Shown: in pieces, positions 1 through 64,000 of the stretch
How the letters are laid out: each line of letters opens with the position of its first letter
Numbering within the stretch: position 1 is the first letter of the stretch
Assembly: GCA_903825395.1 (NCBI GenBank)
Contig: CAIKAF010000015.1
Span: 62,001-126,000 of the forward strand
DNA length: 64,000 bases
Source: an uncultured Flavobacteriales bacterium
GTDB taxonomy: Bacteria; Bacteroidota; Bacteroidia; CAIKAF01
Reading direction: 5' to 3'
Translations under genes and position numbers: made by a program
Notes under the pieces: model-generated
Told to the model about the DNA's origin: nothing
The model's database searches: none
The model's input: only the letters and a program-made list of their open reading frames with translations

Positions 1-2061
1 CTGGAGTGCGCTTGGATTTTTGAGAGTGAAACCCATTCCTTCGGGTCTCATGCCATTCAAGCCCAAACTCAAACCCTAGACATTAAACGCCTAGCCGATA
101 CCTTACAAGTGCAAGCCAAGCAGGCTAACGGTTCAGCCTTGCTCGCTCGAATTAGCCTAAAAACCGGAAAAACAAACCTGTATTACAACGGGAAATTAAT
201 GGCGGCCTCTGTCCATAGAACCTCAACCAAATCTAAAAAATCAGGGAACAGCCTTCGGGCCCAATTGGTTCAGAAAACACCCTGGATGGGCGGTGGAGCA
301 AGGGTATTGGGAATGGATCGAAAAGGACATATTCTTCCCTTATACAACCGAGCCCATTATGGGTATGAAACCCATTCCGAGCAAATGAACTTTGGGGTTC
401 CTCTGGTGCTTACAGGTCAAAAATTCATGATCCACCTGGACAACAGCTACACCGGTAGTATAGATATGGGCAAAACAAAGGCAAATGAATTGGTATTCAA
501 TACCGACGGAGGCCGTCAGGTTCTGCAATTTATCGCATCAAGTTCCTGGCCTGAACTAATGAAACAGTGGACCTCGTTGAGTGGTCGGCAGCCCCTTTTG
601 CCATTATGGGCGCTGGGCAACATCAGTAGCCGCTTCGGATACCATTCCCAAAGAGAAGTACAGAACACCATTGCCGCTTTTAAAGCCTATTCCATTCCCG
701 TTGAAGCCTTGATTTTAGATTTGTATTGGTTTGGAAAAACCATCAAAGGAACCATGGGGAATTTGGCCTTTGACCCGGACTCCTTTCCTGACCCAGCATC
801 AATGATTCAAGAGCTGCATGCCCAAGGGCTGCGCTTTGTTCCCATCACTGAGCCCTTTATTCTAACCAATTCAAGCAATTGGAACGATGCCCTAGCCCAT
901 GGCGCGCTGGCAACAGACAGCTTGGGCAAGCCCGCCATGTATGACTTTTATTTTGGCAAAACCGGTCTGATTGACCTGTGGGATTCTTCGGGTTCCAAAT
1001 GGTTTATGAATAAATACCACTGGTTAATGGAATTAGGTGCCGATGGGTTTTGGGGTGATTTGGGCGAACCTGAAGTCCACCCGGATTGGGTTCAACATAA
1101 AATTGGTGAGGCTCGGAAGGTGCATAATATTTATGGACATGAATGGGCCCGACAGGTCAACGCGGCCATGCGCCAACACCGGCCTGAAACCAGGCCATTT
1201 ATTTTGATGCGGGCCGGGTATTCAGGCAGCCAACGCTATGGTATCATTCCCTGGTCGGGCGATGTAAATCGAAGCTGGGGTGGCCTGGCGGCGCAGCCTG
1301 AAATATCCTTGCAAATGGGAATTCAGGGGCTTGCATGGATGCATTCAGACCTGGGCGGATTTGCCGGCAATTATTCAGATCCGGAATTGTATTTACGCTG
1401 GCTTCAATATGGCGTTTTTCAACCCATTTTCCGTCCTCATGCCCAGGAAGAAGTACCTAGCGAGCCTGTTTTTTGGCCAGAACCCACGCGGAATGAAGCC
1501 AAAAAAATCATTGAAATGAGGTACAGCCTCATGCCCTATTTGATTGATTTAATGCATGAAAATCATCGAAATGGGATGCCCTTGATGCGACCTGCATTCT
1601 TTTACGACAGCTCTGAAACGGCTTCAACCTACAGCAAAGGTTATTTTTGGGGCGAGCACATCTACGTGTGCCCTGTTCTGCACAAAGGCATTAAAAAAAT
1701 GTCGGTGTACCTGCCTGCCGGTAAAAATTGGTATGCGTGGGAAGACACCACTTGGTATGCCGGCGGTCAAACCATTGAACTTACGCTCACACCGCAGCAA
1801 ATTCCCGTTTTTGTAGCAGAGGGTGCTCTACTTCCCCTGGCTACTCGCAGCATTTCTCCTGAAAAATTAGAGCCATCGCACATAGAGTGGGTGCATTATC
1901 CCTGGCGGAAACAGGGGCAGACTTCAGGAAGCTACACCTTAGAATGGGCGGGGAATGTTGAATCGATTTCCTGGAAAACCAATCGGCAAGGTATTCAAGT
2001 AGATGGAATGAGGGAAGGCCGCTGGGCACACTACCGTACCCTGGGTGTGAAGGTTCGGTGA
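1..2061 (+). CDS. Glycoside hydrolase family 31 (alpha-glucosidase-like), 5' truncated by window edge
   Basis: Frame 1 is open from base 1 to the stop at 2061; the listed ORF start at 109 is an internal GTG. GH31-like motifs: LILDLYWFG, DGFWGDLGEPEVHPDW, RAGYSGSQRYGIIPWSGDV. Confidence 0.85.
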   Translation: MECAWIFESETHSFGSHAIQAQTQTLDIKRLADTLQVQAKQANGSALLARISLKTGKTNLYYNGKLMAASVHRTSTKSKKSGNSLRAQLVQKTPWMGGGARVLGMDRKGHILPLYNRAHYGYETHSEQMNFGVPLVLTGQKFMIHLDNSYTGSIDMGKTKANELVFNTDGGRQVLQFIASSSWPELMKQWTSLSGRQPLLPLWALGNISSRFGYHSQREVQNTIAAFKAYSIPVEALILDLYWFGKTIKGTMGNLAFDPDSFPDPASMIQELHAQGLRFVPITEPFILTNSSNWNDALAHGALATDSLGKPAMYDFYFGKTGLIDLWDSSGSKWFMNKYHWLMELGADGFWGDLGEPEVHPDWVQHKIGEARKVHNIYGHEWARQVNAAMRQHRPETRPFILMRAGYSGSQRYGIIPWSGDVNRSWGGLAAQPEISLQMGIQGLAWMHSDLGGFAGNYSDPELYLRWLQYGVFQPIFRPHAQEEVPSEPVFWPEPTRNEAKKIIEMRYSLMPYLIDLMHENHRNGMPLMRPAFFYDSSETASTYSKGYFWGEHIYVCPVLHKGIKKMSVYLPAGKNWYAWEDTTWYAGGQTIELTLTPQQIPVFVAEGALLPLATRSISPEKLEPSHIEWVHYPWRKQGQTSGSYTLEWAGNVESISWKTNRQGIQVDGMREGRWAHYRTLGVKVR

Positions 2062-2075
2062 GTTTAAATTTTTTA

Positions 2076-2231
2076 GGGGGTGGGCGGCAGACGGGCTTTC
2101 TCCGGTTGTCCGCGCCGGCAGGTGCCGGGGCCAGCGGGCTTGCGTGGGCTCCCAAGGTCGCCTCCGCGCCGCGCGGCCCCCGCTCCTGCCTGCTTGCGGG
2201 CAACTCGGTTCAATCCCTGCCGCAAGGCCTC
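2076..2231 (-). repeat. Dispersed ~150-bp structured GC-rich element, copy 1 (canonical form on minus strand)
   Basis: Shares GTTCAATCCCTGCCGC, GGGCTTTCTCCGGTTGTCCGCG and GGCTCCCAAGGTCGCCTCC with the other copies. Arms 2117-2132 and 2175-2190 are complementary at 14/16 positions. Confidence 0.85.
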
Positions 2232-2395
2232 ATTTCATCCAATACCCTATTTCCAGATTCCAATGCCTCTTCTAATTTCCCCAAAATAAAAGGCCATTCT
2301 CAACCAATAAACATTGGACAGATTGAATTCAAATTTCAGGACAAAGTTCAACCACAAATGGCAGACTCAAACATAAAAAAAATGTTAAGTGTCAT

Positions 2396-2426
2396 TTTGA
2401 CAATTAGAAAAGTTGTTTTAGCTTAG
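2396..2426 (+). promoter_or_regulatory. Candidate Bacteroidota-type promoter for susC
   Basis: TTTG (2396-2399), N19, TAGCTTAG (2419-2426; one mismatch to TAnnTTTG), 18 nt before the ATG at 2445. Confidence 0.45.
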
Positions 2427-2444
2427 ACGGATAAAACTTAGGCT

Positions 2445-5400
2445 ATGCACCTACATCGAACTCTTTTTGTTTATGTTTTCCTACTGGTTTTGCCCGTTTT
2501 GGTAGTTGCCCAAAACGTGACCCTGCAGGGAATTGTACGCGACCAAAATGGCAAACCAGTGCCCTTCGCGACCATCAGTTTAAACGAGCAACCAGGTGGA
2601 AGTTCAGCCGACATCAACGGAGCGTATTCGTGGACTTTTCCTTTCAAAAGCGACGCATCCAAGGTACAGGTGGTATTTCGGTCTCAGGGCTTCAAGACCA
2701 TTCGGTTGGACTATGAACTTAAGCCGGGCATCAATGTGTTAAATGCCAATCTTCCGGTCGATGTGCTTCAATTGGAAGACGCGGTGGTGATTGGTTACGG
2801 AACCGCTAGGACCAAAGATTTAACCGGTTCGGCCGTTCAAATTAGTGAAAAAGATTTCAATGAAACTCCGGTGGCTACTCCAGAGCAACTGATAATGGGT
2901 AAAGTGGCCGGGGTGAAAATCACCTCCAACGACGGAGCCCCCGGTTCGGGTTCCAACATTCGGATTCGGGGCGGGACTTCCATAAATGCCAGCAACGACC
3001 CCTTAATTGTAGTTGATGGAGTTCCTTTGGACAATGGAGGAATTGCGGGATCTGCAAATGCCTTGGCACTCATTAATCCCAACGACATAGAATCGTTTGT
3101 TATCCTCAAAGATGCATCAGCAACAGCCATTTATGGAAGTCGCGGTGCAAATGGTGTAATTTTAATCACCACAAAAAAAGGAGTAAAGGGAAAAAGCAAA
3201 TTCAGTATTGGGGTTGACCACCGAACTACAGTTTCGGTATTGAACAATTATTCAGGCGTACTTACAGGCGATCAATTCAGGGCCTTGGTAGATTCGTTGG
3301 GAACTGGAGGCCAAAAAAATCGACTGGATTCAAACAACACCAATTGGCAGGCTGAAATTTACAGGGCGGCCATAATGAACGAAACCAGCATTTCGTTTAC
3401 CGGCGGAATTTCATGGTTGCCCTACCGCCTATCGGTATCGGCTCGTTTTGAAGATGGTGTATTGCAACGCGACCGCTTAAACCGCTATACTGCATCATTA
3501 AACCTGAATCCCAGCTTTTTTGATGGGCACTTGGCCTTTAATGTACAGCAAAAATTCACCCACAGCTACAACTTTTTCGCCAACCGAGGTGCCATTGGTT
3601 CTGCGGTGATCTTTGACCCCACTAAGCCCGTCTTTTCCGGAGATTCTGCCTTTGGAGGCTATTTTGAATGGATTCAAAACAATGGAAAACCCAACAACCT
3701 CGCCCCAAGAAACCCAGTAGGCCTGTTAAATCAACGCGATGATTTCAGCCAAGTGTACCGGTGGATTGGAAACGTTGAAACCAGCTATAAGTTGCACTTC
3801 TTTCCACAATTAAGGGCTGTAGTCAATGTGGGAGGCGATTTTTCAAACGGATCGGGTGAAACCAGCACCACAGCCTCTTCTGCTTCAGGATTCAATACTC
3901 GGGGTTCATGGAATGAATATACCTCTACCAAATGGAACCGATTGGCTGATTTTTATCTGAATTTTAGCAATGCAGAAAAAAAACCTGCATTTCGAACCGA
4001 TTTAACGCTGGGCTATTCGTATCAAGATTGGTCCACCAGTTCCCCCTCCTTTGCCACCTATACCTTTGATCGAGATTCCATTATATTCCCGGCCAATCCC
4101 AATCCCTTTTACACCAAAAACGTCCTTATTTCGTATTATGGTCGGGGAATTGTATCGTACAAAGACAGGTACGTGCTGAATGCTTCGCTGCGCCGAGATG
4201 GTTCAAGCCGTTTTTCTCCAGACCAACGCTGGGGCTTGTTCCCAGCGGTATCGGCCGCATGGCTGCTCAGTGAAGAGGCATTCCTGAAGGGGAATAAAAT
4301 CTTAACCTACCTAAAATTAAGGGGTGGATATGGGGTTACTGGTCAACAAGACATTTTCGCCGACTATCCATACATTCCAAACTATCAAATTGGCACCTCA
4401 ACCGCTTTATATCCTTTTGGGGGAGAATTTCTTGAAGTATGGCGGCCGGATGGTTATGATCCAAACATTCGTTGGGAAACCACCAGCAGCTACAATCTGG
4501 GATTGGATTTTGGCATCTTGAATGACAGAATTAATGGCTCGGTAGATGTGTACCACCGTCGAACCGATGATTTATTGGCTATGGTTGCCATTCCAGCAGG
4601 AACCAATTTCACCAACGAACTGTTGACCAACGTGGGTAGTATGGAAAATACGGGCGTTGAAATTGGAGCCAAATTCGGATTGATAGATCGGCCTCAATTC
4701 CGATTGGATTTGGGTGTCAATGCCACCTACAACATCAACCAAGTTTTGAAACTTTCTCAAGTAAATGATTCTACCAGCCCTGGCATTTTGGTGGGCGGAA
4801 TTGCCGGAGGAATTGGCAACAATGTACAAATCCACACCGTTGGATTCCCCACCTTTTCTTACTATGTATATGAGCAGCGGTATGACGAGAACGGCCGGCC
4901 AATTGAGGCAAATACAGCCAATCCAAACGGGGGAAATTATACCGACCTGGACGCTTTTGTTGACCGAAACGGAGATGGTGTAATCAACATCGACGACCGC
5001 TATCGGTTTGAACAGGTGGCTCCTGATTGGTTCTTGGGTTTGAATTTAAATCTGACCTACAAGCGTTGGACTGCCGGATTTTCAATGCGCGGAGAAATCG
5101 GAGGACATTTGTACAACAACATTCATTCCAATGCCGGCACATTTCAAGCTGTGGGCGGAGCTCAACCCTTCTTGAACAACATTAGCAGCCTTTATTATTT
5201 GGATGAATTGCGACGCAATACAGATAAGCAATTGCTGAGCGACCATTACATTGAGCGGGCAGATTTCCTACGCATGGACTATTTTACCTTGGGTTACAAC
5301 TTTGGTAAACCCGGCTTCCTAGGACAAAAAGTTGGCATCAATGCTTCATTTACCGTCAATAACGTATTTGTCGTAACCGGTTATCAGGGATTAGACCCAG

Positions 5401-5477
5401 AAGTAGTTGGTGGAATCGACAACAGCATCTACCCGCGTTCGCGCATGTACACCCTTAATCTTTCATTGAACTTTTAA
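2445..5477 (+). CDS. SusC/RagA family TonB-linked outer membrane protein
   Basis: Signal peptide, carboxypeptidase-like N-terminal domain, plug motifs (VVIGYGTARTKDLTGSAVQIS, RIRGGTSINASNDPLIVVDGVPLD, DASATAIYGSRGANGVILITTKKG), C-terminal beta-barrel ending in F. Confidence 0.95.
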   Translation: MHLHRTLFVYVFLLVLPVLVVAQNVTLQGIVRDQNGKPVPFATISLNEQPGGSSADINGAYSWTFPFKSDASKVQVVFRSQGFKTIRLDYELKPGINVLNANLPVDVLQLEDAVVIGYGTARTKDLTGSAVQISEKDFNETPVATPEQLIMGKVAGVKITSNDGAPGSGSNIRIRGGTSINASNDPLIVVDGVPLDNGGIAGSANALALINPNDIESFVILKDASATAIYGSRGANGVILITTKKGVKGKSKFSIGVDHRTTVSVLNNYSGVLTGDQFRALVDSLGTGGQKNRLDSNNTNWQAEIYRAAIMNETSISFTGGISWLPYRLSVSARFEDGVLQRDRLNRYTASLNLNPSFFDGHLAFNVQQKFTHSYNFFANRGAIGSAVIFDPTKPVFSGDSAFGGYFEWIQNNGKPNNLAPRNPVGLLNQRDDFSQVYRWIGNVETSYKLHFFPQLRAVVNVGGDFSNGSGETSTTASSASGFNTRGSWNEYTSTKWNRLADFYLNFSNAEKKPAFRTDLTLGYSYQDWSTSSPSFATYTFDRDSIIFPANPNPFYTKNVLISYYGRGIVSYKDRYVLNASLRRDGSSRFSPDQRWGLFPAVSAAWLLSEEAFLKGNKILTYLKLRGGYGVTGQQDIFADYPYIPNYQIGTSTALYPFGGEFLEVWRPDGYDPNIRWETTSSYNLGLDFGILNDRINGSVDVYHRRTDDLLAMVAIPAGTNFTNELLTNVGSMENTGVEIGAKFGLIDRPQFRLDLGVNATYNINQVLKLSQVNDSTSPGILVGGIAGGIGNNVQIHTVGFPTFSYYVYEQRYDENGRPIEANTANPNGGNYTDLDAFVDRNGDGVINIDDRYRFEQVAPDWFLGLNLNLTYKRWTAGFSMRGEIGGHLYNNIHSNAGTFQAVGGAQPFLNNISSLYYLDELRRNTDKQLLSDHYIERADFLRMDYFTLGYNFGKPGFLGQKVGINASFTVNNVFVVTGYQGLDPEVVGGIDNSIYPRSRMYTLNLSLNF

Positions 5478-5489
5478 TTCTCAGGCATT

Positions 5490-7070
5490 ATGAACTCAGT
5501 TAAACAACTTATCGTGTTGGGCTGCATGGGCCTTGCTTTTGTCTTTCAAACGTCCTGTGAAAGTGCATTGGATCAAGAACCCTTGTATGGATTAAACTCG
5601 GCCGAAGTTTATTCTAAGCCAGAAAATTACAAGCATGTTCTGGCAAAAATCTATTCCGGCATGGCCTTATCGGGCATTCAAGGCCCGGCGGGCAATCCAG
5701 ACATCAAAGGCATCGACGAGGGATTCTCGGCCTATGTCAGGGTTCTATTTAATTTGCAAGAACTTCCAACCGATGAAGTCGTTTGCGGTTGGAATGATCC
5801 CGGAATTCCCGAAATGAACAACATGCAATGGTCGGCAGACAATTCGTTTGTAAAGGCCATGTATTCCAGGATATTCTATCAAATTGTGCTTTGCAATGAG
5901 TTTATTCGGGAATCTTCAGATGCTTCCATGACCGCCAAAGGTTTTTCAGAGGCAGACCAAATGATGATTCGCCAGTTTCGGGATGAGGCCAGGTTTATGC
6001 GGGCCTTAAGTTATTCCCATGCGCTTGATTTATTTGGTTCTGTACCCTTTGTAACCGAGGCTGATCCTGTTGGGGCATTCTTACCGAAACAAATAAGCCG
6101 CGCCGATCTTTTCAATTACTTGGAAACGGAATTAAAAGATTTAGAGACAAAATTGCTGCCCGCCGGTACCGAATCGTATGGTCGGGCTGGGGTTTCTGCC
6201 TCCAATTTATTGTTGAGTCGCTTGTACTTAAATGCCGAAGTGTATACAGGAACCTCACGCTGGTTGGAGGCTATGGAATATGCTGAAAAAGTAATCAATT
6301 CAGGAGCTTACCAACTTGACGACAACTATCAACATTTGTTTTTGGCCGATAACCATACCTCCCCTGAAATCATTTTCCCCGTTTGTTTTGATGGAGTAAG
6401 TACCCAAACCTATGGAGGAACATCCTTTATTATTCACGCTTCTGTGGGCGGTACTATGGCTCCAGATTCGTTCGGAATCAATGGAGGATGGGCTGGATTG
6501 CGTACCACCCGCCCCTTCATTGAACTATTCCCAGACAGTACAGAAGATAGCCGCTACAGCGGGTACAGCGATGGTCAAACCTTAGACATTTCGAGTTTAG
6601 GAACCTTTACCGATGGGTATGGTTTCCCAAAATTCAGGAATGTGACTCAAGCCAATCAGGCAGGTTCTGATTTAAAGGGTGATTTTGTAGACACAGATTT
6701 CCCCATGTTTCGGTTGGCAGAGGCCTATTTGATTTATGCAGAAGCCGCATACAGAAGTGGGTCAAATGTAGGTCAGGGCCTAAGCTACCTGAACAACTTG
6801 AGGGAACGGGCCTATGGAAATTCAAGCAAGAATTTTGCTGCCTTGACCGAACAAATACTGTTGGATGAACGCGGTCGGGAACTGTCTTGGGAGTGCCACC
6901 GAAGAACAGATTTAATTCGTTTTGGTAAATTCACCAGTGGAGATTTCGTTTGGCCGTTTAAAGGGGGTAGCGTAGCTGGCCAAGCGGCTGCATCCCATTT
7001 GGTTTTATACCCCTTGCCTACTACAGACATTGCATTAAATCCGAATTTGACTCAGAATCCGGGTTATTAA
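5490..7070 (+). CDS. SusD/RagB family nutrient-binding outer membrane lipoprotein
   Basis: Lipoprotein signal (FQTSCES), immediately downstream of SusC, C-terminal SusD motif (LLDERGRELSWECHRRTDLIRFGKF). Confidence 0.93.
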   Translation: MNSVKQLIVLGCMGLAFVFQTSCESALDQEPLYGLNSAEVYSKPENYKHVLAKIYSGMALSGIQGPAGNPDIKGIDEGFSAYVRVLFNLQELPTDEVVCGWNDPGIPEMNNMQWSADNSFVKAMYSRIFYQIVLCNEFIRESSDASMTAKGFSEADQMMIRQFRDEARFMRALSYSHALDLFGSVPFVTEADPVGAFLPKQISRADLFNYLETELKDLETKLLPAGTESYGRAGVSASNLLLSRLYLNAEVYTGTSRWLEAMEYAEKVINSGAYQLDDNYQHLFLADNHTSPEIIFPVCFDGVSTQTYGGTSFIIHASVGGTMAPDSFGINGGWAGLRTTRPFIELFPDSTEDSRYSGYSDGQTLDISSLGTFTDGYGFPKFRNVTQANQAGSDLKGDFVDTDFPMFRLAEAYLIYAEAAYRSGSNVGQGLSYLNNLRERAYGNSSKNFAALTEQILLDERGRELSWECHRRTDLIRFGKFTSGDFVWPFKGGSVAGQAAASHLVLYPLPTTDIALNPNLTQNPGY

Positions 7071-7094
7071 ACGTCGTTTTTTTGGGTGTTAATT

Positions 7095-7128
7095 TGGCCG
7101 TCGCCTGAATTTCAGGGGCGGCCATTTT
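7095..7128 (+). terminator. Candidate intrinsic terminator downstream of susD
   Basis: Imperfect hairpin TGGCCGTCGCCTGAA/TTCAGGGGCGGCCA followed by TTTT, between convergent genes. Confidence 0.5.
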
Positions 7129-7159
7129 ACTTTAGAAATGAACTTTCCCATGGTCAATT

Positions 7160-7774
7160 TCATCGAATGGTAATGTGGAAACACTTCTGCCGCTGTTCTT
7201 TAACCAGAAGCACATCGCCTCGATTCCTAGCCGAAACCAGAAGTTGTTCTAAAACCTGTTCGGGATTGACTGCCGCTCTTGCCTGTCCCTCAAATTGGAT
7301 GTAGCTAATATCAATAGTAGTTCCATAGCAATGGGCGCTTTCTCTGGCAGCATTGATGTTATTTCCGCTCAAGGCCTGTTGCTGTCTTAATGTTCGAGCT
7401 AAAGAGGTTATTACAAATCGGCATCCCGTTGCTTTAACAAAATCTTAACCCAGTTTTTGGAACACATCCTTTGCTTTCGGCACCAAACAGGGCGATGAAT
7501 GCGTTAATTGTTGGATGAAAAATTCTGGGCCGCTGACTACTTCTACCAACTCTCCATTTCGTTTAAGTTGCTCTAATTGCGTTTTGGATTCGATAAAACC
7601 ACATCCCAACCTTTTTGCAGCCGATAGATGCGCAGGATTGTAATCCCAAACACCTACAACATTAAATGCCTCTGCTTTCCTAGGTCTTAATTTTTTATAC
7701 AATACAAGGCCATCCAAAAACAAAAGACCAAACAACAATACCGAAATGCCAAGGCTAAACCTTGTCTTTACCAT
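7160..7774 (-). pseudogene. DUF5715-like gene interrupted by one in-frame TAA codon (ORFs 7445-7774 and 7160-7372 are the same reading frame)
   Basis: Reading minus strand through TAA at 7445-7447: ...CLVPKAKDVFQKLG*DFVKATGCRFVITSLARTLRQQQALSGNNINAARESAHCYGTTIDISYIQF... No frame change; homology-like motifs continue on both sides. Confidence 0.65.
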
Positions 7775-7785
7775 ACTTCAATGCG

Positions 7786-8019
7786 TTAATTTTGAGCAGA
7801 ATCAATCCATTCGTTTGCCTTCTCTTTTCCCTTTTCCAAGGTTTTTTCAACATCTCCACCAGTAAAATGCACATACAGCAAAAACACGACTAGAGCAATC
7901 AAAGCAAACAGGATAAGCTTCAGCACCTTTTTAATAATAAAATAAATCAGCAGAGCGGTAATGCCAACCGCAATAGCTATAAAAATGGGATTAGAAATAA
8001 ACTTATCGAAAAATTCCAT
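7786..8019 (-). CDS. Small hypothetical membrane protein
   Basis: 77 aa with one strongly hydrophobic segment; directly upstream of and co-directional with the interrupted gene. Confidence 0.55.
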   Translation of the reverse strand: MEFFDKFISNPIFIAIAVGITALLIYFIIKKVLKLILFALIALVVFLLYVHFTGGDVEKTLEKGKEKANEWIDSAQN

Positions 8020-8077
8020 GGGTTAAATAAACAAAATACCTTTCAATTTTTTGACTTTAAAACGAAAAAACAAAAAT

Positions 8078-9934
8078 TCAAAAACGGAAATACTCCAGCT
8101 TAAATGGATAATTTTTACCGGCAAATTTCCAGGGATTTTTAAGTGCAGATTTTGAATTTATTGGCAAAGCCTGCACCAATGTATATGTTGACAAGTCTAT
8201 AAATCCAATCCAATAGCCTGATTTGGACTCTGGCAAACCCAAGATTGATTCAGCAAGCCCCGGCATGAACTCCAAATAGGGGAAATCCACCAATTTAGAT
8301 GCTGAAGACTCCTTCAATGCCAAAGCCAAATACCTTAAATCTAATCGTTTTCTTAGTTTCAAAAAAGACAGATGTTGAATTGGTAGAACTGAAGCATTGG
8401 GATTTTCAACAATAGAAAAACAAAGTTCCCAAAGTAAGTTCCGCTCGCTGCATGTTAAGGCATACGAAGAAGAGACCGGTTGACCTTTGGAAATGTAGAA
8501 TTGAACTGAACCGGGCAGTGTTGTGCTTAGCATTTCAGAATTCATGACCAGGCAATGATTGCCTGCGAGCAGCTGAGGATATACATTCCCACGGCCGTTC
8601 ATCCAAGCCAAAGCATCTTCAGCACGGGTTGGAGTATATTGAGCATAGGCCGATTTTAATGCCCCGAACCAATTGGAGTTGAGCATAGCATCTGCTCCGA
8701 ACCACAGGGGAGATTCAAGTTGATTTTTGAGTTGTTCTGAAATAGAAAAGCGTTTCCAGGCTGGCCATTCTGTATATTTCCGGACCTTGCCTAAACTGTC
8801 CACCATGGCATCATACTTTATTTGGTCGAATGCTCTTCTTGAAAACAAATTCCAGTTTTTTTTAAACGAATGGGAGCATTGAAGTGCAATGGATTCGGTC
8901 AAGGTCATCAATAGGGTGTCGTTGGGGAAGTATAGACTGGCATCAAAAGCATGTCGGAGAGCCCAAGCGGCCACCTCGGCTGAAGACCAGCCGTGTAAAA
9001 TGATTTCCAGTTGCCGCAGTTGAGCATCGCCCATTCCATGTGGCATGGGAAGGCGGTTTGTATTTTTGAGTTGAAGGATTTGGCAGGCGATAAACAGGCG
9101 TTGCTGCTGATTCCGAAGATCCTGAATGCTGTCCTGCAACCAAATGTTCAAGGCTCGAATGGGCCTTTTACTGCCGCAATATGCTTCAATCAATACCGCA
9201 TTTGCTTCATGTAAAAATTGAGTCGAAAAGAGTAAAGAATCTGCTGCAGTAGTAGGTATAAAGGCATATCTGCCTGAAAGTAGCTTTAAGCGTTCTGCAA
9301 TTGCCAACCGTTCCTCTTTCTGTCCGTCATAAGCCAATGCCTGTTCTGGTTCAGCAAAATACGTCTTAGCCACTCCCGAGGGGAAAAAACGGCTTGAGAT
9401 GGTAGAGGCGATTAAGGAATCGGGGCTAAAAATCAAGAAAGCTGAATGGGCAGCGTAGGAGGAGAAACCGGCCATTTTCACCAATTCTAAGGCGCGTCGA
9501 TCGGCCTCCTTTTCCAATTCAATCTCAGCACCAGACAAAGAGGAATAGTGAGATTGGGCATACGCATGTCTTAATTCCAGGTGAGCCAATTCGTGAGCTA
9601 GAACAAAAGCAAGTTCAGCCTTTCGGCGGCAAGATTGAATAAAGCCTATGCTGAGTACAATGCTACCTTTAGACTCAGCGAACACAAATTTATCGGCCTG
9701 GGCAGCCACCTTTAGGTGTACCGGAGCTGAATAGCTGCTGTGGGGTTGAATGCGCGAGAAAACCTCCTTTAATTCCGTTGAAATCGCTTCATTTTCAACA
9801 TACAACCAAGGCCTTTTCACACTTCCATTTAAGGTTTCCAACAAACACGAAGAAGGCGACTGTGCTCGACCCATTGAGGATAAAACAAAGAAAAGGCATC
9901 CCCAAACACTCAGATAATTTCCAATTCGCCACAT
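8078..9934 (-). CDS. Secreted M48-like zinc metalloprotease family protein
   Basis: Signal peptide; FVLAHELAHLELRHAYAQ (HEXXH) followed by EKEADRRALEL, typical of M48 peptidases. Confidence 0.78.
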   Translation of the reverse strand: MWRIGNYLSVWGCLFFVLSSMGRAQSPSSCLLETLNGSVKRPWLYVENEAISTELKEVFSRIQPHSSYSAPVHLKVAAQADKFVFAESKGSIVLSIGFIQSCRRKAELAFVLAHELAHLELRHAYAQSHYSSLSGAEIELEKEADRRALELVKMAGFSSYAAHSAFLIFSPDSLIASTISSRFFPSGVAKTYFAEPEQALAYDGQKEERLAIAERLKLLSGRYAFIPTTAADSLLFSTQFLHEANAVLIEAYCGSKRPIRALNIWLQDSIQDLRNQQQRLFIACQILQLKNTNRLPMPHGMGDAQLRQLEIILHGWSSAEVAAWALRHAFDASLYFPNDTLLMTLTESIALQCSHSFKKNWNLFSRRAFDQIKYDAMVDSLGKVRKYTEWPAWKRFSISEQLKNQLESPLWFGADAMLNSNWFGALKSAYAQYTPTRAEDALAWMNGRGNVYPQLLAGNHCLVMNSEMLSTTLPGSVQFYISKGQPVSSSYALTCSERNLLWELCFSIVENPNASVLPIQHLSFLKLRKRLDLRYLALALKESSASKLVDFPYLEFMPGLAESILGLPESKSGYWIGFIDLSTYTLVQALPINSKSALKNPWKFAGKNYPFKLEYFRF

Positions 9935-9987
9935 AGAATAAAGACAGGGTAAAGGTAAACATTGTTGCGTGGCCTATCTTTGCCCCT

Positions 9988-10719
9988 ATGTTAACCGATG
10001 CATATTTCAGGGAAGGGGCCGTTTTGGTATTTGACAAGCCCTATAAAATGAGTTCGTTTGGGCTGGTCCGTTTTGTACGCGGAGTCATTACCGACCGGGG
10101 AAAGCCCAGAATTAAGGTGGGTCATGCCGGCACCCTTGATCCCCTGGCTGAAGGCGTCATGGTCATTTGCACGGGCAAAGCCACTCGGCAAGCGGCAGAT
10201 TACTCTGGTGCTGAAAAAGAATACATAGCCGAAATTACCTTGGGAGGTACCACCGCCAGTTTCGATTTAGAAACCGAAGTGATTCCCAACTCAACCTGTG
10301 AATTTCCCACTACCGAGGAAATGCAAGCCAAGGTAACTCAATTTTTAGGCGAACAATGGCAAATTCCTCCCATTTTTTCAGCCAAAAAAATAGACGGCAA
10401 ACGCGCCTATAAATCGGCTAGAAAAGGAAGAGAAGTGAAATTAATGCCCAATTCCGTTGAAATTTCTACCCTTGAAATCCTTTCCTTTGAAGCGCCAATT
10501 TTAGTGCTTAGAGTAGTTTGCAGCAAAGGGACCTACATCCGTAGCCTTGCGCACGACATCGGGCAATCCTTAGGATGTGGGGCCTATTTAAGCGGATTAA
10601 AACGAACCCGCTCCGGGGAATTCACCTTGAAAGGCGCATGGACCATGGACGATTTTAGGGCTGCGGTATCAGGCACCCGAGAGTCCATGCTCCAAATGAA
10701 CAATCTCGGTACGGAATAA
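9988..10719 (+). CDS. truB: tRNA pseudouridine(55) synthase TruB
   Basis: DKPYKMSSFGLVRFVRG, KVGHAGTLDPLAEGVMVICTGKATR, FSAKKIDGKRAY; preceded by TATCTTTG at 9975-9982. Confidence 0.95.
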   Translation: MLTDAYFREGAVLVFDKPYKMSSFGLVRFVRGVITDRGKPRIKVGHAGTLDPLAEGVMVICTGKATRQAADYSGAEKEYIAEITLGGTTASFDLETEVIPNSTCEFPTTEEMQAKVTQFLGEQWQIPPIFSAKKIDGKRAYKSARKGREVKLMPNSVEISTLEILSFEAPILVLRVVCSKGTYIRSLAHDIGQSLGCGAYLSGLKRTRSGEFTLKGAWTMDDFRAAVSGTRESMLQMNNLGTE

Positions 10720-11040
10720 ACCCTTGGTTACAAATACCAAATCAAATCGAACATCCGCTTGGGCTGGGTTAAGTTCCAAGTAGCGTTCAGCCAGTTCAAA
10801 TAAATGTTCGATTTGTTTTTTACCCGGGGCCATATCTTCAAATGGGACTAGGCTTGATCTGGTTTTAACCTCAACAAACACCAAGGTCTCATCCTGCTGC
10901 ATAATTAAATCGATGTCTCCCCTACCCTTTGTCCAATTTTGGTGCAAGCACCTGTACCCTTTTTGTTCCAAAAATGTTTTCGCCAGGCCTTCGCCTTCTC
11001 CGCCGGTCTTTTTTCGGTTGTCTCCCCCATTTGTTTTCAT
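10669..11040 (-). CDS. YraN/UPF0102 family endonuclease-like protein
   Basis: GEGLAKTFLEQKGYRCLHQNW, GRGDIDLIMQQDETLVFVEVKTRSS. Confidence 0.88.
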   Translation of the reverse strand: MKTNGGDNRKKTGGEGEGLAKTFLEQKGYRCLHQNWTKGRGDIDLIMQQDETLVFVEVKTRSSLVPFEDMAPGKKQIEHLFELAERYLELNPAQADVRFDLVFVTKGLFRTEIVHLEHGLSGA

Positions 11041-11163
11041 TCCTCAATATAGATGAAAATTCGGAGAGGTTCAAGGGGAAAAGGGCAATGGTGTTGGCAA
11101 CGATAGAGGTAGAACCGCCCTATGTGTTCGTTTTTTGATTTGAAACCCTAAAAATTCAGTTGG

Positions 11164-11502
11164 TTAATTTTTTAGGGCGGTAACAATGGCACCGGTAAGG
11201 GCAATGGCCAAGCCAATAAAGAAAATACTGAGCAAAAAAATACGCAAAGGCCGATCGGCAATCAGATAGGATTTTGAGGCTGCTTTTACCTGTGCATTGC
11301 AATCAAAAGCCCGATCAAATTCAGATTTGGGTATGCCCACCAACCATACTCCTGTTTTTTCTCGATGCTCCAAACGGGCATCCATTCCTTGGCTTAAACA
11401 GCGCTGCAGCATATCTTCCGCTTCTTCTGCACGGTGATAGACAAACATCCTTCGTTGTTTGTCGGAGGGGTCATTGCCGTAATTTAGAAAGCCAAATTTC
11501 AT
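11164..11502 (-). CDS. Hypothetical membrane protein, DUF2007-like N-terminus with C-terminal TM helix
   Basis: FVYHRAEEAEDMLQRCLSQGMDARLEHREKTGVWLVGIPKSEFDRA followed by a hydrophobic helix; overlaps the upstream gene by 4 nt. Confidence 0.6.
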   Translation of the reverse strand: MKFGFLNYGNDPSDKQRRMFVYHRAEEAEDMLQRCLSQGMDARLEHREKTGVWLVGIPKSEFDRAFDCNAQVKAASKSYLIADRPLRIFLLSIFFIGLAIALTGAIVTALKN

Positions 11503-11924
11503 GGTGCGTACTTCGTTCTAAACGATGAAGGCATTGTGGCTAATTTTCGACTTGAATAATCCATAAAAGCCATTCCGGTTTGTCCGCTACCCAGCCATTC
11601 TGCGGAAACGGCATCATACAACCCATAAATAAGAGTAAAACTGCTCATTCCAAGCTCTGCAACAGCCAGTTTAATTTGAAGGGTTGAACCATAAAAGATT
11701 TCTCGGCGAAATCGCACAGCAGCATCGGACATAATCAATCCTACCCCCTCCACATCCATTTCCGACCAACCTTCTTGATTTAGCCATTGCACCCGGGCCT
11801 CGTGCATGTAGGTCAAAAAATGTTGATTTCCCACATGCCCACCGTAATTTAAATCGGTAATTCGAACGGGGATTTGGGTTTCAAAATGCCAAGAATCGGG
11901 CAGTTCAATTTTAAATCGAGACAT
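11499..11924 (-). CDS. Acyl-CoA thioesterase family protein (4HBT hotdog fold)
   Basis: RITDLNYGGHVGNQHFLTYMHEARVQWL motif. Confidence 0.85.
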   Translation of the reverse strand: MSRFKIELPDSWHFETQIPVRITDLNYGGHVGNQHFLTYMHEARVQWLNQEGWSEMDVEGVGLIMSDAAVRFRREIFYGSTLQIKLAVAELGMSSFTLIYGLYDAVSAEWLGSGQTGMAFMDYSSRKLATMPSSFRTKYAP

Positions 11925-11927
11925 GGT

Positions 11928-12977
11928 TCAGAGGGATTGACGGTATAGGCCTGGCAGTGGGAATTGAGGGTGTTGAGCTCCAAATTGAAGCTGCCGGATC
12001 AGATCACCACGCAAAAAATCGTGCGGGAAACCGTAGGGAATGGCTGAGGCGGCATCAAGGGCAGATAGCACCTCGGTTGGGATGTCAAGGTGCATGGCTT
12101 GGAGTGTTTGTTCCAACTGCGAAGCGTTTCGAGCACCAACAATTGGAATAACATGCCCTGGTGCTTTTAAGGTCCAAGCCAGGGCCAGGCAAATGGGCTC
12201 GACTCCTAATTTTTCAGCTTCTTGAACCACAGTTTGAGTAAGGGCATTGGCGCGGTCGCTGCGGCGCAGGCTATTTTCGGGAACGCGTCCGCTGCCTCCT
12301 TTCAAATACTTTCCACTGAATGCTCCTCCGGCCAACGTGCCCCAGGCCAGGACCGGCACCTGATAATGTGCGGCGGCCGGAATCATATCGCGTTCCATAT
12401 CGCGGGTAAGAAGACTGTATTCCCCTTGCAGGGCAACAGGCAAGGCATAATGACGTTCGCGGGCTATGCTCATGCAGGCGGAAAACACCCAAGCCGGAAC
12501 ATCCGACAACGCAATATGCAACACCTTACCAGACTGCACCAGCATATTGAGATTGAACATCAATTCTTCGGGGTCGATTGAAAAGTCCCAGGCATGCAGA
12601 TAAAACACATCTACATAATCGGTGCCCAAGCGCTGCAAGCTGCCGTGCAGGGATTGGAGCATGTTTTTTCTATGATTTCCGCCATCGTTGGGTTTGCCCT
12701 CTCCACTGCGCAGGGAAAACTTTGTTGCCACAACCACTTCATCGCGAACGCTAAATTCACGAATCAGCGCACCGAGTATGCGTTCGCTGCTGCCTTCGGT
12801 GTAGCGGTTGGCGGTATCGAAAAAATTGCCTCCCATGGCTAAAAAGCGCTCAAAAAGAAGTTTTGATTCTTCTGCTGTAGCTCCATAGCCCCATTCCGTT
12901 CCGAAGGTCATTGTTCCTAAGCAGGCATTGGAAACCCTTAGCCCGGATTTCCCTAATAAAACTGACGATAATTCCAT
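11928..12977 (-). CDS. Aldo/keto reductase
   Basis: LGTMTFGTEWGYGATAEESKLLFERFLAMGGNFFDTANRYTEGSSERILG; YVDVFYLHAWD; IPIVGARNASQLEQTL. Confidence 0.93.
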   Translation of the reverse strand: MELSSVLLGKSGLRVSNACLGTMTFGTEWGYGATAEESKLLFERFLAMGGNFFDTANRYTEGSSERILGALIREFSVRDEVVVATKFSLRSGEGKPNDGGNHRKNMLQSLHGSLQRLGTDYVDVFYLHAWDFSIDPEELMFNLNMLVQSGKVLHIALSDVPAWVFSACMSIARERHYALPVALQGEYSLLTRDMERDMIPAAAHYQVPVLAWGTLAGGAFSGKYLKGGSGRVPENSLRRSDRANALTQTVVQEAEKLGVEPICLALAWTLKAPGHVIPIVGARNASQLEQTLQAMHLDIPTEVLSALDAASAIPYGFPHDFLRGDLIRQLQFGAQHPQFPLPGLYRQSL

Positions 12978-12981
12978 GTGG

Positions 12982-12989
12982 CAAAGGTA
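12982..12989 (-). promoter_or_regulatory. Candidate -7 element TACCTTTG upstream of the aldo/keto reductase
   Basis: CAAAGGTA on + strand equals TACCTTTG on -, a few bases upstream of the start codon. Confidence 0.4.
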
Positions 12990-13149
12990 TAGAAAAGCAG
13001 GGAGAGCGTATGGAAGTTGGATTGGGAATCTGTTTCGGCACAGATACTATGGGGCTTGGATTGGGAGGCGACCCCTTGGCGCCGGGCAACAGATTAGCCG
13101 CCCAAAATTGCCTACCTTTGCACTTTAAGTTTAATTAAAATGTATTATT

Positions 13150-13746
13150 ATGAGAATTCATCATTTGTTTAGAGCAATCGTCTTTTTGTTGCTATTGTGT
13201 TTTGGTAGAAATGAGGTCATTGGGCAAACCGACACTGTTTTTTCGGGAAAGAAAGGGGAAGAATTGCGCTATAATGGGGCGGTAGTGGGCATTATCGATA
13301 CGGTAGTTGTGCAGGTTCACAGTGAATCTGGACTTTATTCCAGGTTGCATTACGACGTTTATTTAGAAGTTCCGGATTCAGTCCCCATGCGCAAAGTACG
13401 CGCAGCGTTGAATACCTTATTGCCCTTCAGCAGCACTTCCAGCGTTTATAAGGGCAGCTATCAGGCATTCCAATTGGGAGCCAAGGATGGGAAAATGAAT
13501 AAAGATGGGAAAATGAAGACAGCAGGCATGTATTTAAAATCAGCGGGCACAAAGCGCATTGTGGGTTTGGTGGTGGCGTTGGGCGGAACGGGAATATCGG
13601 TTGGATTGATAGCCGGTCAACAGCCCGTTCTGGGGGGAGTTTTGGGCGGCATTTCAGGCCTCATTGCTCTGATTTTAGAAATAACATCCTCGGCCGATTT
13701 AATTCGTGCGGGTCAAGAATTGGAAAAATCAACACCGAAACCCTAA
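13150..13746 (+). CDS. Hypothetical secreted/membrane protein
   Basis: Signal peptide and C-terminal glycine-rich hydrophobic segments; TACCTTTG at 13113-13120 upstream. Confidence 0.65.
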   Translation: MRIHHLFRAIVFLLLLCFGRNEVIGQTDTVFSGKKGEELRYNGAVVGIIDTVVVQVHSESGLYSRLHYDVYLEVPDSVPMRKVRAALNTLLPFSSTSSVYKGSYQAFQLGAKDGKMNKDGKMKTAGMYLKSAGTKRIVGLVVALGGTGISVGLIAGQQPVLGGVLGGISGLIALILEITSSADLIRAGQELEKSTPKP

Positions 13747-13825
13747 GGGATGGGGCAATATAAATCTAAATCTGGAGCTTGAAGGTGGTTGCAACGTGGG
13801 TTGTGAATCTACTCCGTTTTTCAAT

Positions 13826-13974
13826 GCGGCAGGGATTGAACCGGGTTGCCCGCAAGTGGGCCGGAGCCTGGCCCGCGTGGTGCGGAGGCGACTTTAGGAG
13901 CCACCGCAAACCCGCTGGGCCAGCCTTCCGGCCAACGCGGACAACCGGTGAAAGCCCGTCAGCCGCCCCCAAAA
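13826..13974 (+). repeat. Dispersed ~150-bp structured GC-rich element, copy 2
   Basis: GCGGCAGGGATTGAACC...GGTTGCCCGC...GGAGGCGACTTTAGGAGCCACCGC...GCGGACAACC...GAAAGCCCGTCAGCCGCCCC; arms 13859-13874 and 13917-13933 pair as GGCCGGA/TCCGGCC and TGGCCC/GGGCCA. Confidence 0.88.
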
Positions 13975-14052
13975 TCAACCGTTTCAGAACCATTCCAAAA
14001 CCACAACAGTTGCAATTTATTGAGCATCACCCTAGCCTTTGAGGCGAAATCC

Positions 14053-14060
14053 TACCTTTG
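14053..14060 (+). promoter_or_regulatory. Candidate -7 element TACCTTTG for tpiA operon
   Basis: TACCTTTG 20 nt upstream of the tpiA ATG. Confidence 0.45.
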
Positions 14061-14080
14061 CAACGCAAACCTACCCAGCT

Positions 14081-14830
14081 ATGAAACGACCATTGATTGC
14101 CGGAAACTGGAAAATGAATACCAGCCCTACGGCGGGCTTTGCCTTGTACAAAGAACTTCTTTCGGGCAAAAATGCCGGAGCATTTTCTGAGGACTTAGAA
14201 TGGCTGGTACTGCCGCCTTTCACCCATTTGGGAGCCTTTCAACAGCTGGGTGGCATTCAGGTTGGCGCGCAAAATTGCAGCCAGCATTCGCAGGGCGCCT
14301 TTACAGGAGAAATTAGTGTAGACATGCTGAGCGATTTGGGTTGCCGCTATATTTTGGTGGGCCACAGTGAGCGCCGGCAGTATTTTAAAGAAGGAGCCCC
14401 AGAGCTGATCGGAAAAGTTAGCCAAATCATGATTGCAAAATGCATTCCTATATTCTGCGTTGGAGAAACCTTAGAAGAACGAGAGCAAGGCATAACCGAA
14501 GAGGTGTTGGAGCGTCAGATTCGGGAGGTTTTTGACCAATTTTCCTACATTTCAGTCGATGTAGTACTGGCATATGAGCCTGTATGGGCAATTGGAACCG
14601 GAAAAACAGCCACCGTGGAACAGGCTCAGGAGGCCCATGCCTTTTTGCGCCAGCTTTGGAGCAAATTTGTGGGCGAAAATCGAGCAAAAAACACCCGTAT
14701 ATTGTATGGAGGAAGCATGAAACCAGACAATGCCGGCGCCTTACTCAGCATGCCCGATATTGATGGCGGATTGATTGGTGGTGCTGCCTTGAATGCCAAT
14801 GCCTTTTTATCGATTGCCGCTGAATTTTAA
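14081..14830 (+). CDS. tpiA: Triosephosphate isomerase
   Basis: MKRPLIAGNWKMN start, YILVGHSERRQYF, AYEPVWAIGTGKTAT, ILYGGSMKPDNA. The start is moved in-frame from the listed 14039. Confidence 0.97.
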   Translation: MKRPLIAGNWKMNTSPTAGFALYKELLSGKNAGAFSEDLEWLVLPPFTHLGAFQQLGGIQVGAQNCSQHSQGAFTGEISVDMLSDLGCRYILVGHSERRQYFKEGAPELIGKVSQIMIAKCIPIFCVGETLEEREQGITEEVLERQIREVFDQFSYISVDVVLAYEPVWAIGTGKTATVEQAQEAHAFLRQLWSKFVGENRAKNTRILYGGSMKPDNAGALLSMPDIDGGLIGGAALNANAFLSIAAEF

Positions 14831-14832
14831 GC

Positions 14833-15663
14833 ATGAAAGAATTTGAAACCCTGCGCTATCGTGTTCAATTGGCCGAGCTGAATGAAGTCGTTGTTGCCTT
14901 TCTAGCTGAAGTTGGATTTGACGGATTTTTGGAAGAGAATGAAGGCTGGATGACAGCGTCTAGATTGGTGGGTGGAGAGCAATATAGACCATTGCAAGAG
15001 TGCATAGACGCGTTGCCTTGTGCCTTGGAGTGGAGCAGCGAACGGGTAGCCGAACAAAACTGGAATTTAGCCTGGGAACAGCAATTTCCCATGGTAGAAA
15101 TTGGAGAGCACATCCGCATTCGTGCTCCCTTTCATCCTATTGGTACAGATGCACGGGAAGAATTTGCAATAGAGCCGGATATGGCCTTTGGTACGGGGCA
15201 TCATCCCACAACCTATCTAATGGCAGAGGCTTTACGGGAACGGAGTACCGGGAAAACCTGCCTTGATTTTGGAACTGGGACCGGAATTTTAGCCATGGTC
15301 ATGTTGCGGTTTGGGGCCAACAACGTAGTGGGAATTGACAACGACGAGCGGGCCATACGGAGTGCCAAGCGTCATATTCTTCAAGAAAGCAATTCCGAGG
15401 AACGGGCACAGGTGTACTGCAGTTCCGAACTGCCGGAAGGTCCATTTGACTTAATTGCTGCCAACATTCATTTGAATATAATCGTAGAAAAACTACCTGA
15501 AATGCACCGGATTTTAAGTTCGGGAGGCTGGGTATTGGCTTCAGGAATTCTTGAGAATCAGGTAAAAACTGTAGAGGATGCAGCACATAAAAGCGGCTTT
15601 TTATGTACCTTCAAACAAATAAAAGAAGGCTGGGCCTGCTTGGGCTTTAAAAAAATGGATTAG
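14833..15663 (+). CDS. prmA: Ribosomal protein L11 methyltransferase
   Basis: DMAFGTGHHPTTYLMAEAL, CLDFGTGTGILAMVMLRFGANNVVGIDNDERA. Confidence 0.93.
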   Translation: MKEFETLRYRVQLAELNEVVVAFLAEVGFDGFLEENEGWMTASRLVGGEQYRPLQECIDALPCALEWSSERVAEQNWNLAWEQQFPMVEIGEHIRIRAPFHPIGTDAREEFAIEPDMAFGTGHHPTTYLMAEALRERSTGKTCLDFGTGTGILAMVMLRFGANNVVGIDNDERAIRSAKRHILQESNSEERAQVYCSSELPEGPFDLIAANIHLNIIVEKLPEMHRILSSGGWVLASGILENQVKTVEDAAHKSGFLCTFKQIKEGWACLGFKKMD

Positions 15664-15666
15664 CGT

Positions 15667-18600
15667 ATGAGACGTTCATGGTTATGGCTGGGTGTGGTTT
15701 GGTTGTGGAGCGGGGTAGTTTTGGGGCAGGTTTTGCCGGACAGCAGACCCGATTTCCTAAAATTTTATTTGGATTTAATGGACGATGGAGCCACGGGGAA
15801 AGAATGGAAGTCGGCCTTTAAAGAGAAAGAAGATTTTTTTGCTTCGGCCAGCTTTGCTGCCATCGAAGACAGCTTGAAAGAAACCACCAAATCATTGATG
15901 CGAAAGAAAATGAGGGCAACCCATTATCAGGCTTTGATGAAATCGGTGTTGGCCATATCGGAATGGAAGGGAGAATTAACTCCCTACTTCAGTTATCTGG
16001 ATTTGGTTAAAAAAACAAGTCAAAAAGCCTCACCTACTTCACTTCAAGAATTGTTGGATTTTGGAGAAGGATTTTTTAGTCTGGGCTATTTGTACACCTC
16101 ATCGGGGCATGCATGGAAGGCAGAAGGAGACTATCGATTTATTTGGGAGCAAGGAAAACCCAAAATGGAATGCAGCCGTTGTTTGCTCAGCCTGGAATCG
16201 ACTTTTGATTCAAGCCGAGTAGAGGGTACCACCTTATTTTATGAACCATTGGAGCAGACCATTCAACTGCAGGGGGGCCGGGTGTATTTTACCCGAAACG
16301 ACATCCCTGCAGACATGGCCTACATCACCTTAAACAAAGCCAGCATCAATGCCAAACGAAATTCGTATTCGGCCGATAGTGTCTGGATGGTTCAAAAGGA
16401 ATTTTTTAATGAGCCATTATTGGGGAAAATGGAGGAGAAATTAACGGCCACTGGAGAGAATAGAGATTCCAGGTATCCGAAATTTGATTCGTATGAAGCC
16501 CGGTTTGCCTTAGAAGATATACTTCCTGGGGTAGATTACCAAGGGGGATTTTCCTATTATGGGAACCGCTTTATTGCCAAGTCCATTACCGATGAGTATT
16601 CCCGATTGACCTTTAAGCGTGAGGGGAAACCATTTATGGTGTTTAGAAGTAAAACCTTTTCCATTAGCAAAGAGAAAATTTCAGGCAATAACGCTTCAGT
16701 TACCATGATTTTGGAGACCGATTCCATTTTTCATCCGGGCATCCAATTCAAGTACTTAACGGAAAGTAAGGAAGTTTCGTTGTTGCGGTTGGGTGATGGT
16801 ACCGCTCGAACTCCATTTTTCAATTCCTATCACAAGCTAGACATGTACTTTGAAGCCCTGTATTGGAAAACCAATGAAGACTACCTTCGGATTGCTATGG
16901 CTAAAGGCAGTGCGGATAGTAGAGCCTTGTTCAAATCGGCCTCCTACTTTAGTACAGCCGAATCGGATGCCATTCGGGGTTTAGCTGAGACGCATCCTGT
17001 AATACCAATTTTCAACCTATTAAAATCCAAAGAATTCCCCGCCTCCTTTACTGCCGCTGAATTGGCCAAATTCATGCGCATGAATATTGATCAAGTGGAA
17101 AACATGTTGATTCAGATGAGCATTTCGGGCATTGTTTCCTATCAAACGGAAACCCAAACGGTGTACATCAACGAGCGGTTTTTCAACTTTTATTTTGCGC
17201 GTACCGGTCAAAAAGACTACGATGTAATTGCCTTTGAATCCATCATCAGCAAAGACAATGCCCGGTTGTCCTTATTGGATTTTCGATTGGATTTATTTGG
17301 AGTAAGTCGATTTGCGGTATCCGATAGCCAAAGCGTATTTATTTATCCGGCAGACCAGCAGGTACAGGTGAAAAAAAACCGGGATTTAAGCTTTAGTGGA
17401 ACCATTGAAGCCGGAAAATTTGGAATATATGGAAAGACCTTTGAGTTTTCTTACGATCATTTTAAAATAAGCCTAAACAATGTTGATTCGGTAAAAATTG
17501 CGGTTCAAAGTTTTGAATCGGCCGGAACTGGGCGAAACGATATGCGCTTTGTAAAAACCGTCATTGAACGGCTCAAAGGAGAGTTAATCATTGACGAGCC
17601 AGGAAATAAATCAGGTGCAAAAGGTTTGCCGGAATACCCCCGATTAATTAGCAGCAGTGATTCCTACACCTTTTACGACCGCCCCCAAATAGAAAAAGGG
17701 GTGTACAACAGGAACGATGTGTTTTTTAAAATATCCCCCTTCACCTTAGATAGCTTAGATAACTTTAGAACCGAACAGATCAAATTGAAAGGGAACTTCC
17801 ATAGCGGCATATTTCCTATTCTGGATGAGAAACTGAGCATTCAACCGGATTACTCCCTAGGATTTCAGCGGTTTTTAAAGCCTGAAGGTTTGCCCGCCTA
17901 TGGAGGTAAAGGTCAATTCTACGACACCTTGCAATTGTCGCACAAGGGCATTCGGGGTGCTGGAAAATTGAAGTATCTGACCTCAAACATTTGGAGCCAT
18001 GACTTTGTGTTTTATCCGGATTCGGCCAACACCATGGCCTATAAATTTGGAATAGATAAAAGCAAGGGACCCATTGAAACTCCAGATGTAAAAGCGCTGG
18101 ATGTGTATGTACACTGGGAACCCAAAAAAGATGTTTTGGAAGTTTCCAACTCAGATAAACCCCTGGAAATGTATGAAGGAGAAAGTGCAATGTCGGGGCA
18201 ACTGACATTGACTCCCAAAGGCCTTACCGGAGATGGCAAAATGGATTTTGGAACGGCAGAAATGGAATCTTCCATATTCAATTACAAATCCAACGACTTT
18301 AAAACCGATACGACCTCATTTGCGCTTAAGGACGAAGCCAGCAGCAGCGGAGATACCGCCAACGTAGGCCTTAGAACCGATAACGTGCGGGCCGATGTCA
18401 CATTTGAAGGCCGAAAAGGAATCTTGAAATCCAACAGCGCAGAAAGCCATGTTGAATTTCCGGTGAATAATTTCAAGGCCTATATGGAAGAATTAGAGTG
18501 GTTTATGGATCGCAATGAGGTGGACATGAACTCATCAAAAGTGGATGATTTGGGATTAAAAGGGGCCTTGTTCGTTTCCACATCGCCCGGAATGGACTCC

Positions 18601-20154
18601 CTTGCCTTTGCGGCTCCCATTGCCAAATTTGTTATGAAAACCAAAACCATATTTTGCGAGGGAGTAGAGTACATTGATGTAGCGGATGCACGAATCAAGC
18701 CTGGCGATAAAAAAGTCACCATTCAAAAGGGTGCAGAATTGGATCCGTTGAGCAATGCTACCGTTTGGGTTGGAAAAGAAATGCAAACTCATGTGCTAAC
18801 CAAAGCCGATGTGCGCATTTTCACCAGCCACGATTACTCTGGAACCGCAGATTACACCTATGTGGATGAACTGGGAACCGGACAACTGATTCATTTTGCA
18901 TCGGTTCGCAGCCAAAATGATATTACCTATGCCAATGGAAAAGTAGAGCAGCTATCCAACTTCACCATGAGCCCTTATTTTGCCTTTAAGGGGGGAGTCG
19001 AGTTGGAAGGAAATGATCCACTATTGAGGTTTACCGGGTTTACTAAAATCATTCATCCATGCAGCAATCTGGTGAATGAATGGTTGAATTTTAATGCCAA
19101 AATAGATCCGAAGGATATATTAATTCCCATCGGAGATAATCCTAAAAACGACGATGACTTGCCCTTGTTTAATGGTTTCCTATTTTCCAGCGATTCTACG
19201 GGATTGTACCCTGCTATCTTTACCAAAAAGAAAAGATTTACCGATTATGATGTTTTGAAGGTATCAGGGTACTTAAAGTACGATCGTAAAATGAAAGAAT
19301 TCAGGGTGGGAAGCAAGGAAAAACTAGGAGACCGAACCTTGTCAGGGCCCTATTTATCATTTAATACTTCCAACTGCACTTCGTATGGTGAAGGAAGAAT
19401 GGATTTAGGTTCAAAGATGGGTCAGGTAGAATTAAAGGCTGCGGGGAACATTTTGTACTATCCTGACAGCGATAGTACTGAATTAAATTTAACCTTAAGC
19501 ATCAATTTCCCCTTCCCTTCCGAACTTAAAAAAATCATGAAGGGTAGTTTTGAAACCTTAGGCGGTACATCCTTGAATTTAAAAGATGAGGAAACCGTAA
19601 AATACCTTACTGACATGTTGGATAGTACCACCTCTGAAAAGGCTTTTGCAGGAATTCGAGAGGATGGGAAATTTAAGCGGCTACCAAAAGAATTTGATCG
19701 AACATTGGTATTTAACAATGTTAAATTAAGCTGGTGGAAACGCGATAAGGCATTGCAATTCAATGGAGAATCTGGTATGGTGGTATTTGATGGTGAACAA
19801 ATTTTAAAATCCATTTCCCTGATGATGGAATTGAACCGGAAACCCTCGGGCGATTTATTTTCGCTGTTGCTAATTCCGGAAGAAAACAAGGAATTTTATT
19901 TCCAATATAAATCTGGAACGCTTCAGGCATTTTCAACCATCAAGGAATTCCAACAAACCTTGATTGGTTTAGATGCAAAAGACCGGCAATTTACCGAGAA
20001 GAAAGGGGGCACACTAACCCTAATTCCATCCTCAAAACGCCGGTCAGATCGATTTAAAAGTAAATTCGTACCCCTAGATGGCAATGTTCCCGAGGCCAAT
20101 CCTGAGCCAGAGAACCAAGCCGACCCCGGTACTCAGCCTCCTTCCAATGAATAA
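15667..20154 (+). CDS. Large (1495 aa) secreted protein of unknown function
   Basis: Single ORF with signal peptide (WLWLGVVWLWSGVVLGQ); no recognised enzymatic motif; lies between prmA and plsY with 3-nt gap / 8-nt overlap. Confidence 0.8.
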   Translation: MRRSWLWLGVVWLWSGVVLGQVLPDSRPDFLKFYLDLMDDGATGKEWKSAFKEKEDFFASASFAAIEDSLKETTKSLMRKKMRATHYQALMKSVLAISEWKGELTPYFSYLDLVKKTSQKASPTSLQELLDFGEGFFSLGYLYTSSGHAWKAEGDYRFIWEQGKPKMECSRCLLSLESTFDSSRVEGTTLFYEPLEQTIQLQGGRVYFTRNDIPADMAYITLNKASINAKRNSYSADSVWMVQKEFFNEPLLGKMEEKLTATGENRDSRYPKFDSYEARFALEDILPGVDYQGGFSYYGNRFIAKSITDEYSRLTFKREGKPFMVFRSKTFSISKEKISGNNASVTMILETDSIFHPGIQFKYLTESKEVSLLRLGDGTARTPFFNSYHKLDMYFEALYWKTNEDYLRIAMAKGSADSRALFKSASYFSTAESDAIRGLAETHPVIPIFNLLKSKEFPASFTAAELAKFMRMNIDQVENMLIQMSISGIVSYQTETQTVYINERFFNFYFARTGQKDYDVIAFESIISKDNARLSLLDFRLDLFGVSRFAVSDSQSVFIYPADQQVQVKKNRDLSFSGTIEAGKFGIYGKTFEFSYDHFKISLNNVDSVKIAVQSFESAGTGRNDMRFVKTVIERLKGELIIDEPGNKSGAKGLPEYPRLISSSDSYTFYDRPQIEKGVYNRNDVFFKISPFTLDSLDNFRTEQIKLKGNFHSGIFPILDEKLSIQPDYSLGFQRFLKPEGLPAYGGKGQFYDTLQLSHKGIRGAGKLKYLTSNIWSHDFVFYPDSANTMAYKFGIDKSKGPIETPDVKALDVYVHWEPKKDVLEVSNSDKPLEMYEGESAMSGQLTLTPKGLTGDGKMDFGTAEMESSIFNYKSNDFKTDTTSFALKDEASSSGDTANVGLRTDNVRADVTFEGRKGILKSNSAESHVEFPVNNFKAYMEELEWFMDRNEVDMNSSKVDDLGLKGALFVSTSPGMDSLAFAAPIAKFVMKTKTIFCEGVEYIDVADARIKPGDKKVTIQKGAELDPLSNATVWVGKEMQTHVLTKADVRIFTSHDYSGTADYTYVDELGTGQLIHFASVRSQNDITYANGKVEQLSNFTMSPYFAFKGGVELEGNDPLLRFTGFTKIIHPCSNLVNEWLNFNAKIDPKDILIPIGDNPKNDDDLPLFNGFLFSSDSTGLYPAIFTKKKRFTDYDVLKVSGYLKYDRKMKEFRVGSKEKLGDRTLSGPYLSFNTSNCTSYGEGRMDLGSKMGQVELKAAGNILYYPDSDSTELNLTLSINFPFPSELKKIMKGSFETLGGTSLNLKDEETVKYLTDMLDSTTSEKAFAGIREDGKFKRLPKEFDRTLVFNNVKLSWWKRDKALQFNGESGMVVFDGEQILKSISLMMELNRKPSGDLFSLLLIPEENKEFYFQYKSGTLQAFSTIKEFQQTLIGLDAKDRQFTEKKGGTLTLIPSSKRRSDRFKSKFVPLDGNVPEANPEPENQADPGTQPPSNE

Positions 20155-20773
20155 TTATTTGATCTTCTTTATAGCCGTAGGATATTTCAGCGGCAGCATT
20201 CCATTTGCTGTGCTTATCAGCAAGTACAAATTTGGGAAAGACGTCCGAAATATTGGAAGTGGAAATGCAGGCGCCACCAATATGGCTCGAAATTTTGGAA
20301 AAAAGGCAGGCTCGTTAACTCTGATTCTGGATATTGCAAAGGGCGCAATTCCTCCAGCTTTGTATGGATTGATCATGGCATCGCATTTCCAAAATCCTGC
20401 TCAGTATGAAATGTCGGTTTTTATTGTTGCCTATGCCACAGGTCTGGGACATATTTTTCCTGTTTTTGCGGGGTTCAAGGGCGGAAAAGGAGTGGCAACC
20501 CTACTGGGCAGTATGCTGGTGGTTCAGCCGCAATTTGCGCTCATCGGATGCGTATTTTTTGTGGTTATTTTAGGGCTTAGCTCGTATGTATCCTTAGCCT
20601 CTCTTTTGTCGGCCCTTCTTTTCGCCGCTATCGTTGCCTGGCAGCAATCCTTTTCCTTTTCATCCCTATTGGTTTGGGGGTTTCCTTTGTTACTTACATA
20701 TACGCACAGAAGCAACATTGTTCGTTTGGTGCAAGGAAATGAAAATAAAACCCATCTTTTTAAAAAGAAATAG
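20147..20773 (+). CDS. plsY: Glycerol-3-phosphate acyltransferase PlsY
   Basis: YFSGSIPFAVLISK, DVRNIGSGNAGATNMARNFG, HIFPVFAGFKGGKGVATLLG. The start is moved in-frame to 20147. Confidence 0.93.
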   Translation: MNNYLIFFIAVGYFSGSIPFAVLISKYKFGKDVRNIGSGNAGATNMARNFGKKAGSLTLILDIAKGAIPPALYGLIMASHFQNPAQYEMSVFIVAYATGLGHIFPVFAGFKGGKGVATLLGSMLVVQPQFALIGCVFFVVILGLSSYVSLASLLSALLFAAIVAWQQSFSFSSLLVWGFPLLLTYTHRSNIVRLVQGNENKTHLFKKK

Positions 20774-20803
20774 TTTGTGCACCTTTGTTTAAAATATAAA
20801 CGC

Positions 20804-21319
20804 ATGAATATCCGTTTTTCCTACTTAATTTTAATACTTACCCTAACTGTTAGTGGTTTTGGCTGTTCAGCCATTGGAGATTTATTTTCAAATGAATCTG
20901 AAGCGGTAGAAGTAGCTGAAGGTTATCTTGATGCATTAAAAGCAAAAGATTGGGCCAAAGCCAAATCGATGGCAACAGAAGAATCAGCCACCTACATTGA
21001 TATGTTGGAAAGCATCAAGGATGAAATTCCTGGAATGGATTCCATTCAATCCATCACCAAAAAAGGTTCATACAAAGTAGTATTGGTTGAGTATTGCTGC
21101 AATCAAAAAGGCCAACCCGAAGTGCTTGAAATTTCCAACAAATCTGGAGAGTGGAAAGTGCATCAAACTAAATTTGGCGGGAACATGCCTTTAGATCCAA
21201 TGAGCGATGAAATGTTTGATGATGCCGCTTTGGATGAGTCTGATTTAAACGGCGAAGAAGAGACACCCGCTGTTCAACCCGATGAAGAGTTCATGCCGGA
21301 GGAACCCAGCAGCAAATAA
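20804..21319 (+). CDS. Lipoprotein, DUF4878-like
   Basis: Lipobox (VSGFGCSA), EVAEGYLDALKAKDWAKAKSMATEES; acidic C-terminus. Confidence 0.65.
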   Translation: MNIRFSYLILILTLTVSGFGCSAIGDLFSNESEAVEVAEGYLDALKAKDWAKAKSMATEESATYIDMLESIKDEIPGMDSIQSITKKGSYKVVLVEYCCNQKGQPEVLEISNKSGEWKVHQTKFGGNMPLDPMSDEMFDDAALDESDLNGEEETPAVQPDEEFMPEEPSSK

Positions 21320-21336
21320 TTTGTTCTAATACAGAT

Positions 21337-21951
21337 ATGGGGCAAGGCATAGCTAATTATCTTGCCACTTCCATTTTGTTTTTCGTACTGCTTGGCTGCA
21401 GCTCTGTCCCTTCTGATGGAGTTAGTAAGGCTAATGAGGCTGAAATAGAGTACTGCAACCGCACTCTTCAAAATGGAGATGTGCTCTTTCGAATGGGTTA
21501 TGGAGCTGTATCCGAATGGATTAATCAACGGCAAAAATCAAAATTCAATGTCTCTCATGCTGGGATAGCCGTGCATATTCAAGGAAAATGGATGGTTGTG
21601 CATAGCATATCGGGGATGCTTGAAGCCCAAGATGGAGTCCAGATTTCAACATTACCCCAATTTATCCTTGAGGCTCAGCCCAAATCGGTTTTCATAATGC
21701 GGTACAATCTATCAAAATCAAAACGATTGGCGGCGGCCAAAACTGCATTACAATATTGGCAACAAGGAATTCGATTTGATCATCAATTCAATTCAAACGA
21801 TTCTACTTCAATGTATTGCAGCGAGTTAATATTCTATTCCTACCGTTCCATACTGCCCCAGCTGCAAGCCAATCACCCGGATTATGATTTCCAAGCTCTC
21901 ACCGATACATCATTGGGGAATTTGATTGGTCTGTCAATACCTAGAAAATAA
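21337..21951 (+). CDS. YiiX/YebB-like permuted papain (NlpC/P60-type) cysteine hydrolase, lipoprotein
   Basis: NGDVLFRMGYGAVSEWINQRQKSKFNVSHAGIAV, and YCSELIFYSYRSI. Confidence 0.75.
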   Translation: MGQGIANYLATSILFFVLLGCSSVPSDGVSKANEAEIEYCNRTLQNGDVLFRMGYGAVSEWINQRQKSKFNVSHAGIAVHIQGKWMVVHSISGMLEAQDGVQISTLPQFILEAQPKSVFIMRYNLSKSKRLAAAKTALQYWQQGIRFDHQFNSNDSTSMYCSELIFYSYRSILPQLQANHPDYDFQALTDTSLGNLIGLSIPRK

Positions 21952-21978
21952 AGACAATACTATACTTACCTTTGCAGC

Positions 21979-23013
21979 ATGCGCGCAAGATTGCTTTTAA
22001 TTCTATTGCTGTTTTTTTGCAATAAGGTGTCGACCGCACAAGAGTTTCAGCAACGCCAAGCTCTTTGGGATTCTACCTTGATTTGGATTGGGGAAAAAGA
22101 GTATGCCTTAGCCAGGCATGGACTTGAGCGTTTACAGGTGGAGTTTCCCACTTCCACCAAAGTTTTATACAATTTGGGTGTAGTGTACGCCCGAGAGCAT
22201 TTGGACCAACAAGCCTACCGTGTATTTTCTAAATTGGCCGATTTAGACCCTAAATTCCCGAACTTACAGCGTACTCTTGGGTTATTGGCTGTTCGAACAG
22301 GACAAAAAGCTACGGTAGCGGTTGAACATTTTAAAAGAGCCATTGAGGAAGATACCACACGGTTTGACGCCTGGATGAATTTGGGAAGTCTTTCGTTGGG
22401 ATTAAATGACCATCGCTCGGCCGCGGCATACCTAAAAAAAGCCCAACAATTAACGCAAAACGAATGGACTCCTAGTCTTGAATTATCTAGAACATACCGC
22501 CGCATTCGGCATTTGGATTCGGCTGCTGCCATTTGGCAAAAAGTTCCAATGTCCGGAATTAATCAAGCCGATTTTTCATCAGAGCTGGCTTTGGTGCTGA
22601 TTGAGTTTAATCAGTGGGATTCGGCTATGACCATGCTAAGAAAAGCCTTTAACTATGCTATGGATGACCCAATCCATCGAATGAATTATGCAGTAACACT
22701 GTTGGAAACCAAGCGATTTGACGAAGCTGAAAAAGTGCTTACAAGCCTCGAAGATCAAAAAGACTTGAGCACTCCCCTTTCTTTAAATTTTGCTGCTTTA
22801 AATTTAAAGCGAGGTAAAATTGACGAAGCCATTGACCGACTTAACGCTTTGGTTAAAGACCAGCCTGAGCTCGGCGTTGCTTGGATGAATTTAGGTATAG
22901 CCTATGAACATAAGTTAATGAAGCGAGAGGCATGCCACTGTTGGCAAAAATCTGCCGATTTAGGAACACCAAATGCTCAAAAATTTTTAGCCAACGAATG
23001 CGTAGAATTTTAA
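21979..23013 (+). CDS. Tetratricopeptide-repeat protein
   Basis: Repeated TPR-like units (AWMNLGSLSLGLNDHRSAAAYLKKA; AWMNLGIAYEHKLMKREACHCWQKSADLG); TACCTTTG at 21967-21974. Confidence 0.82.
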   Translation: MRARLLLILLLFFCNKVSTAQEFQQRQALWDSTLIWIGEKEYALARHGLERLQVEFPTSTKVLYNLGVVYAREHLDQQAYRVFSKLADLDPKFPNLQRTLGLLAVRTGQKATVAVEHFKRAIEEDTTRFDAWMNLGSLSLGLNDHRSAAAYLKKAQQLTQNEWTPSLELSRTYRRIRHLDSAAAIWQKVPMSGINQADFSSELALVLIEFNQWDSAMTMLRKAFNYAMDDPIHRMNYAVTLLETKRFDEAEKVLTSLEDQKDLSTPLSLNFAALNLKRGKIDEAIDRLNALVKDQPELGVAWMNLGIAYEHKLMKREACHCWQKSADLGTPNAQKFLANECVEF

Positions 23014-24917
23014 TTCTGGTTTTCCTGCTGGGCCTTTTGACCCCTTCATTTGCCCAATCCTGGCCGATTTGGAAACGTCCCAAATCTCGACAGGACTCAC
23101 TGATATGGGCCAAAAACAAACAGGAACACTTCAAGGCCAGCTCCTTAAAGTATTGGCAAAAAGGCGAATTCAAATTCAACCATCGCAGGCAGACAAAAAA
23201 ACTCCCTCTTCTTCTTGGTTTATATCCTAGCGATTCAACCTTATGGACTGCCCAAGCCAAGGATGCATTCCTTCAACGGCATTATTTGAAAGCCGATAGC
23301 TTGCTTCGAATTGCCCAAAATAAAGGCTATATCCTGCAGCATTCCGACATGGTTATTCGAGCCATGGCACAACACCTAAACGGGGCATTTGATTCCGCAA
23401 CCCTCTCCTATCGCTTGTATTTCAGAGATTTAAAACGAGAGCCTGCAGAACGAATAACCTGGGCTAAAAACAGGCTGATCCAAGCCGAAACAGGCACCCG
23501 TTTGGTCGATCGCCGCGACCAACTCTTTTCCACAACCTTGTTTAATTCTTCGGCTGATTCCTTGTTCTCTCCAATCAGTTATGCCTCTGAAAAGTACTAT
23601 TATGCCGTTGATTTCGACGGGCAGAATAAGGTGTACCAACTTCGCCGATTGAATTATCAAATTCAAGATCAAAAACCTGAAAAGCCAGAAGGAGCTTTTA
23701 CGCTCAGACCACTCAGCTTATCGGCAGATGGACAATTGATTATTTTAAAGGCATACTCCCAAAAAACTGGGGCCGATTTGTGGTACGCCCAAAAATTAAA
23801 TGGTCAATGGTCCAATCCTGTTCCATTTCCCCCAGGTGTGAACTCAGATGCGGACGAAATTTCAGGGAGCTACTCACCCACCCTTCAGCGCTTGTATTTT
23901 AGCTCAAACAGAACGGGAGGATTTGGTGGCTATGACCTCTATTCTGCTGACTTTTTACCCGAAAAAGGCTGGTGCAATATCCAAAATTTGGGTCAGGTCA
24001 TCAATACCCGAAAGCATGAGCCTTTTGTTTGGTGCCACATGGACAGCAAAACTCTATATTTTTCCTCCTATGGACATGCCAGCATTGGCGGAGCCGACAT
24101 TCATTTTAGTGAACTTAGAGGCAACCAATTCCAAGCCCCTCAAAATGTTGGATACCCCATCAATACACCCTCTGATGATCTTCATTTAAATTTAAGTCCC
24201 GATGGGCATTTCGCCCTGATGCAAGTGCGGCCAAAAGAAACCAATCCCATTTCTAAACTCCGACTGGTTTCTATGTTCGCACAAACCAAGGAACCGATGT
24301 TGGTTTTGGTAGATAAGTCCTCCATACATCAACCTAAACCCTTAACCGTTCCCATTCAACGTAAAGACCTTTGCCCCTCATGTTCGCCAGTGAAACAATG
24401 GAACCTGAAATTACCTGAAAACCACCTAGGTGGGATTGTGTGGATAGAAGATGATGTCATTCAGCAGCCTTTATTTACGGTTGGATATGGAGCTAAAGAC
24501 ACGCTTCTTCAACTTGCCTTACCGGCAGAACGCCGATACAAAATCACCCTGCTCCCCACAGGGCGTATTCCTAGAATGTTCAGCATCGACCATTTGTACC
24601 CAGAAGGATTTAGCAAAAGCCATCACCGCCTTCCGCCCAACGACGATGCCGGTTCATGCCTTCCCGTTCGACCTGCACTTGAAGACCTGCCTTCAGCTAT
24701 TTTACCTCAAGTATTTCATGTGTTAGACCATTGGAATCAATACCATCCCGGACGAACCATCGAATTAAGCTACAATCAAGAAGACCTTTCTTTGCCTTTA
24801 AACTACCTTAAAAATCAGCTGAGTCGATTGCACCCCGATATGCAAATGTCCATCCGATTTTCTACTGAAACTCCACGAAATTGCCTGCAGTTATCCATTC
24901 CAAAAAATGAACCCTGA
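22998..24917 (+). CDS. PD40/WD40-like beta-propeller secreted protein
   Basis: MRRILILVFLLGLLTPSFAQS signal peptide (start moved from 22932); propeller repeats SPTLQRLYFSSNRTGGFGGYDLYSADF and MDSKTLYFSSYGHASIGGADIHFSEL. Confidence 0.78.
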   Translation: MRRILILVFLLGLLTPSFAQSWPIWKRPKSRQDSLIWAKNKQEHFKASSLKYWQKGEFKFNHRRQTKKLPLLLGLYPSDSTLWTAQAKDAFLQRHYLKADSLLRIAQNKGYILQHSDMVIRAMAQHLNGAFDSATLSYRLYFRDLKREPAERITWAKNRLIQAETGTRLVDRRDQLFSTTLFNSSADSLFSPISYASEKYYYAVDFDGQNKVYQLRRLNYQIQDQKPEKPEGAFTLRPLSLSADGQLIILKAYSQKTGADLWYAQKLNGQWSNPVPFPPGVNSDADEISGSYSPTLQRLYFSSNRTGGFGGYDLYSADFLPEKGWCNIQNLGQVINTRKHEPFVWCHMDSKTLYFSSYGHASIGGADIHFSELRGNQFQAPQNVGYPINTPSDDLHLNLSPDGHFALMQVRPKETNPISKLRLVSMFAQTKEPMLVLVDKSSIHQPKPLTVPIQRKDLCPSCSPVKQWNLKLPENHLGGIVWIEDDVIQQPLFTVGYGAKDTLLQLALPAERRYKITLLPTGRIPRMFSIDHLYPEGFSKSHHRLPPNDDAGSCLPVRPALEDLPSAILPQVFHVLDHWNQYHPGRTIELSYNQEDLSLPLNYLKNQLSRLHPDMQMSIRFSTETPRNCLQLSIPKNEP

Positions 24918-25560
24918 CCTTCGAATCGTTCCAACTAAAGACGGTTCAAACACCTTATTTTCGGAACAATTCAATGAACACTACCATTCTGTTCATGGGG
25001 CCCGTCAGGAATCCATGCATGTTTTTATTCAAATGGGCTTGGCCCACATCCTGCCCCACCATAACCACTTACATGTACTTGAAGTTGGCGGAGGTACCCT
25101 ACTCAATGCCAGACTTAGCTTTGAATTCCTAAATTCAAGCCCGAAAACCTGCAGTTATCACATTGCTGAGGCCTATGCGCCAAATCAGGAAACCATGGAG
25201 CAGTATTGGATGAATTCTGGCATAGACAAAGACTGGCTGCATTTTTATAGCAGGCAACAGCCAATCCAATTCCCAGGCTTCCACCTGCAGCATTCATACT
25301 TAAAAATTGAGGAAGCTCAACTGCCCAAGCAATTCTATCATTTGGTGTATTTTGATGCCTTTGCTCCAAATACCCAACCTGAATTATGGCAAGTATCCAT
25401 CTTCAATCGCCTTGCGGAAGCCATGGTGCCGGGTGGAATTCTTGTCAGTTATTGTGCTCAAGGTCAATTTAAACGCAATCTGAAACAAGCCGGATGGAAG
25501 GTCGAAGCCATTCCCGGGCCCCCGGGAAAAAGGGAAATGACACGGGCCTATAAACAATGA
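24907..25560 (+). CDS. mnmD: tRNA (5-methylaminomethyl-2-thiouridine)(34) methyltransferase MnmD-like
   Basis: DGSNTLFSEQFNEHYHSVHGARQESMHVFI, LEVGGGTLLNA, YFDAFAPNTQPELWQ, VSYCAQGQFKRNLKQAGW. Confidence 0.88.
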   Translation: MNPDLRIVPTKDGSNTLFSEQFNEHYHSVHGARQESMHVFIQMGLAHILPHHNHLHVLEVGGGTLLNARLSFEFLNSSPKTCSYHIAEAYAPNQETMEQYWMNSGIDKDWLHFYSRQQPIQFPGFHLQHSYLKIEEAQLPKQFYHLVYFDAFAPNTQPELWQVSIFNRLAEAMVPGGILVSYCAQGQFKRNLKQAGWKVEAIPGPPGKREMTRAYKQ

Positions 25561-25599
25561 TTCTACTTGGTTTGCAGAATTCTGACTACCTTTAATGCT

Positions 25600-26910
25600 A
25601 TGATTTTGGGGCGCAATATTCAACTGATTTTTGTCCTTCTAATTGGCATGCTGCCGAACATCTGGGCTCAAGTTCCCGCAACCCTATACAGCAGTAAAGG
25701 TGAAATTTTAACAGGATATATCGACGAACCCAATCCCAACCAAGGACTTAAACAAATTGTATTTTACTCCAATATCGACAAAGAAAATCCTCAAAAATTT
25801 TATCCGAGAACACTTCAATACCTTAGGTATATTCCTCAAGGTCAAACCGATTCCCTTAGCCTTCGATCATTGCGTATCGACGATTCTTTTAAATTTGGAT
25901 GGATTGCCGAAAACGGATTTCTTCAATTAATTGAGGTTGCTGAAAAGGAAAAAGTAAATGGAAAATCCGAATTAATAACCCGGTATTATCTACTGGATTC
26001 GGCGGCTACAGAAGTACCCGAAGAAATTTCTGCAGGTAATTTTCGCCGGGTTGCAGGTCGAAAAATCAAAGCCTATGTTCGATTGTACAAAGATTTAAAT
26101 GCAAAGGTGTACGAATTTGAACAACGGGAGCAATTGGTGGCTGAATACAACCGCTGGATTCGAGCCGGGAAACCTGCCAGCAGTTGGACCGAAGAAAATG
26201 GGAATTATACCTTAAAAACCGATCTTGGGCCCCAGATTAAGGCCAAAAAACCCGAACCTTCCAGCACCAATGCTCCGCTTAAAATAAACCTTGAAACCGG
26301 AGCTTATCTGGGTCTTGGATTGATTCAATACGATGAATTCATATTCAATCAATTGGGTATGCGCTTTAGCAATCCCGGCCCCGGCTACCAAATTCAATTG
26401 GGCGCCAATCTCGAACTTCAAGAGCGCATTCTGATTCGGGCCGGGCTCAATATTTCGGCAAAAGGACTGCGCGTCAATTACTCTGCTGAAATTGATTCAG
26501 TTCTTCCAATTCAGCTGACTGAAACTTGGAATATGACTTACCTGGGGGGCTACACGCTGGTGGAGTACCACCAAAATGATTTTTTCTTTGGCGGCGGGCT
26601 GGACTTTAGCTTCCATCCGTTTTTAAAGCAACGAATAACGGGGGAAAATGAACAAGTAAAAATAGATGAAGAGGGCTCATTGCTCTTTGAAGGCCCTGTA
26701 AATCAATTTGATATTGTATTAAGCACAGGCTTTACAATGAAAGATCCTCAGGGAAAATTTCGAATTAAGCCCTTATTGACCTACCACTTACCTGTTCAAA
26801 ATTTGCTTCGGTTTTACGATCCATTGCAGAGTATAACGGGTCTAAATCAATATCCTCTAGCCGGAATCAGCTTCAGATTGGGGGTGGTAGTTGACTTTTT
26901 GATTAAATAA
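25600..26910 (+). CDS. Putative outer membrane protein (hypothetical)
   Basis: Signal peptide, C-terminal beta-barrel-like repeats ending ISFRLGVVVDFLIK. The start is moved in-frame to 25600, next to TACCTTTA at 25587-25594. Confidence 0.65.
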   Translation: MILGRNIQLIFVLLIGMLPNIWAQVPATLYSSKGEILTGYIDEPNPNQGLKQIVFYSNIDKENPQKFYPRTLQYLRYIPQGQTDSLSLRSLRIDDSFKFGWIAENGFLQLIEVAEKEKVNGKSELITRYYLLDSAATEVPEEISAGNFRRVAGRKIKAYVRLYKDLNAKVYEFEQREQLVAEYNRWIRAGKPASSWTEENGNYTLKTDLGPQIKAKKPEPSSTNAPLKINLETGAYLGLGLIQYDEFIFNQLGMRFSNPGPGYQIQLGANLELQERILIRAGLNISAKGLRVNYSAEIDSVLPIQLTETWNMTYLGGYTLVEYHQNDFFFGGGLDFSFHPFLKQRITGENEQVKIDEEGSLLFEGPVNQFDIVLSTGFTMKDPQGKFRIKPLLTYHLPVQNLLRFYDPLQSITGLNQYPLAGISFRLGVVVDFLIK

Positions 26911-26916
26911 TTTTTT

Positions 26917-27066
26917 GGGGCGCTGATCCGGCTGTCACAGGTAGCGGCTTGGTGTCGCCGGTTCGGGGCTGGCCTGCTGCGGTGGCTCCCAAGGTCGCCT
27001 CCTCGCCGGGCCCCGAATCGGCACCACCTACACCGGCTACCTTGTTCCATCCGGGCGCCAGGCCTC
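26917..27066 (-). repeat. Dispersed ~150-bp structured GC-rich element, copy 3 (divergent)
   Basis: Keeps the core TGCGGTGGCTCCCAAGGTCGCCTCC. Outer and variable stems are rewritten but complementary: AGGTAGC (26939-26945)/GCTACCT (27036-27042) and CCGGTTCGGGGC/GCCCCGAATCGG (27010-27021). Confidence 0.75.
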
Positions 27067-27226
27067 AAAAGTGCCTAACCCATTCCATGAAATTTATTGG
27101 ATATGAAGTATCAAATCTACAATTGGCATCCATTTGCTAAAAAATCTTCTTCGATTTAAATCACTGTTTATCAACGCCATATGTTTATTGTACCTATAAA
27201 ACTTCAAAAATATAGCCCCTTTACCC

Positions 27227-27257
27227 TTGAAACTTAAAAAACACATGGGTATCTTTG
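27227..27257 (+). promoter_or_regulatory. Candidate promoter in a ~670-bp intergenic region
   Basis: TTG (27227-27229), N20, TATCTTTG (27250-27257); no convincing + strand ORF downstream. Confidence 0.4.
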
Positions 27258-27735
27258 TAGTTCACTGGTGAAACGTTCTTTAAATGCTTCGTCACGTATT
27301 GGGGTGGCGAGGAACACTTTGGGTTATTTTTATGATGTGAAGTTTGTTTGAAGAAAGATAAGCCGAAAGGGTTATCTGGATTCAATTGGGGGGTCTCAGA
27401 AATGCTTTCTTATTTTGTTGGGGGTGACTTTGACAAATAGGGAAGCGGGAATTTCGGGTATGAGACTGGGTTGGTGCGGCAGATCAGCCCTTTTTGATTG
27501 GGGAGTAACAGAGGATGTGGGATGAGGATTGGGTTCTACATTTTTTAGGCTCTCGGTTTTGTGGAAAGTTGGGCCTTGCCCAAGGGAAGACATCCTGCCA
27601 GTTTTGGTGCGGATGAAAAATCATTGGCTAGAACGATTCTCTACCCCTCCCTTGTAATGAAGAAATTCAACCTCAAGCGCTAAGAACCGAATTGATCGAA
27701 TTCAATTCGTTAAAAGGAGCCTCAAACGAATTTGA

Positions 27736-29994
27736 TTAATCCTTTAAAAACTTAAACTCTACCCTGCGATTCAATTGACGATTGGCTGGAGAATTGTTTG
27801 GTGCAACAGGTTTGTCAAAGGCATAGCCTCTTGGCTCAAGACGATCTTTCTTAATTCCATTGCGAACCAACCAATCCACAACAGCTTCCGCCCTACGCTT
27901 AGACAAAACCAGGTTGTAAGAACGGCTACCAACATTATCGGTATGTGCCGATAACTCCACCCGAACATTAGGGAACCGTTCCAATAAAAACTTCAAATCC
28001 TTCAATTCTTTAATAGAGGTAGGCCGTAGGGTGGCTCTATCAAAATCAAAGTAAATTTTAGCCAATTTGTAGTCTTTATCAAAATCCAATTTATTCAAAT
28101 AGAAGTCTCGAATGTATTCAGGAGCATCCGTTTCATCAATTTTAGCTGTTTCAACCACGGTTTGGTACCCTTCTGAGCTCACCTTTAATGTATACACTTC
28201 TTCAGGACTAATAGCCGTTTTAAATCGCCCGGATTGATCTGCTTTAATCAATTGAGCAAAATGCTCCTCTGAACTAATTTCAATTTCACCGGTAATTTTT
28301 TCACGTGTAAAGGCATCATACACAGTTCCTGCCAAGGTAACTACATCTTCTCCCAAATTCATGTAAATCGTATCTCTAAAGTCGATGGTTTCTGCTGTTT
28401 CGTAGCGGGTAGAAATTTCATTGATATAAGATTTGTAACCTAAAGAAGTGATCTTAACGAAAAACTTCTGATATACAGGTAAAACTGCCATATATCCATC
28501 AGGTTGTTCGAAGGATTTATATTCCTTTTGCTCTTCACCACCAACAATTTGGATGGAGGAACTAATTTGTTCTCCAGTCACAGAATCAATTACCAGAAAA
28601 TGATAAGGAATGGTTTTGTTGGCCATATCCTCAACCAAGAACATATCCTTTTCTCCTAAACCATTTAAGCGATCTGAATCGATGTACATTTTTTCTCCCC
28701 CATTCAACACCGATAAGAATACATCGTCCCCGGGAGAATTAATAGGATAGCCAAGATTTACAGGCTTGCCCCATTTACCTTCTGGAGATAGTTCTGCCTT
28801 AAAAAAGTCTTTTCCCCCCATTGAAGGATGCCCTTCTGAAGAAAAATACAAGGTTTTTCCATCGGGACTAATGTAAACACCCTCCTCATCGTATTCGGTG
28901 TTAATAATTCCACCCAAATTTACGGGTTGAGTCCAACGCCCTGAAGCCGAATCAAGCGTTACCTTATAGATATCTAAACTAGCAGTCCCTAAATCGGGAT
29001 TATTTGAGGTAAAATAAATGGTTTTACCATCCGCAGTCATTGAAGCATGGGCCTCTCGATATGGAGAATTAACCATTTTCATGGGTTTAGCTTTAGACCA
29101 CTTTTGGGTATTGTCCTCCCGAACCGACATGTATAAATCACCTCCATTCCTGAATCGATAAATAATACATGTATTGGCATCTTTAGACAACCAAACTGAA
29201 GCATCGTGTTTGCGTGTATTTAATTCGGATAAGGGCTGTGCAGGCACCCAATATCCATTTTTAGATTTCATGGAATAGTAAATATCCTCATTCCCGAATA
29301 ATTCACTTATTCCGCGTCCTTTTTTCTTTTTTTCTGCAGAAGGTCGACGGCTAGTAAAAATCATGTAACTTTCATCTCCACTCGTACAAACGGCATAATC
29401 AGGATATTGACTATTTAATTTTGTTCCCAGATTAGCAACGATAACGGGCATTGTATCTGTCACCAACGCTTTTCCATTTTCGCATTGCATGATGTAGCGA
29501 TTAACAACAGCTCGGTCTGATTCCAAGTCAAACCGTTGTTCGGCATTCATGAATTCAAGATTAACTGCTGCCAGTTTTAAATATTGACGGTATTTAGCTG
29601 CTGCAGCATCCCAATCTTTTTGCTGGTGTAGTAGTCGTGCACGCTGAAAAACAGCATCAGGCTTAAATTTTGGATCAAAATCCATGGCTCGCTCCATGAA
29701 GTAAACAGCCTTTTCCAATTGAGCCAAATCAGAATAGATGCTACCAATTTTATGATTTAGTTTGGCCTCATTGGGATTAAAGCCATGTGCATTCAAATAT
29801 TTTTCAAGAGCTTGCCTGAAGAATGCGGGGCCCCGGCTTAGCAATTCATCGCCTTCATTGTACTCTTCTACGGCTAAGTTGAACTCCGCCTCTTGCCCTG
29901 GAAATTGCAATGGGTCAAATGGTACATTTTGCCCATGTAAATAAAACCCCAACAACAAGAACGCACAACAAAAGAAACGGATAATAAAACGCAT
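27736..29994 (-). CDS. OmpA family protein with TPR, PD40 propeller and carboxypeptidase-regulatory domain; T9SS PorE-like
   Basis: N-terminal TPRs, PD40 repeats (SPDGKTLYFSSEGHPSMGGKDFF), CRD-like segment, C-terminal OmpA (IYFDFDRATLRPTSIKELKDL...VELSAHTDNVGSRSYNLVLSKRRAEAVVDWL...NRRVEF). Confidence 0.85.
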   Translation of the reverse strand: MRFIIRFFCCAFLLLGFYLHGQNVPFDPLQFPGQEAEFNLAVEEYNEGDELLSRGPAFFRQALEKYLNAHGFNPNEAKLNHKIGSIYSDLAQLEKAVYFMERAMDFDPKFKPDAVFQRARLLHQQKDWDAAAAKYRQYLKLAAVNLEFMNAEQRFDLESDRAVVNRYIMQCENGKALVTDTMPVIVANLGTKLNSQYPDYAVCTSGDESYMIFTSRRPSAEKKKKGRGISELFGNEDIYYSMKSKNGYWVPAQPLSELNTRKHDASVWLSKDANTCIIYRFRNGGDLYMSVREDNTQKWSKAKPMKMVNSPYREAHASMTADGKTIYFTSNNPDLGTASLDIYKVTLDSASGRWTQPVNLGGIINTEYDEEGVYISPDGKTLYFSSEGHPSMGGKDFFKAELSPEGKWGKPVNLGYPINSPGDDVFLSVLNGGEKMYIDSDRLNGLGEKDMFLVEDMANKTIPYHFLVIDSVTGEQISSSIQIVGGEEQKEYKSFEQPDGYMAVLPVYQKFFVKITSLGYKSYINEISTRYETAETIDFRDTIYMNLGEDVVTLAGTVYDAFTREKITGEIEISSEEHFAQLIKADQSGRFKTAISPEEVYTLKVSSEGYQTVVETAKIDETDAPEYIRDFYLNKLDFDKDYKLAKIYFDFDRATLRPTSIKELKDLKFLLERFPNVRVELSAHTDNVGSRSYNLVLSKRRAEAVVDWLVRNGIKKDRLEPRGYAFDKPVAPNNSPANRQLNRRVEFKFLKD

Positions 29995-30060
29995 GAACAT
30001 GATTTGAGGCAAAAATACGCTTTTTCTATATTTGGAAGGTTATTCCAAAAAATGGAAAAA

Positions 30061-30819
30061 TCATAAATTAAGTTTAATTTCAGTAATAATTTTCTTTGTG
30101 TAAGCGGGGAAATCCCCGTCCATCATCCAAGAATAATAGGAAGGTTCAGATCGAAACACATCGACAACGGAACGGCCTTTGTGTTTTCCGAAATTAAATT
30201 TAACAACTCCGTCTTGAGCCTTTATTAGCTTACCTTCCAAGTCAACTCGTTGCTGATTTCCGGTAAATTCAGCAATCCCTTCGACGCTATTTGGCAAGGT
30301 TGGATAGCGTTGAATTTGAGCTTGGAACACGTCCCATGTGGCCCGAATATCGGCCTCAGCAGAATGGGCATTTTCTAGTTCTTTTTGGCAATAAAATCGA
30401 TAGGCAGCACTCAAATTGCGCTCCTCCATTTTATGAAAAATTAACTGAACGTCAACTGTTTGGCGTTTTTCAATTTCCAAATCAAGTCCAACTCTAAAGA
30501 ATTCTTCTGCCAACATAGGAATATCAAACCTCAACGCATTGAAGCCAGCTAGGTCTGAATCCTGTAAAAATTCAAACACTTCACCGGCAACTTGCTCAAA
30601 ACGAGGTGCAAATTTCACATCTTCATCCTTTATTCCATGAATTGCAGAAACTTCGGCTGGAATGGGAATACCGGGATTTAGTAAATAGCGTTTAAACTCG
30701 GTATGCTGATTTGGAAATACCTTTAATAATGCTACCTCAACCATGCGGTCGCGGGTGATAGACAACCCTGTAGATTCGATATCAAAAAATACAAGAGGAC
30801 GGAGTAGATTTATAGACAA
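30061..30819 (-). CDS. 3'-5' exonuclease, DnaQ/DEDD superfamily
   Basis: LVFFDIESTGLSITRDRMVEVALLKV, IHGIKDEDV, GFNALRFDIPMLAEEF, HSAEADIRATWDVF. Confidence 0.88.
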   Translation of the reverse strand: MSINLLRPLVFFDIESTGLSITRDRMVEVALLKVFPNQHTEFKRYLLNPGIPIPAEVSAIHGIKDEDVKFAPRFEQVAGEVFEFLQDSDLAGFNALRFDIPMLAEEFFRVGLDLEIEKRQTVDVQLIFHKMEERNLSAAYRFYCQKELENAHSAEADIRATWDVFQAQIQRYPTLPNSVEGIAEFTGNQQRVDLEGKLIKAQDGVVKFNFGKHKGRSVVDVFRSEPSYYSWMMDGDFPAYTKKIITEIKLNL

Positions 30820-30836
30820 AACAAAAACATTTTAAA

Positions 30837-32180
30837 TTATAGAGGTCGTTGTGGATCAAAATTTTCGAGCAAGTCTGCAACGCGCTTTACAAAACTACCA
30901 CCTAAAGCACCGTCAACAACCCTATGGTCGTAGGAATGAGATAAAAACATCATATGCCGAATTCCAATAAAATCTCCGTCGGAAGTTTCAATTACCGCAG
31001 GCTTTTTGCGAATTGCACCAACGGCCAAAATCGCTACTTGAGGTTGATTAATAATGGGAGTTCCCATTACATTTCCGAAAGTACCAACATTTGAAACGGT
31101 GTAAGTACCATCTGAAATTTCATCTGGACTGAGTTTATTCATCTTGGCACGACTGCTCAAGTCATTCACCGTTCTGGTCAGGCCGATTAAATTCATTTGA
31201 TCCGCATTTTTTATCACTGGGACAATTAAATTCCCTGAAGGCAATGCGGCTGCCATTCCTATGTTGATGTTTTTTCGCAAAATAATTCGATCTCCATCTA
31301 CTGAGGCATTAACCCCTGGGAACTCTCTCAAAGCTTGAGAAACCATCTCAAGAATGATGGGCGTGTAGGTTAGTTTCTCTCCATATTTCTTGAAAAAATC
31401 ATCCTTTACGCGATCTCTCCACTTAACCATTTCAGTTACATCGGCTTCAACAAAGCTGGTAACGTGAGGAGAAACTTGTTTACTCATAACCATATGAGCA
31501 GCAATTAGTTTTCGCATCCTATCCATCTCCACTATTTCATCATTACCGCCAACACTCACTGATGGTCGAGAAGCTACTGGTATTGGGTTTGAAGGGGTCG
31601 CTGAGGAAGTAGCAACGGGTTTGGACTCTGCCATTGGTGTGGCAATTGGCTGAATAGAATCACCCTTCACATTTCGGGTTTTCAAATAACCCAAAATGTC
31701 CTCCTTTGTAATTCGTCCCTCAAGGCCAGAACCTTGTATTTGCGCCAATTCTTGCTCAGATATCCCTTCCTTTTGAATAATGGTTCGTACTAATGGCGAT
31801 AAAAAACCGGAGGAACTTCCCACTGAGGAGATAGGCTCTTCAACCACCTTTGAGGCAATCGACTTCTCGGCCGAGCCAATATGTTCTGTTTTGTCTAAGG
31901 CTGTTGAGGCAGGCTGTACTTGTGGTTCTGCAGAAGCATCGCCGCCGTTAAGTTCGGCAAAAGCCTCGCCGATTTTAACCACATCCCCCTCTGAAAACAA
32001 TTGCTTGGTTAATACCCCGGCAAAGGGAGAGGGAACTTCTGAATCCACCTTATCTGTCGCTATTTCAACCAGTGGTTGATCTAAGGTTATTGTGTCTCCA
32101 ACTTTAACCAACCATTTTGTTAAAGTAGCTTCCATAACACTTTCACCCAATTTGGGCATTTGAACAACTGTGGTTGACAT
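30837..32180 (-). CDS. 2-oxo acid dehydrogenase E2 (dihydrolipoamide acyltransferase)
   Basis: Lipoyl domain (EIATDKVDSEVPSP), peripheral subunit-binding domain, catalytic HRVVDGALGG. Start set at MSTTVVQMPKLGESV, downstream of a TACCTTTG box at 32198-32205 (-). Confidence 0.92.
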   Translation of the reverse strand: MSTTVVQMPKLGESVMEATLTKWLVKVGDTITLDQPLVEIATDKVDSEVPSPFAGVLTKQLFSEGDVVKIGEAFAELNGGDASAEPQVQPASTALDKTEHIGSAEKSIASKVVEEPISSVGSSSGFLSPLVRTIIQKEGISEQELAQIQGSGLEGRITKEDILGYLKTRNVKGDSIQPIATPMAESKPVATSSATPSNPIPVASRPSVSVGGNDEIVEMDRMRKLIAAHMVMSKQVSPHVTSFVEADVTEMVKWRDRVKDDFFKKYGEKLTYTPIILEMVSQALREFPGVNASVDGDRIILRKNINIGMAAALPSGNLIVPVIKNADQMNLIGLTRTVNDLSSRAKMNKLSPDEISDGTYTVSNVGTFGNVMGTPIINQPQVAILAVGAIRKKPAVIETSDGDFIGIRHMMFLSHSYDHRVVDGALGGSFVKRVADLLENFDPQRPL

Positions 32181-32270
32181 GTGTAAAAAAGTTTGTGCAA
32201 AGGTAAGCATTATGACCTCGCTCAGCAAGGTTTTTTCAATTCAATCAAAAGCAATTCAGATTATTTAAAC

Positions 32271-34742
32271 TCAATCGTATTCAAATACGCGGGGCAAACG
32301 GGGAGCAATAGATGTTAAAATTTCATAGGAAATGGTATCGGCCATTTCGGCATGCCTGCGTAAAGGCAATTCAAACCCGAAGATTACAACTTCGTCCCCT
32401 TCTTTGGGTCCATTATCGGGCAGCTGGCTTACATCCACCATGCAAACATCCATACATACATTGCCCAAAATGGGGCAAGCTATCCCTTGAACCAATACAT
32501 GACCTTTCCCTCGGCTTAAAATTCGTTTTAACCCGTCCGCATAGCCTATAGCAATGACAGCGATCTTTCCATCCTGCGGCATGGTAAAATCAGCCCCATA
32601 CCCTATGAATTCACCCGCCTTAACCTGTCGAACCTGAAGAATATAACTAGTTAATCTTAACGCTTCCTCAAGGGGTTGCCCTGAGTATTGAGGTCCGTAT
32701 AAGCCTATCCCCAACCGAACCAAATCAAAAGAAAACTCTGGAAAACGAGCCTGCCCTTCGCTGTTTGAAATGTGCCTTTTAAATGGTTTTTTTATCCATG
32801 AAGCTACCTGCTTGCAGGCCTGCTGAAACAGTTCCACTTGGCCACGCGTCACTGCATCTTTTTCAGAATTACCGGCAGCCATCAAATGAGAAAATACGGA
32901 AATCAGCTTAAAGCCTGGCGGGACCTCAGGGAATTGCTTTAAACACCCTTGAATTTCGGGCAGATCAAGTCCTAAGCGATTCATTCCGGTATTCACTTTT
33001 AAATGGCAACCAGGCAACTCTAAATTGGCATTTGTTTCTACAAATTCCATCCATGCTTTCAGCATATTTACCGAATACAATTCAGGTTCCAATTGGTGTT
33101 TCAACAGCAGTTCAAATTCTGCTGGTTGGGCATTTAAAACCATAATTGGAATGCGAACACCAAGTTCACGCAATGCAATACCCTCGTCGGCAAAAGCCAC
33201 CCCAAAGCAATCAACACCATAATTTTGAAGTAAAATGGGTAATTCTCTATATCCAATTCCATAATTTGAGGCCTTAACCATAACCATCAGTTGAACACCT
33301 TTCGGCAATTTGGCCTTATAATGGGCTAAATTTCGAAGCACTGCAGATACTGAAATGGTCAATTGAGATCGATGAGAGGCTAGAATAAGTTGATTTACAA
33401 GCTGCTCCAGATGAGCCTCTCGCCCTCCTTTAATTAAAACTGCAGCCTTCTCTGGAAGTACAGAATCAATGCTCTGTAAGGCCGTAGATAAAGAATCGAA
33501 AAAAATCATGTTTGAAATTCGTTCTCCTTTCAGTTTTGACCAATCTTTTCCAACTACAATAAGATTATCAAATCCAAGAATAAACAAACGTTGAATCAAT
33601 GTTCGGTAGAAATCAAGACTAAACTCTTTACGAGGGAAATCAGACATCAGGGCTACCTTCGGACGATTTCCTGCCAACAGGAGCAATTTTTGAGCCGCGA
33701 GAAATAGGGATTCTTCATCCATTGAATAGGTGTCATCAAGCAGCAATCGGCCACGTTTCCCTTCTCGGGTATTCAGACGCAAAGGCAAAGGCTCTAAATC
33801 GGATAAAAGCGCCTCGAATGCTATGGGATTAAAACCCAACAAATGAAGCGCTCCTACTACGGTTAAGGCATTTTCGAAATCGATATGAGTCCAATGTTCG
33901 CAGTGAAGATTTAATTTGCATTCTGGAGTATGAATTGTGAAGGGAGTTCCTGGGCTTCCCCAAACTGAGGCTTCTGGGGTAAAGGCTGTGGTGATGGAAG
34001 GCGAGGAAAGTTCAGTAGTTGAAGGCAGCGAAGTTAATATCGACATGGGCGCAAGCCAGGGGATTCTGCCGTAGAATAGCTCTAATTTTTCATGAAGCAA
34101 GGCCTTTCGGTCTCCCGAAAAATTCTCGGAATGTGCTACACCCCAATGCGTAAAAATTCCAACAGTGGGCCGTATCAGTTGTTGTAAAGTGCGCATATCT
34201 CCAGGCCCAGATATGCCGGCTTCAAAAATTGCAATCTCGGCGTTCAAATCCAATTGAATTAGCGATAAGGCCACGCCCAATTCTGAATTAAAACTCCCTG
34301 GACTTTTAAAAACCCTGCATTGGGTTTGAAGTACTTGAAAAAGCCATTCTTTGACAATGGTTTTTCCATTTGATCCGGTGATTCCAATTACCTTCCCATT
34401 AAAAACAGTTCGATGCTGAATGGCCCAAGCATTCAAAATAAATTGCATACCCCCTTCGGCATAAAAAACTGGCACCTGCGAAAGGTGGACAGGAATTTCC
34501 ACAGGATATTCTAAAATTAGGGCGGAAAGGGATTCTGGAAGTTGGGCCAGAAAATGATGGCTATCGTGATTGCTTCCTTTATGCGCAAAAAACAGGAGGC
34601 CTGGCTCTGGACGAATGGTTCGGGTATCAATGCTTAGAAAATGAATGGGAGTATTGGGGCATTTAAATTCGGTTGAGTGGGACTTTAATCCCAAGACCTC
34701 AACCAAATCCGCTAGCAGATAAGGATGGTTGATCCGGATCAT
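32271..34742 (-). CDS. Bifunctional UDP-N-acetylmuramoyl-tripeptide:D-alanyl-D-alanine ligase / alanine racemase (MurF-Alr fusion)
   Basis: N-terminal Mur ligase P-loop [17 protein letters not shown]-terminal alanine racemase with PLP lysine motif [12 protein letters not shown] and [12 protein letters not shown]. Confidence 0.93.
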
Positions 34743-35323
34743 CCCTTGCTTTGATTTTTCTTTCTAAAGCAATCCCTACATAAAGCCTGATACGTATCGG
34801 TTTCACCCAGCATAACCAATTTCTCATCGGCCACCATTCGAAAGGAGTGATTGGCAATATGTCCGCAATCTACACATATTGCATGTACCTTTGTAACGAA
34901 TTCAGCTACGGCCATAAGTTTTGGCATTACCCCAAAGGGTTTTCCTGAATAATCCATATCCAAACCTGCACAAATCACACGAATGCCTCGATTTGCAAGT
35001 ACATTGCACACGTTTACCAATTCATCGTCAAAAAATTGAACCTCGTCAATTCCAATCACATCCACTTGATCTGCCAGCAACAAAATTGCCCCGGAGTTGG
35101 GAACAGCCGTTGAATGGATGGCATTCGAATCATGAGATACCACATCCGATTCATCGTAACGGTTGTCAACTTCAGGTTTAAAAATTTCAACCTTCAGCTT
35201 GGCAATGCGAGCTCTTTTCAGCCTACGAATCAACTCTTCTGTTTTTCCGGAAAACATCGAGCCACAAATCACTTCAATATATCCTCGGCGTTCGCCTTGC
35301 TTTAAGGTATTTTCTACAAACAT
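34739..35323 (-). CDS. tdk: Thymidine kinase
   Basis: [47 protein letters not shown] zinc motif; internal start [12 protein letters not shown] preferred. Confidence 0.92.
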
Positions 35324-35390
35324 GGAAAAATGGTACTTTCGGAGTCGAAATTTATTGGTAAAAGCTGTAGCCACCAAATATAAAGTTTAA

Positions 35391-36110
35391 ATGAATCAAT
35401 CCGAAAAAGTTACTGAGTTAAGGAAACAAATACGTAGCATGGATGCCTTATTGGCTCGATGTGCCACACCAACAGATTCTACCGAGGCAGACTTACATGC
35501 CTTGTATCAAAGTGCTCAAGCCTTTCTTAAGGACTGCATTTTACTAGAAGATGGCTTTAAAAAACCAGCTCCTGCTCCAGCCTTGCCAGATTTTGCACCT
35601 CTAGAAAAATCAAGCCCAACAGAAAATCCCCAATCGAGCAAGGGAAGCATTCCCAAGATACCTGATTCAACTAAATCCGATTCTAATTCGCATGCAGCCG
35701 AAGAGTTGAAAAATGAAGGCCCCATAAAAGCAGACCACATTTCTACCCCTAGCGAAGAATTTACCAAAGTAGAATCTCAACCTCAAAAAATTGAAAGTCA
35801 GGAGGGAAAAAAGGGAAATACTCAGCAAACTTCTGGGGTAAATCAGCGTTTAGCCGATAAAATTCATCGAGGGCAGGTTAAGAATTTGAAAAAGGCTCTG
35901 GCACTTCACGAAACCTACCGTTACATAAATGAGTTGTTTCATGGCAATGCAGACTTGTTTCATTCAACCATGCAAGGGTTAGAGCAATCTGGAAGCATTT
36001 CAGCAGCCTCTTCCCTATTGAAGCAAGTTCAGGAACAGCAGCAATGGGATTCTGACCATCCTTTACTGGAGCAATTGAATGAATTAATAGAAAAGAGATT
36101 TACCGAATGA
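35391..36110 (+). CDS. Hypothetical low-complexity protein
   Basis: 239 aa with Pro/Ser/Lys/Glu-rich centre and helical C-terminus; stop overlaps the next start (ATGA). Confidence 0.65.
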   Translation: MNQSEKVTELRKQIRSMDALLARCATPTDSTEADLHALYQSAQAFLKDCILLEDGFKKPAPAPALPDFAPLEKSSPTENPQSSKGSIPKIPDSTKSDSNSHAAEELKNEGPIKADHISTPSEEFTKVESQPQKIESQEGKKGNTQQTSGVNQRLADKIHRGQVKNLKKALALHETYRYINELFHGNADLFHSTMQGLEQSGSISAASSLLKQVQEQQQWDSDHPLLEQLNELIEKRFTE

Positions 36111-37429
36111 GGTTCTTTTCGCTTTTTATTCTTAGCCTGTTCGGCATTGGTGTACAAGGGCAATTCCAGGCCCCTTCTAATTTTTATTCCGACTACATAC
36201 GGTCTGCTAAAGATACCTTAGCCAGTCCCTTTTTTCATGGTCGGGGGTACTTAAAAGATGGTCAAAAATTATCGGCCTATCATCTAGCCACCGAATTTGT
36301 AAAACTGGGTTTAAAAAATTTCAGTCCGGCCCCCTCCTACTATCAAAGTTTTGAAATGCCGGTCAATATCTTCACCCAACACCCCACCCTGGCATTTGAC
36401 CAAGATTTCTTGACCTGCGGCGTGGATTATTTGCCACACCCTTCCTGCCCAAGTATTCAAGGTAATTTTCAATTGTTATGGATTGATACCACCCATTTTC
36501 AAGAACCTAAAAAATTTAAATCCATTAGCAAACGTGACCTAGCTAAGACTTTTTTGGTGATGGATTTACCCAAGCCTCTACCAAGAAAGCTAAAAGATGT
36601 AGTTGAGAATTTCAAAAAAAACCCTTTCAATGCCGCGGGATTTATCGAATTGGAAGATAACTTGGTTTGGGGAGTGGCTACTCAGGCCTCAAGATTTGGA
36701 ATTTTACAGGTAAAGAGAGGCATAATCGGGCCCCATCATAAGGAATTAAGAGCATCAGTTTCATCCACCCACATGCCCAACTTTCCCAATGCAAATGTGA
36801 TTGGATATATCCCCGGCAAGGAGGTTAAGGATACTTTTATTTTAGTTACCTCTCATTACGACCATTTAGGGAAAATTGGACCTCACATTACCTTTCCTGG
36901 AGCAAATGATAATGCCTCAGGCGTAGCCAGTATGCTGGGTTTGGCACATTATTTCAGTCAACCAGAAAATCAACCCAAGTATTCCATTGCTTTTATTGCC
37001 TTTAGCGGAGAGGAGGCCGGTCTGCTGGGCAGCATACATTACATACGTAACCCGATTGTCCCTTTCCCTAAAACCCGGTTTGTCTTAAATTTGGATATCA
37101 TGGGCAGTGAAGACCTTATCACCATGGTAAATGCTACAGAGCAATCCAATGCCTTTAAGCTATTGGATTCCCTGAACCAATCAATAGGGGCTGTTCAGAA
37201 AATTAAGGCTCGTGGGCAGGCTGCAAATTCAGACCATTATTATTTCGCCCAGTTGGGCATCCCTGCCGTATTTTTATATACCGAAGGTTCGGTCAAAGGG
37301 TACCATAGTATTTTTGATACGGCCGAAAAAACCCCCATGGCTAAGGCTGGTGAAATTCATGAATTATTGATTCGATTTTTAAATTCTTTACAGACGCGCT
37401 CATGGAAACCACAACGAATGGGCAACTAA
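36107..37429 (+). CDS. M28 family metallopeptidase
   Basis: TSHYDHLGKIG, FPGANDNASGVASMLGLAHYF, IAFIAFSGEEAGLLGS. Confidence 0.9.
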   Translation: MRFFSLFILSLFGIGVQGQFQAPSNFYSDYIRSAKDTLASPFFHGRGYLKDGQKLSAYHLATEFVKLGLKNFSPAPSYYQSFEMPVNIFTQHPTLAFDQDFLTCGVDYLPHPSCPSIQGNFQLLWIDTTHFQEPKKFKSISKRDLAKTFLVMDLPKPLPRKLKDVVENFKKNPFNAAGFIELEDNLVWGVATQASRFGILQVKRGIIGPHHKELRASVSSTHMPNFPNANVIGYIPGKEVKDTFILVTSHYDHLGKIGPHITFPGANDNASGVASMLGLAHYFSQPENQPKYSIAFIAFSGEEAGLLGSIHYIRNPIVPFPKTRFVLNLDIMGSEDLITMVNATEQSNAFKLLDSLNQSIGAVQKIKARGQAANSDHYYFAQLGIPAVFLYTEGSVKGYHSIFDTAEKTPMAKAGEIHELLIRFLNSLQTRSWKPQRMGN

Positions 37430-38097
37430 TTGTAATTCCCACCCCCATTGGAAACTTGGGCGACATCACCGCACGGAGTAAAGAAATGCTTGAATCCTGT
37501 GACCTTGTTCTGGCAGAGGACACGCGGGTAACTCGGAAATTATTAACCATGCTTGGATTGCAAGCTCAGGTTTTCCCATTTCATCAGCACAATGAACACC
37601 ATACCACTCCAGGCTGGATTCATCAAATGGAATTAGGTAAGAAAATCGGACTGGTTTCGGATGCAGGAACTCCTGGGATTTCAGACCCTGCCTTTTTGTT
37701 GGTGCGGGCTGCTATTCAAGCTCAAATACAGGTCACATGCCTGCCTGGTCCAACCGCCTTTGTTCCTGCCTTGGTAATGTCTGGAATTCCCTGCGACCGT
37801 TTTTATTTTGGGGGATTTCTTCCTCCTAAAAAAGGCCGAAAAACTCGCTGGGAATTTATGGCTTCGCTTCCTTGCACATTGGTGTTGTATGAAAGTCCTC
37901 ATCGGATTCAAAAAACACTAAAAGAGGCAGTTCAATTTTGTGGAGGGGAAAGGCAAGCCGCTGTAGTACGAGAAATTTCAAAATTATTTGAAGAGGCAAT
38001 TCGAGGCAACCTTTCAGAACTCGAAGAAAAATCTAAGCAATCCACCTGGAAAGGAGAAATGGTGCTCGTTATTGGATCAGAAACATGCGATCAATGA
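37402..38097 (+). CDS. rsmI: 16S rRNA (cytidine(1402)-2'-O)-methyltransferase
   Basis: LIVIPTPIGNLGDITARSKEML, LAEDTRVTRKLL, GLVSDAGTPGISDPAFLLVRAA, FYFGGFLPPKKGRK. Confidence 0.95.
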   Translation: METTTNGQLIVIPTPIGNLGDITARSKEMLESCDLVLAEDTRVTRKLLTMLGLQAQVFPFHQHNEHHTTPGWIHQMELGKKIGLVSDAGTPGISDPAFLLVRAAIQAQIQVTCLPGPTAFVPALVMSGIPCDRFYFGGFLPPKKGRKTRWEFMASLPCTLVLYESPHRIQKTLKEAVQFCGGERQAAVVREISKLFEEAIRGNLSELEEKSKQSTWKGEMVLVIGSETCDQ

Positions 38098-41000
38098 AAA
38101 ATAAATTCAACCTTATTGCCTTATGTGGCTTGATTTTCAATTTGAGTTTTGCTCAATCGGTTTGGAAGGTAGATTCGAATTTATTTTCAAATCCCATTCC
38201 GGTATCATTCAGCACCAATGAGGGTACTTGGATGAATCTGGATTTAAGCCCAGATGGAAAAACATTGGCTTTTGATTTATTGGGTGATATTTACCTTTTG
38301 GATGCAAAGGGCGGGAAGGCCAAGTGCATTTTATCTGGACCGGCATGGGAAGTACAGCCCCGATTTAGTCCCGATGGAAAACTCCTATGTTTTACCAGCG
38401 ATCGCGATGGGGCCGACAACATTTGGGTGTGCGATTTAAATGGCAAAAATCTTAAATCGATAACCAAGGAAGAATTCCGATTGCTCAACAACCCTGTTTG
38501 GTCGCCCGACGGGAAGTACATTGTTGCGAGAAAACACTTTACCTCCAGCCGTTCAGCTGGGGCGGGAGAAATGTGGTTGTATCATGTTGAAGGAGGTAAA
38601 GGCCAAGCTTTAACTACAAGAAAAAACGATCAGCAAGACGTCAATGAACCCTTTTTTGACCCTACTGGAAAGTTCCTTTATTTCAGTGAGGACATGTATC
38701 CTGGTGGTTATTTTCAGTACAATAAGAACCCCAATGACCAAATTTATGTTACCCAAAGGTATGATTTTGAAAGCGGGACTTCATCCGTATTCATAGGCGG
38801 TGCCGGAGGATCTGTTCGGCCAACCCCATCTCACAATTCCAAAAAGTTAGCCTTTGTTCGAAGGGTTCGGGAAGCTTCAGTTTTAATGGTTCGGGATTTA
38901 GAAACAGGTGCTGAAACGCAAGTGTATGATAGCTTATCTAAAGACCAGCAGGAAGCGTGGGCTATTTTTGGCGTTTATCCAGGATTTGCATGGTCGCCCG
39001 ATGATCAATATATTTTCATCTGGGCTCAAGGCAAGATTAAGAAAATAGATGTTCGAGCAGGCAAAGCAACAGACGTCCCTTTTGAGGCAGAGGTGAAACA
39101 GGCATTAAAACCCGCATTGCAATTTGAACAGCCCGCTTTAAAAGAAACCTTTGCTTCCAAAGCCCTGCGTGGAGCTACTACTTCATCAACAGGAAATCTG
39201 GCTGTAGTTGCTGCGGGTCAGTTGTGGATTGGTAACAACCAAACGCTAAAGCCGGTGCAAGGACTTCCCGGCTTAGCCAATGACCCGGCTTGGTCGGCAG
39301 ACGGTCAAACGGTATATATTGCCATTTGGAACGATACCGATTTAGGTAGCATCTGGACAGTTTCAATTAAAAATGGTCAGGCTCAAAACCCAAAAAAAAT
39401 AAATCTGCCGCCCGGTATTTACAGATATCCTAAGCCTTCGCCCAGTGGAAATGCCATGCTGTTTGTTAAGGAATCAGGCAATGGACATTTGGGATATGCC
39501 CACAGCAATAACCCTGGAATTTATCGATTCACGTTCAAAACATCTGCCTTTGAAAAATTAACCGATTCCGGAGAAAATCCATGGTGGAAATCTGATGAAT
39601 CGGGATTTTATTTCCAAACTGGGGGGATTATTTTTGGTAGCCAATCTAAAACCTTTGAGCAATATTCCTTCAAAGAAAAAACGAAGGTTACTTTAAGTCA
39701 ATCCAAATATGCCGGATTTTATGCTCCTAGTCCAGACGGAAAATATGTAGCCTTTTCTGAACTCTACAAGGTGTACCTTATGCCAATGCCAAGTTCAGGA
39801 AAGCCTCTTTCAATTTCTGGGACTGCCACCGAATTGCCCATTCGATGCATTTCGGAAGATGCCGGGATTTCACTGCACTGGTCAGATTCCAAGACCCTGC
39901 ATTGGACCTTGGGGCCTTGGTATTCCACCTTGCCTCTGCCAACAGACTTTCAATTTACAGATACCGGATTGGTAAAGAACATCCGAAAGGACTCATTGAG
40001 AATTGAACTTCAAGGCAATGCCCCAGAGCAGGTTGTTTACATCAAGGCCGGTCGAATCATTACCATGAAAGGTCAAGAAGTATTGGAGCCGGGGGTTCTG
40101 TTGATAAAAAACAATCGGATTGCCGCTGTTGGAACACCCGAAGATGTGCCATATACAGAAGGTAAGGTGATAGATTATTCTGATAAAACTCTGATGCCGG
40201 GTATGGTGGATGTGCATGCCCATACTGGAAATTTCAGGCATGGGATAAGTCCAGAGCAGCAATGGGAATATTTTGCCAATTTGGCGTTTGGAGTCACAAC
40301 AACCCATGACCCATCGGCCAACACAGAAATGGTCTTTTCTCAAAGTGAAATGTTAAGAACAGGTCGGATGCTTGGTCCTCGGCTTTTTTCAACAGGGACT
40401 ATATTGTACGGTGCAGACGGAGACTTTAAGGCGGTTATAAATTCGATTGATGATGCCCGAAAAGCAATTCAACGAAATAAAGCCTTTGGAGCATTTAGCG
40501 TGAAAAGCTACAACCAACCACGCCGAAACCAAAGGCAACAGGTTATTCAGGCCGCGGAAGAGGAACACATTCGTGTTGTTCCTGAAGGGGGGTCTCACTT
40601 TTTCCACAACATGACAATGGTGATGGATGGACATACCGGTGTTGAACACAATATACCCGTTGCCCCATTATATAAAGATGTGATTCAATTTTGGTCGGCC
40701 GGAAAAACTGCAAATACGCCCACCTTAATTGTAAATTATGGTGGAATAAATGGGGAATATTACTGGTTTCAAAAAACAAATGTGTGGGAGAACAAGCGGT
40801 TGCTTCAATTTAGCCCCAGACCTGTAATTGATGCCAGGTCTAGGCACCGAACTATGATACCAGATGAAGAGTATGAAAATGGTCATATTTTGGTGAGTAA
40901 AAGTTGTACCAAGCTTCAGAATGCAGGGGTAAATATCAACATGGGTAGCCATGGTCAACTTCAAGGCCTAGGCGCACATTGGGAAACATGGATGCTGCAC

Positions 41001-41336
41001 CAAGGAGGTATGAGCACTATGCAAACATTGAGAGCCGCCACTTTGAATGGGGCAGAATACATTGGAATGGATAAAGAATTGGGAAGTTTGGAGCCGGGTA
41101 AACTGGCTGATATTTTGGTTTTAAATGCGAATCCACTTAAAAACATTCAGAATACACTTGATATTTACAGGGTTATTTTAAATGGTCGATTTTATAATCC
41201 AGATAATTTAGTAGAGGAAATTAGCGGCCAATTTCGTCCAAAGCCCTTTTATTGGCAGAGCAATCATGCATTTTCTTCTCCTTGGGTGGAAGGAGAAGAT
41301 TTACTTCACCACCATTGTGGATGCGGAAAACATTGA
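38085..41336 (+). CDS. Amidohydrolase family protein with N-terminal TolB/PD40-like propeller
   Basis: Repeated SPDGK..FTSDRDG motifs; amidohydrolase signature LMPGMVDVHAHTGNF, LGSLEPGKLADILVLNANPL; Cys/His-rich C-terminal tail HHHCGCGKH. Confidence 0.88.
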   Translation: MRSMKNKFNLIALCGLIFNLSFAQSVWKVDSNLFSNPIPVSFSTNEGTWMNLDLSPDGKTLAFDLLGDIYLLDAKGGKAKCILSGPAWEVQPRFSPDGKLLCFTSDRDGADNIWVCDLNGKNLKSITKEEFRLLNNPVWSPDGKYIVARKHFTSSRSAGAGEMWLYHVEGGKGQALTTRKNDQQDVNEPFFDPTGKFLYFSEDMYPGGYFQYNKNPNDQIYVTQRYDFESGTSSVFIGGAGGSVRPTPSHNSKKLAFVRRVREASVLMVRDLETGAETQVYDSLSKDQQEAWAIFGVYPGFAWSPDDQYIFIWAQGKIKKIDVRAGKATDVPFEAEVKQALKPALQFEQPALKETFASKALRGATTSSTGNLAVVAAGQLWIGNNQTLKPVQGLPGLANDPAWSADGQTVYIAIWNDTDLGSIWTVSIKNGQAQNPKKINLPPGIYRYPKPSPSGNAMLFVKESGNGHLGYAHSNNPGIYRFTFKTSAFEKLTDSGENPWWKSDESGFYFQTGGIIFGSQSKTFEQYSFKEKTKVTLSQSKYAGFYAPSPDGKYVAFSELYKVYLMPMPSSGKPLSISGTATELPIRCISEDAGISLHWSDSKTLHWTLGPWYSTLPLPTDFQFTDTGLVKNIRKDSLRIELQGNAPEQVVYIKAGRIITMKGQEVLEPGVLLIKNNRIAAVGTPEDVPYTEGKVIDYSDKTLMPGMVDVHAHTGNFRHGISPEQQWEYFANLAFGVTTTHDPSANTEMVFSQSEMLRTGRMLGPRLFSTGTILYGADGDFKAVINSIDDARKAIQRNKAFGAFSVKSYNQPRRNQRQQVIQAAEEEHIRVVPEGGSHFFHNMTMVMDGHTGVEHNIPVAPLYKDVIQFWSAGKTANTPTLIVNYGGINGEYYWFQKTNVWENKRLLQFSPRPVIDARSRHRTMIPDEEYENGHILVSKSCTKLQNAGVNINMGSHGQLQGLGAHWETWMLHQGGMSTMQTLRAATLNGAEYIGMDKELGSLEPGKLADILVLNANPLKNIQNTLDIYRVILNGRFYNPDNLVEEISGQFRPKPFYWQSNHAFSSPWVEGEDLLHHHCGCGKH

Positions 41337-41339
41337 ACC

Positions 41340-42860
41340 ATGCGCCTATTCCATTTTCTATTTGTTTTTTTATTCATCGGGACTCAAAATTGGGCTCAGA
41401 TTCCACATTGGCTGGGGGGGGTAGACGGCAATTCAGCTAAAATCAAAGCCTTTCCTACTTCAGAACAGGCAAAGCAAGATGCAGTCTGGGAAATCTTAGA
41501 TCCTGCATCGGGCAAAATCAGGCGGATTCGCCTAAGCCTTCGTAAAATTGGTTCCCATTCGATTTGGAGTGCCCATGCAACTGAATTGGATGAAAACAGA
41601 TTGTATTTGTACCGACTACTGGTGAAAGGCCAAGACACAACCTATTTAGGAAATTTTAGAACATTCAGCCAGCGGCCCATTTCTTTCCGATTTGCTTTAA
41701 GTAGTTGTTCGTTTCGGCCTGGGAGTCCGGCCTATATTCCCATCGTGGAATTCAAACCAAGTCTATTTTTACATTTAGGAGATTTGCACTATGAAAACAT
41801 TGAAACAAACCGGATTGAAGACCATATAAAACCGTATTTAGACCGTTTTTTGCTAGGGAAAAAAGAACAAGCTCTATGCCTGCAGGTTCCAATGGCATAC
41901 ATATGGGATGACCATGATTATTGTGGAAACAATTCTTCAGGCCCTTCCGCATGTGGTGATGCAGCTCGGGCAGCATATCTTTCTGCATTTCCTGCCTATG
42001 AGCCCTACCGCATGGGCGCTGGACTGGCTCATGCCTTCCAGCAAGGAAGCGTCCGATTTATTGTTTTGGATTTAAGAAGTGAACGTAGGGAATCCAACAT
42101 TATGAGCGAAGAACAAATGCAGTGGTTTAAAGCCGAGTTGCTTAAATCACATCAAAGCCATTTGGTCTCTGTCGTTTTAAGTTCTGTTTCTTGGTATGGC
42201 AATGAGCAGGACAATTGGGGCGGATTTCCAAAACAGCGCCAAGAAATCCTTGATTTTGTGAATGAACAAGGAATAGAAAAATTAGTTTGGATGTGTGGCG
42301 ATGCGCATATGAATGCCCTGGACGATGGTAGAAATGAGTCATATCCCTTGAAAAAAGCCCCTCGGATTCCTTTCCCCGTCATTCAAGCAGGTTCATTGCT
42401 GAGTTTTGGTTCACATAAAGGGGGTACCTATTCTCATGGAGCCTTTGTCAATCCACTGGGAGCGGGTCAATGGGTTGAATGCCAAGCCATTGATAATGGA
42501 GAAGGGGCACTTGCTCTAGCTGTAGAAGGAAAACAAATGATGGCGGGCTTTCTTGAACCAAAAACCATGTTTCAAGAAACCTTTTTTTGGAGCATTCCAC
42601 AAACCAAACCCGTTTCGACCAAATTCGAAGTAGATTCGAGCAAGGGGGTATTTCAGGTAAAAATCAGCAATCCCGATCGGCAATCGGGTATCATATATCG
42701 GCTTCGGACTGGAAATGGAAGAATATTGGATGCCGCTGCCACAGGCAGCTCAGATCACCTTTTACTCTCCACTGCAAATTCCAGTGGTATTGGCCCTTTA
42801 TTTTTAGAAGAAGAAAACGGAGATTACAAACGGGTTTACGGATTAAAATCAGCTCCCTGA
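41340..42860 (+). CDS. PhoD-like alkaline phosphatase D family protein
   Basis: SSCSFRPGSPAYIPI, LHLGDLHYEN, AYIWDDHDYCGNNS, WMCGDAHMNALDDG. Confidence 0.87.
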   Translation: MRLFHFLFVFLFIGTQNWAQIPHWLGGVDGNSAKIKAFPTSEQAKQDAVWEILDPASGKIRRIRLSLRKIGSHSIWSAHATELDENRLYLYRLLVKGQDTTYLGNFRTFSQRPISFRFALSSCSFRPGSPAYIPIVEFKPSLFLHLGDLHYENIETNRIEDHIKPYLDRFLLGKKEQALCLQVPMAYIWDDHDYCGNNSSGPSACGDAARAAYLSAFPAYEPYRMGAGLAHAFQQGSVRFIVLDLRSERRESNIMSEEQMQWFKAELLKSHQSHLVSVVLSSVSWYGNEQDNWGGFPKQRQEILDFVNEQGIEKLVWMCGDAHMNALDDGRNESYPLKKAPRIPFPVIQAGSLLSFGSHKGGTYSHGAFVNPLGAGQWVECQAIDNGEGALALAVEGKQMMAGFLEPKTMFQETFFWSIPQTKPVSTKFEVDSSKGVFQVKISNPDRQSGIIYRLRTGNGRILDAAATGSSDHLLLSTANSSGIGPLFLEEENGDYKRVYGLKSAP

Positions 42861-42966
42861 GAAAAATCCCCTCATTTTTAATTCTTTAAGGTAAACATAG
42901 TGCAGCCATTTGCCCTTTGCAAGCGTCTATACACTAGAATTTTATCCACTTTAATTTCAATGCCTT

Positions 42967-43782
42967 ATGAAAAACATGAGTTTACTTTTTTTGATTTGTC
43001 TGAGCAGTTTATGCTTTAAAACCGAGGCACAAGGTTTTGTTTCTGCTAATCCAGATTCGGTAGCTGTAGCCTGCCCAAGCTGTCCTGGAGCGGATTGGAG
43101 TCTGGGAAACCCGCCGGCGGCGATTTCAAATTATCCGTTTAGCGTTGCAAGTGTAATTTCTGGAGGAAACACCTTTTCAAAGGAGATTCAGTTTTACGAT
43201 TATGATTTGGCTATTCCACTGAACTCTACGGTTTCGGGCGTTGAAATCGATGTAATTCGAATGGCAGGCGGAGGAACCATGCTGCGAGATTCGATTGTAA
43301 AACTAATGGTTCAGGGACAAGCTATGGGGACCAATGCCGCACTTCAGGGCAATTGGTCATTTACCACAGATACCGTAACCTATGGTAGTCCATTTGATAC
43401 TTGGGGAATAAACCTCAGCCCGGCAAACATCAATGGGAATCAGATGGGAATTTCTTTTGTGTTGGCATCAACCAATGCCACGGTTGCTTATTATAAAGTT
43501 TTAATGCGTGTGTATTATACATTTTCGATGGGTGGGTCAGATGTGCAGAAAAAAGAGGCTGTTTTCATTTATCCTAATCCGGCACAAAAGAACGTACACC
43601 TTGAATTACCAGCAGAGTTTAAATCAGGCAACTACGAAATTCTTGATGCCAGTGGTCGATTTGTGGAACTAATATCTTTAGAATCAGGCAAAAATTCCAT
43701 TGATATTCACCATTTGAGTAAAGGAACCTACCATTTGATGTTGGGGGACTGGGGTCGAAAAACCCTAGTAAAAAATGAATAA
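42967..43782 (+). CDS. Secreted protein with T9SS type A sorting domain
   Basis: C-terminal VFIYPNPAQKNVHLELP...GNYEILDASGRFV...IDIHHLSKGTYHLML. Confidence 0.82.
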   Translation: MKNMSLLFLICLSSLCFKTEAQGFVSANPDSVAVACPSCPGADWSLGNPPAAISNYPFSVASVISGGNTFSKEIQFYDYDLAIPLNSTVSGVEIDVIRMAGGGTMLRDSIVKLMVQGQAMGTNAALQGNWSFTTDTVTYGSPFDTWGINLSPANINGNQMGISFVLASTNATVAYYKVLMRVYYTFSMGGSDVQKKEAVFIYPNPAQKNVHLELPAEFKSGNYEILDASGRFVELISLESGKNSIDIHHLSKGTYHLMLGDWGRKTLVKNE

Positions 43783-43799
43783 ATAGACCTGTAGGTTAA

Positions 43800-43951
43800 G
43801 AGTGGCTTGCGGCAGGGATTGAACGGTGTTGCCCGCAAGGGGGCCGGCGGCAGGCGCTGTTGAGCTAGGAGGCGACGTTAGGAGCCACCGCAGCTTTACA
43901 GCGCCCCGTCCGGGCACCGCGGACAACCCGAGAAAGCCCGTCAGCCGCCCC
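43800..43951 (+). repeat. Dispersed ~150-bp structured GC-rich element, copy 4
   Basis: Same conserved blocks as copy 2; variable stem GGCGCTGT (43853-43860)/ACAGCGCC (43898-43905) is perfectly complementary. Confidence 0.87.
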
Positions 43952-43981
43952 AATAAAACAAAAAATAAATTAGGACTTACC

Positions 43982-44932
43982 TTAGAAGCGGTGAATGATC
44001 TTCAGATCATGGTCTTGAAGTTCGGCTTGCGCCTTCTCCAGGTCTTCAGCAAATCCGAGCAAATAGCCGCCGCCGCCACTGCCGCACAATTTCAGGTAGT
44101 AGGACTGAGTGTCAAGACCGCGCTTCCAAACCTTTCGAAACCTGCGCGGAATCATGGGATTTAAGTAGCTGAGTGCCAAGGCCGAAAGCTCTTTTAAATT
44201 TTCAAACATTTCCTGCGCTTCGCCCTTTAAAAAAGCCTTAATGCAATTGTCGCTGAAGGGGATAATTTCTTGTTTTACCACCGACAGAAACCCTTCCTCT
44301 TTGCATTTCTCAAGAAACAGATTTACAAGTGGTTGCGTATTTCCCGGTTGACCAGTGTTGAGCAAGAAAATACCTGATTTTCCGCTGAGTTTGCTTTCTG
44401 GTAAGCCTACCCGATTGATGTTTTCTTTGGATTCGATGAGCATGGGCTGGGCCAAATAGCAAATCAGGGGATCCATACCGCTGCTTTTGCCATGGAAAAA
44501 ACTTTCCATGCGGGCTAGACTTTCCTTAAGGCGAACCGTTTCCTTTCCGGAAATGGGCTCCGTATTTGAAATTTTTTCTAGTGCGTAACGGTCATAAATA
44601 GCTGCTACCAATGCCCCTGAGCTGCCCACTCCAAAACCTTGAGGAATAGAAGAATCGAATACCAAACCTTGCTCAATTTCGCGCTCAAAAAGGTCAATAT
44701 CGAAGACAAAAGGAAGTTTTTGCGCTTCAATCAATTGGGCCAAATGCGCGGCATAATTTTTTAAACTCAGGTTTGATTTTTGGGCTTCGATTGGATTTAA
44801 GTGGGTTGGCTCGAACGTTAATCGGCCTCCGAACTCCCCATAAGGAATGCTCAAAGCCATGGCATTGTGAATCACGCCATACTCACCAAAAAGCAGGATT
44901 TTAGAATTAAAATCTTTCGGTGTTGTACTCAT
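43982..44932 (-). CDS. GHMP kinase, mevalonate kinase-like
   Basis: KILLFGEYGVIHNAMALSIP, GFGVGSSGALVAAIYDRY, KLCGSGGGGYLLGF; adjacent to mvaD. Start MSTTPKDFNSK overlaps the mvaD stop (ATGA). Confidence 0.85.
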   Translation of the reverse strand: MSTTPKDFNSKILLFGEYGVIHNAMALSIPYGEFGGRLTFEPTHLNPIEAQKSNLSLKNYAAHLAQLIEAQKLPFVFDIDLFEREIEQGLVFDSSIPQGFGVGSSGALVAAIYDRYALEKISNTEPISGKETVRLKESLARMESFFHGKSSGMDPLICYLAQPMLIESKENINRVGLPESKLSGKSGIFLLNTGQPGNTQPLVNLFLEKCKEEGFLSVVKQEIIPFSDNCIKAFLKGEAQEMFENLKELSALALSYLNPMIPRRFRKVWKRGLDTQSYYLKLCGSGGGGYLLGFAEDLEKAQAELQDHDLKIIHRF

Positions 44933-45966
44933 AGTTGGGTGATACTTTTTGTTGGTCCGGCTCCCATGGCATCGTACAGCCATTTTCCTGCACAGTACCT
45001 TTGAACCAATTCCAAGACAAAAGGCTGAATTCGGGCCTCATAAGCTGCTGGGTAAAGGACATGGACATTAGGACCTGCATCGAGCGTGAAACAAACGGGT
45101 AGGCCGGATTGTTTACGAAACTCTCGAATTTCTTCAATGATTGCAACCGTGTTTGGGCGCATCAACACATAGGAGGAGGAGGAGGTCATCATCATGGCAT
45201 GCAAGGAAAGCGCCTCATTTTCAGCAACTTCTATAAACCCTTCCACATCTCCGTCCGTTAAAATCTGAATTAATTGATCTGTATGTGCTTCCGCTTGTTT
45301 AAATCGTTGTTGAGCGAACCAATGCTCATTCATCAGGCTATGTCCGGCTGTGCTGCTGACTTTTTTCTCCGACTGGTCAACCAGCAAAATTGCATCTTTC
45401 ATGCCTTGAAATACCGAGTGAACAGGATTTGGCAAAGGGGCTGCCGTTTCAAGATTGCTATTTAATCCGGGTCCATTTCCCCAGCTTACAAAACCTCCAA
45501 ACAAAGAACGAGAGGCGCTTCCACTGCCCAATCGTGCCCAGCGGGAAGCGGTTGAGAAAAAAGAATCATCGATTTCTTGGCCTCGAAAGGCACATTCAAT
45601 TTCAAGCAGGCATAGTGCGAGGGCGGCCATGCCTGAAGCAGAGGAGGCGATGCCGGCTGAATGTGGGAACGTATTTGAGGAATAGATGCGCAGGTGCTTG
45701 GTTTTCCAGACTGAAAATTCATCGCCGAGCAATTGAAGCAGGGCCCAAATTTTGGGCTCAAAACCTGGCTTTCGTTCACCGTCTAAGAAAAACTGAAGAT
45801 TGTCTTGACTGGAATCGGGGTCTTGAGCGACCACCTTGGTTTCCGTTTTTGCCTGTTGAAGGGTAAGGGAAATAGAGGGATTGCAGGGCAATTGAATGCC
45901 ATATTTCCCCCAATATTTAACAATGGCGATGTTGGATGGCGCTTGCCAACTGGAAATCAACTTCAT
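44929..45966 (-). CDS. mvaD: Diphosphomevalonate decarboxylase
   Basis: SSWQAPSNIAIVKYWGKYGIQLPCNPSISLTL, FPHSAGIASSASGMAALALCL, FTLDAGPNVHVLYP. Confidence 0.92.
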   Translation of the reverse strand: MKLISSWQAPSNIAIVKYWGKYGIQLPCNPSISLTLQQAKTETKVVAQDPDSSQDNLQFFLDGERKPGFEPKIWALLQLLGDEFSVWKTKHLRIYSSNTFPHSAGIASSASGMAALALCLLEIECAFRGQEIDDSFFSTASRWARLGSGSASRSLFGGFVSWGNGPGLNSNLETAAPLPNPVHSVFQGMKDAILLVDQSEKKVSSTAGHSLMNEHWFAQQRFKQAEAHTDQLIQILTDGDVEGFIEVAENEALSLHAMMMTSSSSYVLMRPNTVAIIEEIREFRKQSGLPVCFTLDAGPNVHVLYPAAYEARIQPFVLELVQRYCAGKWLYDAMGAGPTKSITQL

Positions 45967-46481
45967 CCGAATAGAATGAGGGGTTGATTTTTTTCTACGG
46001 CCTGCCCTTGAACAACCTTGATTTCGGCAACAACCACATCAGAAGGAGCTTTGAGCACGTTTTCCATTTTCATGGCTTCCAAAATGAGCAAGGGCTCTCC
46101 TTTTCGAACTGTATCGCCGACCTGTACCGGGATGGAAAATACCAGTCCTGGCATAGGTGAGCGTAGATCTGTAGCCTTTTTTCCAGCGGGATCGGGTAAG
46201 CCCAATGCCAGAAGCTGTAAATCTTGTTCATCTTGAATCCGAAGTTCTATTCGATAGTGTTGAATTAGAAGAATAACCGTTCTAAGACGAAAATCCACCT
46301 CTATTACTGAGGCCCGGATTCGTTGTTCGCCGACCTGAACATAAAATCCATGAAAAGAATCGCCTTCCACCCGTAGGGCATGAGGAAAGCCCGGGGCCTC
46401 CCAACCTGAGGCAGATTGGCCTTCAATGTGAAAAATCTTACCATGGGTAGAAACAGCGTACATCCTGTCCATGCTCATCAA
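45963..46481 (-). CDS. Biotinyl (biotin carboxyl carrier) domain protein
   Basis: Biotinylation motif EAMKMEN in GEPLLILEAMKMENVLKAPSDVVV; stop overlaps the mvaD start; TACCTTTG (-) at 46490-46497. Confidence 0.87.
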   Translation of the reverse strand: MMSMDRMYAVSTHGKIFHIEGQSASGWEAPGFPHALRVEGDSFHGFYVQVGEQRIRASVIEVDFRLRTVILLIQHYRIELRIQDEQDLQLLALGLPDPAGKKATDLRSPMPGLVFSIPVQVGDTVRKGEPLLILEAMKMENVLKAPSDVVVAEIKVVQGQAVEKNQPLILFG

Positions 46482-46624
46482 TTTATTGGCAAAGGTACAC
46501 AGATTGGTTCAGTTTTGTTCACAATGGTTGGAATCTCCAATTTAGAGTCAACCCAGAGCCTTCAAAACCAAGAAAAGAGACATCGGCCTGGATTTATGCT
46601 ACCTTCGTCGCATCAAACCACCGC

Positions 46625-47791
46625 ATGGCGAACACGATTCCAGAATTGCAGTTGCATCCTTCAAAAATGGCCTCCTTGCAGCGCAGGCACCATTGGATAT
46701 TTTCAGGAGCACTTCGGCCCTCAAGTATAGAACTTAAGGCTGGTGATTGGGTATATGTTTCGGTTCAAGGGAACATTGTAGCCTCAGGATTTTACAATCC
46801 GGGGTCCATTGCCGTTCGGGTAGTTTGCTTTGAACAGCGTGAACCCAGTTTGGCCTTATTTAAGGACATTCTTGAGAAAGGAATTGCATTGCGCAACGAA
46901 TTATTGTCTCATTTGCTTGCGGGAACAAATGCCTTTCGGTTGTTTCATGGGGAGGGAGATGGATTGCCTGGTTTGGTCATTGATTCTTACAACGGACATT
47001 TGGTTGTACAGGCCCACCACGAGGGTATAGATGCTCAGCGCCATTTGATTTGCGCGGCCTTGCAAGAACTTTTGACTCCCCCCACCCTATTCTGGCGGCA
47101 ACCCTACCTCAAGGAACAAAGTACCGGGCAATGGATGCAAGGCGAATGTGAGGGAACAGAAATCGTAGAGCATGGTTTAAGCATGAGCGTAGATTGGGTA
47201 CATGGACAAAAAACGGGATTGTTTTTAGATCAGCGCGACAACAGGCATTTGTTGTCCTTGTTGAGCAAGGGGAAGCGGGTATTAAATTGCTTTTGCTATG
47301 AAGGAGGATTTAGCTTAGCTGCCCTACAGGGAGGCAGCGATCACGTCGTATCTGTAGATGTTTCAGAGCGGGCCATAGAAGCCACCACTGCGAACGTTCG
47401 AAAGAATTTCCCACAGGCGGAACACGAAGGTATTTGTGCCGATGTGATGGAATATTTAAAACATCAAAGTTCTGATTTTGATTTCATTGTATTGGATCCG
47501 CCCGCCTTTGCCAAAGGATTAAAATCGAGGCATAAAGCCATTCAAGCCTATCGGCGCCTAAATGCATTGGGCATGAAAGCCTTGAAGAAGCCGGGATTTT
47601 TAATGACGTATTCCTGCTCGGCCGTGGTGGACGAAGTCATGTTTCGCCAAGCTGTTTTTGCCGCTGCGCTGGATGCACAGGTCTCGGCTCAAGTTTTGCA
47701 AAAATTGGGGCAACCTTCCGATCACCCAACCAATCTTTTTCATCAAGAAACATCCTATCTAAAGGGTTTATTGTTGTACATAACACCTTGA
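46625..47791 (+). CDS. Class I rRNA methyltransferase with PUA domain (RlmI-like)
   Basis: HHWIFSGAL PUA start, FHGEGDGLPGLVIDSYNGHLVVQ, KTGLFLDQRDNR, VLNCFCYEGGFSLAALQGG, FDFIVLDPPAFAK. Confidence 0.9.
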   Translation: MANTIPELQLHPSKMASLQRRHHWIFSGALRPSSIELKAGDWVYVSVQGNIVASGFYNPGSIAVRVVCFEQREPSLALFKDILEKGIALRNELLSHLLAGTNAFRLFHGEGDGLPGLVIDSYNGHLVVQAHHEGIDAQRHLICAALQELLTPPTLFWRQPYLKEQSTGQWMQGECEGTEIVEHGLSMSVDWVHGQKTGLFLDQRDNRHLLSLLSKGKRVLNCFCYEGGFSLAALQGGSDHVVSVDVSERAIEATTANVRKNFPQAEHEGICADVMEYLKHQSSDFDFIVLDPPAFAKGLKSRHKAIQAYRRLNALGMKALKKPGFLMTYSCSAVVDEVMFRQAVFAAALDAQVSAQVLQKLGQPSDHPTNLFHQETSYLKGLLLYITP

Positions 47792-49134
47792 AAACAGCCT
47801 ACCTGATTCGCGTATCAAAACTGGCATTTCCAATTTTTGCCGGCCTACTTTCCAACACCTTAGTTGGGGTAGCTGATACGGCCTTTTTAGGTCAAGTAGG
47901 AGCTCATGAGCAAAGTGCCGGGGGCTATGCATCACTGTTTTATTTGGTGGCCTTCATTGTAGCTTATGGTTTATCCATTGGACTTCAGATTCGAATTGCT
48001 CAAGCCTTTGGAGCCAAAAAATACAGCGAAATTCCCCAGTACTTTTTAATTGGACTGCTGGGGGTTTTTGTGTACAGCTTGATATTTTGTGCCTTGATTT
48101 TTGGATTGGGGAAAATCGTGTTGGGCATGATGCTATCTGATCCGGAACTGCTTCAGCAAACCATGGCCTATTTGCAGGTTCGCGTTTGGGGTAGTTTGTG
48201 GCATTTCCCCATGCTTAGTTTTTACGCATTGCTGGTAGGAACCGAGAATTCAAAGCCCATTGGTATCATTTATATGGCAGCGGCGGCCCTAAATGTGGTT
48301 TTCGATTACGGATTTATTTTTGGAAATCTTGGCTTCCCTGCTTTGGGTCTTCAGGGGGCGGCCTTAGCTACAATTCTTGCTGAATTGATTGCGTTTTTCA
48401 TGTTTATTTGGGTGGCATTCCGACAGAAAACCACCTTTTTTCATTTGAACATTCCACCATTTGCTCGCCTGCGCGAATTGGGTTTAGCCTTGGCGCATAC
48501 ATCCATACCCCTAATTTTACAGAATGTAGTTTCTATGGTTTCCTGGTTCGCGTTTTTTACCATGGTAGAAAAAACCGGACTGCTTTATTTTCAGTGGAGC
48601 GTAATATTAAGGAGCATTTATGGGCCTTTTATGATGGTGGGGTTGGGAATTGGAGCAGCGACCAATTCCTTAACCGGGCAATTTTGGGGAGAAGGAAACC
48701 GGGGAGAAATTTGGCCCTTATTGAAATCGGCTGCCCTATTGGCTGCGCTTAGTTCCATAGTCGTTGGTTCGGCCCTATTTATTTTGGAGCAGCCCATAGC
48801 CTTACTATTTACCTCCGATCCTGAATTGCTAAGCTTAGCTCCCATAACTTTTCCAGTTCTGTTTCTTGGTTTGGTTATGTTCTCTGTTTGCCAAACCTTT
48901 TTCAATGGACTTTCAGGAATGGGTCGTACCCGCGAAGCCCTTGGCATTGAACTGGTCGCAGTTTCTGTATATTTGATATATACCATGGCTGTAATAGCGT
49001 ACATCATTCCCCCCCGCATTGATTTAATCTGGATGGCCGAAGGTGTGTATATGTTGGCCTTGGGAGCTGGCTCCTTGTGGTTTTTAGTTCATTGGCTTAA
49101 ACCTTATGCGCTCTCGAAAAAGACCATTTCCTAA
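47788..49134 (+). CDS. MATE family efflux transporter
   Basis: ISKLAFPIFAGLLSNTLVGVADTAFLGQVG; 12-TM hydrophobicity; TTG start overlaps the preceding stop. Confidence 0.9.
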   Translation: MKTAYLIRVSKLAFPIFAGLLSNTLVGVADTAFLGQVGAHEQSAGGYASLFYLVAFIVAYGLSIGLQIRIAQAFGAKKYSEIPQYFLIGLLGVFVYSLIFCALIFGLGKIVLGMMLSDPELLQQTMAYLQVRVWGSLWHFPMLSFYALLVGTENSKPIGIIYMAAAALNVVFDYGFIFGNLGFPALGLQGAALATILAELIAFFMFIWVAFRQKTTFFHLNIPPFARLRELGLALAHTSIPLILQNVVSMVSWFAFFTMVEKTGLLYFQWSVILRSIYGPFMMVGLGIGAATNSLTGQFWGEGNRGEIWPLLKSAALLAALSSIVVGSALFILEQPIALLFTSDPELLSLAPITFPVLFLGLVMFSVCQTFFNGLSGMGRTREALGIELVAVSVYLIYTMAVIAYIIPPRIDLIWMAEGVYMLALGAGSLWFLVHWLKPYALSKKTIS

Positions 49135-50338
49135 GTTTAAATGCTTTTGGATTTTGGCCTGTGTGGCCTGTGCAACTTTTGGTAGGGCTCAAGATTTCAT
49201 TCACTTGCGAACGGGTGAAGTGCTGCAGGTTCAAATTTTAGGTATCACAAAGGAAGCCATTACCTTCCGCCACCCCAATGTTCCGGCCGATTCCATCAGC
49301 GCCTTACCCATTGTTGCCGTTGTTAAGGCCAACTATTCCAATGGACTTGAACAGCATTTCATCCTTCCCACAGCCATGAAAACAACGGAAGGAATAACTG
49401 GAGCAGCATCCATTAAAGAGGGTATGGTACTGGATACCGTTCGGTTTAGAAACGGAAAAATTGAAATGGGTAAGGTGATTGCTCGTCGGCGTTTCTCCAT
49501 TGATTTTGCTCAAAAACTGGGGGCTAGGGCCCAACCTTTACCTATCTCATCGATACACAGCATTCGGTATTCAGGGCAAATAATTGAACAAATCAATCCC
49601 ATGTATTCGCAGGGGAATCCATTTCTTTTAGGGACCGATTTTGATTATTTGGCGCCTCATTATTTTGCCATTTTTGCTGGTTTAAATCTGCCTGTCGGAT
49701 CCTATGCTGGTAATTCCAATCAAAGCAGCGGGTCGGGGTTTGCCCTGGCCGGAATGTCCTTGGGTCTTTCATCATATATTCGGATTTACAACGGTTGGGG
49801 CATTTGCATTCAAGCCCAACGCAGTTTAAACCCGTATGACAATGGAGGGCAGCGTCAGGAGTTAGCTGACAATTTAGAGGCGCAGGGGTTTACTGAATTG
49901 GGCTTGGTTCAGCAGAGCGATTGGCGGCACCATGCTATCGTGGCAGGTCTTTCCTATTTCATACAGAAGCACCGTTGGATGGGTAATTTCAATCTGGCTG
50001 TGGGAGCCTTGTTCAGCTCGACTCCCATCAATCAAATTCGGGGGAATTGGTTAGGGAGTCCGGTGGAATTGGCTTTTCAGCGCCAAAGTCGACCTGTGCC
50101 TGTGGTAATGGTTTCGATGGAAGCCCGGTATTTTTTGAACCGTTGGATTCAGTTGTTGGCCCTTGCTCAATTTTCGGGAGCAGATATGGCTTTAGGCACC
50201 ACCAATGAATGGGTGGCATCGGGAGGTACAGTGAATCTACCCCTAACCCAAGCACTAAGTTCTGAACCATCGAGTCAATCCTTCAATCAACTTACCTTGC
50301 AGCTTGGCCTTGGTATCACACTACCTTGGTTGAAGTAA
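49106..50338 (+). CDS. Hypothetical outer membrane protein
   Basis: Signal-peptide-like N-terminus, alternating C-terminal strands (LTLQLGLGITLPWLK). Confidence 0.6.
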   Translation: MRSRKRPFPKFKCFWILACVACATFGRAQDFIHLRTGEVLQVQILGITKEAITFRHPNVPADSISALPIVAVVKANYSNGLEQHFILPTAMKTTEGITGAASIKEGMVLDTVRFRNGKIEMGKVIARRRFSIDFAQKLGARAQPLPISSIHSIRYSGQIIEQINPMYSQGNPFLLGTDFDYLAPHYFAIFAGLNLPVGSYAGNSNQSSGSGFALAGMSLGLSSYIRIYNGWGICIQAQRSLNPYDNGGQRQELADNLEAQGFTELGLVQQSDWRHHAIVAGLSYFIQKHRWMGNFNLAVGALFSSTPINQIRGNWLGSPVELAFQRQSRPVPVVMVSMEARYFLNRWIQLLALAQFSGADMALGTTNEWVASGGTVNLPLTQALSSEPSSQSFNQLTLQLGLGITLPWLK

Positions 50339-50458
50339 TTCAACATTTTAGAAGGGGGTTGGGGATTCACCTCCTATTCAGGAGTAGGATTTAACTTTTT
50401 TTCAATTAAAAGTAGGGAGAAGGTTAGTCCACAAATTAGTTTTACCTACAATTAATTT

Positions 50459-50466
50459 TACCTTTG
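50459..50466 (+). promoter_or_regulatory. Candidate -7 element TACCTTTG upstream of the YceI gene
   Basis: TACCTTTG 18 nt upstream of the ATG at 50484. Confidence 0.45.
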
Positions 50467-50483
50467 TCTCAAAATTAAAACAC

Positions 50484-51164
50484 ATGAACAAAATCCATTC
50501 TTTATCAATCGTAGTTTTATTGGCTACTGGTCTTTTTGCTTGCGGATCGGGCGCAAACTCTGCTGATGCCGTTGGCGCTGCTGAGGGAGATTCTTCTGCG
50601 GTGGTGTATAACGTAGATGCAGCTGCCACCAAATTGGGTTGGACTGGTTCCAAGCTGGTTGGAGGTGCTCACTCCGGTTTTATTTCTGTGACCGACGGTT
50701 CAATTGAAGTATTGAACGACGCAATTGTAGCCGGTTCATTCAACATTGACATGAAAAGCATCAGCAATACAGATTTAACAGATCAAGAGTTGAATGGCAA
50801 ATTGGTTGGGCATTTGATGGCTCCTGATTTCTTCAATGTAGATTCGTTTCCTAGCAGCACCTTTGTTATTTCGAGTGTAGCTGCTGCTGCCGATACAATG
50901 GGCAACACGCACAGCATTTCTGGAGACCTTACCATTAAAGGTCAAACCAGAAACATCACCTTCCCTGCCAAAGTGAGTGTTAGCAATGGATTGTTGAATT
51001 TGATGGCTGCCTTTTCGATTAACCGTACGGATTGGGGTATCAAATACGGCAGTGGTTCATTCTTTAAAAATTTGGGAGACAATGTTATTAACGACAACAT
51101 TGATTTCAATTTGAATTTATCTGCCAAGGCACCTGCGGAAGCTCCTGTAGCCGACGCGAAATAA
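50484..51164 (+). CDS. YceI family lipoprotein
   Basis: Lipobox ATGLFACGS; YNVDAAATKLGWTGSKLVGGAHSGFISVTDGSIE, GDLTIKGQTRNITFPAKV. Confidence 0.9.
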   Translation: MNKIHSLSIVVLLATGLFACGSGANSADAVGAAEGDSSAVVYNVDAAATKLGWTGSKLVGGAHSGFISVTDGSIEVLNDAIVAGSFNIDMKSISNTDLTDQELNGKLVGHLMAPDFFNVDSFPSSTFVISSVAAAADTMGNTHSISGDLTIKGQTRNITFPAKVSVSNGLLNLMAAFSINRTDWGIKYGSGSFFKNLGDNVINDNIDFNLNLSAKAPAEAPVADAK

Positions 51165-51185
51165 GGATTGTTTTCGAAAAAATTG

Positions 51186-51219
51186 AAAGGGGTTGCCGAA
51201 AGGTAACCCCTTTTTTTTT
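51186..51219 (+). terminator. Intrinsic terminator 1 downstream of the YceI gene
   Basis: GGGGTTGCC-GAAA-GGTAACCCC stem-loop followed by T9. Confidence 0.85.
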
Positions 51220-51285
51220 CGGTTGGTCTAACTTACTTTCCTGTCAAAAGCCAAGCACAATTGAGAAATGGAACTTAGCATAATG

Positions 51286-51316
51286 AAAGGGGTTGCCGAA
51301 AGGCAACCCCTTTTTT
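51286..51316 (+). terminator. Intrinsic terminator 2 (duplicate of terminator 1)
   Basis: GGGGTTGCC-GAAA-GGCAACCCC stem-loop followed by T6, exactly 100 nt after terminator 1. Confidence 0.8.
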
Positions 51317-51485
51317 CGGTTGGTCAAACCGACTTTCCTCCCAAAGACCAGGCACATCCGAGAAATTGAATTTATGACCCAGAATTCAACACTGCCCTAC
51401 CCGGATGTGCATGGAAATTGGAAAAAGGGAAGAAGGCCCCGCGCATCCCGCAACGGGGCACTTCTTTAGTCCCCCACCCTCTAAC

Positions 51486-51893
51486 CTACTTTTTCATGTT
51501 TTTAGGCTCTTCGGTGCTCCCAACCAAATCGGCCTCGGCGGGCATGACCTGAGCCTTTTTATTGGTCAGCAATACTTCCCGAGCCAAGATATCGGTAAAC
51601 CAGCGGTTTTCTCCTTGAGCGTCGGTATAATTGGAATAGCGGAGTTGTCCTTCAATGGCAACGGCATCGCCCTTTTTAATTTTCAGCTTTTGACCGACAA
51701 TTTCGGCTACTTTTCCAAACATCACGATGTTGTGCCATTGCACATTTTCTTTTGTTTCTCCTTCCGCCGAGGTGTACACGTCTGATGTCGCCATGCGAAA
51801 TTTCACCATGTGGGTACCGTTGTCCAATTGTTTAACTTCAGGATCCATTCCCAGATTTCCGATGAGTCGAACTGAATTTTTAATGTTGTTCAT
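51486..51893 (-). CDS. ssb: Single-stranded DNA-binding protein
   Basis: NSVRLIGNLGMDPEVKQLDNGTHMVKFRMATSDVY, NVQWHNIVMFGKVAEIV, GDAVAIEGQLRYSNYTDAQGENRWFTDILA. Confidence 0.93.
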   Translation of the reverse strand: MNNIKNSVRLIGNLGMDPEVKQLDNGTHMVKFRMATSDVYTSAEGETKENVQWHNIVMFGKVAEIVGQKLKIKKGDAVAIEGQLRYSNYTDAQGENRWFTDILAREVLLTNKKAQVMPAEADLVGSTEEPKNMKK

Positions 51894-52090
51894 ATGTCAA
51901 ATTGTTTACACTACAAAGGTGAGTCCGAGGGAATAAATTATTCGTTTGGCACACGTTTAACAAACGTTTACCCAACGGATATTTTTCAAAACCTTTGAAT
52001 TCCAAAACGTTCCAAAAAGGGGTAAAAAAAATCAAGTGAAGAACAGTGAAGGCAAGGGCCAACATTTCAGAAAAAAAAATCAGATTTCCC

Positions 52091-52121
52091 TTGCACTTAT
52101 CTAATTTTTTTAATAAATTTG
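52091..52121 (+). promoter_or_regulatory. Candidate promoter for a short transcript
   Basis: TTG (52091-52093), N20, TAAATTTG (52114-52121). Confidence 0.4.
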
Positions 52122-52127
52122 AATTCC

Positions 52128-52193
52128 CTAACTATTTGCATACCCGCAAATTCCCAATGAAACCGAAGGTTGCCACCTTCGGTTTCTTTTTTT
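52128..52193 (+). ncRNA. Candidate ~65-nt small RNA
   Basis: Bounded by the promoter-like TTG-N20-TAAATTTG and a strong terminator; contains TTTGC-ATACCC-GCAAA plus the terminator hairpin. No ORF of note. Confidence 0.3.
52159..52193 (+). terminator. Intrinsic terminator
   Basis: GAAACCGAAGGT-TGCC-ACCTTCGGTTTC perfect stem followed by T7. Confidence 0.75.
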
Positions 52194-52403
52194 ACTGGGT
52201 TTTGAATTGGAAACCATAGATATACCTTGCTTTTCCTGGCGGTGCTAATCCTGAATCTGTATCCTTTTCACCTTGAAGAAGGTAAGAATTACCACCCGAT
52301 TCATAATCCATTCCCGGTTGCCGACACTTTAGGAAATCAGCCTTGCATGGCATCGGCAGGTTCATTCCCCGCTCTGGTTTATTGAAACGGCGATTCATTC
52401 GAC

Positions 52404-52551
52404 GAGGCCCGCGGCAGGGATTGAACAGGGTTGCCCGCAAATAGGGCGGCGGCTGGCGCTGCGCGGTGAGGAGGCGACTTTAGGAGCCACCGCAGCCCGC
52501 TTGCGCCCCGCCCGGCCTATGCGGACTACCCGTGAAAGCCCGCAGCCGCCC
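52404..52551 (+). repeat. Dispersed ~150-bp structured GC-rich element, copy 5
   Basis: Same conserved blocks; stems GGGCGG (52444-52449)/CCGCCC (52508-52513), GGCGC/GCGCC and GCGGTG (52463-52468)/CACCGC (52488-52493). Confidence 0.88.
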
Positions 52552-52610
52552 AAATATCAACCATTTTCCTCCTTTCCAAATTGATTTTTTAGTAGGTTTG
52601 AACTGTGCGC

Positions 52611-54458
52611 ATGCTGGATTTTTTAAAATCGATTCGGATTGCTTTTGCTCTCCTGTTCGTGCTGCTGAGCGGCCCGGCAACTGGACGCTGCCAAAGCTCG
52701 GTGGCTACACTCAGCACCGATGTCTTTTTTTGGAACATTGAACTTGCTATTGAAGCCGATAGCGGATACCTTATTGGAAAGGTTGAAACGCATTTTTATG
52801 CCACAGAACCCGAGGCCTTTCTTGCGTTCGATTTATCCAATGCCCTTACCACCGACAGTGTGCTGTTGAATGGCAATTCCGTTTCATTTGCGCATTTGCC
52901 GGGAAATGAGCTGCGCATTTTTGCTGCTCTGACGGCAGGAAACAGCTATACAGCCACCATATATTATAGAGGAACTCCCGTTCAGGGTGCCGGATTGGGT
53001 GGATTTTATGCCGGAAAACGGCAAGGAATACCCGAAGTATGGACCCTGTCGCAACCTTTTGCAGCCTCAGATTGGTGGCCCACAAAAAATACGCTGAGCG
53101 ATAAAGCCGATTCGCTGCGCATGGAATTTCATTGCGATTCTGCGTTGAGGGTGGCTGCGCCCGGAACCTTGCAGCATTCCAGTCCGGGCTACGCCGTTTG
53201 GATGCACTCCTACCCCATTCCGGCTTACCTCGTTGCCTTTTCATTAACCAATTACGATACTTTATCGTTGCATGTTCGGGCCTGTACCGACTCCATTCCC
53301 TTCGCGGCTTATACCTTTCCGGAAGGGAGTCAGCCCCCTCAACTTCAGGCGAAAGCGGTTCAAGCCGGACTCGATTTGTATTGCGATTGGCTGGGGCCTT
53401 ACCCCTACGCCAACGAAAAATACGGACATGCTCAATTTTCAAGGGGCGGTGGCATGGAGCATCCTACCTTTAGTTTTATGGGTGGGTTTGGATTGGAACT
53501 GACCTTGCATGAATTGGTGCATCAGTGGGTGGGAAATATGGTGACTTGCGGCAGCTGGGCGCACATTTGGTTGAATGAAGGGTTTGCTACCTATTTGTCG
53601 GGAATGGGCATTGAGCAAATTCAGCCCGAGCAATGGTTGAATTGGAAACAAAGCCAACGGCAAGCCGTTTGGTCGGCTCCACAAGAGGGCGCCGTTTTTG
53701 TTCGCGATTCGTTGGTAGTTCAGCGTATTTTTTCCTCTAGGTTGTCCTACAAAAAGGCAGCTCTGGTGCTCCACCAATTGCGCCTTTGGCTGGGCGATTC
53801 GGTGTTTAAAGCCGGCCTAAAGCAATATTTGAACAGTCCGGAATTGAAATGGGGTTTTGCTCGAACCGAAGATTTTCAAAGGGCTATGGAAGCGGCGAGT
53901 GGGAAACCACTGCAGGACTTTTTTAATGGATGGATATATGCGGAGGGGGTTCCGGAACTGCAGATTCAGGTGCAGGTCAGTTCGGCTCAAAGCGTTGCCA
54001 TTCATATAGAACAGCTGAGCAATCAGGCAGATGAAAGGGCAACCCCCAGCTGGGTTTCGCTCTCATTCAGGGGCATTGGCAAGGAGCAGCGCCTAGAATT
54101 CATGCTCAATTCAACGGTGTTTGACACCCTGATTGATTGCTCCTTTTTACCCTTGGAATGCAGGTTAGATCCAGAAGCCAACATGTTGGCATTGGCCGAG
54201 TTGAGCTTTAAGCCTTTGGAATTGCCGGGGGGAATTTTGTTTCCCAATCCTGGAATTGAGCCTGTTTTGGTTTGCCAGGAGGCCCCGGAATCCATTCGGC
54301 TGTTCGATGCCGGTGGCCGATTTGTAAAGGCCCTACACGGCTTTTCATGCGGGCAACCGCTGTCGTTTGGATTGAATCTAGACCCGGGAATCTATTGGAT
54401 TGAATGCAAGGTAAATGGGGTTGAGTTTAGGTATAAATTTGTGCGAGCGCAACATTAA
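52611..54458 (+). CDS. M1 family metallopeptidase with C-terminal T9SS-type sorting domain
   Basis: GGMEHPTFSFMGGFGLELTLHELVHQWVGNMVTCGSWAHIWLNEGFATYLSG (HEXXH-x18-E); C-terminal FPNPGIEPV...IRLFDAGGRFV...LDPGIYWIE. Confidence 0.9.
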   Translation: MLDFLKSIRIAFALLFVLLSGPATGRCQSSVATLSTDVFFWNIELAIEADSGYLIGKVETHFYATEPEAFLAFDLSNALTTDSVLLNGNSVSFAHLPGNELRIFAALTAGNSYTATIYYRGTPVQGAGLGGFYAGKRQGIPEVWTLSQPFAASDWWPTKNTLSDKADSLRMEFHCDSALRVAAPGTLQHSSPGYAVWMHSYPIPAYLVAFSLTNYDTLSLHVRACTDSIPFAAYTFPEGSQPPQLQAKAVQAGLDLYCDWLGPYPYANEKYGHAQFSRGGGMEHPTFSFMGGFGLELTLHELVHQWVGNMVTCGSWAHIWLNEGFATYLSGMGIEQIQPEQWLNWKQSQRQAVWSAPQEGAVFVRDSLVVQRIFSSRLSYKKAALVLHQLRLWLGDSVFKAGLKQYLNSPELKWGFARTEDFQRAMEAASGKPLQDFFNGWIYAEGVPELQIQVQVSSAQSVAIHIEQLSNQADERATPSWVSLSFRGIGKEQRLEFMLNSTVFDTLIDCSFLPLECRLDPEANMLALAELSFKPLELPGGILFPNPGIEPVLVCQEAPESIRLFDAGGRFVKALHGFSCGQPLSFGLNLDPGIYWIECKVNGVEFRYKFVRAQH

Positions 54459-54508
54459 TGCCCATTTCTCTGTCTATTTGCCAGATTGCCTTACCTTTAT
54501 ATTTTTAA

Positions 54509-57088
54509 TTGACTGTGAACAGCATTTTACGCTTTTGTGTTATCGGGTTGATGTTGGTAGGACAACTGTGGGGGCAAACCACTGTTTTTTCGACCAATTG
54601 CGATGTTTTGGGCGGTTGGACAAACACCGGGCGGCGCTATCCTTCAAACCAGACGGGCTATAATTTTCAAGCCGTGGTTCCGGTGGTTCCGCTGAACGAC
54701 CATACTCCAGGGCCGGGCGGTGGCGTGTTTTACACCGAAGGCAATAACTTTTATCAGCAGGCAGGTTCTCAGCATTATATTTTATATCAGTTGGAATCTC
54801 CTTCCATCAATTTGACCGGATACAACGATACCCGGCTTGAATTTTTCATGCAATTGCGTTCAGAAACAGGAAACTGGGATGGGGGATATATTGAATGGAG
54901 TACCAATGGTGGAGCCAGTTGGATTTTACTGAACCAGGAGATTTGTCCCAATATGTCGTACGACGGGAACATGAGCCTAAACCCTTCTTCTACGCCCTAT
55001 TATTTTTTGACGCATCCGGCCTGGTTTAATTTCCGAACGGTTTGGACTCGGGTGCTGGTCAATGTTTCTGCCTACGATAATTTGCCCAACTGTAAGGTGC
55101 GGTTTACCTTTCACAGCGATGAAGCTGCGAACGACCGAGGCTGGGCCATTGACGACATCGCAGTGGTTAGCGTTGCTCGCATTGAAGTGCATGGAAATGG
55201 CATTAATATACCTCCGGTGGTCAATGTACCGAACGTTGCAGACAATACCGATTTTGGGCAGACCAGCATTGGCAATCCCATTATTAAAACGTTTTGGATC
55301 GTAAATCCCGGAGAAAGTCCGCTGACCTTGACAGGAACTCCTCCCGTCACCGTCACCGGGAATGGATTTTCCGTGGTATCGCAACCTTCACCTACTGTCG
55401 TACCAGCCGGAGATTCGGTATCCTTTCAGCTGCAGTTTAATCCGACTCAATTTGGATTGGTTAATGGTCAGGTGTTTATTGCGCATTCTGATTCCTACAG
55501 CGTGTGCAATCCTTTGAATCCCTTTCGTTTCAATATTCGGGGAGATGTTGTAAATACTCCGCCTACCATTCCAAATCCCCCGGCCGATACCTTTGTTTGC
55601 ATCAATTCTGGTGCCATTCAATTTTCTTTTTTAGTTCAGGATTCTGAGCAAGCGGCCGGCACCTTAACCTTGTCGGCCAGCAGCAGCAATCCCGCCTTAA
55701 TTCCCCAGGCCAACCTTGTTTTCGGAGGTTCTGGGGCCAATCGAACCTTAACTGCAAGCCCCATTGCCGGGCAAACCGGGACAACCACCATTACAGTAAC
55801 GGTGAACGACAATCAGCAAGCCAACAACACCAGCACCTACACCTTTACCATTACCGTTGGAGACCCATTGCCCCCCGTGGCGGTGTGTCAAAATGCGACT
55901 GTGAATTTAAACAGCAGCAACCAAGCCGTTTTAACCACGCAAATGATTGATGCAGGCAGCACGGACAATTGCGGAATTCAATCATTGGCGCTGAACATTT
56001 ACAACCTAGATTGCAGTCATGTGCCTCAAACGCCTATTGTTTTAACGGCTACTGATTTTCTGGGTCAAACCCACAGCTGTACGGCTACCGTAACGGTTAT
56101 TCCGGTGCCCATGAGCCATAGTGTTAGTACCTCGGGCTTCCCTTCCGGGCACGAAATCAGCTGCGCTGGAGCCAGCGATGGATTCATACAAATTCAAAGC
56201 ACGGGCGGTTGTCCTCCCTACCAGTACAATTGGATTCAAGTTCCAGGAAATTCCGGAGCTTCAGCCAACGGTTTAGCGGCTGGCACCTATTTGATATTGG
56301 TTTCAGATGCAGTGGGGCAAGTGGACAGTTTGGCGGTTACGCTGACGGAGCCTAGTCCATTGGTGGATGCCAGCACCTTTACCCAGCCAAGGTGTGCGGG
56401 CGATGCAAATGGCAGCATAAACCTTCAAGCTCAGGGGGGAAGTCCCGCCTACACGTATTCTGTTGGACCAACGTTGACGTATTTGCCGCCCAGCACAACC
56501 GCCTATTCCATTTTGGACATCAATGGTTGCATGTTGAATGGCAGCATAACCTTGACTGCTCCCAGTGCCATTGAAATCATGGCCGATCCAAAATCCTTTG
56601 CCTTAAATTGCGGGGAATCTGTTGAGCTCAATTTCGGGGTTTCAGGAGGCAATGGAGACTATCGATTTGATTGGAATCCAGCTCAAATTGTTTCCTGTAC
56701 CGATTGTCAAAATCCTATCATTAAACCCACTGACAATACTCAATTGTCGTTGGTGGTGACAGATTCCTTGGGCTGCGAAAGTTCCACTGCCTTTTTGTTT
56801 GAAATTGCTTGTGCCGTGTACGTTCCCAACACCTTTACGCCCAATGGGGATGGATTAAACGATATTTTTTATGTGGTGGCTGGCGGTGCCAAGGATTTTT
56901 CTCTCATCATCCACGACCGTTGGGGCAATCAGGTGTTTGAATCGGACGACCTACAAAAAGGCTGGAACGGCCGAGCTGCCGATGGCAGTCCTTACATGCC
57001 CGGAATTTACGCCTACCAGTTAATACTAACCTTACCTGGAGCGCATAAACAAGAAGAGCGGTATGGTTTTGTATATCTATCTCGGTAG
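54509..57088 (+). CDS. Large secreted protein with gliding-motility-associated (T9SS type B) C-terminal domain
   Basis: C-terminal YVPNTFTPNGDGLNDIFYVVAGGAKDFSLIIHDRWGNQVFES...GWNGRAADGSPYMPGIYAYQL; non-ATG start, TACCTTTA at 54492-54499. Confidence 0.85.
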   Translation: MTVNSILRFCVIGLMLVGQLWGQTTVFSTNCDVLGGWTNTGRRYPSNQTGYNFQAVVPVVPLNDHTPGPGGGVFYTEGNNFYQQAGSQHYILYQLESPSINLTGYNDTRLEFFMQLRSETGNWDGGYIEWSTNGGASWILLNQEICPNMSYDGNMSLNPSSTPYYFLTHPAWFNFRTVWTRVLVNVSAYDNLPNCKVRFTFHSDEAANDRGWAIDDIAVVSVARIEVHGNGINIPPVVNVPNVADNTDFGQTSIGNPIIKTFWIVNPGESPLTLTGTPPVTVTGNGFSVVSQPSPTVVPAGDSVSFQLQFNPTQFGLVNGQVFIAHSDSYSVCNPLNPFRFNIRGDVVNTPPTIPNPPADTFVCINSGAIQFSFLVQDSEQAAGTLTLSASSSNPALIPQANLVFGGSGANRTLTASPIAGQTGTTTITVTVNDNQQANNTSTYTFTITVGDPLPPVAVCQNATVNLNSSNQAVLTTQMIDAGSTDNCGIQSLALNIYNLDCSHVPQTPIVLTATDFLGQTHSCTATVTVIPVPMSHSVSTSGFPSGHEISCAGASDGFIQIQSTGGCPPYQYNWIQVPGNSGASANGLAAGTYLILVSDAVGQVDSLAVTLTEPSPLVDASTFTQPRCAGDANGSINLQAQGGSPAYTYSVGPTLTYLPPSTTAYSILDINGCMLNGSITLTAPSAIEIMADPKSFALNCGESVELNFGVSGGNGDYRFDWNPAQIVSCTDCQNPIIKPTDNTQLSLVVTDSLGCESSTAFLFEIACAVYVPNTFTPNGDGLNDIFYVVAGGAKDFSLIIHDRWGNQVFESDDLQKGWNGRAADGSPYMPGIYAYQLILTLPGAHKQEERYGFVYLSR

Positions 57089-57143
57089 ATTTGGCGAAAC
57101 TTACCTGTAGAGTTCCTCTCTCCTTTTTGGTTCTAAATCTACC

Positions 57144-57191
57144 CCGCCTGATTAATGGGCTTTAAACCAGAATTTCAACGCTTACATGGCT
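57144..57191 (-). pseudogene. Duplicated 3' tail of the adjacent outer membrane protein gene
   Basis: CCGCCTGATTAATGGGCTTTAAACCAGAATTTCAACGCTTACATGGCT matches 57620-57667 at 40/48 positions; minus-strand reading SHVSVEILV* versus IHVSVGILF*. Confidence 0.65.
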
Positions 57192-57586
57192 GCCTTTGTG
57201 ATGAAAAATTGGCCGTTGTGCTTGGACGTTTTATTTACCGCCAAGCACTCAAAGTCGGCGCAACGGGCACAGAGGATTTGGAGTTGAATGAAGTGCGGTG
57301 TCGATCAACACCAAAATCTTTGTGAACTTCGCGGCTCCCATGGTGGACTTTTTGATGAAAAATTGGCCATTATGCCTTGACGTTTTTTTTACCGATAAGC
57401 ACTCCAAGTCGGCGCAAAGGGCACAGAGGACATGGAGTTGAATGAAGTGCGGTGTCAATTAACATCCAAATCTTTGTGAACTTCGCGGCTCCCATGGTGG
57501 ACTTTGTGGTAAAAAATTGGCCGTTGTACCTTGACGTTTTTTTTAACGCAAAGCACTCAAAGTCGGCGCAAAGGGCACAGAGGAGA
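57186..57586. repeat. Tandem repeat, period 154 bp, ~2.6 copies
   Basis: ATTGGCC anchor at 57208, 57362 and 57516 (spacing exactly 154). Long shared blocks AAAAATTGGCC, AGTCGGCGCAA.GGGCACAGAGGA, TTTGTGAACTTCGCGGCTCCCATGGTGGACTTT. Confidence 0.92.
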
Positions 57587-57637
57587 TGCCGTGTGGCGAG
57601 AATGCGCAAGTCTTCCTCTCCGCCTGATTAAAAAGCT

Positions 57638-58366
57638 TTAAAACAGAATTCCCACGCTAACATGGATGGTATTTAACCGGGAATTCCCGGGGTTGTTCCA
57701 TGCATCGCCCACCATAAACGGATAGGCATTGGAGGCCAAAATAGAAGAGAGTCCGCCGCTGTAGCCAACCTGAAACGACAATGCGGTTTGTTCATGGAAA
57801 TAATACAAAAAACCCGCATCGCCATAAATCCCAACCCAAGCGGAATTCAGGTACGGATTTCCGTCTTCATCGGCGCCATTTCCCGGAGCATCCTCTCGAT
57901 GTACCGAAGAATTCAACAGGAAATGAGAATTCAATCCGGCACGAAATACCACCGACCATTTATCGGCGATGCGTCCGGTACGCATGGTTAATCCAAACGG
58001 CACATTCAAGTATTGAGCCGTAAAGACAGTATTTACCAACTTGGGGCTGGCAGCGGCCGAATCCCTGAACTGAATTCCAAACGACCTGAATTCATGAAAT
58101 ACTCCGGAGTGCAACAACACATTGGGGGTTATTCCAAATTCGGCATTTAGTCCATAGGCAAATCCAGGCCGCATGCCTAGATCTGAAAACCCGGCCTGCT
58201 CATGTTCTGTCCACTGAAAAAGGCCCTTAGCCTGAAAGCCTGCATGGAAAATTCGACGCCGTTCCGCATTCGAGGACTCTGCATTTTGAGCGTAGCCGGT
58301 AGAATAACCCAACAGGCTAAGTAGGAAAAGTGTACTTTTGACTGCAATGATGCCTCTTACTTTCAT
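57638..58366 (-). CDS. Putative outer membrane beta-barrel protein
   Basis: Signal peptide (STLFLLSLLGYSTGYAQ), beta-barrel-like strands, C-terminal ...IHVSVGILF. Confidence 0.7.
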   Translation of the reverse strand: MKVRGIIAVKSTLFLLSLLGYSTGYAQNAESSNAERRRIFHAGFQAKGLFQWTEHEQAGFSDLGMRPGFAYGLNAEFGITPNVLLHSGVFHEFRSFGIQFRDSAAASPKLVNTVFTAQYLNVPFGLTMRTGRIADKWSVVFRAGLNSHFLLNSSVHREDAPGNGADEDGNPYLNSAWVGIYGDAGFLYYFHEQTALSFQVGYSGGLSSILASNAYPFMVGDAWNNPGNSRLNTIHVSVGILF

Positions 58367-59378
58367 GGTTGCAACGATTCAAAGATTTCCTCCAATATTA
58401 CTTCTTTTTTTGCTGTTTGGTTGTGGTGGCTCCCAACCTGATGTTGAAAAAATCAATCTGAATCTGAGTTTTGATCGGATTTTGTTGGATTCCTATTCCA
58501 ATCCTAGGCAACTGGATTCAGCATTAAACTCCATTGCGGAACGGCATCCGGATTTTTTTCCGGCGTATGGAGGACCCGTTTTGGGACTTTTTGTTGGTTT
58601 AGATAGCGTTCCGCCTGCGGCAGTGTGGTCAAGGTATTATTTTGATCCTCAGGTTAAAGCGCTTCGGGACTCGGTCAACAATCGGTTTGAGGACTTTGAA
58701 CCAGAGAAAAAGGAAATAGAGCAGGCCTTAAAACTGTATTCCTATCATTTTCCCTCCAAGAAAATTCCAGATGTTTTTTTCTTTTTGGGGGGCTTCAATT
58801 ATACGGTTGTTGCGCTTGAAACTTCCATTGGAATTGCTCCCGACCAGTATTTAGGTCCGGCTTCTGAATATTATGCGCATTTACCCGCCTACATCCGGCG
58901 CAAAAAAGATCCTTCCCTGTTGCCGGTAGATGTACTTAAGGGTTGGCTGGAATCTGAAATTATGGCCGATTCAATGGCCTTACCTGTAACATTGTTGGAC
59001 CACATCATTCAATTTGGTAAGGTTTGGTCTGTAGCCAAGCGCTGCTTTCCTGAAGTTTCCGACTCCATTATTTCAGGATTTTCCCAGCAGCAATTGGAAT
59101 TCTGTTCTGAGCATGAATTCCTGATTTGGAACAGCTTAATTCAAGACCAGAAATTATACACCAAAGACCCCCGCATCATTTCGAAATTTATGAACGAGGC
59201 TCCATTTTCACCCGGGATGCCCGCTGAATCTCCCGGGAAAGCAGCCATTTGGATTGGCTGGAGAATTGTAGAATCGTTCCTAGAACGAAATCCAACTGAA
59301 TTCCAACACTTGTTTACAGCTGCCTGCGCGCCCGAAAAACTACTTCAAAAATCCGGATTTAAACCTACAAAGCCATGA
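58365..59378 (+). CDS. gldB: Gliding motility lipoprotein GldB-like
   Basis: Lipobox LLFLLFGCGG; LNLSFDRILLDSYSNP, LKLYSYHFPSKKIPDVFFFLGGFNYTVVALETSIGIAPDQYLG; followed by gldC. Confidence 0.83.
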   Translation: MVATIQRFPPILLLFLLFGCGGSQPDVEKINLNLSFDRILLDSYSNPRQLDSALNSIAERHPDFFPAYGGPVLGLFVGLDSVPPAAVWSRYYFDPQVKALRDSVNNRFEDFEPEKKEIEQALKLYSYHFPSKKIPDVFFFLGGFNYTVVALETSIGIAPDQYLGPASEYYAHLPAYIRRKKDPSLLPVDVLKGWLESEIMADSMALPVTLLDHIIQFGKVWSVAKRCFPEVSDSIISGFSQQQLEFCSEHEFLIWNSLIQDQKLYTKDPRIISKFMNEAPFSPGMPAESPGKAAIWIGWRIVESFLERNPTEFQHLFTAACAPEKLLQKSGFKPTKP

Positions 59379-59731
59379 ATTCCAAAGATATAGCTCATGA
59401 ATCTGAAATCCGATTGACCGTTGGTTTAGACCAACATAGAAATCCCATTCGCCTTTCATGGACAGCAGAGGAAGGCGGTATAGAACCCAACCGTGAGGTC
59501 AAAGCATTCTTTCTTACCACCTGGGATAAAAAAGAGAACAACAGCATGCGGATGGACTTATGGACCACCGAGTTTATGGTTGACGAAATGCAAACCCTGG
59601 TGTTTCAACACTTAATGTCGTTAGCAGATGTAGTGCAGCGCAGTACCGGTGATGAGGTAGCCGCGCATGAGATGCGAACCTTTGCGAACCAACTGCATCA
59701 AACCATGAAAAGTAGAGAAGAAAATCTGTAA
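59375..59731 (+). CDS. gldC: Gliding motility protein GldC
   Basis: SEIRLTVGLDQHRNPIRLSWTAEEGG, KAFFLTTWDKKENNSMRMDLWTTEFMVDEM; start overlaps the gldB stop (ATGA). Confidence 0.9.
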   Translation: MNSKDIAHESEIRLTVGLDQHRNPIRLSWTAEEGGIEPNREVKAFFLTTWDKKENNSMRMDLWTTEFMVDEMQTLVFQHLMSLADVVQRSTGDEVAAHEMRTFANQLHQTMKSREENL

Positions 59732-59778
59732 GCAAATAGAAACAGAAAGAATCGGATTGGAATTGTTCTACATTTGGT

Positions 59779-60174
59779 ATGTTGTTTATGAAGGCAAAGC
59801 AATTGATATTAACCTCTAGACTTTTGCTGTCGGTAGTTATGGCTAGAATTCTATTTCTAGCTGTAGTAGGGTTTATATCGAGTCCCACTGAGCTTTCCGC
59901 ATTTGAACGCAACTCCATTACAGAAACAACCGAAAATTTCGGTGATTTCTTTTCTGTTGTTCAATTTGCTGAACTTAGTACGGAAAAAGAGGTAGATGAA
60001 TCCATTAACCATGAAGGAGGGCTATCCCATCATTTCTTAGCGCCTCAAAAAGGTTCAACAACCATTTCCGTTCCGAAGACTCCGGCCTCAGTCATTGATA
60101 AACTTAGGCTGTCTTTTCTTTCTGTTCGGCTATCATTTATTATTTATTGCCATCAATTGAAGGTGTATTGTTGA
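59779..60174 (+). CDS. Hypothetical protein upstream of dabA
   Basis: 131-aa ORF with hydrophobic N- and C-terminal segments; TACATTTG (TAnnTTTG) at 59769-59776. Confidence 0.5.
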   Translation: MLFMKAKQLILTSRLLLSVVMARILFLAVVGFISSPTELSAFERNSITETTENFGDFFSVVQFAELSTEKEVDESINHEGGLSHHFLAPQKGSTTISVPKTPASVIDKLRLSFLSVRLSFIIYCHQLKVYC

Positions 60175-60217
60175 GCATCGAACGTATTGTTTTGATGTTA
60201 AACCTAACCTTTAAATT

Positions 60218-62506
60218 ATGTCCATACATGTTGTGGGTACAACCTCTTATAAGGTTATATCCAATCTTAAAAAACACTTGCCTTCTCAGGCGCCCTTGCC
60301 TTTTTTTGTTCACCACAATCCTTTGCACGCTTGGCAACACTTAAGATTTGACCAGGCCATTGATGAAGCAAATTCGACTCTAGGAATTTGTGGATATATG
60401 CCTCTGAGCTTTTATAAAAAGGAATATACCGAAGGCCGTATCTTAGCCCAAGACCTTGAAAAGGCTTACCTTAAAATTACAGGGAAGCCTACCACTGCTG
60501 CAGATTGGGAATGGCTTTTTACCGAACAAAATCCTGTCCAATCTTTGAATCAAATCATGGGAAGGTGGCAAATGGAAAGGAATTTTCACCTTCAAAAACA
60601 CAGCCATGCCATCCTATTCCGTTGGATAAGCGCCTATTTAGACCAAGGCATCTCGTTTTCCCCATTTGACCAAACCCATGGCTTTTTCAATGCGTTGCTT
60701 GATCTGCAAAAAAAGAGTGGGATGCCCCTGTTTAAAAACCTTAAGAATGAAGATTGGAAGATGGGGTTCAATGATTTGGACGCTCTACTTGCTCGAATTG
60801 TAGGCCCTGAAGAATTTTTTGAGCCCTATTTGTACAACCAACAATTTGCGCACCCAGGGTGGTCTGGGATGGTAACCTACCTCGAGAAAAATCCAGAGGT
60901 GTTTGGGCGGCACATTCAAATTTCATTGCAGGAATTCATTACGGTTGAATGTCTATTGGAATTGGATTTATTGATCGGAAAATTTGGAGCGGATTTTAAA
61001 CCTCTGATGCAGGATGGAAGCCCAATCCTTAAAACACAAAAGGAATATAGGCTTGCACCTGAATTTATTTGGCTAACTGCCATGGAATCTGCACTCCAAG
61101 ATTCAATGATTGAGCAATTGTGCACCCATGCTTCACCTTTAAATCAACCGGTCAAATTTGAAGCGTTTTTTTGCATTGACGACAGAGAATGTTCCATCCG
61201 AAGGCATTTGGAAAATTCCTTGTCCTCTATTCGCACTTGGGGGACACCCGGATTTTTTCATTTGCCTCTGGTATATAAAAAACACCCCTCGGCAACCGCA
61301 GATAAAGTGTGCCCCTTACCAATGTCACCTGAAATTCAAGCCGACAACAAAAAAGAGGATGCATCAAACGGCTCGAACCCATTTTCTGAATGGTGGAAAT
61401 TGCTTTCCAATGCCTTTTTACCCCAAAAAATAAATGCCTCGGTCGATTCTTTTGATTTTAGTTCTGAACACATCGACTTCAACCTAAACCCTGAACAGAA
61501 TCCCCAGTATTATGCCGACCGAATCGCTCAGTTATTTCTGACCTCTGGACTTACAGAAACAAAGGCGAAGCTAATCTATTTAATTGGGCATGGGGCAAGC
61601 AGCACCAACAATCCGTATTACGCAGGGTACGATTGCGGTGCCTGCAGCGGAAGGCCCGGTTCGGTAAATGCCACACTGGCGGCGCGATTATTAAATATGC
61701 CTTCCATTCGAATCGAATTAAAGCGCAAAGGAATCCAACTGGCAGATGAGCTTTATTTTATAGGTGCCCTACACGATACTACTCGAGACCGAATTCGCTT
61801 TTTTGATACAAGCTCCATTCCTCAAAATTTACGAAAGCTACACCTAGAGTTTACAGCGCATTTTGAATCTGCCCTACTAAAAAATGCACATGAACGCGCT
61901 CTGCTTCTGGATGCGCGAAAAAACACCCCTGCAAAATCACATCAACACATCCAATCCAGAGCATGGGCCTTGTTTGAACCTCGCCCCGAATGGAACCATG
62001 CCCGAAATGCCTTTTGCATTGTTGGTCCACGAAGCGAAACCAAAGGATTAAACCTTGACCGTAGAGCCTTTTTGCAATCGTATGATCCCAGATTTGATAT
62101 TGAGGGCAATGTATTGCAGCAAATTTTACAGGCATTGGTACCTGTTTGTGGTGGAATAAACCTGGAATATTATTTTTCGACCGTTGATCCCTTACGGCTG
62201 GGTGCAGGCTCTAAACTGCCCCACAATGTGGTCGGTCTTTTTGGAGTTGCCAACGGAGTTGGAGGTGACCTGCGAACAGGTTTACCCGAACAAATGATTA
62301 CCAAGCACCAAGCGGTAAGGCTAACCTGCATTATTTTTCAAGATCCGCTTATCATTCAAAAGGTATTGGATTTGAATGAAAACCTGAAAAATTGGTTTGA
62401 CAAGGAGTGGATTTTGCTCTTTGCCATTCATCCGGATACCCGAGAACCATCGGAATTCAGACGTGGAACGTTTAACCAAAATCTAAGCACAGATGGAAAC
62501 CATTGA
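60218..62506 (+). CDS. dabA: DabA-like (DUF2309/UPF0753) inorganic carbon transporter subunit, beta-carbonic-anhydrase-like
   Basis: PLPFFVHHNPLHAW, FFCIDDRECSIRRHLE, GTPGFFHLPL, LIGHGASSTNNPYYAGYDCGACSGRPGSVNA. Confidence 0.9.
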   Translation: MSIHVVGTTSYKVISNLKKHLPSQAPLPFFVHHNPLHAWQHLRFDQAIDEANSTLGICGYMPLSFYKKEYTEGRILAQDLEKAYLKITGKPTTAADWEWLFTEQNPVQSLNQIMGRWQMERNFHLQKHSHAILFRWISAYLDQGISFSPFDQTHGFFNALLDLQKKSGMPLFKNLKNEDWKMGFNDLDALLARIVGPEEFFEPYLYNQQFAHPGWSGMVTYLEKNPEVFGRHIQISLQEFITVECLLELDLLIGKFGADFKPLMQDGSPILKTQKEYRLAPEFIWLTAMESALQDSMIEQLCTHASPLNQPVKFEAFFCIDDRECSIRRHLENSLSSIRTWGTPGFFHLPLVYKKHPSATADKVCPLPMSPEIQADNKKEDASNGSNPFSEWWKLLSNAFLPQKINASVDSFDFSSEHIDFNLNPEQNPQYYADRIAQLFLTSGLTETKAKLIYLIGHGASSTNNPYYAGYDCGACSGRPGSVNATLAARLLNMPSIRIELKRKGIQLADELYFIGALHDTTRDRIRFFDTSSIPQNLRKLHLEFTAHFESALLKNAHERALLLDARKNTPAKSHQHIQSRAWALFEPRPEWNHARNAFCIVGPRSETKGLNLDRRAFLQSYDPRFDIEGNVLQQILQALVPVCGGINLEYYFSTVDPLRLGAGSKLPHNVVGLFGVANGVGGDLRTGLPEQMITKHQAVRLTCIIFQDPLIIQKVLDLNENLKNWFDKEWILLFAIHPDTREPSEFRRGTFNQNLSTDGNH

Positions 62507-64000
62507 TTGTTTATTGTATATCAATGCTTTATGGCCAGGCATCTATTTTATTATCCAGTTTTTAGGGATTAAATCCTCCGAATATTGGATTTCAATGGGC
62601 AGCAAAGCGGCCCAAGTGTTAGCCCTAGTTTTTTATGTCCTTTTGTTGGGATATTGGCTAACATCGCCCGAGCCCGCCTTGCATACTGAACAATTCCAGT
62701 TGTTTTCTTGGGGCAACTATGCATTTAACCTAAACATGTATTTTGATAAAACCACGGCCGTATTTTTAGGACTTAGTACATGCATTGGACTCATTATCAT
62801 ACAGTTCAGTTCATTCTATATGCACCTTGAAAAAGGGTTTTTTCGGTTTTATTCCACCATTCAATTGTTTTTGGGGGGCTTTACCTTGGTTGTCATGTCA
62901 GGCAACCTTGAAACCCTTTTAGCCGGTTGGGAAATCATTGGAATTTCATCCTTTCTGCTCATCGCCTTTTATCGAGACCGTTACCTGCCCGCCCGAAATG
63001 CCGTTCGGGTTTTTAGTGTGTACCGCCTGGGCGACCTTGGTATTTTAATGGCCATGTGGGCCTCTCACCATTATTGGCACCAAAATGTTTCATTTTATCA
63101 AATGCAGTTCATTCCAATGCCAGCCCTGCCGCTGAACCATCCCAATCTTTTGTTGCTGGTGCTGGGGATTGGATTTTTACTTGCCTCGGGCATTAAATCC
63201 GCTCAATTCCCATTTTCAACCTGGTTACCAAGAGCGATGGAAGGCCCTACTCCCTCTAGTGCTATTTTTTACGGAGCGCTATCGGTTCATTTGGGCGCCT
63301 TTTTACTGCTTAGAACATCCCCATTTTGGCTTGAATTAACAAGCATTCGCTGGGCAATTGGAATAATGGGTGGTATTAGTTTCTTGCTTGGGTTTTTCAC
63401 CTCCTTGTTTCAACCCACCATCAAAGCAAAAATTGCCTACCAATCCATTATGCACCTCGGATTAATTTTTGTTGAAATCGCATTGGATTTGCATCAAATA
63501 GCACTAATTCACATCGCTTTAAATGCCTTATACCGAACCCATCAACTTCTAAGTTCCCCATCGGTAATTAACATTAAAATGCGTAAAGTACTCATGCATG
63601 GAGCCGCTGATACACGTGGATTAAAACAACTGTTTTTTAACTACAAATTGGGCTGGTGGATTTTTGCAAATAGTTTGAGAGAATGGAATTTAGATTCAAT
63701 CATTAACCGGTATTTCTTTGGTATTCCAAAAGGAATTGGAACTTGGTTGAACGGAGTTTTTCAACAGAAATTCAAAGGCTGGTTTTGGCAGCTGACGATG
63801 TTGATTCCTTTGCTTTGGTTTGGGGCATTAAGTGGCATTCCTAATTTCCAAACAGAGGTGAATTATGTGCCAATTGCAATGGGATTTCTGTTGATTTGCC
63901 TTGCTTTTGTTGAGAATGAATCCTTAGTGCGTGGCATTGTTTCCATTTTTTTGGCAAACCTTTTTTTAATTATCTCTGTAGACATCCACTACAACCTTCC
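62493..64000 (+). CDS. dabB: DabB-like proton-conducting membrane protein (NuoL/NADH-quinone oxidoreductase subunit 5 family), 3' truncated by window edge
   Basis: Not in the supplied ORF track. Hand translation from ATG 62493 is open to the edge: METIDCLLYINALWPGIYF...LLAGWEIIGISSFLLIAFYRDRYLPARNAVRVFSVYRLGDLG...GIKSAQFPFSTWLPRAMEGPTPSSAIFYGALSVHLGAFLLLR. Overlaps the dabA 3' end by 14 nt. Confidence 0.88.
   Translation, partial: METIDCLLYINALWPGIYFIIQFLGIKSSEYWISMGSKAAQVLALVFYVLLLGYWLTSPEPALHTEQFQLFSWGNYAFNLNMYFDKTTAVFLGLSTCIGLIIIQFSSFYMHLEKGFFRFYSTIQLFLGGFTLVVMSGNLETLLAGWEIIGISSFLLIAFYRDRYLPARNAVRVFSVYRLGDLGILMAMWASHHYWHQNVSFYQMQFIPMPALPLNHPNLLLLVLGIGFLLASGIKSAQFPFSTWLPRAMEGPTPSSAIFYGALSVHLGAFLLLRTSPFWLELTSIRWAIGIMGGISFLLGFFTSLFQPTIKAKIAYQSIMHLGLIFVEIALDLHQIALIHIALNALYRTHQLLSSPSVINIKMRKVLMHGAADTRGLKQLFFNYKLGWWIFANSLREWNLDSIINRYFFGIPKGIGTWLNGVFQQKFKGWFWQLTMLIPLLWFGALSGIPNFQTEVNYVPIAMGFLLICLAFVENESLVRGIVSIFLANLFLIISVDIHYNL

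Follow-up and report, generated by a model that had tools for sequence, protein, structure and literature searches.

Architecture of the repeat

The window analysed here, 64,000 nucleotides of contig CAIKAF010000015.1 from an uncultured Flavobacteriales bacterium, holds five copies of a repeat, all belonging to a family with at least 150 copies in the genome. The whole element is about 140 nt, longer than the initial annotation had it, and copy 2 covers 13826-13966 plus conserved edges. An alignment of 35 copies yields one long rod-shaped hairpin that runs from a basal helix to an apical hairpin (Table 1). From the base upward, the helices GCGGC/GCCGC and GGG/CCC are followed by a highly conserved loop, ATTGA/GAAAG, and a second helix; above these come a hypervariable stem and the upper helix, and the rod is capped by a nearly invariant apical hairpin of the form GGC-GA-C-loop-G-GA-GCC. 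GATTG is invariant or nearly so in this alignment, and the GGG/CCC pairing is reversed to CCC/GGG in other copies. The apical hairpin is built of three G-C pairs, a tandem G.A, a C-G pair and a 4-nt loop, which reads CTTG, TTTA or GTTA among copies. The passage of PMC9969394 that cites Nakano 2002 gives cCNNGg and cGNNAg as stable DNA tetraloop motifs; the C-G-closed CTTG and GTTA loops fit these and TTTA does not, a match that is only suggestive.

Table 1. Parts of copy 2 and positions of the other copies in the window
Feature	Position	Strand	Basis
Copy 2, full R1/R2 match	13820..13972	+	R1 168.8 bits; R2 E 8e-33
Basal helix, 5' arm GCGGC (partner GCCGC, 13962-13966)	13826..13830	+	covariation (helix 1)
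GGG (partner 13955-13957), then conserved internal-loop strand ATTGA	13832..13839	+	35-copy alignment
Second helix, 5' arm ACCGGGTTGCCCGC (partner 13937-13949)	13840..13853	+	alignment columns 22-36 with 121-133
Variable (copy-specific) stem, 5' arm: GGGCCGGA and CTGGCCC	13858..13874	+	up to 4 Watson-Crick types per pair
Upper helix, 5' arm: GCG, GGT, GCGG	13875..13886	+	covariation, 35 and 108 copies
Conserved apical hairpin GGCGAC-TTTA-GGAGCC	13887..13902	+	invariant alignment columns; loop counts
Upper helix, 3' arm: CCGC, ACC, CGC	13903..13915	+	covariation, 35 and 108 copies
Variable (copy-specific) stem, 3' arm: GGGCCAG and TCCGGCC	13917..13933	+	covariation, 35 and 108 copies
Second helix, 3' arm	13937..13949	+	35-copy covariation
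Internal-loop partner GAAAG (conserved) plus CCC	13950..13957	+	alignment; also conserved in Flavo-1
Basal helix, 3' arm GCCGC, then CCCCAAAA	13962..13966	+	covariation; flank composition
Copy 1	2078..2229	-	R2 E 1.5e-24; orthologue in G003 at L116
Copy 3	26913..27066	-	R2 E 3e-22; same site filled in G001, G005 and G003, stems compensated
Copy 4, arms GGCGCTGT/ACAGCGCC	43803..43954	+	R2 E 1.3e-24
Copy 5	about 52405..52556	+	R2 E 1.2e-25

Two features lie outside the modelled fold in copies of the window's own genome (G000): a conserved leader, approximately TTT-A-GG..TGAGGNGGCCY, 20-35 nt upstream of the hairpin, and a G-poor, A/C-rich stretch of 20 nt after it. Within the upper helix, alignment columns 67 and 92-93 are coupled. 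Where GC precedes GGAGG, CCGC is followed by AA; where GA precedes it, by a single A. This is a structural switch, coupled to length, that separates two subtypes.

Covariation of the stems

The initial annotation described arms that differ between copies yet stay complementary within each. The arms quoted for it were found in the sequence: GGCCGGA (13859-13865) with TCCGGCC (13927-13933) and TGGCCC with GGGCCA in copy 2, GGGCGG with CCGCCC and GGCGC with GCGCC in copy 5, and likewise those of copies 1, 3 and 4. A third pairing proposed for copy 5, GCGGTG/CACCGC, is also present but only as an alternative register; covariation backs a register in which GGY is paired, further out, with RCC.

Compensation is stronger than had been claimed. 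In the 53-pair rod of 35 copies, standard pairs fill 88.1% of cells against 72.6 +/- 0.6% in shuffles, a shift of the partners by 1-3 columns lowers pairing to 33-48%, and both sides have changed at 40 of the 53 pairs. Doubly compensated cells number 251, against 85 +/- 6 in shuffles, and no measure was reached by any of 500 shuffles. Across 108 copies, Watson-Crick pairs occupy 92.4% of 5693 cells, a single pair can show as many as four Watson-Crick types, and the best-aligned pairs are almost free of mismatches; copies with non-complementary arms are not as frequent as complementary ones. The same architecture and strong covariation emerged from an independent lineage, in which 61 copies from G002 and G004 were aligned de novo.

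Change in place, gain and loss

Orthologous copies, together with the independent covariation in G002 and G004, exclude the neutral decay that the initial annotation had argued against. In G001 and G005, as in the window, copy 3 comes directly after one and the same gene (identity ~70%). There the element can be aligned and the 5' intergenic flank cannot, and the stems have been rewritten with compensation. Over five orthologous element positions in G000, G001 and G005, 64 of 567 compared pairs are double replacements of one Watson-Crick pair by another, with 5 G.T and 9 A.C among the one-sided changes. In the comparison of G000 with G003, whose flanks are ~90-99% identical, 42 pairs have changed, 23 of them on one side and 11 on both. 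One-sided changes are therefore visible between close relatives, and compensation is stepwise.

G003 carries an identical copy 2, whereas in G001 and G005 the region upstream of the triosephosphate isomerase gene lacks it. G002 and G004 nevertheless have, just upstream of that gene, a diverged element oriented like copy 2, which suggests that copy 2 is old and has been lost from one branch. Among the genomes compared, the copy at L055:2923-3076 is present only in G005, so gains or repeated losses also occur. Selection maintains the fold of copies that remain at their sites, and it does so through stepwise compensatory mutation. Of the two alternatives that had been offered for the paired arms, the data support selection on the fold. 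Because compensation occurs in copies that stay put, there is no need to invoke a folded intermediate that was transferred repeatedly; such transfer could still have played a part in the original spread.

Copy number and distribution

The 2.63-Mb genome contains 150 instances of the core pattern GGAGGCGAC-N(1,2)-T-N-GGAGCC and none of the reversed pattern. All six genomes of the genus contain between 105 and at least 150 model matches each, with at least 150 in both G001 and G005. The records that match the model are Bacteroidetes MAGs, several of them from lakes. Other genera of the same family have from a few to 58 matches per genome. The 58 matches are in G014, against 4, 3 and none in its sister genomes G009, G013 and G015; copy number shifts quickly between species. 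At the level of the class, matches to the covariance model R2 (see below) were obtained in 61 of 196 genomes. Six genomes of a single genus, g14 (G023, G067, G104, G135, G164 and G193), each gave 1460-3363 preliminary R2 candidates, far more than other genomes, an excess that might stem from a very large expansion or from sequence composition.

Genomic context and orientation

The repeat occupies intergenic DNA. Of 108 copies, 96 share no more than 15 nt with any open frame of at least 150 aa. Most of the remaining 12 sit at one end of a predicted frame, which we read as overextension of the start codon. In tandem-gene contexts from three sets, the two orientations are equally frequent (49 vs 49). 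Among contexts in which both neighbours are resolved, 45 lie between divergent genes. Genes lie nearer the element's 3' end than its 5' end, with a median of 10-19 nt from the 3' end to a stop codon and 60-80 nt to a start codon. Most copies are single, not doublets. All 19 close pairs (<400 bp) have the head-to-head arrangement, their 5' ends being 30-152 nt apart; they come from G000, G001, G005, G002, G004 and one G003 assembly record, and two more pairs in G013 are arranged likewise. Placement of the copies is thus indifferent to the direction of transcription, and the members of a close doublet are always arranged 5'-to-5'.

There is no target-site duplication: a flank match of at least 4 nt was seen in 7 copies, against 6 in shuffles. 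The 5' flank pairs with the 3' flank no more than shuffled sequence does, and no decayed partner element was found in the 5' flanks of single copies. Other repeats are present nearby. A second structured-looking repeat lies at 27200-27517 of the window (GCTTCGTCACG...GTGGCGAAG, ACTTC...GTGAAGT, GTCTCAGAAA...TATGAGAC); it has more than 20 copies in the examined DNA of the genus, several of them 5' of the main element and in either orientation, and has no Rfam match. A further repeat family is common to the 5' flanks of the elements at L085, L097, L103 and L018, with tandem units of ~105 bp at L085.

Kinship with Flavo-1

Direct identity of the window copies with an Rfam family was rejected: their matches are at chance level, mostly to miRNA models, and none reaches the gathering threshold of RF01705 (Flavo-1), 42 bits. 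RF01705 has no match in G000 or G001 and matches 98 of 245 genomes of the class. The link is made by intermediates in genomes of the family, which match both RF01705 and R1, a model built partly from copy 2, at the same places (E values against RF01705: L164, 3e-5; L171, 4e-4; L163, 2.5e-3); the best intermediate scores 40.6 bits against RF01705, below the gathering threshold. R2 was built from relatives, without this species and with no copies from G000, G001, G003 or G005. It recovers all five window copies (E 3e-22 to 8e-33) and matches three of 20 strong, true Flavo-1 loci tested (L272, E 9e-9; L266, 6e-5; L276, 5e-4). Because a model of relatives alone finds both, the repeat belongs, on this evidence, to the Flavo-1 superfamily, as a long branch that Rfam does not see.

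Weighing the alternatives

Flavo-1 is classed as a probable RNA (Rfam; Weinberg et al. 2010, PMC2864571), and it is possible, if rather doubtful, that the repeat is a structured noncoding RNA, transcribed from the plus strand or lying in untranslated regions and acting on stability or as an sRNA. Its conserved purine-rich loops lie on one strand, and purine-rich G.A internal loops so placed are also expected of an RNA motif. In F. psychrophilum, some Flavo-1 matches fall in 5' transcribed regions, but the same transcriptome shows no strand rule, the matches lying "indistinctly" sense or antisense to transcripts and many lying outside them (PMC9723704). The even orientation relative to neighbouring genes and the 45 divergent contexts also speak against an RNA. 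G.T pairs make up ~1% of cells, barely above A.C. Counting all cells of the 108 copies gives 61 G.T and 69 A.C, a parity overstated by misaligned cells, so isolated sites are preferred. At isolated sites flanked by Watson-Crick pairs, G.T exceeds A.C by 52 to 32 (p 0.04), an excess that leans slightly to the plus strand and that we weigh lightly; the G000/G003 comparisons give 9 to 3. In contrast, the acceptor stems of 15 tRNAs in the same DNA give a ratio of 9:0 (Fisher p 0.025 against 52:32). The scarcity of G.T and the lack of an orientation rule together disfavour a one-strand RNA gene, and they leave DNA and either-strand RNA undivided.

The frequent convergent contexts (33 of 87 resolved in G000) and the short distance from the 3' end to an adjoining stop codon would suit a transcription terminator or 3'-end stabiliser of the neighbouring gene. 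We consider this improbable: the composition of the flanks reveals no T-run 3' of the hairpin on either strand, and divergent contexts outnumber convergent ones by 24 to 10 in G002, G004 and G014. Slightly less credible still is an origin of the complementarity in mutation itself, through template switching or quasi-palindrome correction that copies one arm onto the other. Such copying would yield the strict Watson-Crick pairing with few G.T that is seen, yet close orthologues differ mostly by isolated one-sided substitutions, and conserved mismatched loops, which correction would erase, persist inside the stems. Least probable is a mobile repeat of the REP/REPIN type spread by a RAYT (TnpA-REP) tyrosine transposase. 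The many intergenic palindromic copies and the head-to-head doublets recall REPINs, but G001 and G005, each with at least 150 scored copies, lack Y1_Tnp (PF01797); the element, at ~140 nt, is no short REP, and most of its copies are old and occupy orthologous sites. RAYT was also rejected as a mobiliser in that its presence is uncorrelated with copy number.

Proposed recognition of the fold by a host protein

The reading we prefer, with a probability of about 0.5, is that the repeat is a long rod of the Flavo-1 superfamily whose fold is read by a host protein, as DNA or as RNA from either strand. A putative host protein would recognise the folded strand by its conserved loops, and the stems would need only to be paired. 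The recognised form could be folded DNA, as a single-stranded hairpin or cruciform, or RNA from either strand; both are likelier than a dedicated one-strand RNA gene because there is no gene orientation rule and G.T pairs are few. The element may have spread by occasional ancient duplication or transposition acting on the structure, with copies now probably inherited mostly vertically.

More tentatively, the Flavo-1 superfamily at large might be a DNA-structure element (hairpin or cruciform) and not an RNA gene family. It would be ancient, read by a Bacteroidota protein and present singly or as head-to-head doublets, with selection keeping the fold at more than 100 sites per genome. Flavo-1 has been unexplained since 2010, and none of the papers examined here that name the motif assigns it a function. 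The new family adds hundreds of covarying copies, orthologous sites compensated in place, strict head-to-head doublets and a branch invisible to Rfam. It allows concrete tests of DNA versus RNA and of which protein reads the element.

Comparison with known systems

Like the attC sites of integrons, the repeat conserves its fold while its sequence varies. Unlike them, it is dispersed singly in both orientations and not arrayed, and its GTT/AAC motifs stand in the opposite order (5' GTTG, 3' CAAC); attC sites have the order RYYYAAC ... GTTRRRY and are accompanied by an integron integrase. The repeat resembles MITEs in being short, non-coding and present in many copies with inverted ends, but it lacks a target-site duplication and a linked transposase, and its copies are old and probably inherited vertically. 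With REP/REPIN sequences it shares an intergenic position, palindromic form and high copy number; its close pairs recall their inverted doublets, but single copies prevail, and it differs from them further in its length and in having no RAYT in two copy-rich genomes.

The closest likeness is to Flavo-1, which is also found in Bacteroidota as many dispersed copies with a variable stem. Both form a single rod hairpin with the internal-loop strands GAUUG...GGA...GAAAGC. The repeat is ~140 nt and GC-rich, whereas Flavo-1 is 76 nt. The second internal loop of Flavo-1, GCGGAA/GUAGCGG, has become a paired helix in the G000 copies and is still present in some G002/G004 copies and some family intermediates. 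Relative to Flavo-1, the repeat has in addition the conserved apical hairpin GGCGAC-NTTN-GGAGCC.
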